Shown here: piece after piece, positions 1-64,000 of the stretch
Numbering within the stretch: the stretch's first letter is position 1
Layout: each line of letters opens with the position of its first letter
Source: Sphingopyxis sp. H073
GTDB lineage: Bacteria > Pseudomonadota > Alphaproteobacteria > Sphingomonadales > Sphingomonadaceae
DNA: 64,000 nt
NCBI RefSeq assembly: GCF_001468395.1
Contig: NZ_LNSG01000001.1
Span: forward strand, 248,001 to 312,000
Direction of reading: 5' to 3'
Position numbers and translations under genes: made by a program
The notes under the pieces: generated by a model
What the model was told of the DNA's origin: nothing
Databases searched by the model: none
What the model saw: only the letters and a program-made list of their open reading frames with translations

Positions 1-162
1 GCGCGAGAATGTCACCATCCGGAAACCCGTCGAGGACAGGTCGTACAGCTCGACGTCGAAGGGATTGAAGCCGGGCTCGCGAAAGCGCGCCCGTGCCTGC
101 ACGGGCGAGCGTTCGGCACGGCGGCCCTTCGTGGTCGTCTTGGTGTTGGCGTTGGTCAGCAC
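1..162 (-). CDS. PilZ domain protein, N-terminal part (cut by window edge)
   Basis: A GTG-started frame runs off the left edge. The 54 visible residues have a basic segment (RARFREPGF), then DVELYDLSSTGF, which resembles the PilZ pattern of an Arg-rich motif followed by D/NxSxxG. PilZ domains usually bind cyclic di-GMP, but the first arginine motif is only partly conserved, so ligand binding is uncertain. A GAGGTGGG ribosome binding site lies about 9 bases before the GTG. The next gene in the same direction starts at 835, so this is probably its own unit or a downstream member of the same minus-strand run. Confidence 0.6.
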   Translation of the reverse strand, partial: MLTNANTKTTTKGRRAERSPVQARARFREPGFNPFDVELYDLSSTGFRMVTFSR

Positions 163-244
163 GTCTGTGTTCCCACCTCGCTGGTCGATTCGGGGCGAAT
201 TTAACGCGCCGTTGGTTATCGCAAGGTGAAGCGAATTGATGAAA

Positions 245-835
245 TTACGGGTAGGGATAAGTGTCGTCGACCGCCATCAAATGGCTCGGGAAGGGGGTGA
301 CGAGATGCACGGCGTCGCGCCAGTCGGCGGTCAGCCAGCGCACATGGTCCTCGGCGTGCAGGATCAGCGGCATCGCGACAGGAGCGAGGCGTTCGAGCAG
401 GCCGTTCGGGTCGGTCGTCAGCACCGCGAAGCCCGGCCAGTCCTCGGTCTGGCGCTGGATGCCCGCGAAGGCGAAGATCGGGCGACCGGGCACCGACGCC
501 CAGCGCTGGCGCTTCGCGCCCGCCGGGCCCGACCAGACGGCAAAGCTCGTCGCCGGAATCAGGCAGCGGAGCTCGGGATGGCGGAGTGTCCCGATCCAGA
601 ACGGACTTGTCAGGTTGCGGACGGTGGCGACGGGCTGCGTGCCCTGCGGCGGGGGCGGGACGCCCCAGAGTTTCGGGCGCAGATAGCGGCGCGGTCCGCC
701 GCGGCTGTCGGGGGCGATCACCGGCGCGGGACGGCCGGGCGTGACATAGCCGCCGGTCCAGGGATCGTCGCCCGCATCGACGCCAAAAGTAGCGGAAATC
801 TGCGCTGCTGTGCCGTCGAGCCGATAGAGCTGCAT
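245..835 (-). CDS. SRAP-family (YedK/HMCES-like) protein lacking catalytic residues
   Basis: The 196-residue product keeps the SRAP fold signatures: RCLIPATSFAVW (family RCLIPADGFYEW), FAFAGI, FAVLTTDPN and MPLILHAEDHVRWL. SRAP proteins crosslink to abasic sites in single-stranded DNA through Cys2 exposed after Met removal. Here the usual MCGRY start is MQLYRL, so Cys2 is Gln; the Glu of the FYEW motif is Val, and the His normally just before RMPVIL is absent. The fold is likely kept but the thiazolidine chemistry should not work. The ATG at 835 gives a start that aligns with the family N-terminus. It lies 3 bases after the arfB stop, suggesting co-transcription. Confidence 0.7.
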   Translation of the reverse strand: MQLYRLDGTAAQISATFGVDAGDDPWTGGYVTPGRPAPVIAPDSRGGPRRYLRPKLWGVPPPPQGTQPVATVRNLTSPFWIGTLRHPELRCLIPATSFAVWSGPAGAKRQRWASVPGRPIFAFAGIQRQTEDWPGFAVLTTDPNGLLERLAPVAMPLILHAEDHVRWLTADWRDAVHLVTPFPSHLMAVDDTYPYP

Positions 836-837
836 GT

Positions 838-1236
838 CTAGTCGAGATGCACGCGGCCGCGCCCCGCCTTGACCGAGCTCCGCGCTTTCTTGGTGTCGAC
901 GCGGCGGGCCTTCGCGGCCTTGCTCGGCCTGGTCTTGATCCGTTTCTCGGGGCGGACGAGCGCGGCGTCGACCAGTTCGTTCAGCCGCGCGCGGGCGTCG
1001 GCGCGATTGGCCTCCTGGGTGCGAAAGCTGCGGGCGAGAATGACGAGTTCGCCGGCGGAGGTCATCTTGCTTCCGGCGAGCGTCTTGAGCCTGCGATAGG
1101 CATCGGGCGCGAGTCCGAGCGCGAAGACATCGACGCGAAGCTGGCACGCGGTCGCGACCTTGTTGACATTCTGACCGCCGGGGCCCGACCCCGCCAAGAA
1201 CTTCTCGGTGATCGCGCTTTCGGGGATGTCAGCCAC
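838..1236 (-). CDS. arfB: Peptidyl-tRNA hydrolase ArfB (ribosome rescue factor)
   Basis: ArfB rescues ribosomes stalled on truncated mRNA by hydrolysing peptidyl-tRNA with a release-factor-like GGQ loop. The 132-residue product has GSGPGGQNVNK near residues 16-26 and a long basic C-terminal tail (about residues 98-132) of the type that sits in the empty mRNA channel. The GTG start at 1236 is chosen because it gives the family N-terminus VADIPESAI; an upstream ATG at 1308 would add an unrelated 24 residues. The GTG overlaps the end of the preceding pseudouridine synthase by 8 bases, suggesting translational coupling. Confidence 0.85.
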   Translation of the reverse strand: MADIPESAITEKFLAGSGPGGQNVNKVATACQLRVDVFALGLAPDAYRRLKTLAGSKMTSAGELVILARSFRTQEANRADARARLNELVDAALVRPEKRIKTRPSKAAKARRVDTKKARSSVKAGRGRVHLD

Positions 1237-1912
1237 GGGTCGGCGACGCCCCTTCGGGTGCCGAAAAGCCCATCGCGGCGAAGCGATCGGGAAAGGGCGC
1301 CTCGGCAATTACTGGCGGCTTGACGTCACGTCTTACGACGAGCCGTTCGGCGTGGAGCATCGTGCGATCCTTCGCACCACCCTTGCCGTAAACGGGATCG
1401 CCGACGATCGGAAAACCAAGCCCTTCGAGCGCATGGACGCGCAGCTGGTGCGTGCGGCCGGTCTCTGGGCGGAAGCGCAGCAGCGCGCGGCCGTTCTCGA
1501 CGGCGAGCTTTTCCCAATGCGAGACCGAGGGCTTGCCCTTCGGATCGACGACCATGCGCCAGCCCTGTTCGGCCGTCGAGGTCTTGCCGAGGGGCAGGTC
1601 GATCGTGCCACGGTCGCCCGAGGGCACGCCGTCGAGGATCGCGAGATACTGCTTTTCGACCGCGCGCTCCTCGAAGGCGCGGGTGAAGCGGCCGTGCGCC
1701 TTCGGATTGCGCGCGAGCAGCAGGCAGCCCGAGGTGTCGCGGTCGAGCCGGTGGACGGGCAGCGGCCAGCGCTTGAAGCCGAAGCGCAGGCTGTCGAGAT
1801 GATTCTCGAGGCTGAGGCTGCCGTCGCGGGGTGCGTCGACGGGCAGGCCCGCGGGCTTGTCGATGACAAGCGCCTCGCCGTCGAGGAAAAGGATATGGTC
1901 TGAAAGAAGCAT
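1229..1912 (-). CDS. RluA-family pseudouridine synthase
   Basis: The 227-residue protein isomerises uridine to pseudouridine in rRNA and/or tRNA. The catalytic motif HRLDRDTSG with its Asp is present at about residues 54-62, followed by the family patterns TGRTHQLRVH and GDPVYG. The length and absence of an S4 domain suit the short RluA-type enzymes (TruC/RluA-like) rather than RluC/RluD. The target uridine cannot be told from sequence. The start ATG at 1912 is 7 bases past the stop of the upstream dioxygenase gene, and the 3' end overlaps arfB. Confidence 0.85.
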   Translation of the reverse strand: MLLSDHILFLDGEALVIDKPAGLPVDAPRDGSLSLENHLDSLRFGFKRWPLPVHRLDRDTSGCLLLARNPKAHGRFTRAFEERAVEKQYLAILDGVPSGDRGTIDLPLGKTSTAEQGWRMVVDPKGKPSVSHWEKLAVENGRALLRFRPETGRTHQLRVHALEGLGFPIVGDPVYGKGGAKDRTMLHAERLVVRRDVKPPVIAEAPFPDRFAAMGFSAPEGASPTRG

Positions 1913-1919
1913 GGCCGCG

Positions 1920-2744
1920 CTATACGGCGACGCTCTCCTCGCCGAAAGCGTAAACGTCCATCGCCAGAAACGCATAGGTCGTGCTGGCGTGGAGGCGCTT
2001 TGCGTGCAGGTTATCGCCGTCGGCGCCTGCTCCCATCGCGACGAACAGCGGCAGGATATGGTCGGGCGTCGGATGGTTGTCCTTCCCATGCGGCGCGCGC
2101 TTGACCGCATGGAGGACATCGTCGATCGCATTGGCCTCCATCCGGCCGGCGACCCAGGCAGTGAAGTCGCTGACCCATGCGGGCGCCGGGGCACCGATCG
2201 CCGGGCGCGTGGTGAAGAAGGCGCGGAGATTATGCGTGATGCTGCCCGATCCGATGACGAGGACGCCTTCGTCGCGCAGCGGGGCGAGCGCCTGCCCCAG
2301 CGCATAATGCCATTCGGGAGATGCGTTTGAGGCGATCGAGAGCTGGACGACCGGAATGTCGGCTTGCGGATAGATCACCGACAGCGGCACCCACGCGCCA
2401 TGGTCGAGCCCGCGCTCTGGATCGGCGGCGACGGTCAGACCGTGCGCGGCGAGCAGGTCGACAACGCGCTGCGCCAGCGCCGGATCACCCGGCGCGGGAT
2501 AGCGCATCGCGAACAGCTCTTCCGGGAAACCCCCGAAATCGTGAATTGTCGGCGGTGCGGGCGAAGCGGTCACAGTCGCCCTGCCATCCTGAGACGCCGC
2601 ATCATGATGCGCCGACACGACAAGGATCGCGCGCGGACGCGGCAGCGAGTTGCCCAGCCCGGCGAGGAAATCCCGCGCCGGGCTGGGCTCGAGCGCCATC
2701 ATCGGCGAGCCATGCGAAAGGAACCAGCTCGGGAGACGGCGCAT
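1920..2744 (-). CDS. ygiD: Class III extradiol dioxygenase, 4,5-DOPA dioxygenase type
   Basis: A 274-residue LigB-superfamily non-haem iron(II) enzyme of the YgiD/DODA type. Visible signatures are SHGSPMMALE at the N-terminus, SAHHDA around residue 45, LDHGAWVPL and IGSGSITHNLR, which hold the conserved His ligands and the active-site His. YgiD enzymes open catechol-type rings such as DOPA, but the in vivo substrate is often unknown. It lies 4 bases downstream of wrbA in a run of quinone- and aromatic-handling genes, which fits detoxification of catechols and quinones. Confidence 0.85.
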   Translation of the reverse strand: MRRLPSWFLSHGSPMMALEPSPARDFLAGLGNSLPRPRAILVVSAHHDAASQDGRATVTASPAPPTIHDFGGFPEELFAMRYPAPGDPALAQRVVDLLAAHGLTVAADPERGLDHGAWVPLSVIYPQADIPVVQLSIASNASPEWHYALGQALAPLRDEGVLVIGSGSITHNLRAFFTTRPAIGAPAPAWVSDFTAWVAGRMEANAIDDVLHAVKRAPHGKDNHPTPDHILPLFVAMGAGADGDNLHAKRLHASTTYAFLAMDVYAFGEESVAV

Positions 2745-2748
2745 CGGT

Positions 2749-3351
2749 TCAGGCGATCAGCTTGGCGGCGGTCTTCGCGACGCGCTCACCCAGATAGCGG
2801 GCGCCGCCGAGATCGGCTTCGCTCGGCTGTCGCGAACCGTCGCCGTCGGCAACGGTCGTCGCCCCGTAAGGCGCGCCGCCCTTGACCTCGCCGACGCCCA
2901 TCTGGCCGGCGTAGCCATAGTCGAGCCCGACGATCGTCAGGCCGAAGTGGAGCAGGTTGGTCAGGACCGAGAAGAGCGTCGTTTCCTGCCCGCCATGCTG
3001 CGTCGCGGTCGAGGTGAAGGCCGCGCCGACCTTGCCGTTGAGCTTGCCCTGCGCCCACACGCCGCCGGCAGTGTCCCAAAAGCTCGCCATCTGGCTCGCC
3101 ATGCGGCCGAAGCGCGTCGGGGTACCGACGACGATCGCGTCATAGGTCGCGAGCTCGTTCGGATCGCTCAGCAGCGGATGCGCGGTGTCGGTCTTGAAGC
3201 CGGCGGCCTCGATCACCGCCTGCGGGGCGGTTTCGGCGACGCGGCGGATGTCGACGTCGGCGCCTGCGGCGCGCGCGCCCTCGGCGACGGCATCGGCCAT
3301 CTGTTCGACATGACCATAGCTCGAATAGTAAAGCACCAGTACCTTGGCCAT
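2749..3351 (-). CDS. wrbA: NAD(P)H:quinone oxidoreductase WrbA
   Basis: A 200-residue flavodoxin-like FMN protein that reduces quinones by two electrons and so avoids semiquinone radicals. It starts [14 protein letters not shown], the FMN phosphate loop, and has the WrbA-specific [22 protein letters not shown] and GAPYGATT segments. Length matches the family (about 198-200). The gene is in a leftward group with azoR and pirin upstream and ygiD downstream. Confidence 0.93.
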
Positions 3352-3419
3352 CGTTCAGTCCTTTCCTTGCAGAGAGGCCGCCGCCACGCAGGAGGAAGCG
3401 CGCGGCGGCGACTCGGGGA

Positions 3420-4016
3420 TCAAGCGGCCTGCTTGAGTTCGTCGATTGCGGCGGTTGCGCGGTTCACGGCATCGCCATCCATCATCTGCTGACCGGCGTC
3501 GATTACGGTGACGTCGGTGATGCCGACGAAGCCGAGAACATGACGCAGATAACCGGTCGCGAAATCATAGTCGCTGCCGACCGGCACGCCGCCCGTGGCG
3601 ACGACCAGATAGGCCTTCTTGCCCTTCAGCAGCCCTTCGGGGCCGGCTTCGGTGTAGCGGAAGGTGCGGCGGGCGCGGGCGATGAGGTCGATCCAGGCCT
3701 TCAGCGACGCCGGAACCGCGAAGTTGTAGAGCGGCACGCCGATGACGATCGTGTCGGCGGCTTCGAGTTCGCCGATCAGCTCGTCCGATGCTGCGAGCGC
3801 GGCCTTCTGATCGGCGCTGCGGGCATCATCGTCGGTGAAGTTCGCGCCGACCCAGTTTTCGGTCAGCAGGGCCGGCGGGGTCTGGGCGAGGTCGCGCACG
3901 GTGACGCTGGCGCCATAACCCTGTTCGACCAGGCGGGCGACGAGCTTGTCGGCAAGCTGGCGGGTGGTCGAGCCCGCGTGGCGCGCGCTCGCATCGATAC
4001 GAAGAATGTGGCTCAT
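3420..4016 (-). CDS. azoR: FMN-dependent NADH-azoreductase / quinone reductase
   Basis: A 198-residue flavodoxin-fold enzyme that reduces azo dyes and, physiologically, quinones. Family signatures include the N-terminal ILRIDASAR, GVPLYNFAVPASLKAWID around residues 93-110, and ATGGVPVGS. The ATG at 4016 gives the normal N-terminus. It is followed by wrbA after 68 bases and preceded by pirin after 87 bases. With the divergent LysR gene this resembles quinone/electrophile-responsive clusters. Confidence 0.92.
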   Translation of the reverse strand: MSHILRIDASARHAGSTTRQLADKLVARLVEQGYGASVTVRDLAQTPPALLTENWVGANFTDDDARSADQKAALAASDELIGELEAADTIVIGVPLYNFAVPASLKAWIDLIARARRTFRYTEAGPEGLLKGKKAYLVVATGGVPVGSDYDFATGYLRHVLGFVGITDVTVIDAGQQMMDGDAVNRATAAIDELKQAA

Positions 4017-4103
4017 CGTGTTACTCCTTCAATTTGAACTTGGTGAAAAGGGGGTGGGCCGCCGCCGACGGGGAGGGGCTTGGCGGCGGCCCGGGGGACT
4101 TCG

Positions 4104-4802
4104 TCAGAGGCTGTCGACCAGCACCAGTTCGGCGTCGTCGAGTGCTTCGACCTCGATCGTTCCGACGTCGCGGATCGCGATGCCGTCGCGGGGGTCGGCA
4201 TCCTGACCGTTGACGCGGATGCGGCCCTTGGCGGCGACGAGATAGGCGTGGCGGCCGGGGCCGAGGTCGTAGGCGAGCTTTTCACCTGCCTCGACCGTCG
4301 CCGCGGCCACACGGGCGTCGGCGCGGATCGGCAGCGCGTCGTCATCGCCTTCGATGCCGCTCGCCAGGGTCACGAACCGGCCCGACCGGTCGGCCTTCGG
4401 AAATTCGCGCTGGCCCCAACCGGGATTGCCGCCGCCTTGGGTTGGCATGATCCAGATCTGGAACAGCGTCGTTTCCTCGTCCTCAAGGTTGAACTCGCTG
4501 TGCATGACGCCGGTGCCGGCGCTCATTACCTGGACGTCGCCCGCCACGGTGCGGCCGGCATTGCCCATCGAGTCACGGTGGCTGATCGCGCCGCTGCGGA
4601 CATAGGTGATGATTTCCATGTCGCGGTGCGGGTGGGCGGGAAAGCCCGACTGCGCCGCGATGGCATCGTCGTTCCAGACGCGCAGCGCGCCCCAACCCAT
4701 GCGGCCGGGTTCGTAATAGTCGGCGAAAGAGAAGTGATGACGGGCATCGAGCCAGCCGTGATTGGCATGGCCCAGCGTGTCGAATTTGCGAATATCGATC
4801 AT
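4104..4802 (-). CDS. Pirin family bicupin protein
   Basis: The 232-residue product has the pirin cupin pattern: FPAHPHRDMEIITYV (metal ligands HxH), HRDSMGN, then GTGVMHSEFN with further His/Glu ligands. Bacterial pirins of the YhhW type can have quercetin dioxygenase or redox-sensing roles; which applies here is unknown. The start at 4802 (MIDIRKFD) is the standard pirin N-terminus. A longer in-frame version to 4925 would cross the divergent promoter and is rejected. First gene of the leftward run divergent from a LysR regulator. Confidence 0.88.
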   Translation of the reverse strand: MIDIRKFDTLGHANHGWLDARHHFSFADYYEPGRMGWGALRVWNDDAIAAQSGFPAHPHRDMEIITYVRSGAISHRDSMGNAGRTVAGDVQVMSAGTGVMHSEFNLEDEETTLFQIWIMPTQGGGNPGWGQREFPKADRSGRFVTLASGIEGDDDALPIRADARVAAATVEAGEKLAYDLGPGRHAYLVAAKGRIRVNGQDADPRDGIAIRDVGTIEVEALDDAELVLVDSL

Positions 4803-4904
4803 GGCCTTGTCCTTCCTGGGTGCGGCCTTGCCGGCATTGATGCCGGACCGCGCCCTTGTGTTGAGGACAAAATAGGCTTTGGGATCGTTTCGAAAATAGC
4901 GTAG

Positions 4905-4925
4905 ATGGAAAATCATCGTTTCCAT
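4905..4925. promoter_or_regulatory. Candidate LysR operator in divergent promoter
   Basis: Between the pirin start (4802) and the LysR start (4940) lies ATGGAAA-N7-TTTCCAT, a perfect 7-bp inverted repeat of the T-Nx-A kind bound by LysR proteins. A second smaller palindrome, TTTCGAAA, is at 4888-4895. The position just before the regulator suggests autoregulation plus control of the pirin-azoR-wrbA genes. Binding is inferred. Confidence 0.5.
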
Positions 4926-4939
4926 TTTCGAGGTATTGG

Positions 4940-5875
4940 ATGTCGCTTCCCGATTATGAGGGCTGGGCCTGTTTCGCCGCGGTCGCCGACAGCGGCAGCT
5001 TCACCGCCGCCGCCGCGTCGCTCGGCCTGTCGAAGGCGAGCGTGTCGAAAGCGGTGACGCGGCTCGAGGCGTCGCTCGGCATCACGCTGCTGCTGCGCAG
5101 TTCGCGGCAGGTGACGCTGTCGACCGCCGGGGCGGGGCTGGTCGACGAGGCGCGGGCGATGGTCGCGGCGGCGGTGTCGGCGACCGAAGCGGCGCGCGGC
5201 GACCGGCGCGACCTTGCCGGGCCGATCCGCCTCGCCGCGCCGATGAGCTTCGGGATCAAGGTGCTGGGGCGTCCGCTCGCGACCTTTCTCGAAATGCATC
5301 CGGCGGTCGAGGTCGACATCATCCTCAGCGACGCGCGGAGCGACCTGGTCGCCGAGGGGATCGACCTCGCGCTCCGCATCTCGCGGATGGACGATTCCAG
5401 CCTGCTCGCGCGGACGATCGCGCCGGTCGCGGCGTCGGTGATCGCGAGCGAGGCCTATCTGGAGCGCCACGGCACGCCGCGCCACCCGCTCGAACTCGCG
5501 GGCCATCGGCTGGTCGGATACGGGCACCGCGAACGCGCGATGCCGCTCCACTTCCACCGCGAGGGCGAGCAGGCGACGGTCGTCCCCAGCGGGCCCCTGT
5601 TCGCGAACAACGGCGACATCGCGGTTCCTTTGCTTGTCGCGGGGGGCGGGATCGCGGTGCTGCCCGACTTCATCGCCGACCAGGAACTGGCGTCGGGCGC
5701 GCTGGTCCGCATCCTCACCGACTGGTCGCTGCCGCAATCCTATCTGCATCTGCTGTCGCCGCCGTCGCGGCTGCGTCCCGCGCGCGTGACCGCGCTGGCG
5801 GACTTTCTGGTCGATGTCCTCAAACGCTCCTGCACCGGCGCGCATGACGATCATCTCGCCCGGCGAACGGGGTGA
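4940..5875 (+). CDS. LysR family transcriptional regulator
   Basis: A 311-residue LysR regulator with an N-terminal winged helix (SGSFTAAAASLGLSKASVSK, about residues 18-37) and a type 2 periplasmic-binding-like effector domain from about residue 90. It belongs to the CrgA-like group, as shown by DLAGPIRLAAPMSFG and LALRISRMDDSSLLAR. It is divergent from pirin/azoR/wrbA/ygiD, so quinone- or electrophile-responsive control of that set is the likely role. The effector cannot be read from sequence. Confidence 0.9.
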   Translation: MSLPDYEGWACFAAVADSGSFTAAAASLGLSKASVSKAVTRLEASLGITLLLRSSRQVTLSTAGAGLVDEARAMVAAAVSATEAARGDRRDLAGPIRLAAPMSFGIKVLGRPLATFLEMHPAVEVDIILSDARSDLVAEGIDLALRISRMDDSSLLARTIAPVAASVIASEAYLERHGTPRHPLELAGHRLVGYGHRERAMPLHFHREGEQATVVPSGPLFANNGDIAVPLLVAGGGIAVLPDFIADQELASGALVRILTDWSLPQSYLHLLSPPSRLRPARVTALADFLVDVLKRSCTGAHDDHLARRTG

Positions 5876-5915
5876 ATCTGGTGCAAAATGGCAACGGAAT
5901 TCGCCGCGACTCGTG

Positions 5916-5942
5916 GATTCCTGCGGGTTAAACCAAAATTAA
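5916..5942 (+). promoter_or_regulatory. CtrA box and GANTC methylation site upstream of ctrA
   Basis: TTAA at 5928-5931, exactly 7 bases, then TTAA at 5939-5942 is a perfect CtrA recognition sequence. Eight bases before it GATTC (5916-5920) is a CcrM GANTC site. Caulobacter ctrA is autoregulated by CtrA and has a methylation-sensitive promoter, so the same arrangement is likely here. The gene start is 130 bases downstream. Confidence 0.65.
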
Positions 5943-6071
5943 CCTTTTCCCTTCATTAGTTTCATGGTTAATGTTCCGGCAGTCTCGCGAGCGGGTTCCG
6001 GTCGGCACATCCAGGGGGGTCGTGCGATCGGGTTCGCGGGATCATCGTGGGAAACAGTTAAGGGGTGCCCA

Positions 6072-6779
6072 ATGCGCGTACTGCTGATCGAGGACGAGCC
6101 GACGACCGCGAAGGCGATTGACACGATGCTCACCACCGAGGGCTTCAACGTTTACACGACCGATCTGGGCGAAGAGGGCCTCGATCTGGGCAAGCTCTAT
6201 GATTACGACATCATCCTGCTCGACCTGAACCTGCCCGACATGCACGGCTATGACGTGCTGAAGAAGCTGCGCACTGCGAAGGTGCAGACGCCGGTGCTGA
6301 TCCTGTCGGGCATTTCGGAAATGGATTCGAAGGTGCGCTCGTTCGGCTTCGGCGCCGATGACTATGTCACCAAGCCGTTCCACCGCGACGAGTTGGTCGC
6401 CCGCATCCATGCGGTCGTCCGCCGGTCGAAGGGCCACAGCCAGAGCGTCATCAAGACGGGCAAGCTGGCGGTCAATCTCGACACCAAGACGGTCGAGGTC
6501 GACAGCGTCCGCGTGCATCTGACCGGCAAGGAATATCAGATGCTCGAGCTGCTCTCGCTCCGCAAGGGTACGACGCTGACCAAGGAAATGTTCCTGAACC
6601 ACCTCTATGGCGGCATGGACGAGCCCGAACTGAAGATCATCGACGTCTTCATCTGCAAGCTGCGCAAGAAGCTGGCGCTCGCCTGCGGCGGCGAAAATTA
6701 TATCGAGACGGTCTGGGGTCGCGGCTATGTGCTGCGCGATATCGATGATGAGGGGAATGAAGTGCGCCGGGTCGCCTGA
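6072..6779 (+). CDS. ctrA: Cell cycle response regulator CtrA
   Basis: An OmpR-type response regulator of 235 residues. The receiver has EDE at 7-9, the phospho-acceptor Asp51 in [13 protein letters not shown] and Lys in [10 protein letters not shown]. The C-terminal winged helix has [12 protein letters not shown] and the CtrA-characteristic [20 protein letters not shown]. CtrA controls cell-cycle, motility and pilus genes in Alphaproteobacteria. The ATG at 6072 matches the family N-terminus MRVLLIEDE; an in-frame ATG at 5964 would add 36 unrelated residues. The protein ends RRVA, not the AlaAla degradation tail of Caulobacter CtrA. Confidence 0.95.
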
Positions 6780-6801
6780 GCCGCTTCAAGCCAGTTATTA
6801 C

Positions 6802-6841
6802 ACGGAAACCGGCGCGGAGCGATCCGCGCCGGTTTCCGTTT
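6802..6841. terminator. Bidirectional intrinsic terminator between ctrA and ridA
   Basis: A perfect 17-bp stem (arms 6802-6818 and 6823-6839) with a GCGA loop is followed by T-rich sequence on the plus strand. It lies between the convergent ctrA and ridA genes. Confidence 0.8.
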
Positions 6842-6846
6842 GGGCA

Positions 6847-7221
6847 TCAGCCGGCGGTTTTCGCCGCGACGGCGATGGCCTCGATCTCGATCCGGAAGCG
6901 GAAATGCAGCGGTCCGGTCGCGATGACGCTCCGCGCCGGCCGCGCGGTGCCGAAGAAGGCGCCATATACCTCGTCGAGTTCGTCCCAGTCGGCGATGTCG
7001 GTCAGATAGACGGTCGTCTTGACCACCTGCGAAAGGTCGGCGCCCGCGCTTGCGAGCACCGCGCGCAGGTTGGAAAGCGCCTGTTCGGCCTGCTCCCGGA
7101 ACGATGCCGCCGCCAGCGTCGTATCGCGGCCCGGCCGCAGGGGGAGCTGTCCCGACACGAAAATGAGGCCGCCGCCGAGGGTGAAGGGCGAATAATGCGG
7201 ACCTGAATCGCCCGATGTCAT
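6847..7221 (-). CDS. RidA (YjgF/YER057c/UK114) family protein
   Basis: A 124-residue member of the Rid family, which hydrolyses reactive enamine/imine intermediates of PLP enzymes. Visible features are GLIFVSGQLPLRPG, NLRAVLASAGADLSQVVKTTVYLTDI (quoted in part: VVKTTVYLTDI) and PARSVI, where the Arg normally binds the carboxylate of the substrate. The C-terminal ETEAIA-like segment is IEIEAIAVA. It may belong to a non-archetypal Rid subgroup, so substrate is open. Convergent with ctrA. Confidence 0.88.
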   Translation of the reverse strand: MTSGDSGPHYSPFTLGGGLIFVSGQLPLRPGRDTTLAAASFREQAEQALSNLRAVLASAGADLSQVVKTTVYLTDIADWDELDEVYGAFFGTARPARSVIATGPLHFRFRIEIEAIAVAAKTAG

Positions 7222-7343
7222 CTCATGCTTTTCCCGATCATGTCGCCGACGATAGCACGGCTTTTCGGCGGGCGGTCGAAAAATGGCCGAGTGACGGGTT
7301 GCGACCGATTGCAGACGTTTGTTAAAGCGGTAATAATTGCCCT

Positions 7344-7814
7344 ATGACCACCGCTCGTCCTTCCATTGTCGCCCTCGGCGTAGCCGCTTTGATGATGAGT
7401 GGATGTGACAATCTCGTTGAGCGTAAGTCCAGCGACCAATCCGTAAGTTCGGCGGCAGGTGTCGATGGCGCCTCTACTTTTGACATTGTTCCCGCTGAAC
7501 GCATTGCGCTCCAGCAGCAGGCGCGCGCGGGCGATGGGGAGGCCGCTTATAAACTTGCACTCTTCTATGGGATGGCGGGGGGAGAATCTGGCGTCGCCGG
7601 TGACCCGAGAAACTTGCGGGAAGAAGAGCGATGGCTGCGGCTTTCAGCAAAGGCCGGGTTCGAGCCCGGTAGGCATTCCTTGGCAGTGAAAATTGGCCCA
7701 AAGGATTGCCCCACCGCGCGTCAAATGATGACCGAAATCGCGGAAAAGAGTAGCGACCCCCAACTTAGCAAAAATGCCCAGTCTTGGTTAAAGGACGACG
7801 CTCTTTGCAAATGA
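7344..7814 (+). CDS. Predicted lipoprotein with Sel1-like repeat
   Basis: 156 residues with a lipoprotein signal: a hydrophobic stretch ending MMSGC, where Cys21 would be lipidated. Residues about 62-105 (GDGEAAYKLALFYG, then EERWLRLSAKAGFEPG) look like one and a half Sel1/TPR-like repeats, usually protein-protein interaction modules. Two further Cys (in KDCPTAR and at the C-terminus) could form a disulfide. Base composition is visibly less GC-biased than the neighbours, hinting at later acquisition. Function unknown. Confidence 0.7.
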   Translation: MTTARPSIVALGVAALMMSGCDNLVERKSSDQSVSSAAGVDGASTFDIVPAERIALQQQARAGDGEAAYKLALFYGMAGGESGVAGDPRNLREEERWLRLSAKAGFEPGRHSLAVKIGPKDCPTARQMMTEIAEKSSDPQLSKNAQSWLKDDALCK

Positions 7815-7821
7815 CCGCTAA

Positions 7822-8137
7822 CGACCGAAATAAGCCGTCGCCCCCGCGCAGGCGGGGGCCGCTGTCGGTTTACGCGGCCGCGCAGGAATAGACGGCTAGC
7901 GGCCCCCGCCTGCGCGGGGGCGACGCTGTTGATACGTGCGCTAACCACCCCACAGCCGCCATCGGCTTCAAATTGGCCTTTCCTACATTATCCGCCTGTG
8001 CCAGCCTTCACCCGGCTCTTTCATCTGGTGGACAAAAGCGGTCTCGGCCCGGCTTGCGGGCACGGCGTGCGCGATGCGTCGGCAATCCTCCCGGTCACAA
8101 ACGGGTGATGCGATAGGCTGAACTTTCCTGAACTTTG
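7822..8137 (+). repeat. Long dispersed intergenic repeat, copy 1 (palindrome plus tail)
   Basis: A 316-base element begins CGACCGAAATAAGCC and ends TGAACTTTCCTGAACTTTG. Its first part is a palindrome with perfect 24-bp arms (7837-7860 and 7901-7924) around a 40-base loop, followed by a tail with conserved blocks such as TTTCCTACATTATCCG. A second copy lies at 27918-28245 in opposite orientation. It fills most of the 573-base gap between the lipoprotein gene and the small exported ORF; I see nothing recognisable in 8138-8375. Confidence 0.85.
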
Positions 8138-8387
8138 AAATCCGGGCCGCGATGACCAGCGAGGCATGACAGCCCCGCACCCCATTTATCCGTCTGGCTT
8201 TTGGGCCGCCAATGAAGCCGTCGGCGCAATTCGTCTCCAAAATGCGACGGTCTGAAATTCCGCTCCAGAACCGGAGCCTCGAGCGCGGAATTAATGGATC
8301 CCGACTCTAGACGCCGGTCCGTTTTCACCCTATGTTCAGGGAACGGGGCGCAATAATCGGGGCTCCGGACGTTTAGAGGGGCGATTC

Positions 8388-8654
8388 TTGCGGCTTTTGC
8401 TGACCCTTTTGGCTTTGCTCACCGGTTTCGCGAGTGCGGACCGGGCGATGGCTGCGCCTGCCGTTCCGGCGGCGATGGGGTCGCTCGTCATGCTCGCCGA
8501 AAGCGCAGGCAAAGTCGAGGCCAGCGACAGCGAGCGCCGTCCGGCGGCCACCACACCGACCCGCCGCGCCAGCGGCGGCGGCGGCAAGCCGCGCAAGGCG
8601 GGCCCGCCGCATCTTCCCGGCCTCCTCACCGGCAGCGACCGCGCGCTCGAATAG
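8388..8654 (+). CDS. Small exported protein upstream of secA
   Basis: A TTG-started frame of 88 residues, preceded by AGAGGGG at a good distance. It begins with a signal peptide (MRLLLTLLALLTGFASADRAMA) and has a low-complexity Arg/Pro/Gly-rich C-terminal part. RKAGPP is at residues 69-74, 15 residues from the end. It ends 115 bases before the secA start on the same strand, a layout like secM-secA of E. coli. No homologue is recognised. The gene call rests on signal peptide, ribosome site and position. Confidence 0.55.
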   Translation: MRLLLTLLALLTGFASADRAMAAPAVPAAMGSLVMLAESAGKVEASDSERRPAATTPTRRASGGGGKPRKAGPPHLPGLLTGSDRALE

Positions 8655-8683
8655 CATCGCCCGCTGACGCCCTTTCGGGCTTT

Positions 8684-8703
8684 GCCTCCGCTCGCGCGGG
8701 GGC
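8684..8703 (+). promoter_or_regulatory. Hairpin between small exported ORF and secA
   Basis: GCCTCCGC (8684-8691), TCGC loop, GCGGGGGC (8696-8703) forms an 8-bp stem with one G-U pair. A smaller GCCC-TTTC-GGGC hairpin is just before it (8669-8680). No U-tract follows, so a terminator is less likely than an mRNA structure affecting secA expression. Confidence 0.35.
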
Positions 8704-8769
8704 CTTTGCATATCATTCGCGTGCGGTTTGAAACTGCGCTGAAGCCATAGAATTCCAAGGAAATCCATT

Positions 8770-11505
<2,736 letters not shown>

Positions 11506-11520
11506 CGTCAGGCTGAGGCA

Positions 11521-12255
11521 ATGCCCGGACTCGCCGCTCTCTTCGGATTGACCGCGCTGCTGTATGCGGCGGTCGGTTTCGGTGGCGGGTCGACGTACAC
11601 TGCGCTGCTGCTCTTGGGCGGCGTTGCGGTCGGGCTCGTCCCGGCGATCAGCCTCGCGTGCAATGTCGTCGTCGTCACCGGCGGGACGATCCGCTTCGCG
11701 CGCGCCGGTGTGATGCCGTGGGCCAAGGCGCTTCCCCTGATCGTCGTCGCGGCGCCGCTCGCCTTTCTTGGCGGGCTGACCCCGGTGAAACAGGGCGTGC
11801 TCGTCATTCTGCTCGGCGTGTCGCTGCTCGCCTCGGCCATCGCGCTGCTGTTCCAGCCGCAGACCGCGAAGCCCGTCGAGCTGTCGCCCAAGCTGTTGCT
11901 GCCGATCGCCGCCACGATCGGCTACCTTGCAGGCGTCGTCGGCATCGGTGGCGGTATCTTCCTCGCGCCGATCCTCCACCTCATCCGCTGGGCCGAGGCG
12001 CGCAGTGTCGCCGCGACCGCCAGCCTGTTCATCCTCGTCAACAGCCTGTTCGGGCTGACCGGCCAGCTGATCAAGGGCAAGGGCGCCGAGATGATCGACG
12101 CGGTCGCCGGGCACTGGCCGCTGCTCGTCGCGGTGCTGATCGGCGGTGCGGTTGGTACCCAGCTCGCGGTCAAGACCGGGCCCGCGACGCTGATCCGGCG
12201 GCTGACGGCGCTGCTCGTCGGCTTTGTGGCATTGCGCCTGCTCTTTGGTTTTTAA
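11521..12255 (+). CDS. TSUP family membrane permease (TauE/SafE)
   Basis: 244 residues with about eight hydrophobic helices and the two-fold TSUP repeat signature: AAVGFGGGSTYTALLL near the N-terminus and GVVGIGGGIFLAPIL near residue 145. TSUP proteins move organosulfonates, sulfite or small organic anions across the inner membrane; the substrate cannot be assigned. The start is 15 bases after the secA stop, so read-through is likely, but function is probably unrelated. Confidence 0.85.
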   Translation: MPGLAALFGLTALLYAAVGFGGGSTYTALLLLGGVAVGLVPAISLACNVVVVTGGTIRFARAGVMPWAKALPLIVVAAPLAFLGGLTPVKQGVLVILLGVSLLASAIALLFQPQTAKPVELSPKLLLPIAATIGYLAGVVGIGGGIFLAPILHLIRWAEARSVAATASLFILVNSLFGLTGQLIKGKGAEMIDAVAGHWPLLVAVLIGGAVGTQLAVKTGPATLIRRLTALLVGFVALRLLFGF

Positions 12256-12390
12256 GGGCTTTCAGCGCTCTTGCCTTCCGGCGTGTCAGTGCTAGCATCA
12301 TCCAACAAGCTTGGCGGCCGCGTAGCCTACAAGCGACGCAGCAGGCAGGGATGACCCGGGCCGCGCACCGCGCGCGGCCGGACCGAAGGC

Positions 12391-13830
12391 ATGTTGCGTG
12401 GAAAGGGCTGGGGCATTCCTTTTTTCGACGAGATGACGGGACATGGGGGCGAGGTCCGATCGCCCTACCGCGATTATCATGACTGGTTCGATCGTGAGGA
12501 TGCGGCCCGCATCCAGCGCAAGGCGCAGCAGGCCGAGGCCTTTTTTCGTACCACCGGCATCACCTTCAACGTCTATGGCGAGGATGAGGCCGACGAGCGG
12601 CTGATCCCGTTCGACGTCGTTCCGCGCATCATCTCGGCGGGCGAATGGCGCCGCCTGTCGCGCGGGATCGAACAGCGCGTGCGCGCCCTCAACGCCTTCC
12701 TCCACGATATCTACCACCGGCAGGAAATCCTTCGCGCCGGTCGCGTGCCGGTCAATCTCATCTCGCGCAACGAGGCCTTCCTGCCGATGATGATGGGTAT
12801 GGACCCGCCGGGCGGCGTCTATACGCATATCAGCGGTATCGACATCGTCCGCACCGGGCCGAATGAATATTATGTGCTCGAGGATAATGCGCGCACGCCA
12901 TCGGGCGTGTCGTACATGCTCGAGAATCGCGAGACGATGCTCCAGATGTTTCCCGAGCTGTTCGCGAAAATCTCGGTACGCGAGGTTAGCGACTATCCGC
13001 TCAACCTCTTGAAGTCGCTCTCGGCCTGCGCCCCGCCGAAGTGCAACGGCACGCCGACGGTCGCGGTGCTGACCCCCGGCATCCACAACAGCGCCTATTT
13101 CGAGCACAGCTTCATCGCCGACCAGATGGGCGCCGAGCTGGTCGAGGGGCATGACCTGCGCGTCGTCGACGGCCGCGTCGCGATGCGCACGACGCAGGGC
13201 TATACGCCGATCGACGTCATCTATCGCCGCGTCGATGACGATTTCCTTGACCCGCTGAACTTCCGGCCCGATTCGATGCTCGGCGTGCCGGGGATCTGGG
13301 ACGTCTATCGCGCCGGCGGGATCACGATCGCCAACGCGCCGGGTACGGGGATCGCCGACGACAAGGCGCTCTACAGCTACATGCCCGACATCATCGAATT
13401 CTATACGGGCGAAAAGGCGCTGCTGCCCAATGTGCCGACATGGCGCTGCAGCGACCCCGACCATCTGAAAGAGGTGCTGGACCGGCTGCCCGAACTGGTC
13501 GTCAAGGAAGTCCACGGGTCGGGCGGCTACGGCATGCTCGTCGGCCCGGCTGCGAGCAGGAAGGAGGTCGCCGCCTTCCGCAGGAAGCTGGAGGCGAACC
13601 CCGGCAATTACATCGCGCAGCCGACGCTGTCGCTCTCGACCGTCCCGATCTTCACCAAGGCGGGGCTGGCACCGCGGCACGTCGACCTTCGGCCCTTCGT
13701 GCTCATGTCGCCGCAGGGGATCACGATCACGCCCGGCGGGCTGACGCGCGTCGCGATGACCAAGGGGTCGCTGGTCGTCAATTCGAGCCAGGGCGGCGGC
13801 ACCAAAGACACCTGGGTATTGGAAGACTGA
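12391..13830 (+). CDS. Circularly permuted ATP-grasp type 2 protein (Anbu operon)
   Basis: A 479-residue circularly permuted ATP-grasp protein with the family signatures LEDNARTPSGVSYMLENR, GYTPIDVIYRRVDDDFLDPL and KEVHGSGGYGML. ATP-grasp enzymes form amide bonds through acylphosphates. This type is predicted to make a peptide or peptide-like product in operons with alpha-E, transglutaminase and Anbu proteins. First gene of a four-gene operon ending at 16356; its TGA overlaps the next ATG (TGATG). Confidence 0.9.
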   Translation: MLRGKGWGIPFFDEMTGHGGEVRSPYRDYHDWFDREDAARIQRKAQQAEAFFRTTGITFNVYGEDEADERLIPFDVVPRIISAGEWRRLSRGIEQRVRALNAFLHDIYHRQEILRAGRVPVNLISRNEAFLPMMMGMDPPGGVYTHISGIDIVRTGPNEYYVLEDNARTPSGVSYMLENRETMLQMFPELFAKISVREVSDYPLNLLKSLSACAPPKCNGTPTVAVLTPGIHNSAYFEHSFIADQMGAELVEGHDLRVVDGRVAMRTTQGYTPIDVIYRRVDDDFLDPLNFRPDSMLGVPGIWDVYRAGGITIANAPGTGIADDKALYSYMPDIIEFYTGEKALLPNVPTWRCSDPDHLKEVLDRLPELVVKEVHGSGGYGMLVGPAASRKEVAAFRRKLEANPGNYIAQPTLSLSTVPIFTKAGLAPRHVDLRPFVLMSPQGITITPGGLTRVAMTKGSLVVNSSQGGGTKDTWVLED

Positions 13831-14771
13831 TGCTCGGGAAAACGGCAGGATCGCTGTTCTGGATGGCGCGCTACCTCGAGCGCAGCGAGAATAATGCGCG
13901 GCTGATCGACGCGGGCTTCCGCATCGCGCTGACACGGTCGAGCACCGCGGCGGCCGAATGGCGCTCGGTGCTCGTCACCGCGGGACAGGATGTCCGGTTC
14001 CGTCAGGCGCATCAGGACTATCATTCGCAACGCGTCGTCGATTTCATGCTGCGCGACCCGGCCAATCCGTCGAGTATATTATCGGTGGTCAAGCAGGCGC
14101 GCGACAATGCGCGCACGGCGCGCACCTATCTCACCCGCGAAGTATGGGAGGCGGTCAACACCAGCTGGATGGCGCTCGGCGCGCAGCTCAAGCGGCAGGT
14201 GCGTGAGGACGATCTGCCCGATGTGCTCGCGGCGATCCGCCAGAACAATGCGCTCGTGCGCGGGGCCTTTTCGGGCACGATGCTGCGCAACGACGGCTAT
14301 AATTTCGCGCGGCTCGGCACCTTCCTCGAACGCGCCGACAACACCGCGCGCATCCTCGACGTCAAATATTATCTGCTGCTGCCGTCGGTTGCGCATATCG
14401 GCACCTCGATCGACAATGTGCAGTGGGAGACGATCCTGCGCTCGGTGTCGGCGCACCGCGCCTATCACTGGCTCTACGGTACCGAGATCAGCGCGCTCAA
14501 GATCGCCGAATTCCTGATCCTCTACAAACAGATGCCGCGCAGTCTTGCTTTCTGCTGCGACCAGATGAACGACAATCTAGGCCTGCTCCAGCGCGCCTAT
14601 GGCGTGGAGACCGACGCGATCCGCATGGGTTCGTCGATGTGCCGCGAACGCCTGTCGCGCCCGATCGGGTCGATCTTCGACGGCGGGCTGCACGAATTCA
14701 TCACCGACTTCCTTCGTGCCAACGCCGCGCTCGCGCAGCAGATCGAGCGCGACTACCGCTTTGTGGAATGA
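13830..14771 (+). CDS. Alpha-E domain protein (Anbu operon)
   Basis: 313 residues, almost all helical, starting LGKTAGSLFWMARYLERSENNARL, quoted here as the alpha-E hallmark FWMARYLERSENNAR. It contains LGTFLERADNTARILDVKYY and SAHRAYHWLYG. The alpha-E domain occurs almost only beside circularly permuted ATP-grasp proteins and is thought to act with them. Biochemical activity is not established. Start overlaps the upstream stop by one base; its own stop overlaps the transglutaminase start. Confidence 0.9.
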   Translation: MLGKTAGSLFWMARYLERSENNARLIDAGFRIALTRSSTAAAEWRSVLVTAGQDVRFRQAHQDYHSQRVVDFMLRDPANPSSILSVVKQARDNARTARTYLTREVWEAVNTSWMALGAQLKRQVREDDLPDVLAAIRQNNALVRGAFSGTMLRNDGYNFARLGTFLERADNTARILDVKYYLLLPSVAHIGTSIDNVQWETILRSVSAHRAYHWLYGTEISALKIAEFLILYKQMPRSLAFCCDQMNDNLGLLQRAYGVETDAIRMGSSMCRERLSRPIGSIFDGGLHEFITDFLRANAALAQQIERDYRFVE

Positions 14772-15577
14772 CGATGAAACTGCGTGTCGAACATACCACC
14801 CATTATCAGTACGACAGCCCGGTTCGCTACGCGCTGCAGCAGCTCAAGCTGACGCCGAAGGAGCGACCCGGGCAACAGCTGATCCACGACTGGACGATCG
14901 CGATCGACGGCGGTTCGCAGCAGTTCCATTATACCGATCATCACGGCAATGGCGTCGACCTGATCGCGGTCGACAGCGGCGCGCGCGAGCTTGTCATCCG
15001 CTGCGCCGGCGAGGTCGAACTGGTGACGTGGGACGGGGTGATCGGCCCGCATCGCGGGCCGATGCCGCTGTGGAGCTTCCTGCGCCGCACTCCGCTGACG
15101 CGGCCGGGACGCGGGGTGCGCGCGCTGGTATCCTCGCTGGGCCGCGATTTTGCATCGGATATCGAACGCGCGCACGCGCTGTCGGCGCTGATCCTCGAAA
15201 AACTGCCGTACCGGATCGGCGTGACCGATGCCGAAACGACGGCTGAGACCGCGCTCTCGGGCGAGGGCGGCGTGTGTCAGGACCACACCCATATCTTCAT
15301 TTCGGCGATGCGGCAGCTCGGGCACCCGGCGCGCTATGTCTCGGGCTATCTGATGATGAACGACCGAACGCATCAGGATGCGACGCACGCCTGGGCCGAG
15401 GCCCATTTCGACAACATCGGCTGGATCGGTTTCGACGTCAGCAACGGCCATTCTCCGGATCGCCGTTACATCCGCGTCGCGACCGGGCTCGACTATCGCG
15501 ACGCGGCCCCGGTTCGCGGGATGCGTTATGGTGCAGCGCAAGAAAATCTGGTTGTCCAATTGCAGGTCCAGCAATAA
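14768..15577 (+). CDS. Transglutaminase-like cysteine peptidase (Anbu operon)
   Basis: A 269-residue transglutaminase-superfamily protein with an N-terminal beta-barrel domain (MKLRVEHTTHYQYDSPV) and a papain-like core. The catalytic triad is visible: Cys in GEGGVCQDHTHIFI, His in DATHAWAEAHF and Asp in WIGFDVSNG. Such proteins are thought to cleave or crosslink peptides made by the adjacent ATP-grasp enzyme. Start ATG at 14768 overlaps the alpha-E stop; ATG at 14774 is an equal alternative. Confidence 0.9.
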   Translation: MTMKLRVEHTTHYQYDSPVRYALQQLKLTPKERPGQQLIHDWTIAIDGGSQQFHYTDHHGNGVDLIAVDSGARELVIRCAGEVELVTWDGVIGPHRGPMPLWSFLRRTPLTRPGRGVRALVSSLGRDFASDIERAHALSALILEKLPYRIGVTDAETTAETALSGEGGVCQDHTHIFISAMRQLGHPARYVSGYLMMNDRTHQDATHAWAEAHFDNIGWIGFDVSNGHSPDRRYIRVATGLDYRDAAPVRGMRYGAAQENLVVQLQVQQ

Positions 15578-15624
15578 GCGGGCTGCGGGCGATCAGAATA
15601 ATCCGGGGCGGGAAACGGGATTCG

Positions 15625-16356
15625 ATGACTTATTGCGTTGGCATGCGTTTGAACAAGGGGCTGGTGTTCATGTCGGACACCCGCACCAATGCCGGCGTCG
15701 ACGATATCTCGCAGGTCCGCAAGATGCGCAGCTGGCATGTGCCGGGCGAGCGCGTGATCACCCTGATGTCGGCGGGCAACCTGGCAACGACGCAAGCGGT
15801 CGTCAGCTTGCTCGACGAGCGCACCAAGGCCCCCGAAGAGCGCCATCCCTCGATCTTGGCGGCGCCGTCGATGTTCGCGGTCGCGACGATCGTCGGCGAG
15901 ACGCTCCGCCAGATTGTAATGCGCCACAATGATGAGGGGCCGGCGGCGGAGTCGCTGTTCCGCGCGTCGCTGATCGTCGGCGGGCAGATCAACGGCGCCG
16001 AGCCGCGGCTGTTCCTGGTCTATCCCGAAGGCAATTTCATCGAGGCGGGGGAGGATAATCCCTTCTTCCAGATCGGCGAGACGAAATACGGCCGGCCGAT
16101 CATCGTGCGCTCCTACGATCCCGCGATGTCGTTCGAGGATGCGGTGAAATTGCTGTGCGTCTCGTTCGATTCGACGATCCGCGCCAATGCCGGCGTCGAC
16201 CTGCCGATCGATCTGAAGGTGCACGAGCGCGACGATTTCGTCGGCGTGCGGGAGCGCCGGTTCGAGCGCAACGATCCCTATTTCGAAAGCGTCGCCGACG
16301 GCTGGGCCGAGGCGCTGGGAATCGCGCTGGCCGAACTGCCCGACTTCCATTTCTGA
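15625..16356 (+). CDS. Anbu proteasome-type protease
   Basis: A 243-residue Ntn-hydrolase of the Anbu (ancestral beta subunit) family. It starts MTYCVGMRL; removal of Met exposes the nucleophile Thr. Asp18 (SDTRT) and Lys33 (VRKMRS) match the proteasome beta Asp17 and Lys33 in mature numbering within one residue. Anbu forms open helical or ring assemblies rather than a 20S barrel. It closes the ATP-grasp/alpha-E/transglutaminase operon, 47 bases after the previous stop, and is followed by a terminator. Confidence 0.92.
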   Translation: MTYCVGMRLNKGLVFMSDTRTNAGVDDISQVRKMRSWHVPGERVITLMSAGNLATTQAVVSLLDERTKAPEERHPSILAAPSMFAVATIVGETLRQIVMRHNDEGPAAESLFRASLIVGGQINGAEPRLFLVYPEGNFIEAGEDNPFFQIGETKYGRPIIVRSYDPAMSFEDAVKLLCVSFDSTIRANAGVDLPIDLKVHERDDFVGVRERRFERNDPYFESVADGWAEALGIALAELPDFHF

Positions 16357-16393
16357 CCGCCCCGCCGGGCGATCGACAGTCCCTGAAAAGGAA

Positions 16394-16421
16394 GGCCCGG
16401 AAGGACGGTGCCTTCCGGGCC
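16394..16421 (+). terminator. Hairpin downstream of Anbu operon
   Basis: GGCCCGGAAGG (16394-16404), a 6-base loop and CCTTCCGGGCC (16411-16421) form a perfect 11-bp stem 38 bases after the Anbu stop. The following sequence is only weakly T-rich (ATGTTG). It also faces the 3' end of convergent acs. Nothing else is seen up to the acs stop. Confidence 0.6.
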
Positions 16422-16533
16422 ATGTTGCTCCGGCCGCAGGGAGGGGGAAAGGCGGCCGGAACTTGGGGGCGCCCCCGATATGGCGCCTCATCGCCCCGGC
16501 CTCAATCATACGAAAGAATGTGGCGGCGAAACC

Positions 16534-18498
<1,965 letters not shown>

Positions 18499-18570
18499 TC
18501 TTCTTCTCCCGATTTCAGGCCCGTCCTCGTCGCATTGACGTGCGGCCGCGAATCCTCGTTTCTCTCCTTA

Positions 18571-18651
18571 TCCGCTCGCATCGCGCGAAGTCGAGATGCC
18601 GATCGGTCGTGAGCACTCGCAAGGCGTCTCGACTTCGCTCGACACGAACGG
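18571..18651. repeat. Palindromic intergenic repeat, copy A
   Basis: Inverted arms GCGAAGTCGAGATGCC and GTCTCGACTTCGCTCGACAC, ending CACGAACGG, lie between acs and the ALDH7 gene. A near-identical copy in the same orientation lies just past that gene at 20223-20307. This is a sphingomonad-type interspersed palindrome, probably a stable hairpin in RNA. Confidence 0.75.
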
Positions 18652-18699
18652 GGGCAGAGGATTAGAGGCAGCGCAATATTGCAATCGAAAGGACGGAAG

Positions 18700-20199
18700 A
18701 TGGCCGGAGTCGGCGAAGAGGTCGATCGCATTCTCGGCGCCCTGGGCGTCGACCGGGCGGCATGGACCGACGGATCGATGCCTGCTGTGACGCCGCTGAC
18801 CGGCGAACAACTGGGGAAAATCAAGATCGTCGATGCGGCGGCGATCGAGGCGGTGCTGGATCAGGCGAGCGCCGCCTTTCGCGCATGGCGGAACGTGCCG
18901 GCGCCGCGCCGCGGCGAACTCGTTCGCCTGCTCGGCGAAGAGCTTCGCGCCGCCAAGGACGATCTGGCAAAGCTGGTGACGATCGAGGCGGGCAAGATCC
19001 CGTCCGAGGGCGCGGGCGAGGTGCAAGAGATGATCGACATCTGCGACTTCGCGGTCGGGCTGTCGCGCCAGCTATACGGCCTGACGATCGCGACCGAGCG
19101 GCCGGGGCACCGGATGATGGAGGTCTGGCATCCGCTGGGCGTCGCCGGGGTGATTTCGGCATTCAACTTTCCCGTCGCGGTGTGGGCGTGGAATGCGGCG
19201 CTCGCGCTGGTGTGCGGCAACAGCGTGGTGTGGAAACCGTCGGAAAAGACGCCGCTTACCGCGCTCGCGACGCAGGCGATTTTCGAGCGTGCGCTGGCGC
19301 GTTTCGGCGATGCGCCCGCGGGGCTGTCGCAACTGCTGATCGGCGGGCGCGAGGCGGGCGAGACGCTGGTCGACGACGCGCGCGTCGCGCTGGTGTCGGC
19401 GACGGGGTCGACGCGGATGGGCCGCGCGGTGGCGCCGCGCCTCGCCCGGCGCTTCGCACGCGCGATCCTCGAACTCGGCGGCAACAACGGCGTGATCGTC
19501 GCGCCTTCGGCCGACCTCGACCTGGCGCTGCGCGGCGTCGCCTTCGGGGCGATGGGAACTGCGGGGCAGCGCTGCACGACGACGCGGCGGCTGTTTCTTC
19601 ATGACGGCATCTACGATGGTTTCGTAGCGAAGCTTAAGGCCGCCTATGCCAGCGTGGGTGTCGGCAATCCGCTGGAGGGCGAGGTTCTCGTCGGGCCGCT
19701 GATCGATCGGGCCGCTTATGAGAGGATGCAGGAGGCGCTGGGTGCGGCAGAGGCAGCGGGCGGGGTGGTGCACGGCGGCGAGCGCATCGGCGAGGGCGCC
19801 AGCTTCTATGTGAAGCCCGCGCTTGTTGAGATGCCGGGGCAGGTCGGGCCGGTGCTCGAAGAGACCTTCGCGCCGATCCTCTACGTCATGCGCTACTACG
19901 ACCTCGATGCCGTGATCGGGCTGCACAATGACGTCGCGGCCGGGCTGTCGTCGGCGATCTTCACCACCGACATGCGCGAGGCCGAGCGGTTTCTGGCCGC
20001 GAGCGACTGCGGCATCGCGAACGTTAACCTTGGTACCTCGGGCGCCGAGATCGGCGGCGCATTCGGGGGCGAAAAGGAAACCGGCGGCGGGCGCGAGAGC
20101 GGTTCGGACAGCTGGCGCCAATATATGCGCCGCGCGACGAATACCGTGAATTATTCTGACGCGCTGCCGCTGGCGCAGGGGGTTTCGTTCGAGATTTAG
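18700..20199 (+). CDS. ALDH7-family semialdehyde dehydrogenase (L-piperidine-6-carboxylate type)
   Basis: 499 residues, antiquitin-like. The nucleophile is Cys in GTAGQRCTTTRR and the general base Glu in LELGGNNG. The ISAFNFPVAVWAWN and TGSTRMGRAV segments are those of NAD-dependent alpha-aminoadipate semialdehyde/piperidine-6-carboxylate dehydrogenases of lysine catabolism. Substrate choice within ALDH7 is by family only; no other lysine-degradation gene is adjacent. ATG at 18700 follows AAGGACGGAAG; an in-frame ATG 21 bases earlier is less well placed. The gene is flanked by two copies of one palindromic repeat. Confidence 0.87.
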   Translation: MAGVGEEVDRILGALGVDRAAWTDGSMPAVTPLTGEQLGKIKIVDAAAIEAVLDQASAAFRAWRNVPAPRRGELVRLLGEELRAAKDDLAKLVTIEAGKIPSEGAGEVQEMIDICDFAVGLSRQLYGLTIATERPGHRMMEVWHPLGVAGVISAFNFPVAVWAWNAALALVCGNSVVWKPSEKTPLTALATQAIFERALARFGDAPAGLSQLLIGGREAGETLVDDARVALVSATGSTRMGRAVAPRLARRFARAILELGGNNGVIVAPSADLDLALRGVAFGAMGTAGQRCTTTRRLFLHDGIYDGFVAKLKAAYASVGVGNPLEGEVLVGPLIDRAAYERMQEALGAAEAAGGVVHGGERIGEGASFYVKPALVEMPGQVGPVLEETFAPILYVMRYYDLDAVIGLHNDVAAGLSSAIFTTDMREAERFLAASDCGIANVNLGTSGAEIGGAFGGEKETGGGRESGSDSWRQYMRRATNTVNYSDALPLAQGVSFEI

Positions 20200-20222
20200 C
20201 TTCCGAAAAGCCGGTCCAAAAT

Positions 20223-20307
20223 TTCCGTTCGCATCGAGCGAAGTCGAGATGCCCATCGGAGTGGTGCGAGGCCGACAGGTGTCTCGACTTCGCTCGACAC
20301 GAACGGA
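20223..20307. repeat. Palindromic intergenic repeat, copy B
   Basis: Same element as at 18571-18651, same orientation: TCGCATCGAGCGAAGTCGAG and TCTCGACTTCGCTCGACACG arms with a differing loop. It sits between the 3' ends of the ALDH7 gene and the convergent thiolase-like gene and may act as a transcription barrier. Confidence 0.75.
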
Positions 20308-20319
20308 ATAGAGGTTGGA

Positions 20320-21822
20320 TCAGATTGACCGCCAACCGAAGCCTTCCTCCAACGCCACAATCTGCCCTGCAGTGCCCACCGGCTCGGCCTTGCCATCAGT
20401 CAAGAACGCCAGCATCGCCGCGTCGGTCACATCGACATGCGCCAGCGTGCGTGCGCCTTCGGGCGTGCGCGCCACCACGACACCCGCTTTCGGACTGCCG
20501 TCACGGTCGTAAAAGACCGTGTAGCTCTCGATCGTCGCCGGCCCTGTATAATCCTCGACCAATTCAGGCACCGGTCCACGCTTCGTTTCCGCCTCCGCCT
20601 GATAGTCGAAATCCTGCGGGAAACTCGCCGCCGCGATCGGCTCGCTGCCGAGGACGATGCAATGATTGTCGGTTGCGAAGCCGCCATTGGCGAACAGGAA
20701 TCCATAGCGGCCTCCGCGGCGGAGTTTATCCACCATCGAGACGATCGCATGGCTCATATAATTGGCGATCGGGCCGCCGCCGAAGGTCAGCCCGCCGAAC
20801 ACCGTTGCGGGCCGGTCGGCGGGCCAGCCGAGCGTGCGCCGCGCCATCTTGGGCACGCAGGGGAAGCAGCTGTAGAGTTCGACATAGTCGAAATCGCCGA
20901 CCGCCATGCCATTCAGCTCAAGCGTGCGATTGATCGACGTCTCCATGCTCACGCTGCCGTCGTAGCGGTCGCGGTGGAGGATGCTTGCGGGCTCCTTCGC
21001 CGCCGCGCCCATCCCGACATAGATCAGCCGGTCCTCGGCGATGCCGCGACGGCGCGCTTCAGCAAGGCTCGCGACGAGGAAGCCCGCGCCCTGGTTTACC
21101 GACGAATTGGCGACCATCAGCTTCGAATAGGGGAAGGCAATCGGGCGGTTGCGCTCGTCGACGCGGAGGATGTCATCGGGCGTCGCGGGTTTACGAATCC
21201 ATGCACCGTCGTTCGCGGCCGCGATCTCCGAAAAGCGCGACCAGATTTCCGCGCTTTCAGTCTGCGCTTCGGCGAGCGTCTGGCCCCACGCGGCGCGCGT
21301 GGCATTCTCATAGAGGGGATAGACATCGACCGGAGCGGCGAGGCCGTGGAGCTGCGCGTAGTTCGGCTCGCGCCGCGTCGCGACCTTGCGGATCGCGTTA
21401 TAGCTTTTGTCTTCGCCGCTCGCGGCCTTGGCGGCGCGCCCGGCGGCCGTGCGTAAGGCTTCGGCGCCGACGATCGCGGCGAGCTTGACCTCGCCCGCGC
21501 CGATGCGATTTGCGGCTTCGTTGAGCAGGCGTACCGGCGTGTCGCCGTGCGGCGCCGCCGACTGGTAATTGATCGCCGGGCTGGCGCCGATGGCGGCGGC
21601 CAGCGGTTCGGGCAGCTTGCCAAGGCTGTGAAAGCTGATCTGGTCGACGATCGCGAGGCTGTCGATCTCGGCGAGCGGCACGCCGGCGTCTTCGGCGGCG
21701 ACCCGCAGCGCCGCGACCATCAGCCCGAGCGAGTCGAGCCCTTCGTCGGGGTCGGCGGGGCGGTCGTTGACCTGGCCGACGCCGATGATGACGGGAATGC
21801 GCTCGGGATCGGTCATGGTCAT
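20320..21822 (-). CDS. SCP2-thiolase-like protein type 1 (acetyl-CoA acetyltransferase-like)
   Basis: A 500-residue thiolase-superfamily protein. It has the thiolase layout (IIGVGQVNDRP at the N-terminus, NSSVNQGAGFLVAS, FGGGPIANYMSHA) plus an extra C-terminal beta domain from about residue 415, characteristic of thiolase-like protein type 1. Where true thiolases carry the nucleophilic Cys, this one reads INYQSAAPHGDTP, so classical thiolysis is doubtful. Start ATG at 21822 is one base after the stop of the upstream enoyl-CoA hydratase gene, making a two-gene acyl-CoA operon. Confidence 0.8.
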   Translation of the reverse strand: MTMTDPERIPVIIGVGQVNDRPADPDEGLDSLGLMVAALRVAAEDAGVPLAEIDSLAIVDQISFHSLGKLPEPLAAAIGASPAINYQSAAPHGDTPVRLLNEAANRIGAGEVKLAAIVGAEALRTAAGRAAKAASGEDKSYNAIRKVATRREPNYAQLHGLAAPVDVYPLYENATRAAWGQTLAEAQTESAEIWSRFSEIAAANDGAWIRKPATPDDILRVDERNRPIAFPYSKLMVANSSVNQGAGFLVASLAEARRRGIAEDRLIYVGMGAAAKEPASILHRDRYDGSVSMETSINRTLELNGMAVGDFDYVELYSCFPCVPKMARRTLGWPADRPATVFGGLTFGGGPIANYMSHAIVSMVDKLRRGGRYGFLFANGGFATDNHCIVLGSEPIAAASFPQDFDYQAEAETKRGPVPELVEDYTGPATIESYTVFYDRDGSPKAGVVVARTPEGARTLAHVDVTDAAMLAFLTDGKAEPVGTAGQIVALEEGFGWRSI

Positions 21823-21823
21823 G

Positions 21824-22618
21824 TCAGCGCGCTTTCCATTCGGGCTTGCGCTTTTCGGCAAAGGCGCGCGGGCCTTCGCGCGCGTCTTCGCTGCGCATCA
21901 AGGCGCTGCGTTCCAGGGTGTTGTGCTCCCAATAGGGCGCGTCGGCGGCGATGCGGCCGTCCTGGATGCCAAGTGCGACGCGCTTCGATGCCTGCACCGA
22001 TAGCGGCGCGTTGGCGGCAATCTTGTCGGCGAGCGCAAGCGCGGTCGGCATCAGTTCGGCGAGCGGGACGACATGGTTGACGAGGCCGAATTGCGCCGCG
22101 CGCGCGGCAGGGATCGGGTCGCCGGTCAGCATATGCTCCATCGCCAGCTTGCGCGGCATCTGCTGCGCAAGGCGGAAGGCACCGCCCGCAGCGGCGAACA
22201 GCCCGACCTTGACTTCGGGCAGGCCGAATTGGGCGTGCTCGGCGGCGACGATGATGTCGCTCATCAGCGCGATCTCGCAGCCGCCGCCGAAAGCGAAGCC
22301 GTTGACCGCGGCGATGATCGGTTTCGAGATCGGGTGCGACACCATGCCTGCGAAGCCCCACGCAAGCTGATCGGGGTCAGACGGCGCGAGGCTCTCGCCG
22401 CGCGACAGGGCTACGAGGTCGGCGCCGGCGCAAAAGCTCTTTTCGCCCGCGCCGGTGATGACGACGACGCGGATTTCGGGGTCGGCCTCGGCGGTTTCGA
22501 GCGCCGTGCCGATGCCGATATGCACCGCGGCGTTGACCGCGTTGCGCGCCTCGGGCCGGTTGATCGTGACGATCAGGACATGGCCGCGGCGTTCGGTCAG
22601 GATGGTGGTATCGGTCAT
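21824..22618 (-). CDS. Enoyl-CoA hydratase/isomerase family protein
   Basis: A 264-residue crotonase-fold protein. Oxyanion-hole segments are SFCAGADLVAL (about residues 66-76) and FAFGGGCEIAL (about 106-116); the next conserved region, FGLPEVKVGLFAAAGG, provides the usual Glu of the active site. It likely hydrates an enoyl-CoA of fatty or branched acids. It leads the operon with the thiolase-like gene; upstream is an intergenic palindrome and no visible regulator. Confidence 0.88.
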   Translation of the reverse strand: MTDTTILTERRGHVLIVTINRPEARNAVNAAVHIGIGTALETAEADPEIRVVVITGAGEKSFCAGADLVALSRGESLAPSDPDQLAWGFAGMVSHPISKPIIAAVNGFAFGGGCEIALMSDIIVAAEHAQFGLPEVKVGLFAAAGGAFRLAQQMPRKLAMEHMLTGDPIPAARAAQFGLVNHVVPLAELMPTALALADKIAANAPLSVQASKRVALGIQDGRIAADAPYWEHNTLERSALMRSEDAREGPRAFAEKRKPEWKAR

Positions 22619-22701
22619 CGCGAATCTCTCCCTTTCGGGCGAGTATCGCGGGTGGTTGACGTTTACGTCAACTGGAAAGGGTGGCTGTGCAAATATGCGG
22701 T

Positions 22702-22785
22702 GTGCTCCCGCGAAGGCGGGAGCCCATAACCGGTCGGCGCCACTTCGAACCGACAGAAGATGGATCTCCGCCTTCGCGGGGACAC
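22702..22785. repeat. Palindromic intergenic repeat (CGAAGGCGG type)
   Basis: CTCCCGCGAAGGCGGGAGC (22705-22723) is itself palindromic and is paired with CTCCGCCTTCGCGGGGA (22766-22782) across a 42-base loop. It lies between the divergent end of the hydratase promoter region and the convergent aldolase gene. Different sequence from the other repeat families in this window. Confidence 0.7.
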
Positions 22786-22809
22786 ACCGTTATAATAGGT
22801 TGCGCAGAA

Positions 22810-23460
22810 TTAAATCGACTGCCCGGTCTTCGCCCAGTCGGCGAGAAAGCCTTCGATGCCCTTTTCGGTCAGGATATGCTTGAACAGCCCCTTGATCACC
22901 GACGGCGGCGCAGTCATCACGTCGGCGCCGATCTTCGCGGCTTCGAGCACATGGATGCCGTGGCGCACGCTCGCGACGAGGATTTCGGTTTCATAGGTGT
23001 AATTGTCGTAGATGAGTCGGATGTCGGCGATCAGTTGCATGCCGTCGAAACCATTGTCGTCGTGGCGGCCCACAAAGGGAGAGACGAAGGTTGCGCCCGC
23101 CTTCGCGGCGAGCAGCGCCTGCGCCGCCGAGAAGCAGAGCGTGACGTTGACCATCGTTCCGTCGTCGGTCAGCGCCTTGCAGGTCTTCAGCCCGTCGATC
23201 GTCAGCGGCACCTTGATGCAGACATTGTCGGCGATCTTGCGGAGGATTTCGGCCTCCTTCATCATCGTTTCGTGGTCGAGCGCGACGACCTCGGCTGACA
23301 CCGGACCATCGACGATGGCGCATATTTCCTTGGTCACTTCCTTGAAGTCGCGGCCCGACTTGGCGATCAGCGACGGATTGGTGGTCACCCCGTCGAGCAG
23401 GCCGGTCGCGGCGAGTTCCCGGATGTCGGCGATTTCGGCGGTGTCGGCGAAGAATTTCAT
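22810..23460 (-). CDS. Fructose-6-phosphate aldolase / transaldolase subfamily 3
   Basis: A 216-residue class I aldolase of the short transaldolase group. It starts [10 protein letters not shown] and has the TTNPSL motif at 27-32. The Schiff-base Lys is in CIKVPLT at about residue 85. The C-terminal part has ILVASVRH and GADVMTAPP. Members either transfer dihydroxyacetone from sedoheptulose-7-phosphate (transaldolase) or cleave fructose-6-phosphate; sequence alone does not decide. ATG at 23460 matches the family start. Confidence 0.9.
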
Positions 23461-23521
23461 GGCGCGGGCGTTCCTTTTGGGAGGGTGATTCGGATGCTGG
23501 CGATCCCCTATAGCCCTTTCC

Positions 23522-23599
23522 TCGTCATTGCGAGCGAAGCGAAGCAATCCAGAGTTGCGTAAGTCGCCCTGGATTGCTTCGCTTCGCTCGCAATGACGA
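23522..23599. repeat. Palindromic intergenic repeat (CATTGCGAGCGAAGCGAAGCA type)
   Basis: Perfect arms of about 30 bases (23522-23551 and 23570-23599), with the core TCATTGCGAGCGAAGCGAAG and its complement, enclose an 18-base loop. It lies in the divergent promoter region of the aldolase gene and radA. This palindrome type is widespread in bacteria. Confidence 0.8.
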
Positions 23600-23649
23600 T
23601 GTCATTATCTTCTAGCGTTCGTTCTTTGTTCCCGTTAAGCGAGGCCATG

Positions 23650-25011
23650 ATGGCCAAAGCGAAACGTCAATATGTCTGCCAGAATTGCGGCTCGGTCTCG
23701 TACCGCTGGCAGGGACAGTGCGCCGACTGCAACGAGTGGAACACGCTCGTCGAGGAGGCCGGCGAGACGGCTTTTTCGGCGAAGCACGACCTGAGCCGGG
23801 GCGGGCGCGCTCTCGCGCTCGAGACGCTCGACGTGCATAGCCCGATGCCCGAGCGGATGCTGTGCGGAATCGCCGAGTTCGACCGCGCGCTCGGCGGCGG
23901 CTTCGTCGCGGGATCGGCCACGCTGATCGGCGGCGATCCGGGGATCGGCAAGTCGACGCTTCTTTTGCAGGCGGCGGGGCGGCTGGCGAAATCGGGCAAG
24001 TCGGTCGTCTACATCAGCGGCGAGGAAGCCGCGGGGCAGGTGCGGCTGCGGGCGCAGCGGCTGGGGCTCGGCGATGCGCCGGTTGCGCTCGCCAGCGCGA
24101 CGTCGGTGCGCGATATTCTCGCGACGCTCGACAGCCGGGCCGCCGATTTCGTCGTGATCGACTCGATCCAGACGATGCACAGCGACCTGATCGACAGCGC
24201 GCCGGGCACGGTCAGCCAGGTGCGCGCCAGCGCGCAGGAGCTGATCCGCTACGCCAAAGACAGCGGCGCCGCGATCGTGCTCGTCGGGCACGTCACAAAG
24301 GACGGGACGATCGCGGGACCGCGCGTCCTTGAACATATGGTCGACACCGTGCTCGCATTCGAGGGCGAGCGCAGCCACCAATATCGCATCCTCCGCGCCG
24401 TGAAGAACCGCTTCGGGGGCACAGACGAGATCGGCGTCTTCGCGATGGGCGAGGAAGGGCTGGGCGAGGTCAGCAACCCGTCGAGCCTGTTCCTGACCGA
24501 CCGCAGCTGCGACGTGCCGGGTTCGGTCGTGTTCCCCGCGCTGGAAGGGACGCGCCCGGTGCTCGTCGAGGTGCAGGCGCTGACCGTCCGGCTGGCAAGC
24601 GGGGCGACGCCGCGGCGCGCGGTCGTCGGCTGGGACAGCGGGCGGCTGGCGATGGTGCTGGCGGTGCTGGAGGCGCGCTGCGGGCTCCAGATGGGCGGCG
24701 CCGAAGTCTACCTCAACATCGCGGGCGGCTACCGGCTGACCGACCCGGCCGCCGATTTGGCGGTCGCGGCGGCGCTGATCTCGGCCTTCAGCGAGCGGCC
24801 GGTGCCCGCCGACGCGATCGTCTTCGGCGAGCTGTCGCTGTCGGGCGAGGTGCGCCCCGTTTCGCACGATGCATTGCGTCTGCGCGAAGCGGCGAAACTC
24901 GGTTTTTCAAGGGGCTGGGGGCCAAAGGGGATGAAGGGCGTGAACGGGATCGGCGTCACCGGCTTCGGCCGGCTCGGCGAACTCGTTGACCTGATGCTCG
25001 GGCGCGACTAG
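23650..25011 (+). CDS. radA: DNA repair protein RadA
   Basis: A 453-residue RecA-like branch migration ATPase. It has an N-terminal C4 zinc finger (CQNCG and CADCNEWNT), Walker A GGDPGIGKST near residue 97, the RadA-specific KNRFGGTDEIG near residue 253, and a C-terminal Lon-like domain. It helps process recombination intermediates. ATG at 23650 is preferred over the adjacent 23647 because GCGAGG is then better spaced. It is 10 bases ahead of cvpA. Confidence 0.96.
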   Translation: MAKAKRQYVCQNCGSVSYRWQGQCADCNEWNTLVEEAGETAFSAKHDLSRGGRALALETLDVHSPMPERMLCGIAEFDRALGGGFVAGSATLIGGDPGIGKSTLLLQAAGRLAKSGKSVVYISGEEAAGQVRLRAQRLGLGDAPVALASATSVRDILATLDSRAADFVVIDSIQTMHSDLIDSAPGTVSQVRASAQELIRYAKDSGAAIVLVGHVTKDGTIAGPRVLEHMVDTVLAFEGERSHQYRILRAVKNRFGGTDEIGVFAMGEEGLGEVSNPSSLFLTDRSCDVPGSVVFPALEGTRPVLVEVQALTVRLASGATPRRAVVGWDSGRLAMVLAVLEARCGLQMGGAEVYLNIAGGYRLTDPAADLAVAAALISAFSERPVPADAIVFGELSLSGEVRPVSHDALRLREAAKLGFSRGWGPKGMKGVNGIGVTGFGRLGELVDLMLGRD

Positions 25012-25021
25012 CGACCGGCGA

Positions 25022-25570
25022 ATGGCAAGTCTGACGGCTCTGGATATCATCGTGCTGACCCTCGTGGGCGGCAGCGCGATCCTCGGGTTCTTGCGCGGCC
25101 TGGTGCAGGAGGTGACGAGCCTGCTCGCCTGGGTGCTCGCGATCGCGGCGGTGCGTTTCGGCCATCCCTTCGCCACCGATTTCCTCGAAGCGTGGGTAGG
25201 GACGGAAGGCGGGGCGGCGGTGCTGGCGTTCGTATTGCTGTTCGGCGGGGTGTTCTCCATCGTCAAATGGGGATCGCGCGCCATGGGTCAGCGCAGCCGC
25301 GCGTCGCTCGTCGGCGGCTTCGACCGCGGGTTGGGGGCCGGGTTCGGTGCGGTGAAGGGGTTGATGATCGCGACCCTCGGCTTCATGCTGGTCACGCTCC
25401 TCTATGATGTCGGATATGGCAATGCGCAAAGGCCGGCGTGGATGACCGACAGCCGAACCTATCCCGCGCTCAGCGCGACCAGCGGGGCGCTGAGCAAGGT
25501 GATCGCCGATCGCCGCGCCGAAGCGCGTGCCGCCGGATCCGAAGGCGCGCCTGCGGCGGCGCCGAAATGA
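25022..25570 (+). CDS. cvpA: CvpA family membrane protein
   Basis: 182 residues with four hydrophobic helices and the CvpA N-terminus TALDIIVLTLVGGSAILGFLRG (in part), then LAWVLAIAAVRFG. CvpA proteins are linked to colicin V secretion, envelope stress and bile tolerance, and often accompany purF; here it follows radA and overlaps a NifU-like gene by four bases (ATGA). Molecular role remains unclear in the family. Confidence 0.88.
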   Translation: MASLTALDIIVLTLVGGSAILGFLRGLVQEVTSLLAWVLAIAAVRFGHPFATDFLEAWVGTEGGAAVLAFVLLFGGVFSIVKWGSRAMGQRSRASLVGGFDRGLGAGFGAVKGLMIATLGFMLVTLLYDVGYGNAQRPAWMTDSRTYPALSATSGALSKVIADRRAEARAAGSEGAPAAAPK

Positions 25571-25995
25571 GCGCTCCGCTCTATAATCGCGACATATTGT
25601 CGCTGGCGGTGGCAACGGCCGATTTCCCACCACTGGAGGCACCGCGCCACCGCGTTTCGGCGCGCGCGCCGCTGTGCGGCAGCGCGATCATATTCGATCT
25701 CGATACCGATGAGGCGGGCCATGTGACCGCGGTCGGGATGCATGTCGAAGCCTGCGCGCTCGGGCAGGCGTCGGCGGCATTGCTTGCGCGCCACGCGGTG
25801 GGGCGGGGGCTCGCCGACATTCGCGCCGCCCGCGACGCGATTGCCGGCTGGTTCAGAAACGAGGGCGCCGTGCCCGATTGGCCGGGCTTCGACCTGCTCG
25901 CACCCGCGCGCGATTATCCTGCGCGGCACGGTGCCATCCTGCTGCCCTTTGACGCCGCGGTCACGGCGTTCGAAGGTCAGGCGGCAGCGGCATGA
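25567..25995 (+). CDS. NifU/IscU-like iron-sulfur scaffold family protein
   Basis: 142 residues starting MSAPLYNRDILSLA, with CGSAIIFDLDTDE at about 36-49, HVEACALGQASAALLARH at about 60-78, and a third conserved block. This is the alphaproteobacterial NifU-N-like group. Cys in PLCGSA and EACALGQAS match two of the three IscU ligands; the third Cys is not present, so cluster assembly is uncertain. Overlaps cvpA before it and the antiporter gene after it, each by four bases. Confidence 0.75.
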   Translation: MSAPLYNRDILSLAVATADFPPLEAPRHRVSARAPLCGSAIIFDLDTDEAGHVTAVGMHVEACALGQASAALLARHAVGRGLADIRAARDAIAGWFRNEGAVPDWPGFDLLAPARDYPARHGAILLPFDAAVTAFEGQAAAA

Positions 25996-27878
25996 GCCCG
26001 ATCCTCCTCACCGCCGCGACGGCCGAGGCGGCCACGGCGGCGGCGGAGACCGCGACCGACACCGCGCTGTTCGAGGGCGCGATCCTGCTCGGCGTTGCGA
26101 CGCTGTTCGTGCTGATCTTCCGCCGGCTCGGTCTTGGTGCGGTGCTCGGCTATCTGATCGCCGGCGCGCTGGTCGGGCCGCACGGGCTCGGTCTCGTCGG
26201 CGGCGGCGAGTCGAAGCTCGCCTTCGCCGAGATCGGCATCGCCTTCCTCCTCTTTCTCGTCGGGCTGGAGCTCCATCCACGGCGGTTGTGGGAGATGCGC
26301 AAGGCGATCTTCGGACTGGGATTGGCGCAGGTGGTCATCACCGGGCTGATCCTCGCGGGGCTGATCCTGCTGACGCTCGGCTTCAGCTGGCAGGCGGCGC
26401 TCGCGCTCGGCCTGCCGCTCGCGCTCTCATCGACTGCGCAGGTGCTGCCCAGCCTCAAAAGCTCGGGGCGGATCAATTCGCCGTTCGGCGAAAAGGCCTT
26501 TTCTGTCCTGCTGTTCCAGGATCTGGCGATCGTCCCGATGATCACGATCATCGCCGCGCTGTCGCGCGCGCCCGCCGATCCCTCGGCGCCGCCGGGATGG
26601 CAGATGGCGCTTTATACGGTGGGAGCGATCGCGGCGCTGGTGCTCGTCGGCCGGTTCGTCGTCAATCCGCTGCTGCGCCTGATCGGCCGCTATGGCGAAC
26701 GCGAGCTGTTCGTCGTCGTCGGGTTGCTGGCGGTGCTGGCGAGCGCCGCCTTCATGCACAGTCTGCACCTCTCGACCGCGCTCGGCGCCTTCATCGCGGG
26801 GATGATGCTCGCCGATTCGCCGTACCGGCACGAGATCGAGGCCGACGTCGAGCCGTTTCGCCTCGTGCTGCTCGGTCTTTTCTTCCTCGCGGTCGGCATG
26901 GTGCTCGATGTCAATGTCGTGATCCAGAAACCGATGCAGGTCGTCGGGCTCGCGGCGGGGCTTGTGGCGGTGAAGATCGTCGTGCTCACGCTGCTCGTGC
27001 GTACCTTCGGCAAGCCCTGGAGCATGTGCCTCGGCCTCGGGCTGCTGCTGAGCCAGGGCGGCGAGTTCGGTTTTCTGCTCTTTGCGCAGGCGGCCGACGC
27101 GCTGCTGATCGCGCCCGAGGCGGCAAGCCTGTTCAGCGCGGTCGTGACGCTGTCGATGATGACGACGCCCTTCCTGATGCTGTTCGCGCGCAACCTCGAA
27201 TTCTCGTCGGGCGTCGAGGCCGATCTCGACGACCCCGAAAATGCCCCGCGCGGGTCGTCGATCGTCATCGGCTATGGCCGGTTCGGCCAGATCGTCGCCC
27301 AGATGCTCCATGCCGTCGATTGTTCGGTGACCTTGATCGACAAGAAGCCGAGCCAGATCGAGCTGTCGGGCCGTTTCGATACCAAGGTCTATTTCGGCGA
27401 CGGACTGCGCATCGACGTGCTGCGGCGCGCGGGGGCCGAGGAAGCGCGGCTGATCGTTTTCTGCACCGACGACCGGACGATCGATGCGGCGGCACTCGCG
27501 CCGATCGTCGAGGCCTTTCCCAATGCCCGCGTGCTGACACGGGTGTTCGACCGCCGCCAGCTGCTGGCGATCGAGGGCTCCGGGGCCGTGGGCGCGGTGC
27601 GCGAGGTGTTCGAAAGTTCGATCGCGCTCGGGCTCATGGCGCTGCGCCAGCTCGAGGTCGAGCCGCGCGAGATCGACGATGTCGAAAGCGCACTGCGCCA
27701 GCTCGACGCCGAACGGCTCGACATGCAGATCAGCGAGGGCGATATCGCGGCGGGGCGCGATTACCGGTTCGTTGCCGGGGGCGGACGGCAGGCGTCAAGC
27801 GTGCTCGAGGCGCTGCGCGAACGGCGGCAGGCCGCGAAGCGGGCGCGCGAGGAAGCTGAGGCAGAACAAGCCGCCTAG
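25992..27878 (+). CDS. CPA2 family monovalent cation:proton antiporter with TrkA-N domain
   Basis: 628 residues: about 12-13 membrane helices in residues 20-400 of the Na+/H+ exchanger fold (LGYLIAGALVGPHGLGLV; GLPLALSSTAQVLPSL), then a cytosolic Rossmann RCK/TrkA-N domain starting IVIGYGRFGQIVA near residue 423 that senses nucleotide. It resembles KefB/KefC and YbaL systems for K+/H+ exchange. No KefF/KefG partner is adjacent. The acidic/Ala-rich tail ends EAEAEQAA. Confidence 0.92.
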   Translation: MSPILLTAATAEAATAAAETATDTALFEGAILLGVATLFVLIFRRLGLGAVLGYLIAGALVGPHGLGLVGGGESKLAFAEIGIAFLLFLVGLELHPRRLWEMRKAIFGLGLAQVVITGLILAGLILLTLGFSWQAALALGLPLALSSTAQVLPSLKSSGRINSPFGEKAFSVLLFQDLAIVPMITIIAALSRAPADPSAPPGWQMALYTVGAIAALVLVGRFVVNPLLRLIGRYGERELFVVVGLLAVLASAAFMHSLHLSTALGAFIAGMMLADSPYRHEIEADVEPFRLVLLGLFFLAVGMVLDVNVVIQKPMQVVGLAAGLVAVKIVVLTLLVRTFGKPWSMCLGLGLLLSQGGEFGFLLFAQAADALLIAPEAASLFSAVVTLSMMTTPFLMLFARNLEFSSGVEADLDDPENAPRGSSIVIGYGRFGQIVAQMLHAVDCSVTLIDKKPSQIELSGRFDTKVYFGDGLRIDVLRRAGAEEARLIVFCTDDRTIDAAALAPIVEAFPNARVLTRVFDRRQLLAIEGSGAVGAVREVFESSIALGLMALRQLEVEPREIDDVESALRQLDAERLDMQISEGDIAAGRDYRFVAGGGRQASSVLEALRERRQAAKRAREEAEAEQAA

Positions 27879-27917
27879 CCGCGCTGTTCGGCCGGCGCGA
27901 GGGCGCGTGGCCGTCGC

Positions 27918-28245
27918 CAAAGTTCAGGAAAGTTCAGCCTTACGCGCACCCGGGCTTGGACCTCGCGGCGTGCTGGACGCGCGCGGCAGGCCCACAGGAG
28001 CTGAACCCGCGAACCGGGCAGCGACCGCTTTTCGTTCCCCGGATGAATGAGCCGGACGAAGGCTGGCATAGCCGGATAATGTAGGAAAGACCTTTTTGAC
28101 GGCGATGGCGGCTTTGGGGTGGGGAGCGGATGTATCAACAACGTCGCCCCCGCGCAGGCGGGGGCCGCTAGCCGCCTATTTCTGCGCGGCCGCGTAAACC
28201 GACAGCGGCCCCCGCCTGCGCGGGGGCGACGGCTTATTTCGGTCG
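27918..28245 (-). repeat. Long dispersed intergenic repeat, copy 2 (inverted relative to copy 1)
   Basis: On the minus strand it begins CGACCGAAATAAGCC at 28245 and ends TGAACTTTCCTGAACTTTG at 27918, 328 bases. It has the same perfect 24-bp palindrome arms (28143-28166 and 28207-28230) as the copy at 7822-8137 and shares the TTTCCTACATTATCCG block; the middle of the tail diverges more. It occupies nearly all of the 378-base gap between the antiporter and aroB genes. Confidence 0.85.
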
Positions 28246-28256
28246 AACCGCCGTCC

Positions 28257-29351
28257 TCAACGATCGAGGAACGCCGCCACGGCATCCAGCCCATATTCGT
28301 CGGTGACGAAGCTTTGTCCGATGCCGCGTGTCAGGATCAGCGGCAGTTTGCCGCCGCGCACTTTCTTGTCGTGCGCCATATGCGCGGCGAGCGCGGCGCC
28401 ACCGGTGTTGACCCCGGCGCTGGCGAGACTGTGCGGCAGGTCGACGCTGGCCAGATGGTCGCGGACGCGGTCGGCGTCGGCGAGGGGGCACAGGCCGTTC
28501 GCTGCGGAAAATTGATGCGCGAGCACCATCCCTGCCGCGACAGCTTCGCCATGGAGCAGGCGGTCCGAATAGCCGGTTTCGGCCTCGAGCGCGTGGCCGA
28601 AGCTGTGGCCGAGATTGAGCAGCGCGCGGATGTCCTGTGTCTCGCGTTCGTCGGCGGCGACGATGCGCGCCTTGGCGCCGACGCTGTGCGCGATTGCCTT
28701 GTGCCGCGCTCCCGCATCGCCGGCGAGCAGCGCAGCGCCGTTCGCTTCGCACCAGTCGAAAAACGCTGCGTCGTCGATCAGGCCATATTTGACGACCTCG
28801 GCATAGCCCGCGCCCAGTTCGCGCCGCGGCAGCGTGGCGAGCGTCGTCGGGTCGATCACGACCAGCGCCGGCTGGTGGAAGGCACCGATCAGATTCTTGC
28901 CCGCGGGGACGCTGATCGCGGTCTTGCCGCCGACGCTGCTGTCGACCTGCGCGAGCAGGGTGGTCGGTACCTGGATGAAATGGCAGCCGCGCTTGACGAT
29001 GCTGCACGCAAAGCCGACGAGGTCGCCGATGACGCCGCCGCCGAGCGCGATGACATGGTCGCTGCGCTCGATGCCTTCGCCGATCAGCCATTCGGTGAGG
29101 CGCGCCAGTCCCTCCCAGCTCTTGGTACCCTCACCGGCGGGCAGGACGAGCGAGGAAAAGGAGATATTGTCGTTCGCGAGCGATGCGCCGACCCCGACCA
29201 GATAGTGGGGCGCGACATTGCTGTCGGTGACGATCATCGTGCGCGGCCGGCGGAGCAGCGGCGCGACGTGCGCGCCGATGTCGCGGATCAGCCCGTCGCC
29301 GATCAGGATCGGGTAGCTGCGGCTGCCGAGGTCGACGGTCAGGCGTTCCAC
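28257..29351 (-). CDS. aroB: 3-dehydroquinate synthase
   Basis: A 364-residue NAD- and zinc-dependent enzyme converting DAHP to 3-dehydroquinate in the shikimate pathway. Signatures are [40 protein letters not shown] (in part), the zinc-ligand segments GYAEVVKYG and [12 protein letters not shown], and HGEAVAAGM. The GTG start at 29351 overlaps the end of aroK by 13 bases and is 9 bases after GGAGGA; it gives the expected N-terminus [15 protein letters not shown]. Confidence 0.96.
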
Positions 29352-29914
29352 TGCGACAATTCCTCCATGATGGCGCGCACCGTATGCTCGTGCGGGCTCG
29401 ACGCCGAACTGACGCGGATATGCGCCTGGGCATAGATCGGATTGCGCACCTCGGCGAGTTCGCGCAGCACCGCGCCGGCATCGCGGCCCTTGAGTAGCGG
29501 GCGGTGGCCGCGTCGGGCGGTGCGCTCGACCAGCGTCGGGATATCGGCGTCGAGCCAGATGCAAAGGCTGTCCTTGAGGATCAGCGCGCGCGTCTCTTCG
29601 TTGACGAAGGCGCCGCCGCCGGTTGCGAGGACGTGCGGCTTTCCCGCGAGCAGCCGCGCGATCACGCGGCGCTCGCCATCGCGGAAATGCGCCTCGCCGA
29701 ATTTGGCGAAAATGTCGGAGATGGTCATCCCCGCAGCGCGCTCGATCTCGTCGTCGGCGTCTGCAAAGGCCATGCCGAGCCGTTGCGCGAGGCGGCGTCC
29801 GATCGTCGACTTGCCCGATCCCATCAGGCCGACGAGCACGATCGACCGCTCGCGGATCGAAGCGGGAAGCGTCGCAGGGGCGGCAGGCGCCGGGCTTTTC
29901 GGGTTTCGCGACAT
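29339..29914 (-). CDS. aroK: Shikimate kinase
   Basis: A 191-residue P-loop kinase phosphorylating shikimate. Walker [10 protein letters not shown] is near residue 30, the shikimate-binding DADDEIER near 52, ATGGGAFV near 97, and the lid Arg in HRPLLKG near 137. The N-terminal 20 Pro/Ala-rich residues are an alphaproteobacterial extension. It is the first gene of aroKB, divergent from the small membrane protein and its partner. Confidence 0.95.
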
Positions 29915-29997
29915 GGTGCGCGCGGCTATACCGCGCAGGCCGCGCGGGACAATGGTTTTCGCCGCGCATTTATGGGACGAACGGCGGGCATTGCATA

Positions 29998-30192
29998 TTG
30001 CGCGAAACGGGCAGATCGGGAAAAGGCCGATGGAGGCGGCGGCTCGCCTGGCTGCTGCTCGCGCTGCTGGCTTTCCTGCTGTTGCTCTTCTATCTGGGCC
30101 GACCGGTCGAGCCCCGGACGATTGAGGTGGATGTGACCGACAAGATTGCCGAAACCGCGGCTACCAGGGACGGACCCAGAGACGAACGATGA
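29998..30192 (+). CDS. Small single-pass membrane protein (hypothetical)
   Basis: A 64-residue frame, start assigned to TTG at 29998 with low certainty. A basic segment (GRWRRRL) is followed by a single strong transmembrane helix ([19 protein letters not shown]) and a charged tail. Its stop overlaps the next gene's ATG by four bases (ATGA), which supports it being translated. Family not recognised. Confidence 0.5.
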
Positions 30193-32003
30193 CGAGGAAA
30201 TGGCTGACCTTGACGCTGGGCCTGTCGGGCACCGCGATCGCCGCGGCGCTGGTGCTGCCCGCGCTCGCACAGGAATCGCTGTTGCCCGAAGGCTTCGGCA
30301 ACCCCGCCGAAACGCCGGCGCCCAAATCGTCGCCGACACCGTCACCGACCTCTGCGACGACGCCGTCGCCCTCGTCATCATCCTCTTCGCCGGGCGTGAC
30401 GCCGCCATCGGTCGTGCCGACAACGAGCGCGGCCAGTGATGAGGAAGGCGAGGACGCTGTTGAGGGTGAGGAGGAGACCGCGGGTGGCCTCAAATATGAC
30501 CTGCCACCGGGCGCGCGCCGCCTGCTGACGCGGATCGGGCCGCTGACGCCTGAGACCGGCGGGCTCGCCCCCGATGCTTTCGGGGTGCGCGGCCAATATG
30601 CCGCTGCGATCATGCGCAAGACCAACGGCGCGCTTGCCTCGCGCTGGGGCCAGATCCTGCTGCGCCGCGCGCTGTCGTCGGCGATCGATACGCCCGAGAC
30701 GATCAATGGCGCCGACCTCGCCGCCGATCGCGCGGGCCTGCTCCTCAGGATGGGCGAATCGACCGCGGCTCGCTGGATCGTACAATCGGTCGACTATGAC
30801 CGCGCGAGCCCGCGGATGCTGCAGGTCGCGCTGCAGACTTTCCTTGCCACCGCCGATCCTGCGGGGCTCTGTCCCTATGTCCCGGCGGGCCTCGCGCATG
30901 GCGAGGAACAATCGTGGCGGCTCGCCTCGGCGATCTGTTCGGGGCTGTCGGGCGATGCCGGGCCCGCAGGCTGGGCGATCGGCCGCGTCCGGTCGAGCGG
31001 CCGCATCAACAATTTCGACATCCTGCTGACCGAGCGGGTGCTTGGCGCGACCGGCGCCGGGCGCCGCTCGACCACGATCGAATGGGACAAGGTCGATACG
31101 CTGACGAGCTGGCGCTTCGGCATGGCGACGGCGACCGCGATTGCCATTCCCGCCGAACTGCGCAGCACCGAACCCGCCTATATGCGTGGGTGGACCGTGC
31201 TTGCGCCGATGACCGACATGGCCGATCGCGTCGCCGCGGCGCCCGATGCGGCGGCGCGCGGCGTGTTGTCGAGCGAGGCCTATGTGTCGCTGCTCAGCGC
31301 CGCATCGGGAGAGGAAGAACCGCCCGAGGCGCTCGCCGCCCAGATCGACGAACTGCGCAATGCCTTCGGCGCGGCGAGCGGCGCCGATCGCTATACGGCG
31401 ATGCAGGCACTTTGGGGCGCGGGAGACAATCCGGTGCAAGGCTATGCCGCGCTGGTCGCAACGGCGCGCGCCGCGGCGGGACTGCCGACTTCGACCAAGG
31501 TCGGCGACGATCCGTGGCAGCTTCTGGGCTCGATGTTCGCCGGCGGCTACGATCGCAACGCGATGGACTGGGCGTCGCAGCTGAATTCGGGAAGCCGCGC
31601 GTGGGGCGTGATGGCGGTGGGCTCGCCGCGGCCGCTTGCGGGCGTTAGCGCCGGCAGCGTCAGCAGCTTCGCGGGCAACGACGACAGCACCGATTATCTG
31701 CGCTCGAAATTCCTCGTCGCCGGGCTTGCGGGGCTTGGCCGGCTCAGTTCGGAGCAGGCCGCATCGGCGGCGGGCGATCTCGACCTCAATCTCGGCAAAC
31801 AGACGCGCTGGTCGCGTGCGATCATGGCGGCGGCCGAGCGGCGCGAGCCGGGGATGGTCGCGCTGATCGCGGCCGCGGGGATGCAGGGCGAATGGTCGAA
31901 GGTTCCGCCATATCATCTCTATTATATCGTCCGCGCGCTGCGCGAGGTCGGGCTCGATGCCGAAGCGCGGATGATCGCTGCCGAGGCGCTGGTGCGTGTC
32001 TGA
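30189..32003 (+). CDS. Large exported protein of unknown function
   Basis: 604 residues with a signal peptide (cleavage after LPALAQ, about residue 28). A Pro/Ser/Thr-rich linker (about 40-75) and an acidic patch (about 84-97) come next. The rest, about 500 residues, is helical and Ala-rich, with helix-turn-helix spacing like TPR/solenoid proteins; a Cys pair (GLCPYVP and SAICSGL) could form a disulfide. No known domain recognised. Predicted periplasmic. Sits after a small membrane protein and before xerD, with which it may be co-transcribed. Confidence 0.75.
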   Translation: MTRKWLTLTLGLSGTAIAAALVLPALAQESLLPEGFGNPAETPAPKSSPTPSPTSATTPSPSSSSSSPGVTPPSVVPTTSAASDEEGEDAVEGEEETAGGLKYDLPPGARRLLTRIGPLTPETGGLAPDAFGVRGQYAAAIMRKTNGALASRWGQILLRRALSSAIDTPETINGADLAADRAGLLLRMGESTAARWIVQSVDYDRASPRMLQVALQTFLATADPAGLCPYVPAGLAHGEEQSWRLASAICSGLSGDAGPAGWAIGRVRSSGRINNFDILLTERVLGATGAGRRSTTIEWDKVDTLTSWRFGMATATAIAIPAELRSTEPAYMRGWTVLAPMTDMADRVAAAPDAAARGVLSSEAYVSLLSAASGEEEPPEALAAQIDELRNAFGAASGADRYTAMQALWGAGDNPVQGYAALVATARAAAGLPTSTKVGDDPWQLLGSMFAGGYDRNAMDWASQLNSGSRAWGVMAVGSPRPLAGVSAGSVSSFAGNDDSTDYLRSKFLVAGLAGLGRLSSEQAASAAGDLDLNLGKQTRWSRAIMAAAERREPGMVALIAAAGMQGEWSKVPPYHLYYIVRALREVGLDAEARMIAAEALVRV

Positions 32004-32064
32004 CGTTCGAGATTTGTCAGACTATGTCTGACGGGCGGGATTTGTCAGACGATGTCTGACGGGC
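31998..32064. repeat. Iterated GTCTGAC/GTCAGAC motif and 28-base tandem duplication at xerD start
   Basis: GTCTGAC at 31998, 32026 and 32054 alternates with its complement GTCAGAC at 32016 and 32044. Units 32011-32036 and 32039-32064 differ at one base and repeat with a 28-base period. Each contains ATGTCTGACGGGC, so the xerD start codon region is duplicated; the upstream copy is out of frame and stops after 11 codons. It covers the xerD translation initiation region. Confidence 0.8.
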
Positions 32065-32975
32065 CGCTGATCGACCGCTTTCTGGAAATGATGGCCGCCG
32101 AGCGCGGCGCATCGCGCAACACGCTGGCGGCCTATCGCCGCGATCTGGTCCAGGCGGCCGAACTGGTGTGCGGATCGCTGGAACGGGCGGGCGCCGACGA
32201 TTTGCGGGCCTTGATGGCCGAATATCGCTCGCTTGCGGCGAGCAGCGCGGCGCGCAAGCTGTCCGCGCTGCGGCAATTCTATGCCTTCCTGCTCGACGAG
32301 GGCGAGCGTGGCGACAATCCCGCGCTCGACATTGCGCGCCCGGCCACGCGGCGACCGTTGCCGCGCATCCTGACCCATGACGACGTCGAACGCCTGTTCG
32401 CGCAGGCCGGGGAGGCGGCGGCAGGCAAGGCTCCGCCCGCGAATGCGGTGCGGCTGCTGCTGCTGCTCGAACTGCTTTACGGTTCGGGTCTGCGTGCGAG
32501 CGAACTCGTGTCCTTGCCGCGCCGCGCGGTCACGGGCGGACGCGAATTTCTGATTATCCGGGGCAAGGGCGACAAGGAACGGCTGGTGCCCCTCTCGGAC
32601 CGCGCGCGCGCAGTGCTCGACCGCTGGCTGCCGCTGCTTGCCGACGGGTCGCCATGGCTCTTTCCGTCGGGCAAGGCGCATCTTTCGCGCGTGCGGCTGT
32701 TCCAGATGCTGCGCGAGCTGGCGGGGCGCGCGGGGATCGATCCCGCCGCGATCAGCCCGCACGTCCTGCGCCACGCCTTTGCGACGCATCTGCTCGAAGG
32801 CGGAGCCGATCTGCGCGCGCTGCAACTGATGCTCGGCCATGCCGATATCGCGACGACCGAGATTTACACGCATGTCGATAGCCGCCGCCTCGTCGAGCTG
32901 GTGAACAGGCGTCACCCGCTCGCGCAAATGGAGCTTGGCGCCGCGACCGTTGACGTTGCGGCATCATCGTCCTAG
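32052..32975 (+). CDS. xerD: Tyrosine recombinase XerD
   Basis: 307 residues. N-terminal SAM-like core-binding domain (ASRNTLAAYRRDL) and C-terminal catalytic domain. Catalytic residues visible: Arg in YGSGLRASELVSL, Lys in RGKGDKERLVPL, HxxR in PHVLRHAFATHLLEGGAD, His in MLGHADI, and Tyr in TTEIYTHV. XerC/XerD resolves chromosome dimers at dif with FtsK. The ATG at 32052 is in the second unit of a tandem duplication. Confidence 0.93.
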   Translation: MSDGPLIDRFLEMMAAERGASRNTLAAYRRDLVQAAELVCGSLERAGADDLRALMAEYRSLAASSAARKLSALRQFYAFLLDEGERGDNPALDIARPATRRPLPRILTHDDVERLFAQAGEAAAGKAPPANAVRLLLLLELLYGSGLRASELVSLPRRAVTGGREFLIIRGKGDKERLVPLSDRARAVLDRWLPLLADGSPWLFPSGKAHLSRVRLFQMLRELAGRAGIDPAAISPHVLRHAFATHLLEGGADLRALQLMLGHADIATTEIYTHVDSRRLVELVNRRHPLAQMELGAATVDVAASSS

Positions 32976-32984
32976 CGACTGCGC

Positions 32985-33932
32985 ATGACAGCCTTTCTGG
33001 ACTTTGAAAAACCGGTCGCGGCGCTGGATCGGCAGATCGCCGAACTGCGCGAAATGGGGGAAGACCCCTCGCTCAATATCGAGGGCGACATTGCCAGGCT
33101 TGAGGATAAATCCTCGAAATTGCTGCGCGATATCTATGGCAAATTGACCCCCTGGCAAAAGACGCAGGTCGCGCGCCATCCCGACCGCCCGCATTTCAAA
33201 CATTATGTCGCGGGGCTGTTCGACGACTGGATGCCGCTGGCGGGCGACCGCAATTTCGGCGACGATCAGGCGATCCTGGGCGGCCTCGCGCGCTTTCGCG
33301 GCCGCCGCGTGATGGTGATCGGCCATGAAAAGGGCGACGATATTCCGTCGCGCATGAAGCATAATTTCGGGATGGCGAAGCCCGAGGGCTATCGCAAGGC
33401 GATCCGCCTGATGCAACTCGCCGACCGGTTCGGGCTGCCGGTGGTGACACTGGTCGACACCTCGGGCGCCTTTCCCGGCATCCAGGCCGAGGAGCGCGGG
33501 CAGGCCGAGGCAATCGCGCGCTCGACCGAGCAATGTCTCGCGCTCGGCGTGCCGATGGTCGCGGCGATCGTCGGCGAGGGCGGCTCGGGCGGCGCAATCG
33601 CGCTGGCCGCGGCGAACCGCGTGCTGATGTTCGAACATGCCGTCTATTCGGTGATCTCGCCCGAAGGATGCGCGTCGATCCTGTGGCGCACCGCCGACAA
33701 GGCGGCCGATGCCGCGACCGCGATGAAGATGTCGGCGCAGGATCTTCTTGGCCTGAAGATCATCGATCGCATCGTTCCGGAGCCGGTTGGCGGCGCGCAT
33801 CGCGCCCCCGAACTCGCTATCAAGGCGCTCGGCGATGCGATTGCGCACGAACTGGACGCGCTGGCGAAGCTGCCATCCGAAGCGCTGCTCAACGAACGCG
33901 AGGAAAAGTTTCTCGCCATGGGGCGAGCATAG
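32985..33932 (+). CDS. accA: Acetyl-CoA carboxylase carboxyltransferase subunit alpha
   Basis: A 315-residue crotonase-superfamily subunit that with AccD transfers the carboxyl group from biotin to acetyl-CoA, the first step of fatty acid synthesis. It starts with FLDFEKPVAALDRQIAEL and has the AccA motifs AGDRNFGDDQAI, DTSGAFPGIQAEERGQAEAI (in part) and GEGGSGGAIAL. Length is normal. Only 9 bases after xerD. Confidence 0.97.
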   Translation: MTAFLDFEKPVAALDRQIAELREMGEDPSLNIEGDIARLEDKSSKLLRDIYGKLTPWQKTQVARHPDRPHFKHYVAGLFDDWMPLAGDRNFGDDQAILGGLARFRGRRVMVIGHEKGDDIPSRMKHNFGMAKPEGYRKAIRLMQLADRFGLPVVTLVDTSGAFPGIQAEERGQAEAIARSTEQCLALGVPMVAAIVGEGGSGGAIALAAANRVLMFEHAVYSVISPEGCASILWRTADKAADAATAMKMSAQDLLGLKIIDRIVPEPVGGAHRAPELAIKALGDAIAHELDALAKLPSEALLNEREEKFLAMGRA

Positions 33933-34058
33933 TCGCGGGAACCTGAAGCGACGTCATCGCGTTGAAATTCCACTTGGTCCGGCCAGTCGTCCACCAGACG
34001 GCTTGCCTTGTCCTGTTTCGGGTTTATCCCCGATGGGCGCATAAGTGGGAGGCGATCG

Positions 34059-35552
34059 ATGAAGCGAAAGACGGCAAGCAGGCTGGGGATCATGCTCGCG
34101 GCCAGCGTCGCGCTGACGGGTGTGGCGGACGCCCAGCTCAAGGCGATCCGGACGCAGACCGCGATCACGCCGGCGGAGCGCAAGCAGGGCGACGAGGCGC
34201 ATCCGCAGCTTTTGCAGGAGTTTGGCGGCGCCTATGCCGGGCCGCAGGCCGCCTATGTGAACCGCATCGGCCAGAATATCGCCGTCCAGTCGGGCCTTTC
34301 GCGGAGCCCGAGCGATTTCACCGTCACCCTGCTCAACTCGCCGGTGAACAACGCCTTCGCGATCCCGGGCGGCTATGTCTATGTGACGCGCCAGTTGATG
34401 GCGCTGATGAACGACGAGGCCGAACTCGCGGGTGTGCTGGGCCACGAGGTCGGCCATGTCGCGGCGCAGCACAGCAAGAAGCGCCAGTCGGCGGCGACGC
34501 GCAACACGATCCTTGGTGTGCTCGGCGCGGTGCTTGGCGGCGCGATCGGCGACAGTGGCGGGCTGCTCGGCGGACTCGGCGGCCTGCTCCAGAACAATGC
34601 GATGAAGGTCGCGCAGCTTGCGACGCTGGGATTCTCGCGCAGTCAGGAATTGGAGGCCGACCAACTCGGCGTGCAGTATCTGAAGAAGGCGGGCTATGAT
34701 CCGCTTGCGCTGTCGACGATGCTCGCGAGCCTCGCCAACCAGACCAGTCTCGAGGCGCGGCTGTCGGGCGGCGACGCGCGCTCGATCCCCGAATGGGCGA
34801 GCACCCACCCCGACCCGGCGTCGCGCGTCCGCAATGCGCAGAGCCTCGCATCCAAGGTCGGCACGGGTGGCGTGCGCAACGCCGACGCCTTCCTCGCCTC
34901 GGTCGATGGCGTGCTCTATGGCGACGACCCCGCGCAGGGCGTCGTCGAGGGCCGCGACTTTCTGCACCCGGACCTGCGGCTGAAGTTCACCGTGCCGAAC
35001 GGCTATGGCATGCAGAATGGGACGAGCGCGGTGCTCGTCAGCGGCAATGGCGGGCAGGCGCAATTTTCGACCGCCGCCTATAATGGCGATATGAACATCT
35101 ATATTGCATCGATTTTCAAGGAGATAGGTGGGAATGCGAACCTGTCGCCGGGCTCTATCCAGCGCACTACGGTGAACGGCATCCCGGCCTATTATTCGGT
35201 CGCGCGTGCCAATACCCAGTCGGGGCAGGTCGACGTCACCGTCTTCGCCTATGAGTTTTCGCGGACCAGCGCGTTCCACTTCGTCGCGCTGACGCAGGCG
35301 GGCGGAGCGGGCGTGTTCAACCCGATGTTCCAGAGCGTCCGGCGGCTGACCGCGAGCGAGGCGGCGGCGATCCGGCCGCGGCGGGTCGATGTCGTGACGG
35401 TCGCGCGCGGCGACACGGTGGCGACGCTGGCGCGGCGCATGGCCTATACCGACCTGCAGACCGAACGCTTCCAGGTACTCAACCGCCTGACCGCGTCGAG
35501 CCGGCTGACGTCGGGGCGGAAGGTCAAGATCGTCGTTTACGCGAATCGATAA
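34059..35552 (+). CDS. Periplasmic M48 metalloprotease with C-terminal LysM-like domain
   Basis: 497 residues. Signal peptide to about residue 26 (VADAQ). The zinc protease motif is HEVGHVAAQH (about residues 128-137), with the third ligand in ELEADQLGV. A Gly-rich hydrophobic loop follows the motif. The C-terminal 60 residues (VVTVARGDTVATLARRM ... LNRL) look like a LysM peptidoglycan-binding module. It resembles BepA/YfgC-type outer-membrane quality-control proteases. The ATG at 34059 follows GTGGGAGGCG; an in-frame earlier start would bury the signal peptide. Confidence 0.9.
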   Translation: MKRKTASRLGIMLAASVALTGVADAQLKAIRTQTAITPAERKQGDEAHPQLLQEFGGAYAGPQAAYVNRIGQNIAVQSGLSRSPSDFTVTLLNSPVNNAFAIPGGYVYVTRQLMALMNDEAELAGVLGHEVGHVAAQHSKKRQSAATRNTILGVLGAVLGGAIGDSGGLLGGLGGLLQNNAMKVAQLATLGFSRSQELEADQLGVQYLKKAGYDPLALSTMLASLANQTSLEARLSGGDARSIPEWASTHPDPASRVRNAQSLASKVGTGGVRNADAFLASVDGVLYGDDPAQGVVEGRDFLHPDLRLKFTVPNGYGMQNGTSAVLVSGNGGQAQFSTAAYNGDMNIYIASIFKEIGGNANLSPGSIQRTTVNGIPAYYSVARANTQSGQVDVTVFAYEFSRTSAFHFVALTQAGGAGVFNPMFQSVRRLTASEAAAIRPRRVDVVTVARGDTVATLARRMAYTDLQTERFQVLNRLTASSRLTSGRKVKIVVYANR

Positions 35553-35564
35553 GGCGGACACGAA

Positions 35565-35593
35565 AAAGGGGCGGTGGAAACCACCGCCCCTTT
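35565..35593. terminator. Bidirectional intrinsic terminator
   Basis: AAAGGGGCGGTGG (35565-35577), AAA loop, CCACCGCCCCTTT (35581-35593), then CCTTTTT on the plus strand and an A-rich flank on the other side. It separates the protease gene from the convergent Flp pilin gene. Confidence 0.85.
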
Positions 35594-35635
35594 CCTTTTT
35601 CGGTCTGCCGGCAAGGCCGACGACGAAAACCGGGA

Positions 35636-35800
35636 TTACTGGCCCAGGTTTTTGCTGACGTCGTTGAAGGTCTGCTTCACGCCGTTACCGACGGCACCCA
35701 TCGCGGCGATGCCGGCGACGGCGATCAGAGCGGCGATCAGGCCATATTCGATAGCGGTCGCGGCCTTGGTGTCGCGGACGAATTTCTTGATGAACTTCAT
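35636..35800 (-). CDS. Flp family type IVb pilin (first)
   Basis: A 54-residue pilin subunit, too short for most gene finders. A basic leader (KFIKKFVRDTKAATA) precedes the prepilin cleavage region and IEYGLIAALIAVAG, the class IVb Glu-Tyr signature and hydrophobic N-helix. The C-terminus is short (KNLGQ). Flp pili mediate tight adherence and need tad/cpa genes, none of which are in this window. AGGAGAC precedes the ATG. Confidence 0.9.
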   Translation of the reverse strand: MKFIKKFVRDTKAATAIEYGLIAALIAVAGIAAMGAVGNGVKQTFNDVSKNLGQ

Positions 35801-35828
35801 GACTGGTCTCCTGATGCTTCACTTACCC

Positions 35829-35854
35829 TGTTGACGGTCTGGTCTGGGTCAACA
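35829..35854. promoter_or_regulatory. Inverted repeat upstream of first Flp pilin gene
   Basis: TGTTGAC (35829-35835) and GTCAACA (35848-35854) are perfect 7-bp arms across 12 bases, 29 bases upstream of the pilin start. It could be an operator or part of the leader. No TTAA-N7-TTAA box is seen between the two pilin genes. Confidence 0.35.
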
Positions 35855-35949
35855 TCGACGGGTTTAGGTGAAATAGGTTTTGAAAATCTTAATGCCGGAA
35901 CGCTGTAAAACGCCTTGATCGAGTCCCGAATTCGAACAACGTGAGGGCT

Positions 35950-36120
35950 TTAAAGCACCGCACCCGCAGACGAGGACACGTCATTCCACATATTGATGGT
36001 CGAGGTTCCGACCGCTCCCATCGCGCCGAGCGCGGCAAGGAATATCAGGGCCAAGAGAAGCCCATATTCGACGGCTGTGGCGGCCCTGGTCGACCGCAGC
36101 AGCCCCTGAAACTTGTTCAT
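35950..36120 (-). CDS. Flp family type IVb pilin (second)
   Basis: A 56-residue Flp pilin paralogue: MNKFQGLLRSTRAATA, then VEYGLLLALIFLAALGA with the Glu-Tyr pair. It differs clearly from the downstream pilin (about half the residues). Some Alphaproteobacteria carry several Flp pilins of which one dominates the fibre. Divergent from mutT; 149 bases upstream of the other pilin gene. Confidence 0.87.
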   Translation of the reverse strand: MNKFQGLLRSTRAATAVEYGLLLALIFLAALGAMGAVGTSTINMWNDVSSSAGAVL

Positions 36121-36185
36121 TGTTCCGCCCCTACTGAAGTTATAGTTCCCGAGGATGGCGAGCGTCGCACAGGAAGGTTAAGAAA

Positions 36186-36614
36186 TTGTCCGTGTCCGAT
36201 CCGATGAAATCGGCAATGCCGGGCCTGTTCGTAGTGGCGGCCGCATTGGTCGATCGCGACGGTCGGCTGCTCGTCCAGCAACGCCCCGAAGGCGGGGCCA
36301 TGGCCGGGCTGTGGGAATTCCCGGGCGGAAAGCTGGAGCCCGGCGAGACGCCGGAACAGGCGCTGATCCGCGAGCTGGCCGAGGAACTGGCGATCGACGT
36401 CGAGGAGGCGTGCCTCGCCCCCGCCTGTTTTGCGAGCGACCGGATCGACGACCGGCATCTGCTGCTCTTGCTCTTTGTCTGCCGTAAGTGGCGCGGCACG
36501 CCGGTGGCGCAGCATGCGAGTGCGCTGCGCTGGGTGCGGCCGGTCGAGCTTCACGGGCTCGCGATGCCGCCCGCCGACAAGCCGCTGATCGGCCTGCTCG
36601 AGGCGCTGGTGTGA
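36186..36614 (+). CDS. mutT: NUDIX hydrolase MutT (8-oxo-dGTP diphosphatase)
   Basis: 142 residues. The complete Nudix box GX5EX7REUXEEXGU is readable around GGKLEPGETPEQALIREL and AEELAID (about residues 47-70). The sequence following FPGGK and the closing KPLIGLLEAL segment match MutT, which removes oxidised dGTP. Start TTG at 36186 is chosen because AGGAAGG lies 8 bases upstream; the first ATG is at 36204. Confidence 0.88.
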   Translation: MSVSDPMKSAMPGLFVVAAALVDRDGRLLVQQRPEGGAMAGLWEFPGGKLEPGETPEQALIRELAEELAIDVEEACLAPACFASDRIDDRHLLLLLFVCRKWRGTPVAQHASALRWVRPVELHGLAMPPADKPLIGLLEALV

Positions 36615-36627
36615 CCGGCCGTCCGGC

Positions 36628-37476
36628 CTAGTCCTTGGGTTTCAGTGCATCGGCGAGCGAAGCTGCAGCGCTGCCGCGCCGCGCGGGCTTCGGCTGGTCC
36701 GGGTGCGGGGCCCAGCCGCTGAAGTGGATGATGCGAAAATTTTCGGCCACACGCCCGTCGGGATCGGCCTGCGCCGCAAAGGCGGCGGCGATGCGCGCCG
36801 CTTCCTCGCGCGTCAGCGGCGCCGGGGCGGGGGTCAGCCGGCTCGACAGGCCCGCCGCGCGCAGATCGCGGACGAGCGCGAACCAGTTGCCGTAGCGGAC
36901 GGTCAGCGCGTCGACATCGACCACGGGCAGGGTGAAACCGGTGCGCTGGAGCAAATTGCCCATCGCGGCGAGGTCGATTTGGGGATGCAGCCGCGCGACC
37001 GGCCGCACGCCGTCGCTCATCACCGCGCGGCGCTGGCGCGGCAGGCTGCCGTCGCCGACGAAGGCGCCGAGGAGGAGCCCGTCGGGAGCAAGCAGGGCGC
37101 GCAGCCGGACGAGTGCGCCGGGAACATCGTTCACCGCGTCGAGCCCGCCGGGCCAGACGATCAGGTCGAAACTGGCGAGCGGCAGGTCGATCGCGTCGGC
37201 CTCGCTGACGATCGCGCCCGATGCAGCGGCGAGTTTTGGCCCGGCTTCAACGATGGTGAGGTTGCCGCCTCGCACCCGTAAGGCGCCGGTGAGCGCCGCG
37301 TCATGCGCGCCGATGAGCAGCACGCGTTCAAATTCGCGGGTAACCATCGCCAGTCGGTCGAGCAGCGTTTCGGCGATGATCGGGGCCAGGAAATTCGCAT
37401 CCGCGGGCAATCGTCCCATGCGGTCGCGCTGGGCTGCGTGGCGGGCGGGGGAAAAGAGCATCGTGGGGGTCGACAT
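36628..37476 (-). CDS. SAM-dependent methyltransferase (BioC/NDUFAF5-like)
   Basis: A 282-residue class I methyltransferase-like protein. The SAM-binding segment is VLLIGAHDAALTGALRVRG, then ASFDLIVWPGGLDAVNDVPGAL, quoted in part; the glycine-rich loop is weaker than normal. This is the alphaproteobacterial protein divergent from comF, related to NDUFAF5, which hydroxylates a complex I arginine in mitochondria. Methyl transfer is therefore not certain. ATG at 37476 is taken; an upstream extension would overlap comF antisense. Confidence 0.75.
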   Translation of the reverse strand: MSTPTMLFSPARHAAQRDRMGRLPADANFLAPIIAETLLDRLAMVTREFERVLLIGAHDAALTGALRVRGGNLTIVEAGPKLAAASGAIVSEADAIDLPLASFDLIVWPGGLDAVNDVPGALVRLRALLAPDGLLLGAFVGDGSLPRQRRAVMSDGVRPVARLHPQIDLAAMGNLLQRTGFTLPVVDVDALTVRYGNWFALVRDLRAAGLSSRLTPAPAPLTREEAARIAAAFAAQADPDGRVAENFRIIHFSGWAPHPDQPKPARRGSAAASLADALKPKD

Positions 37477-37519
37477 GGGCGCGCTTGTGCCGTCCCGCGC
37501 GATGCGGCACAAGTCCGTC

Positions 37520-38380
37520 ATGGACGCGGCTTCGGGGGACGCAGGTATCGACGGGCGAGCCGGACAAGGCATCGCCCCGTTGCGGCTGTTGCGGAGGGTC
37601 GGGCGAGCGGTCGTCGACTATGCGCTACCGCCGCGGTGTCCAGGGTGCGGGACGATCGTCGACGGCGACCGGCAGTTCTGCCTTGGCTGCTGGTCCTCGC
37701 TCGATTTTCTCGACGGCGCCGCATGCGCGCGCTGTTCGATCCCCTTGCCGACCGCGGTGGCTGGTACGGGTGTCGAATGCGGCGCGTGCATGGCCGATCC
37801 GCCTTCCTTTTCGGGCGCGCCCGCGGCCGTTGCCTATGGTCCCGTCGCGCGCACCGTGGCGCTCAGGCTCAAATATGGCCGGCGCACCGGCCATGCGCGG
37901 CTGATGGCAGGGCTGATGACGCGCAAGCTGCTCGCGCTCGGCGATCCCGCCGACATGCTGCTGATCCCCGTGCCCCTGCACCGCTGGCGGCTCTGGTCGC
38001 GCGGCTTCAACCAGGCGGCGATGATCGCCGACGCGCTGGCGCGGCAGACCGGCGTGCCGCGCGATCACCATTTGCTGCTGCGCAAAAAGTCGACGGCCGC
38101 GCTGCGCGGCAAGGGGCGGCGCGAGCGCGAGAAGATCGTTGCCGGAGCGTTCGGCTTGGCCGCCGATGCCAGGGCGCGTGTCGCGAGGCGCCATCTTGTC
38201 CTGATCGACGATGTCCATGCCAGCGGCGCGACGCTCCGGTCGGCGGCGAAGGTGCTCCACCGCGGCGGCGCGGCGCAGGTTTCGGCGCTGACCTGGGCGC
38301 GGGTCGTTCCCGATGCGCTGACGACGGGCAACATATTTGACTTTGCGGACGTTGATTCCGATATGGTGGTAAAGAGATGA
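37520..38380 (+). CDS. comF: ComF family phosphoribosyltransferase-like protein
   Basis: 286 residues. N-terminal zinc-ribbon-like Cys pairs (CPGCG, CLGCW, CARCS, CGAC) and a C-terminal type I PRTase domain with the PRPP loop LVLIDDVHASGATL near residue 233. ComF proteins are needed for DNA uptake in competent bacteria, while in others they are linked to repair. In-frame starts at 37475, 37502 and 37520 are all possible; the last is used. Next gene is grxC 12 bases later. Confidence 0.85.
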   Translation: MDAASGDAGIDGRAGQGIAPLRLLRRVGRAVVDYALPPRCPGCGTIVDGDRQFCLGCWSSLDFLDGAACARCSIPLPTAVAGTGVECGACMADPPSFSGAPAAVAYGPVARTVALRLKYGRRTGHARLMAGLMTRKLLALGDPADMLLIPVPLHRWRLWSRGFNQAAMIADALARQTGVPRDHHLLLRKKSTAALRGKGRREREKIVAGAFGLAADARARVARRHLVLIDDVHASGATLRSAAKVLHRGGAAQVSALTWARVVPDALTTGNIFDFADVDSDMVVKR

Positions 38381-38392
38381 CAGGATAGCCGC

Positions 38393-38653
38393 ATGGCAAA
38401 GATCGAAATCTATACGAAGGCCTTTTGTGGATTCTGCTCGCGCGCGAAGTCGCTGCTCGATCGCAAGGGGGCCGGTTTTCAGGAAATCGACGTGACGATG
38501 GATCGCGCCGGCTTCGACGCGATGGTCGATCGCGCGCACGGACGCCGCACCGTCCCGCAAATCTTCATCGATGGAAAGCATATCGGCGGCAGCGACGATC
38601 TCGCCGAGCTGGAAGCGAAGGGCGAGCTCGACGCGCTGCTCGGCACGGGGTGA
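38393..38653 (+). CDS. grxC: Glutaredoxin 3
   Basis: An 86-residue glutathione-dependent disulfide reductase. The active site is Cys12-Gly-Phe-Cys15, a variant of CPYC. The glutathione-binding segments TVPQIFIDGKHIGGSDDL (about 50-67) are standard. Start ATG at 38393 follows AGGATAG. Lies between comF and a DUF1178 gene, a conserved alphaproteobacterial order. Confidence 0.94.
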   Translation: MAKIEIYTKAFCGFCSRAKSLLDRKGAGFQEIDVTMDRAGFDAMVDRAHGRRTVPQIFIDGKHIGGSDDLAELEAKGELDALLGTG

Positions 38654-38655
38654 GA

Positions 38656-39126
38656 ATGATCGTCTTCGACCTTTGCTGTTCCGCGGGCGATCACCGCTTC
38701 GAGGCGTGGTTTGCGAGCAGCGAGAGCTTTGCCGACCAGCAGCGACGCGGCCTGATCGCGTGCCCGGTCTGCGGCGACGCCGATGTCCGCAAGGCGGTGA
38801 TGGCGCCGCGCGTCGGTGCGAAGTCGAACCAGATGACGAGCGGCGCGCTGTCGTCGGCGCCGGTTGCCGACGACAGCGGCCCCGGACCGGAAATCGTCCG
38901 CAAGCTGCTGGCCGACCTTGCCGCGAAACAGGCCGAGATGCTGCCCCGGTCGCGCTGGGTCGGCCGCGAGTTCGCCGACGCCGCGCGCGCGATGCACGAA
39001 GGCCGCGCGGCCGAGGATCTGATCCACGGGCAAGCCTCTCCCGAAGAGGCGCAGGCGCTTCGCGACGACGGTATCGCGGCAATACCTCTGCTTGTCCCTT
39101 TCGTTCCGCCCGAAGCGGCGAATTGA
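38656..39126 (+). CDS. DUF1178 family protein
   Basis: A 156-residue zinc-ribbon-like protein starting MIVFDLCCSAGDHRFEAWF, with a CPVCG knuckle at about 36-40 and a C-terminal helical region including LIHGQASPEEAQALRDDGI, which is the DUF1178 signature. Function unknown in the family. Starts 3 bases after grxC and precedes a tRNA gene. Confidence 0.9.
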   Translation: MIVFDLCCSAGDHRFEAWFASSESFADQQRRGLIACPVCGDADVRKAVMAPRVGAKSNQMTSGALSSAPVADDSGPGPEIVRKLLADLAAKQAEMLPRSRWVGREFADAARAMHEGRAAEDLIHGQASPEEAQALRDDGIAAIPLLVPFVPPEAAN

Positions 39127-39173
39127 TCCGCCGATTGACGCTGGCCGCCCGATACCGCTAGACGGACCCCGGC

Positions 39174-39250
39174 GCGCCCGTAGCTCAGCAGGATAGAGCA
39201 TCAGATTCCTAATCTGGGGGCCACAGGTTCGAATCCTGTCGGGCGCACCA
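39174..39250 (+). tRNA. tRNA-Arg (anticodon CCU)
   Basis: A 77-base cloverleaf with GCGCCCG pairing to CGGGCGC. The anticodon stem TCAGA/TCTGG encloses the loop TTCCTAA, giving anticodon CCU, which reads AGG. The T arm is ACAGGTTCGAATCCTGT and CCA is encoded. AGG is rare in such GC-rich genomes. No integrase or attachment duplication is seen beside it. Confidence 0.96.
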
Positions 39251-39344
39251 TCCTCCGTTCGCAGTTCGCACCGGTTTGCCGCGAGCCGGACAGCATTGGC
39301 GACACTCGTTCGTCCGGGGGGCGTCGCCGCCAAAGGCGACGCGA

Positions 39345-40379
39345 TCAGCCGGCCCTCGCGTTCGCCAGCATGTCGAGTGCGACATCGACGATCATGTCCT
39401 CCTGTCCACCGACCATCTTGCGGCGACCGAGTTCGACCAGGATCGAGCGCGTGTCGATGCCATATTCGGCGCTGGCCTTTTCGGCGTGGCGAAGGAAGCT
39501 GGAATAGACGCCGGCATAGCCGAGGGTCAGCGTTTCGCGGTCGACGCGAACCGGCCGGTCCTGCAGCGGGCGCACCAATTCTTCGGCGGCGTCCATCAGC
39601 GCGTAGAGATCGCAGCCATGCTGCCAGCCATAACGGTCGGCGGCGGCGATGAAGACTTCGAGCGGCGCGTTGCCCGCGCCGGCGCCCATGCCCGCGAGCG
39701 ACGCGTCGACGCGGATCGCGCCATTCTGCACCGCGACGAGGCTGTTGGCGACGCCGAGCGAGAGATTGTGGTGCGCGTGGATGCCGCGCTGGGTTTCGGG
39801 TTTGAGCACGCGGTCATACGCCTGCAGCCGCGCCGCATATTGGTCCATGTTCATCGCGCCGCCGCTGTCGGTGACATAGACGCAGTGCGCGCCATAGTCC
39901 TCCATCAGCTTTGCCTGGCCCGCGAGCGCCCCGGGGTCCGACATGTGGGCCATCATGAGAAAGCCCGACACGTCCATGCCGAGCGTCCGCGCCGCCTCGA
40001 TATGCTGCTTCGATACATCGGCCTCGGTGCAATGGGTCGCGATCCGGACCGAGCGCACGCCCATGTCATAGGCATGTTCGAGGTCGTGGACGGTGCCGAT
40101 GCCGGGCAGCAGCAAGGTCGTGAGCACGCTATGCTCCAGCACCTCGGCGACCGCGCCGATCCAGTCCCAGTCGGTATGGGCGCCAAAGCCATAGTTGAAG
40201 GACGATCCGCTGAGCCCGTCGCCGTGGGCAATCTCGATCGCGTCGACTTTGGCGCGGTCGAGAGCCTTCGCAATCGCCTTCACATGGTCGAGGCCATATT
40301 GGTGACGAACCGCGTGCATCCCGTCGCGCAGCGTCACGTCCTGGATATAGAGTTTGGTCTGCGTCGGATCGAGGGTCAT
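39345..40379 (-). CDS. 4-hydroxy-2-oxovalerate aldolase
   Basis: A 344-residue class II pyruvate aldolase (BphI/DmpG/MhpE type) that splits 4-hydroxy-2-oxovalerate into pyruvate and acetaldehyde. The DRE-TIM metallolyase motif is VTLRDGMH (Arg, Asp) near residue 16; metal His ligands are in GIHAHHN near residue 200. The C-terminal communication domain channels acetaldehyde to the partner dehydrogenase. Its start overlaps the stop of that partner by four bases, matching the tight complex the two form. Confidence 0.94.
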
Positions 40380-41329
40380 GCCGGTGCCCCCACATGCAGG
40401 GTTGCGGCCATGCGTTCGGCGGTGCGAAGGGCGGCAGACGTCATGATATCGAGGTTTCCCGCATAGGCCGGCAGATAGTGCGCGGCGCCTTCCACTTCGA
40501 GGAAGATGCTGACTTTCAGCCCGGTAAAGTCCGAACGATCTCCCGCCGTCAGGCCGGGGATGTGCAGCGGCTTGTTCGATCCGAGGTGCTCGAACTGCAC
40601 TGCCTGCTTGAGACGGTATCCGGGGACATAGGTTTTGACCTCCTCGACCATGTCGAGCACGCTCTGCCGGATAGCGTCCTGGTCGGCGTCGTCGCAAAGG
40701 CAATAGACGGTGTCGCGCATGATCAGCGGCGGCTCGGCGGGATTGAGGACGATGATCGCCTTGCCGTTCGCGGCGCCGCCGACCTCGACGATCGCACGGC
40801 TGGTCGTCTCGGTGAATTCGTCGATATTGGCGCGCGTGCCGGGGCCGGCGCTTTTCGACGCGATAGATGCGACGATTTCGCCATAGTGGACTCTGGCGAC
40901 GCGGTTGACGGCATAGACCATCGGGATCGTCGCCTGACCGCCGCACGTCACCATATTGACGTTCGGGGCGTCCAGATGGGCGCCGCCGTTGACCGGCGGG
41001 ATCGTGTAGGGACCGATCGCGGCGGGGGTCAGGTCGATCACGCGCTTGCCATGGCTGCGCAATATCGCGTCATGACGGTGATGGGCCCCGGCGGACGTCG
41101 CATCGAAGACGATCTCGATATCGGCGAATTCGGGCATCGCGACCAGCCCGTCGATCCCTTCGGCGGTGGTCGGGACGCCGAGCCGCTGCGCGCGCGCCAG
41201 TCCGTCCGATGCTGCGTCGATTCCCACCATCGCGGCCATTTCGAGCGCGTTCGAAAGGCGCAGAACCTTGATCATCAGGTCGGTGCCGATGTTGCCCGAA
41301 CCGATGATCGCGACCTTGGTTTTGCCCAT
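40376..41329 (-). CDS. Acetaldehyde dehydrogenase, acylating
   Basis: A 317-residue CoA-acylating enzyme (BphJ/DmpF/MhpF) converting acetaldehyde, NAD and CoA to acetyl-CoA. The Rossmann motif is [12 protein letters not shown] and the nucleophile is Cys in [11 protein letters not shown] near residue 130. It works as a channelled pair with the aldolase. It starts only 3 bases after the stop of the hydratase gene, so the order is hydratase, dehydrogenase, aldolase. Confidence 0.95.
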
Positions 41330-41332
41330 CGT

Positions 41333-42118
41333 TCAGTGTCCCTTGTAGGAAAAGCTGCACGCGCCGATCCCGCCGACGGAGGCGTGAACCCGGTCGCCCG
41401 GCGTCAGCGCCACCATCGGGCCGAGCGCGCCCGCCAGCAGGATGTCGCCCGCCTTGAGCGGTTCGCCGCGCGCCGCGAGCGTCTGCGCGAGCCACGCGGC
41501 GGCATTGAGCGGATTGCCGAGCGCCGCAGCGCCGATCCCGGTCGAAACGACCGCGTCGTCGATCCGCATCTCCATCGGCGCGCGCTCGAGATCGAGACCG
41601 TCGAGCGACCGGCCGGTATCCGCCAGGACGAAGAAGGCGGACGAACCATTGTCGGCCACGGTGTCGGCAAAGCTGATTTTCCAGTCGGCGATGCGGCTGT
41701 CGACGATCTCGATCGCGGCATGAACGCTGGCGACCGCGGCGGCGACCTGTTCGGGCGTGGTGGCGGGGTCGGGCAGATCGTCGGCGAGGATGAAGGCGAT
41801 CTCTGCCTCGGCCTTCGGCTGAAGCGTGCGCGCCGGATCCAGATTGCCGCCGTCCGCAATCCGCATGTCGTCGAACAATACCCCGAAATCGGGCTGGTCG
41901 ACGCCAAGCTGGATCTGGACCGCCCTGGCGGTCAGTCCGGCCTTGCGGCCGACGATCCGGCGTCCTTCGCTTTCCCAGAAGCGCGTGTTGATCGTCTGCA
42001 CCGCATAGGCGCCCTCGGCGTCGACGGGATCGAGTCCGTCGCGCATCGGCGGCACCGCGCCCGATCGATAAGCGTCGCGCAGCCGCAGCGCGAGTTCGTC
42101 CCGGGTCGGTCTGGTCAT
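41333..42118 (-). CDS. 2-oxopent-4-enoate hydratase
   Basis: A 261-residue hydratase of the MhpD/BphH/XylJ type, FAH-like fold, adding water to 2-hydroxypenta-2,4-dienoate. Signatures include GRKAGLTARAVQIQLGVDQPDFG (in part), the acidic metal site KAEAEIAFIL and VDSRIADWKI. It leads the three-gene meta-cleavage lower pathway, which turns dienoates from catechol or phenylpropanoid ring cleavage into pyruvate and acetyl-CoA. No ring-cleavage dioxygenase or hydrolase is adjacent. Confidence 0.92.
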   Translation of the reverse strand: MTRPTRDELALRLRDAYRSGAVPPMRDGLDPVDAEGAYAVQTINTRFWESEGRRIVGRKAGLTARAVQIQLGVDQPDFGVLFDDMRIADGGNLDPARTLQPKAEAEIAFILADDLPDPATTPEQVAAAVASVHAAIEIVDSRIADWKISFADTVADNGSSAFFVLADTGRSLDGLDLERAPMEMRIDDAVVSTGIGAAALGNPLNAAAWLAQTLAARGEPLKAGDILLAGALGPMVALTPGDRVHASVGGIGACSFSYKGH

Positions 42119-42187
42119 CGGCGATATCCTCTTCCTGTCTGCGCGGTGCTAGCGCGATACGCCCCTTGGCACCAGCCGCCGGGCCGG

Positions 42188-42204
42188 ATATGTTCTTACC
42201 ATAT
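42188..42204. promoter_or_regulatory. Inverted repeat overlapping IclR gene start
   Basis: ATATG (42188-42192), 7 bases, CATAT (42200-42204) forms a short palindrome just before and over the ATG of the IclR gene, in the 84-base divergent region shared with the hydratase operon. A candidate autoregulatory operator; the arms are short. Confidence 0.35.
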
Positions 42205-42964
42205 GAGAAATGGGACGCCGCAGATTGCTTCGCTCACCCGGGCGCTCTTGACCCTGGAGGCCATGATTTCCGGGGGCAGAACGCGCAACCTGTCCGACGT
42301 GGCACGCGATCTCGGCATGCCTGTGGCGACGGTCCATCGTCAGGTAACGACGCTGGTGGCCGAGGGCTTTCTAGTCCGCCTCGCGAATGGCCATTATGCC
42401 GCCGGAGCGCGGCTCGCCCGTATGCTGGGCCATGTCGACGAGAAGCAGTTGATCGCCAGCGCGGCGGCTCCGGTCCTGCATCGCCTTGCCTCCCGGCTTG
42501 GCTGCGTCGTCCAGCTCGGCACGTTCGAGAACGACATGGTGACCTACCGGATCAAGACCGGCCAGGGGGCCAGCGACCTGTTCACCAAAGTGGGAATGCA
42601 GCTCGAGGCCTATTGCTCGGGAATCGGGAAGGTGCTCCTCGCGCATCTTCCGGAAGGGGAGCGGGAAGATTATCTGGCGGCTGGCCCCTTTCCCGCGCTC
42701 ACCCCGAACACGATCGTCGACCCCGACAGGCTGCGAATGGCGCTTCGGCACGTCAGGCAGCATGGCTTCGCTACCGACGATGGCGAGATCCACGATGGCA
42801 TTTTCTGCGTTGCGGTGCCGATCCATAGCGCCGCTGACGATCGCGTGCTTGCCGCGATTTCGGTCACCCGGCCGAAGCGGCCGGGGCGGCGCATGACGAC
42901 CGAGCGGACCGTCCATTATCTCGAGCAGGCGGCGCGGGAGATCGGGGCTGCGGCTTTCGCCTGA
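42203..42964 (+). CDS. IclR family transcriptional regulator
   Basis: A 253-residue IclR regulator: winged helix (ARDLGMPVATVHRQVTTLV near residues 36-54) and a C-terminal GAF-like effector domain (YCSGIGKVLLAHLPEGE; AISVTRP). It is divergent from the hydratase-dehydrogenase-aldolase operon and is its likely regulator, probably responding to an aromatic or dienoate intermediate. ATG at 42203 is at the edge of a small inverted repeat. Confidence 0.9.
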   Translation: MRNGTPQIASLTRALLTLEAMISGGRTRNLSDVARDLGMPVATVHRQVTTLVAEGFLVRLANGHYAAGARLARMLGHVDEKQLIASAAAPVLHRLASRLGCVVQLGTFENDMVTYRIKTGQGASDLFTKVGMQLEAYCSGIGKVLLAHLPEGEREDYLAAGPFPALTPNTIVDPDRLRMALRHVRQHGFATDDGEIHDGIFCVAVPIHSAADDRVLAAISVTRPKRPGRRMTTERTVHYLEQAAREIGAAAFA

Positions 42965-43084
42965 CGGTTGCCGGGGCCGATCATCGGAACCTCACCGGGC
43001 GGTAGATGCGGTTCTGCCCTGCGCCGCCATCACGAGGCCGGAAAGGCTGCCGTTCTTCTATTCACGCGCGCGTGAGCGAACATT

Positions 43085-43278
43085 GAAAGCGCTGTCGCTG
43101 CGATCATATCGGCAATGGCTGGATCGGCGGTTTCATGCCGACGATCGGCTTTGCGATGGTCGCGGCGACGGGGAATATCTACCAAGGGCTGTGGTATGCG
43201 GTGACGATCGCCGCAGTCACCGCAGTCGTCGGGATTTTCTTCCTGCCGGAAACCTACAAGCGGGACATCGAAGCCTGA
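43085..43278 (+). pseudogene. Remnant of MHS-type MFS transporter (C-terminus only)
   Basis: The frame ending at TGA 43278 reads HIGNGWIGGFMPT, then GNIYQGLWYAVTIAAV and FFLPETYKRDIEA, which matches the last 55-60 residues of metabolite:H+ symporter family proteins. Upstream the match shifts frame: ALSL in one frame precedes HIGNG in another, as if two bases were lost, and no earlier part of the gene is found. The neighbouring catabolic operon suggests the intact gene once imported its aromatic acid substrate. In 42965-43523 nothing else is recognised. Confidence 0.7.
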
Positions 43279-43523
43279 GCGCGATCGACCAAGCAGGCGT
43301 GCGCGCCGAAGGGCATCCCCGTCGGTGTTGGCGCCTCGGGTTTCCGCGGCCGGCCAAGATGACGAATCCGTAATCCGGCGGTCATCGGACGGGCAGGGGC
43401 GGGCGTCTATTCCTCGGGCGTCGGGTTGAGCCGGTCCGCTCCATCCCCCTGACCCTGGCAATGGACCGGCTCCCCCTGACACGCCCCCCAAAAGGGTGGA
43501 TCAACTGTCTTAGGAGTCCAATC

Positions 43524-43700
43524 ATGCGTAACTATGCAAAGCTCGTTGCTGCCGGTGCCCTGTCGCTGGCGATGATCAGCGGATCCGCCTTTGCCGCGAC
43601 CCCGGCAGCCACGCCGGCGCAGTCGCACAAGGCGGTCAAGGCCCCGGTGAAGAAGGCCCCGACGCACGCCGCGAAGAAGACCGACAAGAAGGCCCAGTAA
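43524..43700 (+). CDS. Small exported Lys/Ala-rich protein
   Basis: 58 residues with AGGAGT 6 bases before the ATG. A clean signal peptide (LVAAGALSLAMISGSAFA, cleavage after residue 24) leaves a mature peptide of about 34 residues made almost only of Ala, Lys, Pro, Thr, His and Gln, ending KKTDKKAQ. Strongly basic, no Cys. Such peptides are common and uncharacterised in sphingomonads; periplasmic acid or envelope stress roles are possible. A terminator follows at once, so it is monocistronic. Confidence 0.75.
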   Translation: MRNYAKLVAAGALSLAMISGSAFAATPAATPAQSHKAVKAPVKKAPTHAAKKTDKKAQ

Positions 43701-43723
43701 ACCGGCCGATCCCGTTCCGTCCG

Positions 43724-43757
43724 AAAGGCCGGTCCGCACCTTGCGCGGGCCGGCCTT
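43724..43757 (+). terminator. Intrinsic terminator after small exported protein
   Basis: AAAGGCCGG (43724-43732) pairs with CCGGCCTTTT (43750-43759 region) around an imperfect GC-rich inner stem, ending in a T-run. Also lies at the 3' side of the convergent hydroxylase gene. Confidence 0.7.
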
Positions 43758-43782
43758 TTCCGTTTCCGCCCGGGAATCGCGG

Positions 43783-44616
43783 TCAGGTGATGAAGGGAAT
43801 GTCGCCCTCGGCCGTTTCGCCGGGCGCGAGCAGCGGAAGCGCTTTCAACCGCGCATAGATCGGCGTGAAATCGGTCTCGTCGGTTTCCTTCAGCAGATGC
43901 TCGAAACTCTCGATCACGAAATAGGTCGGCTGGAACTCGTCGAAGAGATAGTCGCTGCGCATCACGCGCGCGAGGTCGAACGACAGCCGCCGCGCGTCGG
44001 GAGACGTGACCGCATGGACGGTTTCGGCGATGCTCGACAGGAGGCCGGCGCCATAGGCGCGAATGCCGCCCGCCTCGCGCACCAGCCCGAATTCGACGGT
44101 GTGGAGGTAGAGCCGCCCGAGATAGTCGGCGGCGCCCAGCGTTTCGGCGCGCAGCCCCGCCTTGCCATAGGCAACGAGGAAGTCGGCGAAGACCGGGTTG
44201 GTGAGCATCGGCAAATGCCCGAACAGGTCGTGGAACATGTCGGGTTCCTCGCTGTAGTCGAGCGAATCCGCGCCGCGCAGGAAGTTGGCCGCGGGGAAGC
44301 GGCGTTCGGCGAGGTGCCGGAAAAAGGGTTCGTTGGGGATCACGCCCGGGACCGGCACGATCTCCCACCCCGTCGTCGCCTTGAGACGCGGGTTGAGGTC
44401 GGCGAGGTCGGGAATACCGGGCCCCGCGAGGTGCAATATGTCGAGCCCGTCGAGAAAGGCCTGTGAGGCGAAACCGCCCAGTGCCTGCGACTGGCGCGCG
44501 ACGAGCTGCTCCCACGTGCGATGGTCGTCGGCGCTGAACTGGCTCCAGTTCTGCGGCATCGTCCAGTCGGCCGCGACGCCCGCAGGCGGCGCTTCGAAAA
44601 CATGTGTTGCGGCCAT
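43783..44616 (-). CDS. phhA: Aromatic amino acid hydroxylase (annotatable as phenylalanine 4-hydroxylase)
   Basis: A 277-residue pterin-dependent iron(II) monooxygenase, catalytic domain only as in bacterial PAHs. Iron ligands are His129 and His134 (PDMFHDLFGHLP) and Glu175 (HTVEFGL). The pterin-side sequence YGAGLLSS is kept. The residue four before the Glu ligand, Trp in PAHs I can recall (RLYWYTVEFG), is Leu171 here (RLYLHTVEFG). That position is Phe in tryptophan hydroxylases and affects substrate choice, so Phe is not the only candidate substrate. Divergent from the Lrp regulator and kyn operon. The symbol follows the family name. Confidence 0.85.
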   Translation of the reverse strand: MAATHVFEAPPAGVAADWTMPQNWSQFSADDHRTWEQLVARQSQALGGFASQAFLDGLDILHLAGPGIPDLADLNPRLKATTGWEIVPVPGVIPNEPFFRHLAERRFPAANFLRGADSLDYSEEPDMFHDLFGHLPMLTNPVFADFLVAYGKAGLRAETLGAADYLGRLYLHTVEFGLVREAGGIRAYGAGLLSSIAETVHAVTSPDARRLSFDLARVMRSDYLFDEFQPTYFVIESFEHLLKETDETDFTPIYARLKALPLLAPGETAEGDIPFIT

Positions 44617-44704
44617 CGCCGGGCTCCCTTGTGTTTCGGCTGTGCAGGATAGCGCGCGAGGCGGCGAACATTGTCCCGAACCCGCATTGATCTTGCGCGC
44701 ATTT

Positions 44705-44750
44705 CAGAACAATGTTCTGTCCAGTTTGAAGTACAACAAAGGCTGTTCTG
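44705..44750. promoter_or_regulatory. Candidate Lrp operator between hydroxylase and kyn operon
   Basis: CAGAACAATGTTCTG (44705-44719) is a 15-base palindrome with perfect 6-bp arms. A further GTTCTG half-site is at 44745-44750. They lie in the 203-base divergent region between the hydroxylase (start 44616) and Lrp gene (start 44820), so one regulator could act in both directions. Confidence 0.5.
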
Positions 44751-44819
44751 ACCTTTTGCGGGAAAGTTGGTTGTTTTCCTGTGGGGCGGACTGGCCGGTG
44801 TGCAGCCGGAGCAGGGAAG

Positions 44820-45287
44820 ATGGACAAGATCGACTGGAAAATCCTGACCGAGCTCGAGGGTGACGGACGCTTGTCGTTCGCCGACCTCAGCGAACGCGTG
44901 GGCCTTTCCAAATCGCCCTGCTGGTCGCGCGTGCGCGATCTGGAGGCCGATGGCGTGATCGGCGGTTATCACGCGCGGATCAGCCCCGCGGCGCTCGGGC
45001 TCGCGGTCCAATGCTATGCCGATGTTCGGATCAAGTTCGACGGCCACGCGGCGTTCGAGGCGGCGGCGCTCGCGCATCCGGCGATCATCGAATGCCACAC
45101 CACCGCGGGCGATAGCGATTATCTGCTGCGCATCTATGCGCGTTCGGTCGAACATCTCGACGAACTGCTTCGCAACGATCTGTCGAAGCTGCCGGGCGTC
45201 CACCGGCTGTCGACGACCGTCTGCCTGAAGACGATCAAACAACATGCGCCCCTGACACCATGGGCATCGGAAGGAGCGCGGGCGTGA
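44820..45287 (+). CDS. Lrp/AsnC family transcriptional regulator
   Basis: 155 residues. N-terminal HTH (LSFADLSERVGLSKSPCWSRV) and a C-terminal RAM domain with the ligand-binding GDSDYLLRIY segment near residue 97. Members next to kyn genes respond to tryptophan or kynurenine (KynR) and those next to phhA to aromatic amino acids; both neighbours are present here. Only 20 bases separate it from kynA, so it is probably the first gene of the operon. Confidence 0.9.
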   Translation: MDKIDWKILTELEGDGRLSFADLSERVGLSKSPCWSRVRDLEADGVIGGYHARISPAALGLAVQCYADVRIKFDGHAAFEAAALAHPAIIECHTTAGDSDYLLRIYARSVEHLDELLRNDLSKLPGVHRLSTTVCLKTIKQHAPLTPWASEGARA

Positions 45288-45306
45288 CGCGCGCGGGGAG
45301 GACGGC

Positions 45307-46215
45307 TTGAGCATCAGGCGATTTGTCGAGGACGGGATCGAAAGCTTCGAGGCCGAGATCGACGGCGAGAGGATCCAGTGGGACAAGGGATTGTCATACG
45401 CCCGGCATCTGCAAACCGAAAAGCTGCTCTCGTCGCAGGTTCCGGTGACCGACAAGCCCGACGAGATGCTGTTCGTCATCATGCACCAGACGATGGAGCT
45501 GTGGCTGAAGCTGGTGCTGCACGAGGCGCGGATCGCGGTCGCCGCGATCCAGGCCGACGACCTCGATCATGCGGGCAAGACGCTCGACCGCATTGCGACG
45601 ATCCAGCGCCACATGATCCATAGCTGGGAGGTGCTGGCGACGCTGACCCCGCATGATTTCCTGACATTTCGCGGCTATCTGCGCAAAGCGTCGGGGTTCC
45701 AGTCGCACCAGTATCGCGAGCTTGAATATCTGCTCGGCAACAAGCGCGAGGATCTGCTCCTCGTCCACGCCGACGATGCCGAAACCCATGCGCGGCTGAG
45801 CGCGGTGCTGAACGCGCCGTCTTTCTATGACGAGGTGCTGAAACTGCTTGCGCGACGCGGCTTCGCGATCCCCGCCTCGCATCTCGAACGCGACTGGAGC
45901 CGGCCTTATGAGGCGTCCGAGGCGATCGAGGATGCCTGGCTCGCCGTCTATTCGGACGTCGAGCACTATTGGGATCTCTACATGCTGGCCGAGAAGGTCA
46001 CCGCGCTCGAATATTATTTCCAGGAATGGCGCTTCAAGCACATGAAGACCGTCGCGCGCGTGATCGGGCAAAAGCAGGGCACCGGCGGATCGGCCGGGGT
46101 CAATTATCTGGTCAAGGCGCTGAACCTCAGCTTTTTCCCCGAACTCTGGGCGATGCGCACGCGCATGGTCGCACCGAAGGCCGGCGGCAATTATGCCGAC
46201 GGAGATGCCTCGTGA
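45307..46215 (+). CDS. kynA: Tryptophan 2,3-dioxygenase
   Basis: A 302-residue haem dioxygenase opening the indole ring of tryptophan to N-formylkynurenine. Signatures are MLFVIMHQTMELWLKL (distal His region), FRGYLRKASGFQSHQYRELE and GTGGSAGVNYL. The TTG start at 45307 is chosen because GGGGAGGA is 5 bases upstream and no ATG exists before the conserved region. First enzyme of the kyn operon; its stop overlaps the kynB GTG by four bases. Confidence 0.94.
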   Translation: MSIRRFVEDGIESFEAEIDGERIQWDKGLSYARHLQTEKLLSSQVPVTDKPDEMLFVIMHQTMELWLKLVLHEARIAVAAIQADDLDHAGKTLDRIATIQRHMIHSWEVLATLTPHDFLTFRGYLRKASGFQSHQYRELEYLLGNKREDLLLVHADDAETHARLSAVLNAPSFYDEVLKLLARRGFAIPASHLERDWSRPYEASEAIEDAWLAVYSDVEHYWDLYMLAEKVTALEYYFQEWRFKHMKTVARVIGQKQGTGGSAGVNYLVKALNLSFFPELWAMRTRMVAPKAGGNYADGDAS

Positions 46216-46841
46216 AAATATGGGATATCTCGCAGGTCGTGCGACCCGACATGCCGGTCTGGCCGGGCGAGCCGCCGGTCCGCGTGATGCGCAACGTCGA
46301 GATCGGTGACGGCTGCCCGGTCAACGTCGGCGAGATCGACGCGCCGCTCCACGCCGGCACCCATGCCGATGCGCCCTTGCATTATGCTCCCGATGGCGCC
46401 GCGAGCGCCGATTGCGACCTGGCGCCGTACATCGGCCGCTGCGTGCTCGTCGACGTGCGCCATGCGGCGGCGCGGATCGAGATGGGCGACGTCGACTGGG
46501 ATGCGGTCGCGGGCGCCGAGCGGGTGATCTTTCGGACCTATGATCGCTTTCCCGCCGACGTCTGGGACAGCGATTTCACCGCGATCGCGCCCGAGGTTGT
46601 CGCCAGGCTGCGCGAGGGCGGGGTCCGGCTGGTCGGGACCGACTCGCCGTCGCTCGATCCCGAAACATCGAAGACGATGGACGCGCATCACGAAATTCTC
46701 GCGGGCGACATGCGCATCCTCGAGGGACTCGTACTCGATGATGTGCCGCCAGGTGACTATGAACTGATCGCGCTGCCGCTGAAGATCGCGGCCGCCGATG
46801 CCAGCCCCGTCCGGGCGATCCTGCGGGAGCTTGCGAAGTGA
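46212..46841 (+). CDS. kynB: Kynurenine formamidase (KynB type)
   Basis: A 209-residue metal-dependent cyclase-fold formamidase that hydrolyses N-formylkynurenine to kynurenine and formate. The metal motif is DAPLHAGTHADAPLHY (HxxxHxD), and DSPSLDPETSK and HHEIL follow. GTG start at 46212 overlaps the kynA stop (GTGA); its own stop overlaps the kynU start. Confidence 0.93.
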   Translation: MKIWDISQVVRPDMPVWPGEPPVRVMRNVEIGDGCPVNVGEIDAPLHAGTHADAPLHYAPDGAASADCDLAPYIGRCVLVDVRHAAARIEMGDVDWDAVAGAERVIFRTYDRFPADVWDSDFTAIAPEVVARLREGGVRLVGTDSPSLDPETSKTMDAHHEILAGDMRILEGLVLDDVPPGDYELIALPLKIAAADASPVRAILRELAK

Positions 46842-48073
46842 AGGAAATTCTCGCCGAAGTCGCCGATCTCGACGCGCGCGATCCGCTGGCGCCGTTTCGC
46901 GACGAGTTCCGGCTGCGCGACGGGCTGATCTATGTCGACGGCAATTCGCTCGGCGCGCTGCCCAAGGCGACCGCGGCGCGCCTCGCGGCGACGGTGACCG
47001 AGGAATGGGGCGAGGGGCTGATCACCTCGTGGCTCGGCGCCGACTGGGTCGGGGCACCGCAGCGGATCGGCAACAAGATCGCGGCGCTGCTCGGCGCGAA
47101 GGCCGGCGAGGTGATCGCGGCGGACTCGACCTCGGTGAACATCTTCAAGGCGGTGACCGCGGCCGCCTCGCTCCGCCCCGACCGCGCGGTGATCCTGTCG
47201 GAGACGACCAATTTCCCGACCGACGTCTATATGATGCAGGGGATCGAGGCATTCAGCGGCGGGCGGCTGAAATCGGTGACGGTCGATCCCGCCGACGTGC
47301 TGGGCCGGCTGGACGAGGATGTCGCGGTGCTGCTGCTGACGCAGGTGCACTACAAGTCCGGCCTGATCCGCGACATGGCCGAGGTGACGCGCCGCGCGCA
47401 CGAAAAGGGCGTGCTAATCGTCTGGGATCTCAGCCACAGCGCCGGCGCGATCGAGGTCGACCTCAACGGTGCGAAAGCCGACTTCGCGGTCGGCTGCGGC
47501 TATAAATTTCTGAACGGCGGCCCCGGCGCGCCCGCCTTCCTGTTCGCGGCGGAGCGCCACCATGACGCGATGCCCGTCCTGTCGGGCTGGTTCGGTCATG
47601 CGAGCCCCTTCACCTTCGAGGAGGATTATCGCGCCGCCGCGGGCGTGACGCGCTTCCTCTGCGGGACGCCGCCGGTGCTGGGGCTGACCGCGCTCGAATG
47701 CGGCATCGACCTGATGGCGCGCGCCGACATGCGCGAGCTGCGCAAGAAGTCGGTCCGGCTCGGCCAGCTCTTCATCGAGCGGATGACCGCGCGCTGCGGC
47801 GAGTTCGGCTTCGAACTTGCGAGCCCCGCCGATCCCGAGCTGCGGGGGAGCCAGATTTCCTACGCACACCCCCATGGTTACGAGATGGTGCAGGCGCTGA
47901 AGGAGCGCGGCGTGATCGGCGATTTCCGCGCGCCCGACATATTGCGATTCGGCCTGACGCCGCTTTATCTGCGCTACGCCGACGTCGTCGAGGCGGTCGA
48001 GCGGTTGCGCGACATTTGCGTGACGCGCGCGTGGGACAAGCCCGAATATCGCGTCCGCGCGGCCGTGACCTGA
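46838..48073 (+). CDS. kynU: Kynureninase
   Basis: A 411-residue PLP enzyme cleaving kynurenine to anthranilate and alanine. The Schiff-base Lys is in GCGYKFLNGGPGAPAF; PLP phosphate and ring contacts are in DSTSVNIFK and WDLSHSAGAIEVDL. GTG start at 46838, overlapping kynB by four bases. No kynurenine 3-monooxygenase gene lies in this window, so the 3-hydroxyanthranilate branch is not indicated here. Confidence 0.95.
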   Translation: MKEILAEVADLDARDPLAPFRDEFRLRDGLIYVDGNSLGALPKATAARLAATVTEEWGEGLITSWLGADWVGAPQRIGNKIAALLGAKAGEVIAADSTSVNIFKAVTAAASLRPDRAVILSETTNFPTDVYMMQGIEAFSGGRLKSVTVDPADVLGRLDEDVAVLLLTQVHYKSGLIRDMAEVTRRAHEKGVLIVWDLSHSAGAIEVDLNGAKADFAVGCGYKFLNGGPGAPAFLFAAERHHDAMPVLSGWFGHASPFTFEEDYRAAAGVTRFLCGTPPVLGLTALECGIDLMARADMRELRKKSVRLGQLFIERMTARCGEFGFELASPADPELRGSQISYAHPHGYEMVQALKERGVIGDFRAPDILRFGLTPLYLRYADVVEAVERLRDICVTRAWDKPEYRVRAAVT

Positions 48074-48083
48074 GGAGGCGCCG

Positions 48084-49094
48084 ATGCTCGAACTCCCCAA
48101 ATCGAAGGTCGCCGCGGTCCAGACCGCCCCCGTCTTCCTCGATCCTGCGGCGACGGTCGACAAGGCGTGCGCGCTGATCGCCGAGGCGGCGGGCAATGGC
48201 GCGAAGCTCGTCGCCTTTCCCGAAGTGTTCGTCGCGGGCTATCCCTATTGGAACTGGCTGATGACGCCGGTCGAGGGGAGCGAATGGTTCGAACGGCTCT
48301 GCCGCGCCGCGATCACCGTGCCGGGGCCCGAGGTCGAGCAATTATGCGCGGCGGCGCGCGCGCACGACTGCACCGTGGTGATCGGCGTCAACGAACGCGA
48401 CCCGCGCGCGCTCGGTACGCTCTACAACACCAACCTCGTCATCGGCGCTGACGGGACGTTGCTCGGCCGGCATCGCAAGCTCGTGCCCACCTGGGCCGAG
48501 AAGCTGACCTGGGCGGGCGGCGACGGCGCGAGCCTGCGCGTCTATGACACGCCGGTCGGCCCGCTCGGGACGCTCGCGTGCGGGGAGAATACCAATACGC
48601 TCGCGCGCTTCGCGCTGCTGTCGGCGGGCGAGCTGGTCCATGTCGCCAATTATATCTCGCTGCCCGTCGCGCCTGCTTCGTACAATATGGCCGACGCGAT
48701 CCGCATCCGCGCGACCGCGCACAGCTTCGAAGGCAAGCTGTTCACGATCGTCGCCTGCTCGACCGTCAGCGAGGAGATCATCGCGGCGATGAGCGCCGGG
48801 CGGCCCGCAAACCGCGCGCTGCTCGAGCGGCGGCAGAGCGCCTTTTCGGGCGTGATCGGCCCCGACGGCAATCTCGTCGGCGACCCGCTGATCGACGACG
48901 AAGGCATCGTCTATGCCGAGATCGACCTTTCGCGCTGCATCCAGCCCAAGCAGATGCACGATATTATCGGCGCCTATAACCGCTTCGACATTTTCGACCT
49001 GCGCATCGACCGGCGCCCGCGTACGAGCGCAAGCTGGCGCGATGACGAAGTGCCGCCCGCCGACGACGGCGGTGCGGAGCCGCCCACGGCTTGA
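48084..49094 (+). CDS. Nitrilase-superfamily carbon-nitrogen hydrolase
   Basis: 336 residues with the nitrilase triad Glu47 (AFPEVF), Lys132 (RHRKLVPT) and Cys166 (LACGENTN). The CGENTN context and length are those of branch 1 nitrilases; related branches are amidases. Within an operon that begins with kynABU and continues with ring cleavage, two roles are possible: hydrolysis of a nitrile such as indole-3-acetonitrile, or release of ammonia from an amide formed when an aminated ring is opened. GGAGG precedes the ATG by 6 bases. Confidence 0.88.
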   Translation: MLELPKSKVAAVQTAPVFLDPAATVDKACALIAEAAGNGAKLVAFPEVFVAGYPYWNWLMTPVEGSEWFERLCRAAITVPGPEVEQLCAAARAHDCTVVIGVNERDPRALGTLYNTNLVIGADGTLLGRHRKLVPTWAEKLTWAGGDGASLRVYDTPVGPLGTLACGENTNTLARFALLSAGELVHVANYISLPVAPASYNMADAIRIRATAHSFEGKLFTIVACSTVSEEIIAAMSAGRPANRALLERRQSAFSGVIGPDGNLVGDPLIDDEGIVYAEIDLSRCIQPKQMHDIIGAYNRFDIFDLRIDRRPRTSASWRDDEVPPADDGGAEPPTA

Positions 49095-49114
49095 GATTGG
49101 CAAGGAGAGGCAAG

Positions 49115-50251
49115 ATGGCCAGCGTCGTGTCAAAACCCGATCCCCGCGATGCGCAGCTGGGGCGCTCGCGTGTCACCGATACCGACGAGCTCCGGCAATT
49201 CTACGCCGAGCTTGGCGCGCATAATGCCGACGCCTTCTGGAACCGCGCCAACGCGATCGAGCCGTGGGAGCCGCAGAGCCGGTACAATCCGACGCTGTGG
49301 AAATATGCCGAGATGCGCGAGCTATGCCTGCGCGCGGTCGAGCTGGTGCGGCCCGAGGATGCCGGGCGCCGCGTCGTGACCTTGCTCAACGACAGCGATG
49401 CGGGGCGTGCGAACACCGCGGTCTGCGGCTGGCTGTTCAGCGGCCTGCAGGCGATGCGCCCCGGCGAGATCACCCCCGCGCACAAGCATACCGCCTCGGC
49501 GCACCGCTTCATCATGGAAGGCGGCGGTGCCTATACAGTTGTCGACGGGCATCATGTCACGCTTGGCAAGAATGATTATGTGCTGACGCCGAACGGGTGC
49601 TGGCACGATCATGGCGTCGCCGCGGACGGCCAGCTTTCGATCTGGCAGGACGGGCTCGATATCCCGCTCATGAACTGCATGGAGAGCAATTTTTATGCGG
49701 TCTATGACGCCCCGGCGCAGACCCCGGGCTTTCCCGCCGACGATCTGCCGCTTTCCTATGGCGGTGCGATGCAACCCGACGGCGTCGAGGCGTGGGCGCG
49801 GCCCTTTTCGCCGACGATGGTCTATCGCTGGGAACAGGTGCGCGACGCGATCTGGAATTTCGCCAAGGTGTCGGGCGGCTCGCCCTTCGACGGGCATATC
49901 ATGCGCTATTCGAACCCGCAGACCGGCGGCTGGGCGCTCCAGACGATGGGCGCGCACATGCAGATGCTGAAGGGCGGGCTGCATACGCGCGCGCACCGGC
50001 ACACCGGCAACGTCGTCTATAATGTCGCGCAGGGCCGCGGCTATTCGGTGATCGGCGGGCGGCGCTTCGATTGGGCGGAGCATGACATTTTCTGCGTGCC
50101 CGCCTGGACCTGGCACGAGCATGTCAATCTCGACCCGTCGGAAGAGGCGTTCCTCTTCTCGTTCAACGACTTCCCCGTGATGGAGGCGCTCGGCGTCCGG
50201 ATCGAGGAAGCGCTCGAAGACAAGGACGGCCATCAGCAGGTTCAGGCCTGA
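49115..50251 (+). CDS. Gentisate 1,2-dioxygenase family ring-cleavage dioxygenase
   Basis: A 378-residue bicupin. The first cupin holds the iron ligands His123, His125 (PAHKHTASAH) and His164 (CWHDHG); the second cupin keeps HTRAHRHTGN and TWHEHVN. The family cleaves gentisate, salicylate, 1-hydroxy-2-naphthoate or 5-nitrosalicylate between the carboxylate- and OH-bearing carbons. Substrate is not readable, but placement after kynU points to an anthranilate derivative. ATG at 49115 follows AAGGAGAGG; an earlier in-frame start overlaps the upstream stop. Confidence 0.88.
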   Translation: MASVVSKPDPRDAQLGRSRVTDTDELRQFYAELGAHNADAFWNRANAIEPWEPQSRYNPTLWKYAEMRELCLRAVELVRPEDAGRRVVTLLNDSDAGRANTAVCGWLFSGLQAMRPGEITPAHKHTASAHRFIMEGGGAYTVVDGHHVTLGKNDYVLTPNGCWHDHGVAADGQLSIWQDGLDIPLMNCMESNFYAVYDAPAQTPGFPADDLPLSYGGAMQPDGVEAWARPFSPTMVYRWEQVRDAIWNFAKVSGGSPFDGHIMRYSNPQTGGWALQTMGAHMQMLKGGLHTRAHRHTGNVVYNVAQGRGYSVIGGRRFDWAEHDIFCVPAWTWHEHVNLDPSEEAFLFSFNDFPVMEALGVRIEEALEDKDGHQQVQA

Positions 50252-50284
50252 ACCCTCATCGCAACCCATAACAGGAAAACAACC

Positions 50285-51193
50285 ATGCGCTTCGTGACCT
50301 ATCGCACGGCCGAAACCGGGCCGCGCCTCGGACTCGTCCACCAGGGACTCGTCATCGACGTCGAATATTTCGGCGACGCGATCGGGCATGATCTGCCCGC
50401 GACGATGCTCGACTTCATCGATCTGGGTCCGGTCGCGCTCGGCTTCCTGCAGGAGGCCGTCGCGGCTGCGACGCCCGCCGATCTGGTCGGCACGTCGCTG
50501 CCCGAGGGCAATGTGACCCTGCTCGCGCCGATCCCGCGCCCGCGCAAGAATATCTTCGGTATCGGGCTGAACTATACCGAGCATGTCGCGGAATCGGCGC
50601 GCGCGCTCGACACGTCGGACGCGCTGCCGAAAGAGCCGGTGATTTTCTCGAAGCCGCCGACCGCCGTGGTCGCGTGGAACGACCCGATCCGCCACAATGC
50701 GAAGGTGACGCAGCAGCTCGACTGGGAAACCGAGCTGGCGGTGGTGATCGGGCGTACGGCGCGCCACGTGGCCGAGGCCGACGCACTCGACCATGTGTTC
50801 GGCTATACCGTTATCAACGATGTGTCGGCGCGCGACTGCCGCCGTGCGGGGCAGTGGATCGTGTCGAAGGGGCAGGACAGTTTCGCGCCGATGGGCCCCG
50901 CGATCGTCACCCGCGACGAAATCACCGATCCGCAGAACCTCAATATGTGGACCAGGGTCAACGGGGTCGAGAAGCAGAACAGCAACACGCGTTTCATGCT
51001 GTTCAACGTCGCGCAGCTCATCGCCGACATATCGGGCGTGATGACGCTGGAGCCCGGCGACATCATCGCCACTGGCACACCCGCCGGCGTCGGCGCGGGC
51101 CGCGACCCGCAGGAGTTCATGTGGCCGGGCGACGTCGTCGAATGCCATGTCGAGGGCATCGGCACGCTGCGCAACCCGATCGTCGCCATCTGA
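50285..51193 (+). CDS. Fumarylacetoacetate hydrolase (FAH) family protein
   Basis: A 302-residue FAH-fold hydrolase. The metal site is in QLDWETELAVVIG (Glu ligands), with IFGIGLNYTEH, TVINDVSARD and GDIIATGTPAGVG as family signatures. These enzymes cut beta-diketo acids such as fumarylpyruvate, maleylpyruvate or acylpyruvates into pyruvate plus an acid. In this operon it would act on the ring-cleavage product. It is far shorter than true fumarylacetoacetase (about 420 residues). Confidence 0.92.
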   Translation: MRFVTYRTAETGPRLGLVHQGLVIDVEYFGDAIGHDLPATMLDFIDLGPVALGFLQEAVAAATPADLVGTSLPEGNVTLLAPIPRPRKNIFGIGLNYTEHVAESARALDTSDALPKEPVIFSKPPTAVVAWNDPIRHNAKVTQQLDWETELAVVIGRTARHVAEADALDHVFGYTVINDVSARDCRRAGQWIVSKGQDSFAPMGPAIVTRDEITDPQNLNMWTRVNGVEKQNSNTRFMLFNVAQLIADISGVMTLEPGDIIATGTPAGVGAGRDPQEFMWPGDVVECHVEGIGTLRNPIVAI

Positions 51194-51204
51194 AAGACCG
51201 AACC

Positions 51205-51957
51205 ATGACCCGCCCTTTCCGCGTCGGCCAGATCGTGCCGAGTTCGAACGTCACGATGGAAACCGAAATCCCCGCGATGCTCCGCGCCCGCGAAGCGATC
51301 CTGCCCGACCGCTTTACCTTCCACAGCGCGCGCATGCGGATGAAGAAGGTGACGAAGGAGGAACTGGCGGCGATGGACGCCGATTCCGACCGCTGTGCCT
51401 TCGAGCTGTCCGACGCTGCGGTCGACGTAATGGGCTATGCCTGCCTCGTCGCGATCATGAGCATGGGCCCAGGCTATCACCGCGTGTCGGAAAAGCGGCT
51501 GCATGGGCGGACCGTCGAAAACGGCCACGCCGCGCCGGTGGTGACGAGCGCGGGGGCGCTGGTCGACGGCCTGCACGCGCTCGGCGCGAAGCGGATCGCG
51601 GTGGTCGCGCCCTATATGAAGCCGCTCACCCAGCTCGTCGTTTCGTACATCGAAGGCGAGGGGATCGCGGTGCAGGATTCGCTCGCGCTGGAGATTCCCG
51701 ACAATCTCGAGGTCGCGGCGCAGGATCCCGCGAACCTTCTGGCTCACTATAAGAAGCTCGACCTTGCGGGGATCGATGTGCTGGTGCTGTCGGCCTGCGT
51801 CCAGATGCCCTCGCTGCCCTCGATCCAGAAGGTCGAGGATGAGGTCGGGCTACCCGTCGTTTCCGCGGCGGTCTGCACGACGCACCAGATGTTGAAGCGG
51901 CTCGGGCTCGAAGCGCGGGTGCCGGGTGCCGGCGCGCTGCTTTCGGGACGCTATTGA
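51205..51957 (+). CDS. Maleate cis-trans isomerase family protein
   Basis: A 250-residue Asp/Glu-racemase superfamily protein. It has PSSNVTMETE at 12-21 and the two catalytic cysteines of maleate isomerase, Cys80 (MGYACLVAI) and Cys198 (LSACVQMPSL). Maleate isomerase converts maleate to fumarate and is known from nicotinate degradation after maleamate amidohydrolase. Its presence argues that the operon produces maleate. Start 11 bases after the FAH stop. Confidence 0.9.
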   Translation: MTRPFRVGQIVPSSNVTMETEIPAMLRAREAILPDRFTFHSARMRMKKVTKEELAAMDADSDRCAFELSDAAVDVMGYACLVAIMSMGPGYHRVSEKRLHGRTVENGHAAPVVTSAGALVDGLHALGAKRIAVVAPYMKPLTQLVVSYIEGEGIAVQDSLALEIPDNLEVAAQDPANLLAHYKKLDLAGIDVLVLSACVQMPSLPSIQKVEDEVGLPVVSAAVCTTHQMLKRLGLEARVPGAGALLSGRY

Positions 51958-51973
51958 TCGAAGGGGACGGGCG

Positions 51974-52615
51974 GTGAAGCTCTACAGCTATTTCCGGTCA
52001 TCGGCCGCCTATCGCGTGCGGATCGCGCTGGGGCTCAAGGGGATCGCCGCCGACCAGGTCGCGATCAACCTGCTCGCGCGCGAGCCGCTGCCGGGCTATC
52101 GGCAGGCGGTCAATCCGCAGGGCTTCGTCCCCGCGCTCGACACCGACGCCGACGGGCTGATCGTCCAGTCGCTCGCGATCATCGAGTATCTCGACGAAAC
52201 GCATCCGGAACCCGCGCTGTTGCCGAAACGCGCCGCGGACCGCGCCTATGTCCGCGCCGCCGCGCAGCTCGTCGCCTGCGACATCCATCCGCTCGCGAAC
52301 CTCAGGGTGCTTCGATATCTCAAGCGCGATCTGGGGCAGAGCCAGGATGCGATCGACGACTGGTACCGGCATTGGGTCGAGGACGGTCTCACGCGGCTCG
52401 AGGCTTTCGTGGCAGCGGAAGGAAAGAGTGGGCGCTTCCTGTTCGGCGACGCGCCGACGATGGCCGATTGCGTCCTTGTTCCGCAGCTTTTCAACGCGCG
52501 TCGGCTCGCGTGCGATCTGGCGACCATTCCGACGTTGGTCGCGATCGACGCCCGCTGCACCGGGCTCGATGCGTTTCGTCAGGCGCATCCGGACGCGCAG
52601 CCCGACGCGGTCTGA
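51974..52615 (+). CDS. maiA: Maleylacetoacetate/maleylpyruvate isomerase (zeta-class GST)
   Basis: A 213-residue glutathione transferase of the zeta class. The active-site motif YFRSSAAYRVRIAL (SSxxxRVRIAL) is at residues 6-19, and the N-domain ends NPQGFVPAL and IIEYLDETHP. It isomerises the cis double bond of maleylacetoacetate or maleylpyruvate using glutathione. GTG start at 51974. It ends the operon; convergent with the amidohydrolase gene 11 bases on. Confidence 0.9.
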   Translation: MKLYSYFRSSAAYRVRIALGLKGIAADQVAINLLAREPLPGYRQAVNPQGFVPALDTDADGLIVQSLAIIEYLDETHPEPALLPKRAADRAYVRAAAQLVACDIHPLANLRVLRYLKRDLGQSQDAIDDWYRHWVEDGLTRLEAFVAAEGKSGRFLFGDAPTMADCVLVPQLFNARRLACDLATIPTLVAIDARCTGLDAFRQAHPDAQPDAV

Positions 52616-52626
52616 TCAGCGATGCC

Positions 52627-54330
52627 TCAGCTGCAGCGGCCGAACCCCTTGCCGCGCACCGCGCGGCCCGGCGTCGCGCCGCTGTGCCGTCCGTCCTTGA
52701 GGACGGCAATGCCATTCACATAGACGTCGCGCATGCCGACCGCATAGCGATGCGGCTGTTCGAAGGTCGCGCGATCGGCGACCGCCGCCGGATCGAAGAC
52801 AACGACATCGGCGTAATAGCCGGGCTTCAGCGCTCCGCGTTCGGCGATGCCGAGATTGGTCGCGGGCAATGTCGTCAAACGGCGCACCGCTTCCTCGAGC
52901 GTGATCAGCTTCTCGTCGCGCACATAGCGGCCGAGGAGACGCGCGAAATTGCCGTAGGTACGCGGATGCGCACCCGATTTCAGGAATACGCCCTCGGTCG
53001 ATTGCGACGCCGCGTCGGACCCGAAGCTCATCCACGGCAGTTGCACCTGCTTCCGGACATTGTCTTCCGACATCAGGAAATAGACGGTGCCGACGCGCGA
53101 CCCGTCCTCGATCACGAGGTCCATCGCCGTTTCTTCGGGCGATTTGCCGCGCATCGCCGCGACCTCGGCGAGCGTCTTGCCGGTGAGCGGCTTCAGCGCC
53201 TCATTCTTGAACCCCGTCAGGATCATCTTGTCGGCGCCGGCGCCGAAATAGAGATTCTCCCAGTCGCTGCCCGGCTTCTGCATCTCCGCGGCAACGCGCG
53301 CGCGCGTCGCGGGATCCTTCAGCCGTTCGATCCATGCTTCGAGGCCGCCTGCCTGCACCCAGGTCGGCATCGCCGCGTCGAGCCCGGTCGCCCCGGCGGT
53401 GTAGGTGTACATGTCGGTGGTGATGCGCAGCCCCGCGGCGCGCGCCGCCTCGATCTTCTTCACGACCGCGTCAAGCTTGCCCCAGTTCGAGCGGCCCGCC
53501 ATCTTGAGATGATAGATTTCGGCGGGCGCACCCGATCGGCGCGCGATCTCGATCAGTTCATCGACGGCTTGCTCCAGCCGGTCGCCCTCCGACCGCATGT
53601 GGCTGATGTACATGCCGCCGCACTTGCCCGCCTCGGTCATCAGTGCCGCAAGTTCGTCGGTCTCGGCATAGGAACCGGGCGCATAGATGAGCGAGCTGCC
53701 GACGCCGAGTGCGCCCTCGTTCATCGCCTGCCGGACGAGCGCCTTCATGCGCGCGAGCTGTTCGGGATTCGGGTCGACGTCATCCTCGCCGAGTTCGTGG
53801 ACGCGCACTGTCGCCGCGCCGACGAAGCTCGCGATATTCGTCGAGATGCCTCGCTTTTCGAGCCAGCCGAGATAGTCGCCAAGGCTCGTCCATTCGATCT
53901 TGTAGCGGATATCGCCCTGCCGCTCGGTCTCCTGACGTTTCATCGTCGCGTTGTACGGGCCCATCGACGAGCCTTCGCCCATCACCTCCAGCGTCACCCC
54001 CTGCCGGATATCGCTTTCGCTGCGCGGATCGGCGATCAGCGATTCGGTCGCCCAGCTCAGCATGTTGATGAAGCCCGGGGCCACCGCCATGCCGCGCGCC
54101 TGCACCTCGCGCTTCGCCGTGCCGTCGACTGTGCCGACCGCGACGATGCGGTCGCCCTTGATCGCGACGTCGCCTGTGACGGGCGGGGCGCCCGATCCAT
54201 CGTAGATCGTGCCGCCGCGGATGATCAGGTCATAGGCGGGGCTCGCACCCTCTGCGGCCGCGGGCGCCGCCGCCGGTATCGCGCCGCTCAGCAGCATCAG
54301 CGAAAGGACGAAGGGCCGTGGCAGCGTCAT
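52627..54330 (-). CDS. D-aminoacylase-like amidohydrolase without the HxH metal motif
   Basis: 567 residues with a signal peptide (cleavage near residue 27), so periplasmic. It has the amidohydrolase frame DLIIRGGTIYDGSG and the D-aminoacylase-family blocks YISHMRSEGD, IYHLKMAGRSNWG and MSFGSDAASQS, which supply His, His and Asp. The usual GFIDxHxH is GFINMLSW at 86-93, so both His are replaced by Leu91 and Trp93, and the Cys region reads VMGEGSSMG. A single-metal or altered enzyme is possible. Located downstream of the GntR gene. Confidence 0.82.
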   Translation of the reverse strand: MTLPRPFVLSLMLLSGAIPAAAPAAAEGASPAYDLIIRGGTIYDGSGAPPVTGDVAIKGDRIVAVGTVDGTAKREVQARGMAVAPGFINMLSWATESLIADPRSESDIRQGVTLEVMGEGSSMGPYNATMKRQETERQGDIRYKIEWTSLGDYLGWLEKRGISTNIASFVGAATVRVHELGEDDVDPNPEQLARMKALVRQAMNEGALGVGSSLIYAPGSYAETDELAALMTEAGKCGGMYISHMRSEGDRLEQAVDELIEIARRSGAPAEIYHLKMAGRSNWGKLDAVVKKIEAARAAGLRITTDMYTYTAGATGLDAAMPTWVQAGGLEAWIERLKDPATRARVAAEMQKPGSDWENLYFGAGADKMILTGFKNEALKPLTGKTLAEVAAMRGKSPEETAMDLVIEDGSRVGTVYFLMSEDNVRKQVQLPWMSFGSDAASQSTEGVFLKSGAHPRTYGNFARLLGRYVRDEKLITLEEAVRRLTTLPATNLGIAERGALKPGYYADVVVFDPAAVADRATFEQPHRYAVGMRDVYVNGIAVLKDGRHSGATPGRAVRGKGFGRCS

Positions 54331-54373
54331 CTTTTTCTCCGTGGATGAGCGGTGAGCGTCGTCAAATCGTCCA

Positions 54374-55087
54374 TCAATCCTTCGGCAGCGCCTGCTGAAT
54401 TGCGCGGTATCGCGCGGCCGATTTCTCCATATGGCGTCGCGCCGCGCGGCGGGCGGCGGCGGGGTCCTGCGCTTCGATCGCGGCATAGATCGCGCGGTGG
54501 TCGTTATTGATCGTGCGCGCATAATGCTGGTGCCGCTCGGGGTCGCTGCCCTGCAGGTACAGCTTGCGCGAGGGGACGAGACGGACGCCGAGAAACTGGG
54601 TGAAGCGCAGGAAATAGTCATTGCCCGTCGCCCCGGCGATCGCGGCGTGGAAGGCGGTATCCGCGGCGACCGACGCGTCGACGTCGGTGCTCGCCTCCAT
54701 CGCCTCGAGCGCACCGCGCAGCGCGGCGAGGTCGGCGTCGGTGCGGCGCCGCGCCGCGAGGTCCGCCATTTCGGCCTCGAACCCCATGCGCATTTCGAGC
54801 AGGCGCAGGACATCCTCGATCTCGCCGACCTCGTCCGCGGCGATCTGGAAGGCGCGATATTGCGCGCCGTCGGGGACATAGGCGCCCGAGCCGCGCCGCG
54901 ACACCAGCAGGCCGCGCGCCGCGAGGCGCGAATAGGCTTCGCGCACGACGGTGCGGCTGACGCCGAACGCCTCGGTGATCGCCTTCTCGGTCGGAAAGCG
55001 CGCGCCGGGGGGCATGTCGCCCTTTTCTATCTGTTGTTCAAAGCGCTGGACCAGATCGTCGGCCAGCGACGCTGCCTTGGTCGCCAT
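54374..55087 (-). CDS. FadR-family GntR transcriptional regulator
   Basis: 237 residues. N-terminal winged helix (FPTEKAITEAFGVSRTVVRE; RRGSGAYV) and a C-terminal FCD domain with metal-binding positions in DTAFHAAIAG, HRAIYAAI and the closing H/R-rich helix. UxuR/ExuR regulators of hexuronate genes belong here. Context of mannonate dehydratase and polyuronate enzymes suggests a uronate-derived effector. ATG at 55087 gives the standard start; GTTGTATGACAAC at 57247 is a candidate site. Confidence 0.88.
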   Translation of the reverse strand: MATKAASLADDLVQRFEQQIEKGDMPPGARFPTEKAITEAFGVSRTVVREAYSRLAARGLLVSRRGSGAYVPDGAQYRAFQIAADEVGEIEDVLRLLEMRMGFEAEMADLAARRRTDADLAALRGALEAMEASTDVDASVAADTAFHAAIAGATGNDYFLRFTQFLGVRLVPSRKLYLQGSDPERHQHYARTINNDHRAIYAAIEAQDPAAARRAARRHMEKSAARYRAIQQALPKD

Positions 55088-55121
55088 GGCGGGCAGGGTT
55101 ATCAAAGCGCCGCGACTCTGG

Positions 55122-56015
55122 CTAGGGCCGGAAAGCCGGACCTTGTGCCGCGACATAGCTTTCCCATGCCTCGCGCGTCGCGAAATCGCCGCGGCGGTCC
55201 CACGCCGCGCCGCTATAATAGACGAACGGCTTGCCCGGCGTGACGCGGATCAGGACCAGATAATTGTCGGCGTCCTCGGCGAAGCCGATGAACGCGGCGG
55301 GATCGACGATCACCGCGGCGGCCATGCGGCCCTTGGCGCCATCGGGCGGACCCCACCAGCTCATTCGCGCGTTTGCCGCGTCTTTGCTGATCTCGCCGAG
55401 CGCGCCGCCGTTTATCGGGCGCTTTGAGAGGCCGATCCCGACGATCAGCTCGGCGTCGCTGCTCGACGTCAGCGTCGAGGTCAGCCGCGTAAAATTGGTT
55501 CCCGCGGGCAGGGTGAAGCGCCGCGTCTCGCGCACCGTGCGTAGCGTATCGACCGGCCAGGGATCATAGTCGACCGTGAAGTCCGCGACCTCGGGTCCGG
55601 CGGTCAGGATATGCGGGCGGACATAGTTGCGCGAGGTCCAGAGCTTGTTGTCGTACCAGATGCCGAGCCCGCCCGTGCCGCGCCCGGTGCCGACATTATA
55701 GAAATCGAGCCCCTCGCCATGGTCGGCGTGCTGGTCACCGGTGCGGAGCTGGCGATCCATATAGGGCCAGCGGACGCGTTTGCCCCATGCGTCGATTCCC
55801 GACGAGGAGGGCGGTTCGGCAGTTTCGAGCGCGCGCGAATAGATACGGTGCGCGATGCGGTCATTCTCCCAGAGCAGGTCGCCGTAACGATAATCGGCGA
55901 TCACGACCGCGGCCCGCGCCCGCTGCTCGTCCGGCGTGGCCGGACGCAGCGGCGCATGATCCTGCGCGAGTGCGGGCGCCGAGATCAACAGGGCGGCGAG
56001 GAGCACCCGGCGCAT
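55122..56015 (-). CDS. DUF4861 family exported protein
   Basis: 297 residues with a signal peptide ending ALAQD (about residue 19). Family segments include DAWGKRVRWPYMDRQL, HGEGLDFYNVGTGRGTGGLG (in part), FTVDYDPWP and WWGPPDGA. DUF4861 proteins accompany polysaccharide lyases and GH105/GH88 in many uronate loci; activity is not established, though a role on sugar-acid ends is plausible. Starts one base into the mannonate dehydratase stop (TGATG). Confidence 0.85.
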   Translation of the reverse strand: MRRVLLAALLISAPALAQDHAPLRPATPDEQRARAAVVIADYRYGDLLWENDRIAHRIYSRALETAEPPSSSGIDAWGKRVRWPYMDRQLRTGDQHADHGEGLDFYNVGTGRGTGGLGIWYDNKLWTSRNYVRPHILTAGPEVADFTVDYDPWPVDTLRTVRETRRFTLPAGTNFTRLTSTLTSSSDAELIVGIGLSKRPINGGALGEISKDAANARMSWWGPPDGAKGRMAAAVIVDPAAFIGFAEDADNYLVLIRVTPGKPFVYYSGAAWDRRGDFATREAWESYVAAQGPAFRP

Positions 56016-57226
56016 CACCAGCTCCACATCGTCCCGTCCTCGAGCCGGTTCACCGGCAGATAGGCGCGGGCATAAGGATGGTCGGCGGCCAGCGCCTCGT
56101 CGATGTCGACGCCGAGTCCGGGGGCGTCGCCGGGATGGAGCATCCCGTCCGCGAAGCGATAGGCGTGCGGGAAGACTGCGTCGGTCTCGGGGGTGTGGCG
56201 CATATATTCCTGAATGCCGAAATTGGGGATCGCGAGCCCGAGGTGCAGCGCCGCCGCCATCGTGACGGGCGACAGGTCGGTCGCGCCGTGACAGCCGGTG
56301 CGGATCTGGTGCAGGTCGGCGAGCGAGGCGATCTGGCGCATATGCGTGATGCCGCCCGCGTGGAGCACGGTCGCGCGGATATAGTCGATCAGCCGGTTCT
56401 CGATCAGCGCCTTGCAGTCCCAGACCGAGCTGAAGATTTCGCCGACGGCGAGCGGTGTCGTCGTGTGCTGGCGGATCAGGCGGAACGCCTCCTGATCCTC
56501 GGCGGGAGTCGCGTCTTCGATCCAGAAAGGCCGATATGGCTCCAGATCCTTGCCCAGCCGCGCCGCCTCGATCGGGGTCAGGCGGTGGTGGACGTCGTGG
56601 AGCAGGTGGACATCCCAGCCGAGCGCCTCGCGCGCCGCCGCGAACAGTTCGGGGACGATGCGCAGATATTTGGCCGTCGACCAGATATTCTCGGTCGGCA
56701 GATCGGCGTCGGCGGGCTCGTAGAAATATTTGTCGCCGCTGACGCCATAGGTCGACGCCATGCCGGGCACCCCGCATTGCAGCCGGATCGCCCTGTACCC
56801 CTGGCGCTGATAATCGAGCGCGGCCGCGATCGTGTCCTCGATCGTCGCGCCGTTGGCATGGCCATAGACCATGCATCCCTCGCGCGAGGCGCCGCCGAGA
56901 AGCTGATAGACGGGCAGCCCCGCGACCTTGCCCTTGATATCCCACAGCGCCATGTCGACCGCGGCGATCGACGCCATCGTCACCGGGCCGCGCCGCCAAT
57001 AGGCACCCTTGTAGAGATATTGCCAAATATCCTCGATCCGGTGCGCGTCGCGGCCGATCAGACAGGGCACGACATGGTCGGCGAGATAGCTTGCGACCGC
57101 AAGCTCGCGGCCGTTCAGGGTCGCGTCACCGACGCCGGTCGTACCGTCATCGCATTCGATCTTCAGCGTCACGAAATTGCGTCCCGGGCTCGTCACGATC
57201 ACCCGGGCGGACACGATCTTGGGCAT
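56015..57226 (-). CDS. manD: D-mannonate dehydratase (RspA/ManD, enolase superfamily)
   Basis: A 403-residue enolase-superfamily dehydratase converting D-mannonate to 2-keto-3-deoxygluconate. Metal ligands Asp211, Glu237, Glu263, the catalytic His213 (LLHDVHHR) and Tyr160 ([16 protein letters not shown]) match the Novosphingobium enzyme offset by one residue, whose length is 402. This gives unusual confidence for the specificity. Supplies the glucuronate branch: uronate to fructuronate to mannonate to KDG. First gene of the leftward operon, divergent from GH105. Confidence 0.93.
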
Positions 57227-57246
57227 GGCCTCTCCATTCGTCTATA

Positions 57247-57259
57247 GTTGTATGACAAC
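57247..57259. promoter_or_regulatory. Candidate GntR (FadR-type) operator in manD/GH105 divergent promoter
   Basis: GTTGTATGACAAC is a perfect 5-3-5 inverted repeat, the usual size for FadR-family GntR sites (TTGTnnnACAA). It lies 20 bases before manD and 101 before GH105, with the GntR gene two genes into the manD operon. TTGACA at 57264-57269 may be a rightward -35 element. Confidence 0.6.
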
Positions 57260-57347
57260 CTTATTGACATGCTCGACGTAAAAGGAAAGAGAGAAGTCGC
57301 CGGCGGTAAGGACTGGCGAGCGAGCCTCGCGGGAGAGAGCGGTGCCG

Positions 57348-58502
57348 ATGAACTTCTTCGCGCCCCTGATGCTGGTCGCTGCGCCCGCAGCGGTCGCCGA
57401 CGCCGAACCGGCGATGCCGACTGCGGCGGCGATCCTCGCCGAGACGCGGCGGGTTGCCGACTGGCAGCTGACCAACCGCACCAACTGGGGGGCGATGCCG
57501 GCGGCGCGGCCAAGCGTTCGCAACCCGCGCGACTGGCAGCAGGCGACCTTCTGGGTCGCGCTGACCGCGCTTGCCGACCGCGATCCGCGCTATGGCAAGC
57601 CGTTGATCGAGCTGGGTCGCGAGCTTGGCTGGAAGCTCGGTGACAAGCCCTATCATGCCGATGACCAACTCATCGCGCGCGCCTGGATTTGGGCGGCGAA
57701 GAATGGCGAGGGGGGAAAGGCGCTGGCGCCTGCGCGCGCCTATTACGACCATGTGCTCGCGAACCGGCCGACGACCGACCTCGTTTTTGTTTCCAATGCC
57801 TCGGGGCAGGGCGATCCCTCCTGCACCGATCGCTGGTGCTGGTGCGATGCGCTGTTCATGGCGCCCGAGACGCTGCTGAAGCTCGCGAAGGCGACCGGCG
57901 ACAAGCGCTACGCCGATTTCGCCCACGCCGAGTTCAAGTCGACGACCGACTATCTCCACGATCCGGCAGAGCGGCTCTATTTCCGCGACAGCCGCTTCTT
58001 CGACCAGCGCGACGCGCAGGGGCGCAAGCTGTTCTGGAGCCGCGGCAACGGCTGGGTGATGGCGGGGCTGGTCGGTATTCTCAAGACGCTCGACAAGGAC
58101 GATCCGAAGCGCGGCTATTATGAACGGCTGTTCCGCGACATGGCGGCACGGCTCGTCACGCTGCAAAAGGCCGACGGCTATTGGCCCGCGTCGCTGCTCG
58201 ACCAGGGTCCGGCGACGCCTCCCGAAACAAGCGGCACCGCTTTCTACACCTATGCCTTCGCATGGGGGATCGAGGCCGGGCTGCTCGACCGCACGAGATA
58301 TGAACCGGCGGCGGTGCGCGGGTGGCACGCGCTGACGCGTGCGGTGCAGCCCGACGGGATGCTCGGCTGGGTGCAACAGGTGGGCGACAGGCCCGACAGC
58401 GTATCGGCGCGCGAGACGCAATTCTACGGCGCCGGGGCCTTTCTGCTCGCGGGGACGGCGATGGCCGACCTTGCGGAGACGCGCCGGCTGAAAACGAAAT
58501 GA
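57348..58502 (+). CDS. Glycoside hydrolase family 105 (unsaturated glucuronyl/rhamnogalacturonyl hydrolase)
   Basis: 384 residues with a signal peptide (AAPAAVADA, about residue 18). (Alpha/alpha)6-barrel family signatures: DRWCWCDALFMAPETL with the catalytic Asp, LFWSRGNGWVMAGL and SGTAFYTYAFAWGI. GH105 removes the 4,5-unsaturated uronate left by polysaccharide lyases. ATG at 57348 has GGGAGAGAG 8 bases upstream; GTG at 57342 is an alternative. Its stop overlaps the next start (ATGA). Confidence 0.92.
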   Translation: MNFFAPLMLVAAPAAVADAEPAMPTAAAILAETRRVADWQLTNRTNWGAMPAARPSVRNPRDWQQATFWVALTALADRDPRYGKPLIELGRELGWKLGDKPYHADDQLIARAWIWAAKNGEGGKALAPARAYYDHVLANRPTTDLVFVSNASGQGDPSCTDRWCWCDALFMAPETLLKLAKATGDKRYADFAHAEFKSTTDYLHDPAERLYFRDSRFFDQRDAQGRKLFWSRGNGWVMAGLVGILKTLDKDDPKRGYYERLFRDMAARLVTLQKADGYWPASLLDQGPATPPETSGTAFYTYAFAWGIEAGLLDRTRYEPAAVRGWHALTRAVQPDGMLGWVQQVGDRPDSVSARETQFYGAGAFLLAGTAMADLAETRRLKTK

Positions 58503-59722
58503 AGCTTCTTGTCCCCGTCTCGCTCGCGTTGCTGTCGCTGGCTTCGCCCGCCGTTTCTGCTCCATCGGATCACCCGGTCTGCGAAGGCAGCGAGGGCTAT
58601 GCCGCCAGTTTTGGGGGACGGCGAACCTTCGCTCTGACGCCCACCGACCTTGAGGCGATCAAGGCGAAACGGACGAACGACCCGGTCGTCGCCGCGGCCT
58701 ATCGCGACCTGATCGCGCGGGCCGACCATGCGCTGGCTGCCAGGCCCGCATCGGTGATGGACAAGCAGGCCGATCCGCCATCGGGCGACCGCCACGATTA
58801 TGTCAGCCTCGCGCGTTATTGGTGGCCCGACCCCGCCAATCCCGCAGGCCCCTACGTCCGCCGCGACGGCGACACCAATCCCGAGATCGAGACGAACCGC
58901 TTCGATCGTATCGCGCTCGCCCGCATGGCACGCGAGGCGGAGACGTTGGCGCTCGCCTATTATTACAGCGGCGACACCCGCTATGCCGATGGCGCGGCGC
59001 GGGCGATCCGGACCTGGTTCCTCGATCCGGCGACCGCGATGAACCCGAACATGGATTTCGCGCAGGCGGTGCCGGGGGTCGCGAACGGCCGCGCCGAGGG
59101 CGTGCTCGACGGTGCAGGGTTCATCGGGGTGATCGACGCGGCGGGGCTGATCGCACCTGCGGGATCGCTCTCGCCCGCCGAAAACGCCGCGCTCGAAAAC
59201 TGGTTCGCGCGCTATGTCGACTGGATGCAAAACAGCGCGAACGGGAGGGCGGAAGCGGCCGCGAGGAATAATCACGGCCTTTGGTACGACGCCCAGCTTG
59301 CGCGCTTTGCGCTGTTTGCGCGGCGCCCCGATATTGCGCGCGACATTGCGCTGCATTTTACCGAGGGGCGCATCGATAGGCAGGTCGATGGATCGGGCGC
59401 GATGCCCGCCGAGCTGACGCGCACCCGCAGCTTCCATTATTCGCTCTATGCGCTCGACGCCGCCTATACGGTCGCCGACAGCGCGGCGTGCATCGGCATC
59501 GACCTGTACGCGGAAACGGGGCCAAAGGGGCACTCGCTCCGCCAGGCGACCGATTATCTCGCGGCCTATCGCGGGCGCGCCGCGGACTGGCCGTACAAGG
59601 AAAAGGACTGGCCCGCCGACATGCTCGATGGCCTGCTGGTGCGTGCTGACCGGGCGTGGGGGCCGGGGGTCTATCCGCGGCACATTCCTGCAGATCTCGT
59701 GCTCCGTTATCGGGTGCCATGA
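58499..59722 (+). CDS. Alginate-lyase-family polysaccharide lyase (first of tandem pair)
   Basis: 407 residues with a signal peptide (SLASPAVSA, about residue 21). Family blocks: LARYWWPDPANPAGPYVRRDG, quoted in part as YWWPDPANPAGPYVRRDG near residue 108, DTRYADGAARAIRTWF, and the catalytic-site RNNHGLWYDAQ near residue 259. This is the (alpha/alpha)n toroid alginate lyase Pfam type, closest in pattern to PL38-like proteins that act on polymannuronate or glucuronan. Substrate is not decidable. Overlaps both neighbours by four bases. Confidence 0.83.
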   Translation: MKLLVPVSLALLSLASPAVSAPSDHPVCEGSEGYAASFGGRRTFALTPTDLEAIKAKRTNDPVVAAAYRDLIARADHALAARPASVMDKQADPPSGDRHDYVSLARYWWPDPANPAGPYVRRDGDTNPEIETNRFDRIALARMAREAETLALAYYYSGDTRYADGAARAIRTWFLDPATAMNPNMDFAQAVPGVANGRAEGVLDGAGFIGVIDAAGLIAPAGSLSPAENAALENWFARYVDWMQNSANGRAEAAARNNHGLWYDAQLARFALFARRPDIARDIALHFTEGRIDRQVDGSGAMPAELTRTRSFHYSLYALDAAYTVADSAACIGIDLYAETGPKGHSLRQATDYLAAYRGRAADWPYKEKDWPADMLDGLLVRADRAWGPGVYPRHIPADLVLRYRVP

Positions 59723-60879
59723 TTGCGCGGCGCACCCTGCTTCTGGCATTATTGCTGGCAGCGCCGGCGGCATGGGCGCGCAATTCGGGGGCGTTCGACA
59801 TTCGCGCGATCGAGCGCAAGCGGCTGCTGCCGCAGGGGCCGGCGTTGCTGGCGATCGAACCCCGGACGATCGCCGCCATCCCCGCGCCGCGCAGCCCCGC
59901 GGGACCGCACGACTATTATTCCGAGGGCGACTATTGGTGGCCCGATCCTGATAATCCGGGCGGTGCCTATGTACGCCGCGACGGGCGTTCGAACCCTGAC
60001 AAGTTTGACGGGCACCGCGACGCGCTGATCGTCTTCGGCCGTACCGTTCCCGCGCTCGCCGCTGTCTGGGATCTCGCCGGCGATCCACGCTATGCCGAGG
60101 CGGCAATGCGGCATCTTCGCGCCTGGTTCGTCGACCCGGCGACACGGATGAACCCGAACCTCGACCATGCGCAGGCGATCATCGGCGTGAACAGCGGGCG
60201 CGCGATCGGGGTGATCGATACGCTCCAGATCGTCGAGGTTGCGCGCGCTGCGGAGCTGTTCGCGCGCCGCAACGCCCCCGGCTATGCCGCGATTCGGGCC
60301 GAGGTCGAGCGGTGGTTCGTCGCCTATCTCGACTGGCTGACGACTTCGCCCTTCGGGATGCAGGAGCGCGACGAGAAGAATAATCACGGGAGCTGCTGGC
60401 TGCTCCAGGCATCGGCCTTTGCGGCCCTGCTCGGGCGCGGCGATGTGCTGGAGGCGGCGCGGTCGCATCTCAGGACCGTGATCGTCCCGACGCAGGTCGC
60501 ACTCGACGGCCGCCAGCCGCTGGAACTCGCGCGGACCAAGCCCTATGCCTATTCGCTGTTCAACCTCGACGTGCTTGCCGCGAGTGCCTGGCTGCTCGGC
60601 GGTCGCGATCTCGTCGCGTGGGAAACCGGCGACGGGCGTTCGATCGCGAAGGCGATCGCCTTCATGGCGCCTTATGTCGCCGACAAGGCGCGCTGGCCCT
60701 TCGCGCGCGACATCGAATATTGCGATGGCTTCCCGGTGCGCCAGCCGAGCCTGCTGTTCGGCGGACTCGCGCTTGGCCGCCGCGACTGGACCGCATTGTG
60801 GCAACGCCTCGATCCCGATCCCCGGATTGGCGAAGTTGTCCGCAATTTCCCGGTCCGCCAACCTTTGCTCTGGTTATAA
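59719..60879 (+). CDS. Alginate-lyase-family polysaccharide lyase (second of tandem pair)
   Basis: 386 residues, signal peptide ending AAWA. It repeats the pattern of the preceding gene: SEGDYWWPDPDNPGGAYVRRDG in part, DPRYAEAAMRHLRAWF, MNPNLDHAQAI and KNNHGSCWLLQ. It diverges strongly elsewhere, so it is an old duplication with a likely different linkage or exo/endo mode. Starts by ATGA overlap and is the last gene before the receptor promoter. Confidence 0.83.
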   Translation: MIARRTLLLALLLAAPAAWARNSGAFDIRAIERKRLLPQGPALLAIEPRTIAAIPAPRSPAGPHDYYSEGDYWWPDPDNPGGAYVRRDGRSNPDKFDGHRDALIVFGRTVPALAAVWDLAGDPRYAEAAMRHLRAWFVDPATRMNPNLDHAQAIIGVNSGRAIGVIDTLQIVEVARAAELFARRNAPGYAAIRAEVERWFVAYLDWLTTSPFGMQERDEKNNHGSCWLLQASAFAALLGRGDVLEAARSHLRTVIVPTQVALDGRQPLELARTKPYAYSLFNLDVLAASAWLLGGRDLVAWETGDGRSIAKAIAFMAPYVADKARWPFARDIEYCDGFPVRQPSLLFGGLALGRRDWTALWQRLDPDPRIGEVVRNFPVRQPLLWL

Positions 60880-60923
60880 GCGTTGATGCCCGCGGCGCGG
60901 ACCAAAGATGTCTGACATTTTTC

Positions 60924-61103
60924 TTGACATGATGTGGCGAAAGGGCGATCAATAATGACACCGGTTACCAAAATGGAACCGAGACAAGAAGGGAGAGGGT
61001 GCGTTCGGCCCGCCGCGTCGATAGCGGGCGCCCGGACATTCCCCGAAATGAGGACAAATGGCGCGCGCCGCTTCATTTGTCCGCAAAAGTAACCGGTGTC
61101 ATT
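60924..61103 (+). promoter_or_regulatory. Complex regulatory region of the TonB receptor gene
   Basis: AATGACACCGGTTAC at 60954-60968 and its exact complement GTAACCGGTGTCATT at 61089-61103 form a 15-bp inverted pair 120 bases apart; the CCGG-centred core resembles LacI-family operators. Between them GGACAAATG (61052-61060) and CATTTGTCC (61074-61082) form a second, 9-bp inverted repeat. TTGACA at 60924-60929 is a possible -35 element. The layout suits looping or double-site repression. Confidence 0.6.
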
Positions 61104-61147
61104 CGTTGCCAGCGCGGGAATACATTGTAAAAAGTGGGAGGGATTAG

Positions 61148-63766
61148 ATGGCAAATCGGGCGAAATACGGCGTCGGAATCTGGGCGCGGCTGGCGGGCGG
61201 CGCGTCGCTCGCGGTGCTGGCGGTGACCCCGGCGCTCGCGCAGGATCAGGCGGGCGGCAATGCCGCCGATCCGCCAGGCGAAGAAATCATCGTCACGGGC
61301 ATCCGCGCTTCGCTCGAACAAGCCGCCGACATCAAGCGCGATGCGCCGCAGGTGATGGATGTCATCACGGCGGAGGACGTCGGCAAGCTCCCCGATTCAA
61401 ACGTTGCCGAGGCACTGCAGCGCGTCACCGGCGTCCAGATCACCCGCGTCTTCGGCGAAGGCCAGTCGGTATCGGTGCGCGGCCTGCAGCAGGTGCGCGT
61501 CGAGGTCGACGGCCGTACCCTGCTCGGCTGGTCGGCGCGCCTGTCGCCGCCCGAGAACGACCAGCTTGGCCGCTCTTCGGGGCTCGATTCGGTGCCTTCC
61601 AGCCTGTTCGGGCGCCTCGAAGTCCGCAAATCGCCGCTGGCCAGCCAGGCCGAGGGTGGGCTCGGCGGTACGGTCAATCTTGTCACGCCGAAGCCGCTGT
61701 CGTTCAAGGAGCCGACGATTTCGGTGCGCGCGCAGGGCGTCTATTCCGAAAACACCGACAAGTTCGAACCCGCGATCACCGGCTTTGCGACGACCAAGTT
61801 CGCCGACGGCCGCATCGGCGTCATGATCGCCGGCGAATATCAGAAGCGCACCTCGACGACCCAGACGTTCGAGCGCAACAATTTCCTCAACCGCAACTAT
61901 ACCGGAACGGGCGGGGGGGCGATCCCGACCCCGGTGCTGCTGCAATATGAACAGTTCGTCGTCGATCGTTCGCGGCTCGGCCTCAACGGCGCGATCCAGT
62001 TCGAGGTGACCCCCGAATTCACGATCACCGCCGACGCGCTCTATTCGAAGCTCAAGACTGGACGGCACCAGGATTTCTTTGCCTTTCGCCTGCCGACGGG
62101 CAGCAACCCCGTCACCAATCGCGTCGTCGAGGACGGCATGGTCGTCGCGGGTAACGCCAACGGCACGGTGACGACCGCGGGGCAGATCCGCAACGAGCCG
62201 ACCGAGAGCTTCCTCTATGGGCTCAACGGCAAGTACGAGAATGACGGACTGACGGTCGAGGCCGACGGCTATTACAGCAAGGGCACGATCGACCAGACGA
62301 TCCAGATCATCACGCTGCAGGCGACCGCCGCAGTTCCGGGAGCGTTCGATTTCCGGGACCAGACGGTCCCGTCGCTGACGCTGGGCGGTACCTTCAATCC
62401 GACCAACTATGCCTCCTACAATCCCGCGAACAATGGCGTGCGCAGCAACCGGCTGATCGGTCTGCTCGAGGAATGGACCGGCAAGCTCGACGTCAGCTAT
62501 GAGGCCGACAGCGGCGTCACCATTTCGGCGGGCGTGCGCTATACCGACCTTCATGCGCGGTCGAACGCATTCCGCAGCCAGGTCACCCCGACCCGGACCG
62601 AGATCGAGCCCTATCTGAAGCTCATTAATGCTGGCGATATCCTGGCTGATATCCCGGGCAGCTTCCCGCGCAGCTTCCTCAGCACCGCGCCGACCTTCGA
62701 TTATGTCTTCAACCGCGCGCAGGCGGCCGAGCCCAACCCCGATCCGAATGGCCGTTCGACGCTGCTTCCCAATCTGCAGCGCGACTATGATCTCAGCGAA
62801 AAGACAATCGCGGGCTATCTGATGGTGTCGGGCGAGGGCGAGATCCTCGGTGTGCCGTACAAGGCGAATGGCGGCGTGCGCATCGCGGCGACGCGCCTGT
62901 CGGTTGACAGCTATGTCAACGTCGGGGCGGTCAGCACGCTCCGCAACGACAAGAACCGCTACACCACCGTGCTGCCGAGCGCGAACATCGCGTTCAACGT
63001 CACCGACAATTTCCTCGTCCGCGTGTCGGGGTCGCAGACGATGCAGCGCGCGTCGATCGCCGACCTCGCGCCATCGACCTTCTTCAACGCGACGAACCTG
63101 TCGGTTACCGGAGGCAATGTGAACCTGAAGCCGCCGATCTCGACGCAGGCCGACGTCAGCTTTGAATATTATACGGGCAAAAGTTCGCTGATCTCGGGCG
63201 CTGTCTTCTATAAGGACGTCAAGGATTTCATCGCCAGTTTCGTGACCTCGGGGGTCGACACCAACCTCGATCCGCAGGGCCGGGTGCTCGTATTCTCGCG
63301 TCCGGAGAATCTGGCGAGCGCGAAGATCAAGGGCTTTGAAATCGGCATCCAGCAGTTCGCCGATTTCCTGCCGTCGCCGCTCGACGGCCTCGGCATCATC
63401 GCGAACTATACCTATTCGGACTCGGAGGACCAGTCCGGCTTCCCGCTCGTAGCGGTGTCGAAGAACAGCTACAACCTCGTCGGCTTGTACGAGAAGGGGC
63501 CGTTCTCGGCTCGCTTGGCGTACAACTATCGCGACGAGGCGGTGTTCGAATTCTCCGAAGGGCGGCCGAGCTTCATCGGCTCGCGCTCGCAGCTCGACGC
63601 GCAGGTCGGTTTCGACATCACCAGGAATTTCGCCCTGTCGCTGCAGGCGCAGAATCTGATGCCGAAGAAATCGGCGACGAAGGAATATAGTGTGAACGAA
63701 GTCGCCCTGAACAGCTACGCCCTGTCGGAGCGGCGCTTCTCGGTCGGGCTCCGCGCCAAATTCTGA
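61148..63766 (+). CDS. TonB-dependent receptor, carbohydrate type
   Basis: 872 residues. Signal peptide (AVTPALAQ, about residue 37), TonB box region EEIIVTGIRASL, plug domain (VAEALQRVTGVQI; SVRGLQQVRVEVDG) and a 22-strand barrel ending in the outer-membrane signature SVGLRAKF with terminal Phe. It belongs to the sugar-type receptors with a TGIRASL start common in Caulobacter and sphingomonads. Probably imports lyase-derived oligouronates. Confidence 0.94.
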   Translation: MANRAKYGVGIWARLAGGASLAVLAVTPALAQDQAGGNAADPPGEEIIVTGIRASLEQAADIKRDAPQVMDVITAEDVGKLPDSNVAEALQRVTGVQITRVFGEGQSVSVRGLQQVRVEVDGRTLLGWSARLSPPENDQLGRSSGLDSVPSSLFGRLEVRKSPLASQAEGGLGGTVNLVTPKPLSFKEPTISVRAQGVYSENTDKFEPAITGFATTKFADGRIGVMIAGEYQKRTSTTQTFERNNFLNRNYTGTGGGAIPTPVLLQYEQFVVDRSRLGLNGAIQFEVTPEFTITADALYSKLKTGRHQDFFAFRLPTGSNPVTNRVVEDGMVVAGNANGTVTTAGQIRNEPTESFLYGLNGKYENDGLTVEADGYYSKGTIDQTIQIITLQATAAVPGAFDFRDQTVPSLTLGGTFNPTNYASYNPANNGVRSNRLIGLLEEWTGKLDVSYEADSGVTISAGVRYTDLHARSNAFRSQVTPTRTEIEPYLKLINAGDILADIPGSFPRSFLSTAPTFDYVFNRAQAAEPNPDPNGRSTLLPNLQRDYDLSEKTIAGYLMVSGEGEILGVPYKANGGVRIAATRLSVDSYVNVGAVSTLRNDKNRYTTVLPSANIAFNVTDNFLVRVSGSQTMQRASIADLAPSTFFNATNLSVTGGNVNLKPPISTQADVSFEYYTGKSSLISGAVFYKDVKDFIASFVTSGVDTNLDPQGRVLVFSRPENLASAKIKGFEIGIQQFADFLPSPLDGLGIIANYTYSDSEDQSGFPLVAVSKNSYNLVGLYEKGPFSARLAYNYRDEAVFEFSEGRPSFIGSRSQLDAQVGFDITRNFALSLQAQNLMPKKSATKEYSVNEVALNSYALSERRFSVGLRAKF

Positions 63767-63821
63767 TTCCTTGAGAACGGCGCGGCGCCCGTCCACAAGG
63801 GCCGCGCTGTCCACGGACGAT

Positions 63822-64000
63822 ATGGGAATGAATTGTATGCGATTGCCTGGCCGGGCCGGACGCCCTCTCCGTCTCGCCCTGTTCCTGTCGGTTGCGGCAG
63901 CTTGCGGGACGATGGCCCAGGCTCGGCCGGGCGATCTGCCAAGGATAGTCTCCGACCGCGCGACGATGGCCGCGAACCCGCTGCCCGATTTCTCCTATGC
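63822..64000 (+). CDS. Exported protein, N-terminal part (cut by window edge)
   Basis: A frame from ATG 63822 (alternatives at 63828 and 63837) stays open to the edge. Residues about 6-34 form a signal peptide (RLALFLSVAAACGTMAQA); the visible mature part ends MAANPLPDFSYA. The LPDFSYA segment is a pattern I associate with beta-helix carbohydrate-active proteins, which would fit the locus, but 60 residues do not allow an assignment. Starts 55 bases after the receptor stop. Confidence 0.6.
   Translation, partial: MGMNCMRLPGRAGRPLRLALFLSVAAACGTMAQARPGDLPRIVSDRATMAANPLPDFSY

Follow-up and report, generated by a model that had tools for sequence, protein, structure and literature searches.

The window analyzed here, a stretch of 64,000 nucleotides from Sphingopyxis sp. 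H073 (contig NZ_LNSG01000001.1, positions 248,001 to 312,000), carries a gene for an aromatic amino acid hydroxylase (AAAH) beside a kyn operon, and the question raised by this locus is on which substrate the hydroxylase acts. The AAAH gene (43783-44616, minus strand) encodes a 277-amino-acid protein with the motif GRLYLHTVEFGLV, assigned on the basis of TIGR01267, PF00351 and its fold, which we propose to be a tryptophan 5-hydroxylase. In a pairwise alignment with the C. violaceum phenylalanine hydroxylase (PAH; chain 1ltu), which starts with query residue 15 at chain position 24 and runs without gaps as far as Leu171, this leucine (codon 44104-44106, minus strand) corresponds to position 180 of the chain, the Trp of RLYWYTVEFG; the site is thus Trp180 of the C. 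violaceum enzyme and Trp179 of the Xanthomonas one. The replacement of Trp by Leu, pointed out in the preliminary description, was confirmed and is beyond chance, since Trp was found in 75/75 of the other homologues read at this site (Trp-type) and Leu in all 46 distinct sequences of the window protein's own kind (Leu-type). The same contig of this genome encodes another AAAH, about 91 kb away, whose motif is the canonical RLYWYTVEFG (G000:C1:199744-200550).

The window AAAH exceeded the curated cut-off of TIGR01267 (bacterial phenylalanine 4-monooxygenase; 304.5 bits, cut-off 264.75), matched PF00351 (biopterin-dependent AAAHs) with 144.2 bits and failed TIGR01270 (tryptophan 5-hydroxylase, TPH; 125.2 bits, cut-off 705.5). 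It stands outside the TPH family as defined by TIGR01270, and it may work like a TPH; its selectivity site holds neither the Trp typical of TIGR01267 nor the TPH-type Phe. With the bacterial PAHs (TIGR01267; C. violaceum, X. campestris) it shares the common AAAH fold, the His/His/Glu iron site (H129, H134 and E175, retained in every Leu-type and Trp-type row read) and 45-49% identity to the C. violaceum structures. The AlphaFold model of the protein is confident (pLDDT 91.5) and, among the 50 matches listed, reached TM scores of 0.87-0.90 with C. violaceum PAH and 0.72-0.75 with human TPH1. Besides this similarity to TPH1, the window AAAH has in common with animal TPH1/TPH2 the proposed reaction and a non-Trp residue at the specificity site; it differs from them in the Leu found where the animal enzymes usually have Phe (according to the accessible part of PMC11885754) and in its length of 277 residues, without an N-terminal regulatory domain.

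In all counts identical AAAH or KynA rows were taken once (e.g., L229, whose AAAH and KynA both repeat those of L018), and an AAAH fragment of the window's own genome (L162_1) was excluded, which lowered the number of Leu-type sequences from 47 to 46. Among the best 80 loci listed from a scan of genome contigs, Leu was present in all of the 24 nearest (59-73% identity; sphingomonads) and Trp in all of the remaining 56 (49% identity or less). Within the order, 396 genomes were searched and 30 loci were read for the residue, which gave 14 Leu-type genomes. Each of these 14 genomes had 2-3 AAAH matches, compared with more than one match in 7/317 of the other matching genomes of the order (listing read by eye), and the two further copies that were read, in the window's own genome and at L023, were Trp-type. 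In a tree of 62 rows, the 36 Leu-type rows included grouped as a single clade (stem 0.71, support 100/100), for which one change of the residue suffices, and the association with kynA described below rests on that single origin. No close Leu-type relative was found in a collection of plasmids (45 records, all below 60% identity). A pattern search for non-Trp AAAHs in 398 genomes of the phylum, in which most of the motif was fixed and other variants can therefore be missed, gave a single match outside the window (G515), which was rejected as a chance frame and no AAAH.

The gene neighborhoods separate the two types. For all 46 distinct Leu-type sequences, kynA lies within 11 kb of the AAAH gene, compared with 1/75 Trp-type sequences (L023, where a Leu-type copy stands in between); flanking sequence of at least 8 kb on either side was available for only 42 of these 75, which makes the absence of kynA less certain for the others. 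The preliminary description had allowed that Leu at this site might be usual in homologues next to homogentisate genes only; the split of the homologues by adjacency to kynA gave the opposite, Leu being read only near kynA. The neighboring kyn operon that it had named is likewise real and comprises, on the plus strand: (i) kynA, encoding a divergent tryptophan 2,3-dioxygenase (TDO) (45307-46215; TIGR03036, 1.4e-106, 355.7 bits, below the cut-off of 390.7), (ii) kynB, encoding an arylformamidase (46227-46841; TIGR03035, 237.8 bits, cut-off 223.05), and (iii) kynU, encoding a kynureninase (46838-48073; TIGR01814, 294.3 bits, cut-off 246.4; solved kynureninase 1qz9, 4e-127). Between the divergent AAAH gene and kynA lies a gene for an Lrp/AsnC-family regulator (44781-45287, plus strand; NF008370, 1.6e-30, under its cut-off), and an Lrp-like match (66% or more) was found beside the AAAH at 20/24 of the nearest contig loci. 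At most loci the AAAH gene stands directly 5' of kynA; most Leu-type AAAHs are codirectional with it, the matched stretches of the two genes lying 21-72 bp apart, and at L019 the two ORFs share a 4-bp overlap. In the window, L004 and L005 the AAAH gene is divergent across the Lrp gene, and at L011 it is found 8.2 kb away on the opposite strand; the linkage of AAAH and kynA therefore outlives rearrangement. A pterin carbinolamine dehydratase is present in 14/14 Leu-type genomes, and in Sphingobium cyanobacteriorum (L006:9995-11149) the Leu-type AAAH is fused to a pterin-4a-carbinolamine dehydratase domain (PF00351 and PF01329).

The substitution at Leu171 is accompanied by others in the pocket region. 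In C. violaceum numbering (Cv), the residues of the 36 Leu-type rows compared with those of the 75 others are as follows: Leu (36/36) vs. Trp (75/75) at Cv180, Trp (22/36) or Tyr (14/36) vs. Tyr (75/75) at Cv179, Ser or Asn (35/36) vs. Leu (73/75) at Cv131, and Leu (35/36) vs. Ile (72/75) at Cv201, while Ile at the otherwise near-invariant Cv196 is replaced by Ala in 35/36. According to the accessible part of PMC11885754, the W179F and W179Y variants of XcPAH form 5-hydroxytryptophan (5-HTP), whereas W179L, W179I and W179M form none, and the authors concluded that an aromatic ring is required at position 179. The engineered 5-HTP-forming enzymes, as given in the accessible part of the literature, carry Phe at the same site (CvPAH L101Y/W180F, XcPAH W179F and CtAAAH W192F); the window enzyme is altered at that position too, but its change is natural and to Leu. 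As XcPAH W179L yields no 5-HTP, Leu alone does not explain the specificity, which, with several pocket-region positions changed in the Leu clade, would need more than Leu171. The Trp found one residue before the site in 22 of the 46 Leu-type sequences might take over the aromatic role in those 22; since the window AAAH keeps Tyr there, this is no general answer. The argument of the preliminary description that Leu would act here like the Phe of TPH is not established in view of the XcPAH W179L result, while its direction, towards tryptophan, is likely to be right for the window AAAH, Leu having been read only near kynA and residues of KynA tracking the AAAH.

The latter residues are Arg33 (codons of Arg33-His34 at 45403-45408, plus strand) and Arg126 (codon at 45682-45684, plus strand). 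Arg126 was present in 46/46 AAAH-linked and 0/8 AAAH-less KynA proteins, and Arg33 in 46/46 and 1/8, respectively; most of the AAAH-less proteins have Gly at position 126. Among the positions fixed in the linked proteins, those nearly lost without the AAAH numbered 2/147 in KynA (R33 and R126), 0/75 in KynB and 0/147 in KynU, in a comparison that keeps repeats (48 KynA rows instead of 46 because of the own genome, and further repeated rows for KynB and KynU). KynA positions 124, 204, 206, 216 and 263 shift with the AAAH less sharply, and each of Gly28, Lys91 and Lys256 is missing from at least half of the AAAH-less KynAs. His34, which corresponds to Tyr27 of Xanthomonas TDO, was rejected as a mark of 5-HTP use because all 8 AAAH-less KynAs carry it too.

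The genomes of the order with a KynA of at least 70% identity are exactly the 14 Leu-type ones. In six further genomes KynA has 61-68% identity and the stretches read contain no Leu-type AAAH; weak AAAH matches (E 1e-75 to 1e-82) are present in five of them, and none is listed for G066. In this first set Arg126 was found in every AAAH-linked KynA and in 0/6 AAAH-less ones, R126 having been picked from many positions before the hold-out. The hold-out genus searches (114, 40 and 11 genomes, overlapping earlier ones) gave 13 new KynA-clade loci, among which 12 KynAs are new, as L229 repeats L018; the 11 loci beside a Leu-type AAAH all have Arg126, and the two without AAAH have Ser126 and Gly126. 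These KynAs come mostly from one genus and include one clearly new AAAH-less lineage (L234), L235 being a near copy of L179. In the KynA tree, 5/6 AAAH-less KynAs fell among the AAAH-linked ones and L180 at the base; in a larger tree L180 was also placed inside the linked group (L002 and L084 were left out of the KynA trees). Counted on well supported branches, the co-variation amounts to 3 independent contrasts (p 0.25 in a sign test); counting all branches gives 6. Some AAAH-less rows sit on long branches, and two of the genomes (G830 and G853) were read only within 1.5 kb of kynA. No other hydroxylase was recognized beside kynA at six AAAH-less loci (L198-L203; judged by eye from the ORF starts). 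At one of them (L201) a thioredoxin-reductase-like flavoprotein is encoded beside kynA.

According to the accessible part of PMC11904535, the indole pocket of MarE, a protein of the TDO fold, is lined by Tyr24, Val27 and Leu28 of the neighboring subunit together with Phe51, and the lid helix and loop of this fold (Pro149-Ala150-Ser151-Gly152 in human TDO) belong to the active site. By alignment, Arg33-His34 of KynA fall in the first of these pocket segments and Arg126 immediately before the lid loop. The location of AAAH-linked residues at active-site segments favors a changed substrate of the dioxygenase, and the co-variation of R126 and R33 thus favors hydroxylation ahead of the KynA step; the same signal could instead mark a contact between the AAAH and KynA proteins. 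The co-variation also speaks against the view that the AAAH has remained a phenylalanine hydroxylase (or a mixed Phe/Trp one) co-regulated with tryptophan catabolism. The enzyme does pass TIGR01267 and retains the fold and the iron ligands of that family, and two enzymes encoded in the cluster, a maleylacetoacetate-isomerase-family glutathione S-transferase (GST) and an FAA hydrolase, are of kinds that homogentisate breakdown employs as well; on the other hand, the 14 Leu-type genomes all have a further AAAH match (Trp-type in the own genome and L023), the specificity site and neighboring positions are changed, and homogentisate dioxygenase was named in 0/13 of the neighboring proteins scanned. 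We consider a retained phenylalanine hydroxylase unlikely.

Downstream of kynU, on the same strand, the window contains a predicted ring-cleavage module, encoding: (i) a nitrilase-superfamily hydrolase, the proposed amidase (48084-49094; PF00795; TIGR04048 under its cut-off; nearest solved nitrilase 8uxu, 6e-65), (ii) a gentisate-1,2-dioxygenase-like bicupin, the proposed 5-hydroxyanthranilate dioxygenase (49115-50251; 3bu7, 4e-152), which stays under the cut-offs of both TIGR02272 (283.7 vs. 442.1 bits) and NF049978 (252.6 vs. 650 bits), (iii) an FAA-hydrolase-family hydrolase (50285-51193; PF01557, 247.6 bits), (iv) a maleate cis-trans isomerase (51199-51957), and (v) the maleylacetoacetate-isomerase-family GST (51971-52615; TIGR01262, 263.8 bits, cut-off 171.05). 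The isomerase matched 4fq7, a molecule named maleate cis-trans isomerase, at 6e-101 and over its full length (residues 6-252), with both Cys regions (YAC and SAC) aligned, whose cysteines we take to have a role in maleate isomerase.

The gene content of this cluster, its linkage, the single clade of its AAAHs with their intact iron site and altered pocket-region residues, and the co-variation of KynA are established, and the conserved AAAH-kyn cluster, often accompanied by ring-cleavage genes, looks like a 5-hydroxytryptophan route. We propose, with a probability of roughly 0.57, that a tryptophan 5-hydroxylase feeds the kyn operon and that ring cleavage of 5-hydroxyanthranilate then leads to fumarate; all of the substrates, and the sequence in which the lower steps follow one another, are our inference. 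The AAAH would be a pterin- and iron-dependent tryptophan 5-hydroxylase, derived within the sphingomonads from a bacterial phenylalanine hydroxylase and recruited into the kynurenine operon. From tryptophan it would form 5-hydroxytryptophan, which co-adapted KynA together with KynB and KynU would turn, via 5-hydroxykynurenine, into 5-hydroxyanthranilate and alanine. In clusters that have the lower genes, the ring would be opened between C1 and C2 by the gentisate-dioxygenase-like enzyme; because C2 of 5-hydroxyanthranilate bears the amino group, the cleavage product would be the amide of maleylpyruvate, from which the FAA hydrolase and the nitrilase-like amidase may release pyruvate, ammonia and maleate, the last being converted to fumarate by the maleate isomerase. 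A maleate isomerase and a C-N hydrolase in one cluster are what we infer such chemistry, with an amino group on the cleaved ring carbon, to call for. The full form of the scheme, i.e., a parallel, hydroxylated kynurenine pathway with a dedicated tryptophan 5-hydroxylase, a KynA re-tuned to 5-HTP (Arg33, His34, Arg126) and an amide-forming gentisate-type cleavage yielding fumarate, pyruvate and ammonia, is put forward tentatively, at somewhat less than even odds.

The ring-cleavage genes are less widespread than the upper part of the cluster. Nitrilase and dioxygenase are both present at 20/24 of the nearest contig loci (exceptions: L006, L018, L019 and L022), and the GST is less constant, with a match near 6/24. 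Among the 396 genomes of the order, the dioxygenase (72% identity or more) occurs in 9, namely in 8/14 Leu-type genomes and in 1/382 others (G003). No dioxygenase match at 1e-30 was found in 6/14 Leu-type genomes that hold AAAH-kynABU, so the ring-cleavage step is not general. At L018, L019, L022, L155-L157 and L160, the stretch read contains AAAH-kynABU but nothing that matches the ring-cleavage module. In such lineages the product might be biosynthetic or signalling (5-hydroxyanthranilate or a derivative), the catabolic module having been added or kept only in some; the six genomes and the four contig loci named above agree with this, two counts that overlap, as the AAAHs of L019 and L022 are those of two of the six genomes, and 5-hydroxyanthranilate-derived metabolites are reported from Streptomyces in the accessible part of PMC6102551. 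Against it stand the 20/24 loci with both lower genes, and no biosynthetic genes were recognized beside kynU at L018 and L019 (ORFs by eye), which leaves a product of this kind with a low probability.

Several further clusters resemble the module. In G003 the complete set of nitrilase, dioxygenase, FAA hydrolase and maleate isomerase genes is accompanied by an IclR gene and, as judged by eye, a TonB-type receptor (L144, G003:C1:1018000-1036000), and no kyn or AAAH match was found in the 18 kb read around it. The loci L145-L152 contain clusters of a distant nitrilase (35-37%), a gentisate-dioxygenase-like protein (52-55%) and an FAA hydrolase without kyn matches, L145 with a styrene-monooxygenase-like protein and a flavin reductase in addition; possibly the same ring-cleavage chemistry is fed there from another substrate. 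At L004 the cluster is otherwise orthologous, but its dioxygenase (L004:4332) has 55% identity compared with 71-82% in the others and, in a quick tree (SH-aLRT 96), groups with another clade otherwise found beside an FAA hydrolase and a distant nitrilase, which looks like an in-place replacement by an enzyme of equal function.

Other fates of anthranilate and hydroxyanthranilate were searched for in 15 genomes (the 14 Leu-type ones and G003). AntA (TIGR03228) was over its cut-off in 0/15, with weaker Rieske matches to this model in 13/15 (best, 197 of 671.9 bits in G003). 3-HAO (PF06052) exceeded its cut-off in 1/15, the own genome, and in none of the 14 others, G061 giving a weaker match (22.2 of 25 bits). 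In neither search did a control genome exceed the cut-off, so that these negatives stand without a positive control. The 3-hydroxyanthranilate lower pathway was therefore rejected as the general route; the own genome may use it, as its 3-HAO gene (C4:105085) belongs to a separate operon and so provides a second possible hydroxyanthranilate route there. This operon region (L218, G000:C4:97000-115000) also encodes an aldehyde dehydrogenase, an FAA-domain protein and, by eye, ABC-transporter-like proteins. Adjoining the AAAH cluster of the window are lower meta-cleavage genes (39345-42118, minus strand, and 42197-42964, plus strand), including those for an HMGL/DmpG-type aldolase, an acetaldehyde dehydrogenase and an FAA-domain hydratase-like protein, with an IclR regulator; the genes of 39345-42964 could serve the 3-HAO route.

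The order of the upper steps admits one further variant, in our judgment unlikely, in which the AAAH acts after KynA and KynB on kynurenine, likewise an aromatic alpha-amino acid, to give 5-hydroxykynurenine and, through KynU, the same 5-hydroxyanthranilate: it would leave the lower module unchanged and would suit both the several altered pocket-region positions and the loss of tryptophan hydroxylation in XcPAH W179L (accessible part of PMC11885754), but the residues that track the AAAH lie in KynA and in neither KynB nor KynU, which is what a hydroxyl group introduced before the dioxygenase step would lead one to expect, and the AAAH gene is directly 5' of kynA at most loci.

The proposed hydroxylation of tryptophan itself, followed by the kyn enzymes, sets the cluster apart from known systems in a few respects. 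The kynurenine pathway to anthranilate uses the same three enzymes in the same order (kynABU), to which clusters of the window type add the hydroxylase and, in many cases, gentisate-type lower genes, with AntA over its cut-off in none of the genomes searched. Nocardia opaca has a route that leads from anthranilate through 5-hydroxyanthranilate to gentisate (Cain, 1968, according to the accessible part of PMC4539516). This route and the proposed one would both have 5-hydroxyanthranilate as an intermediate and a gentisate-type ring opening, but the hydroxyl group is placed on anthranilate there and is proposed to be placed on tryptophan here, where the amine would be lost as an amide after cleavage. 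In the lower nicotinate pathway, NicF is a maleamate amidase and NicE a maleate isomerase; the proposed route would also end in amide hydrolysis and maleate isomerization, with an amidase of the nitrilase family.

In the open-licence literature, no description of an AAAH-kyn 5-hydroxytryptophan catabolic pathway was found. A report of tryptophan hydroxylation by C. violaceum goes back some 70 years, as stated in the accessible part of the literature, and the authors of a 2022 review knew of no described gene for a bacterial tryptophan hydroxylase (PMC9048412). Work on 5-HTP production, as far as the accessible sources cover it, uses engineered PAH or animal TPH, and the window AAAH, if the proposal is true, would be a natural single-domain candidate for this purpose. 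The arginines of KynA make the 5-hydroxytryptophan idea directly testable. Were it true, a phenylalanine hydroxylase would have become a tryptophan hydroxylase without acquiring Phe at the gate, and these sphingomonads would possess a new route of tryptophan catabolism, one that can easily be mistaken for a kynurenine pathway with a PAH and gentisate genes beside it.
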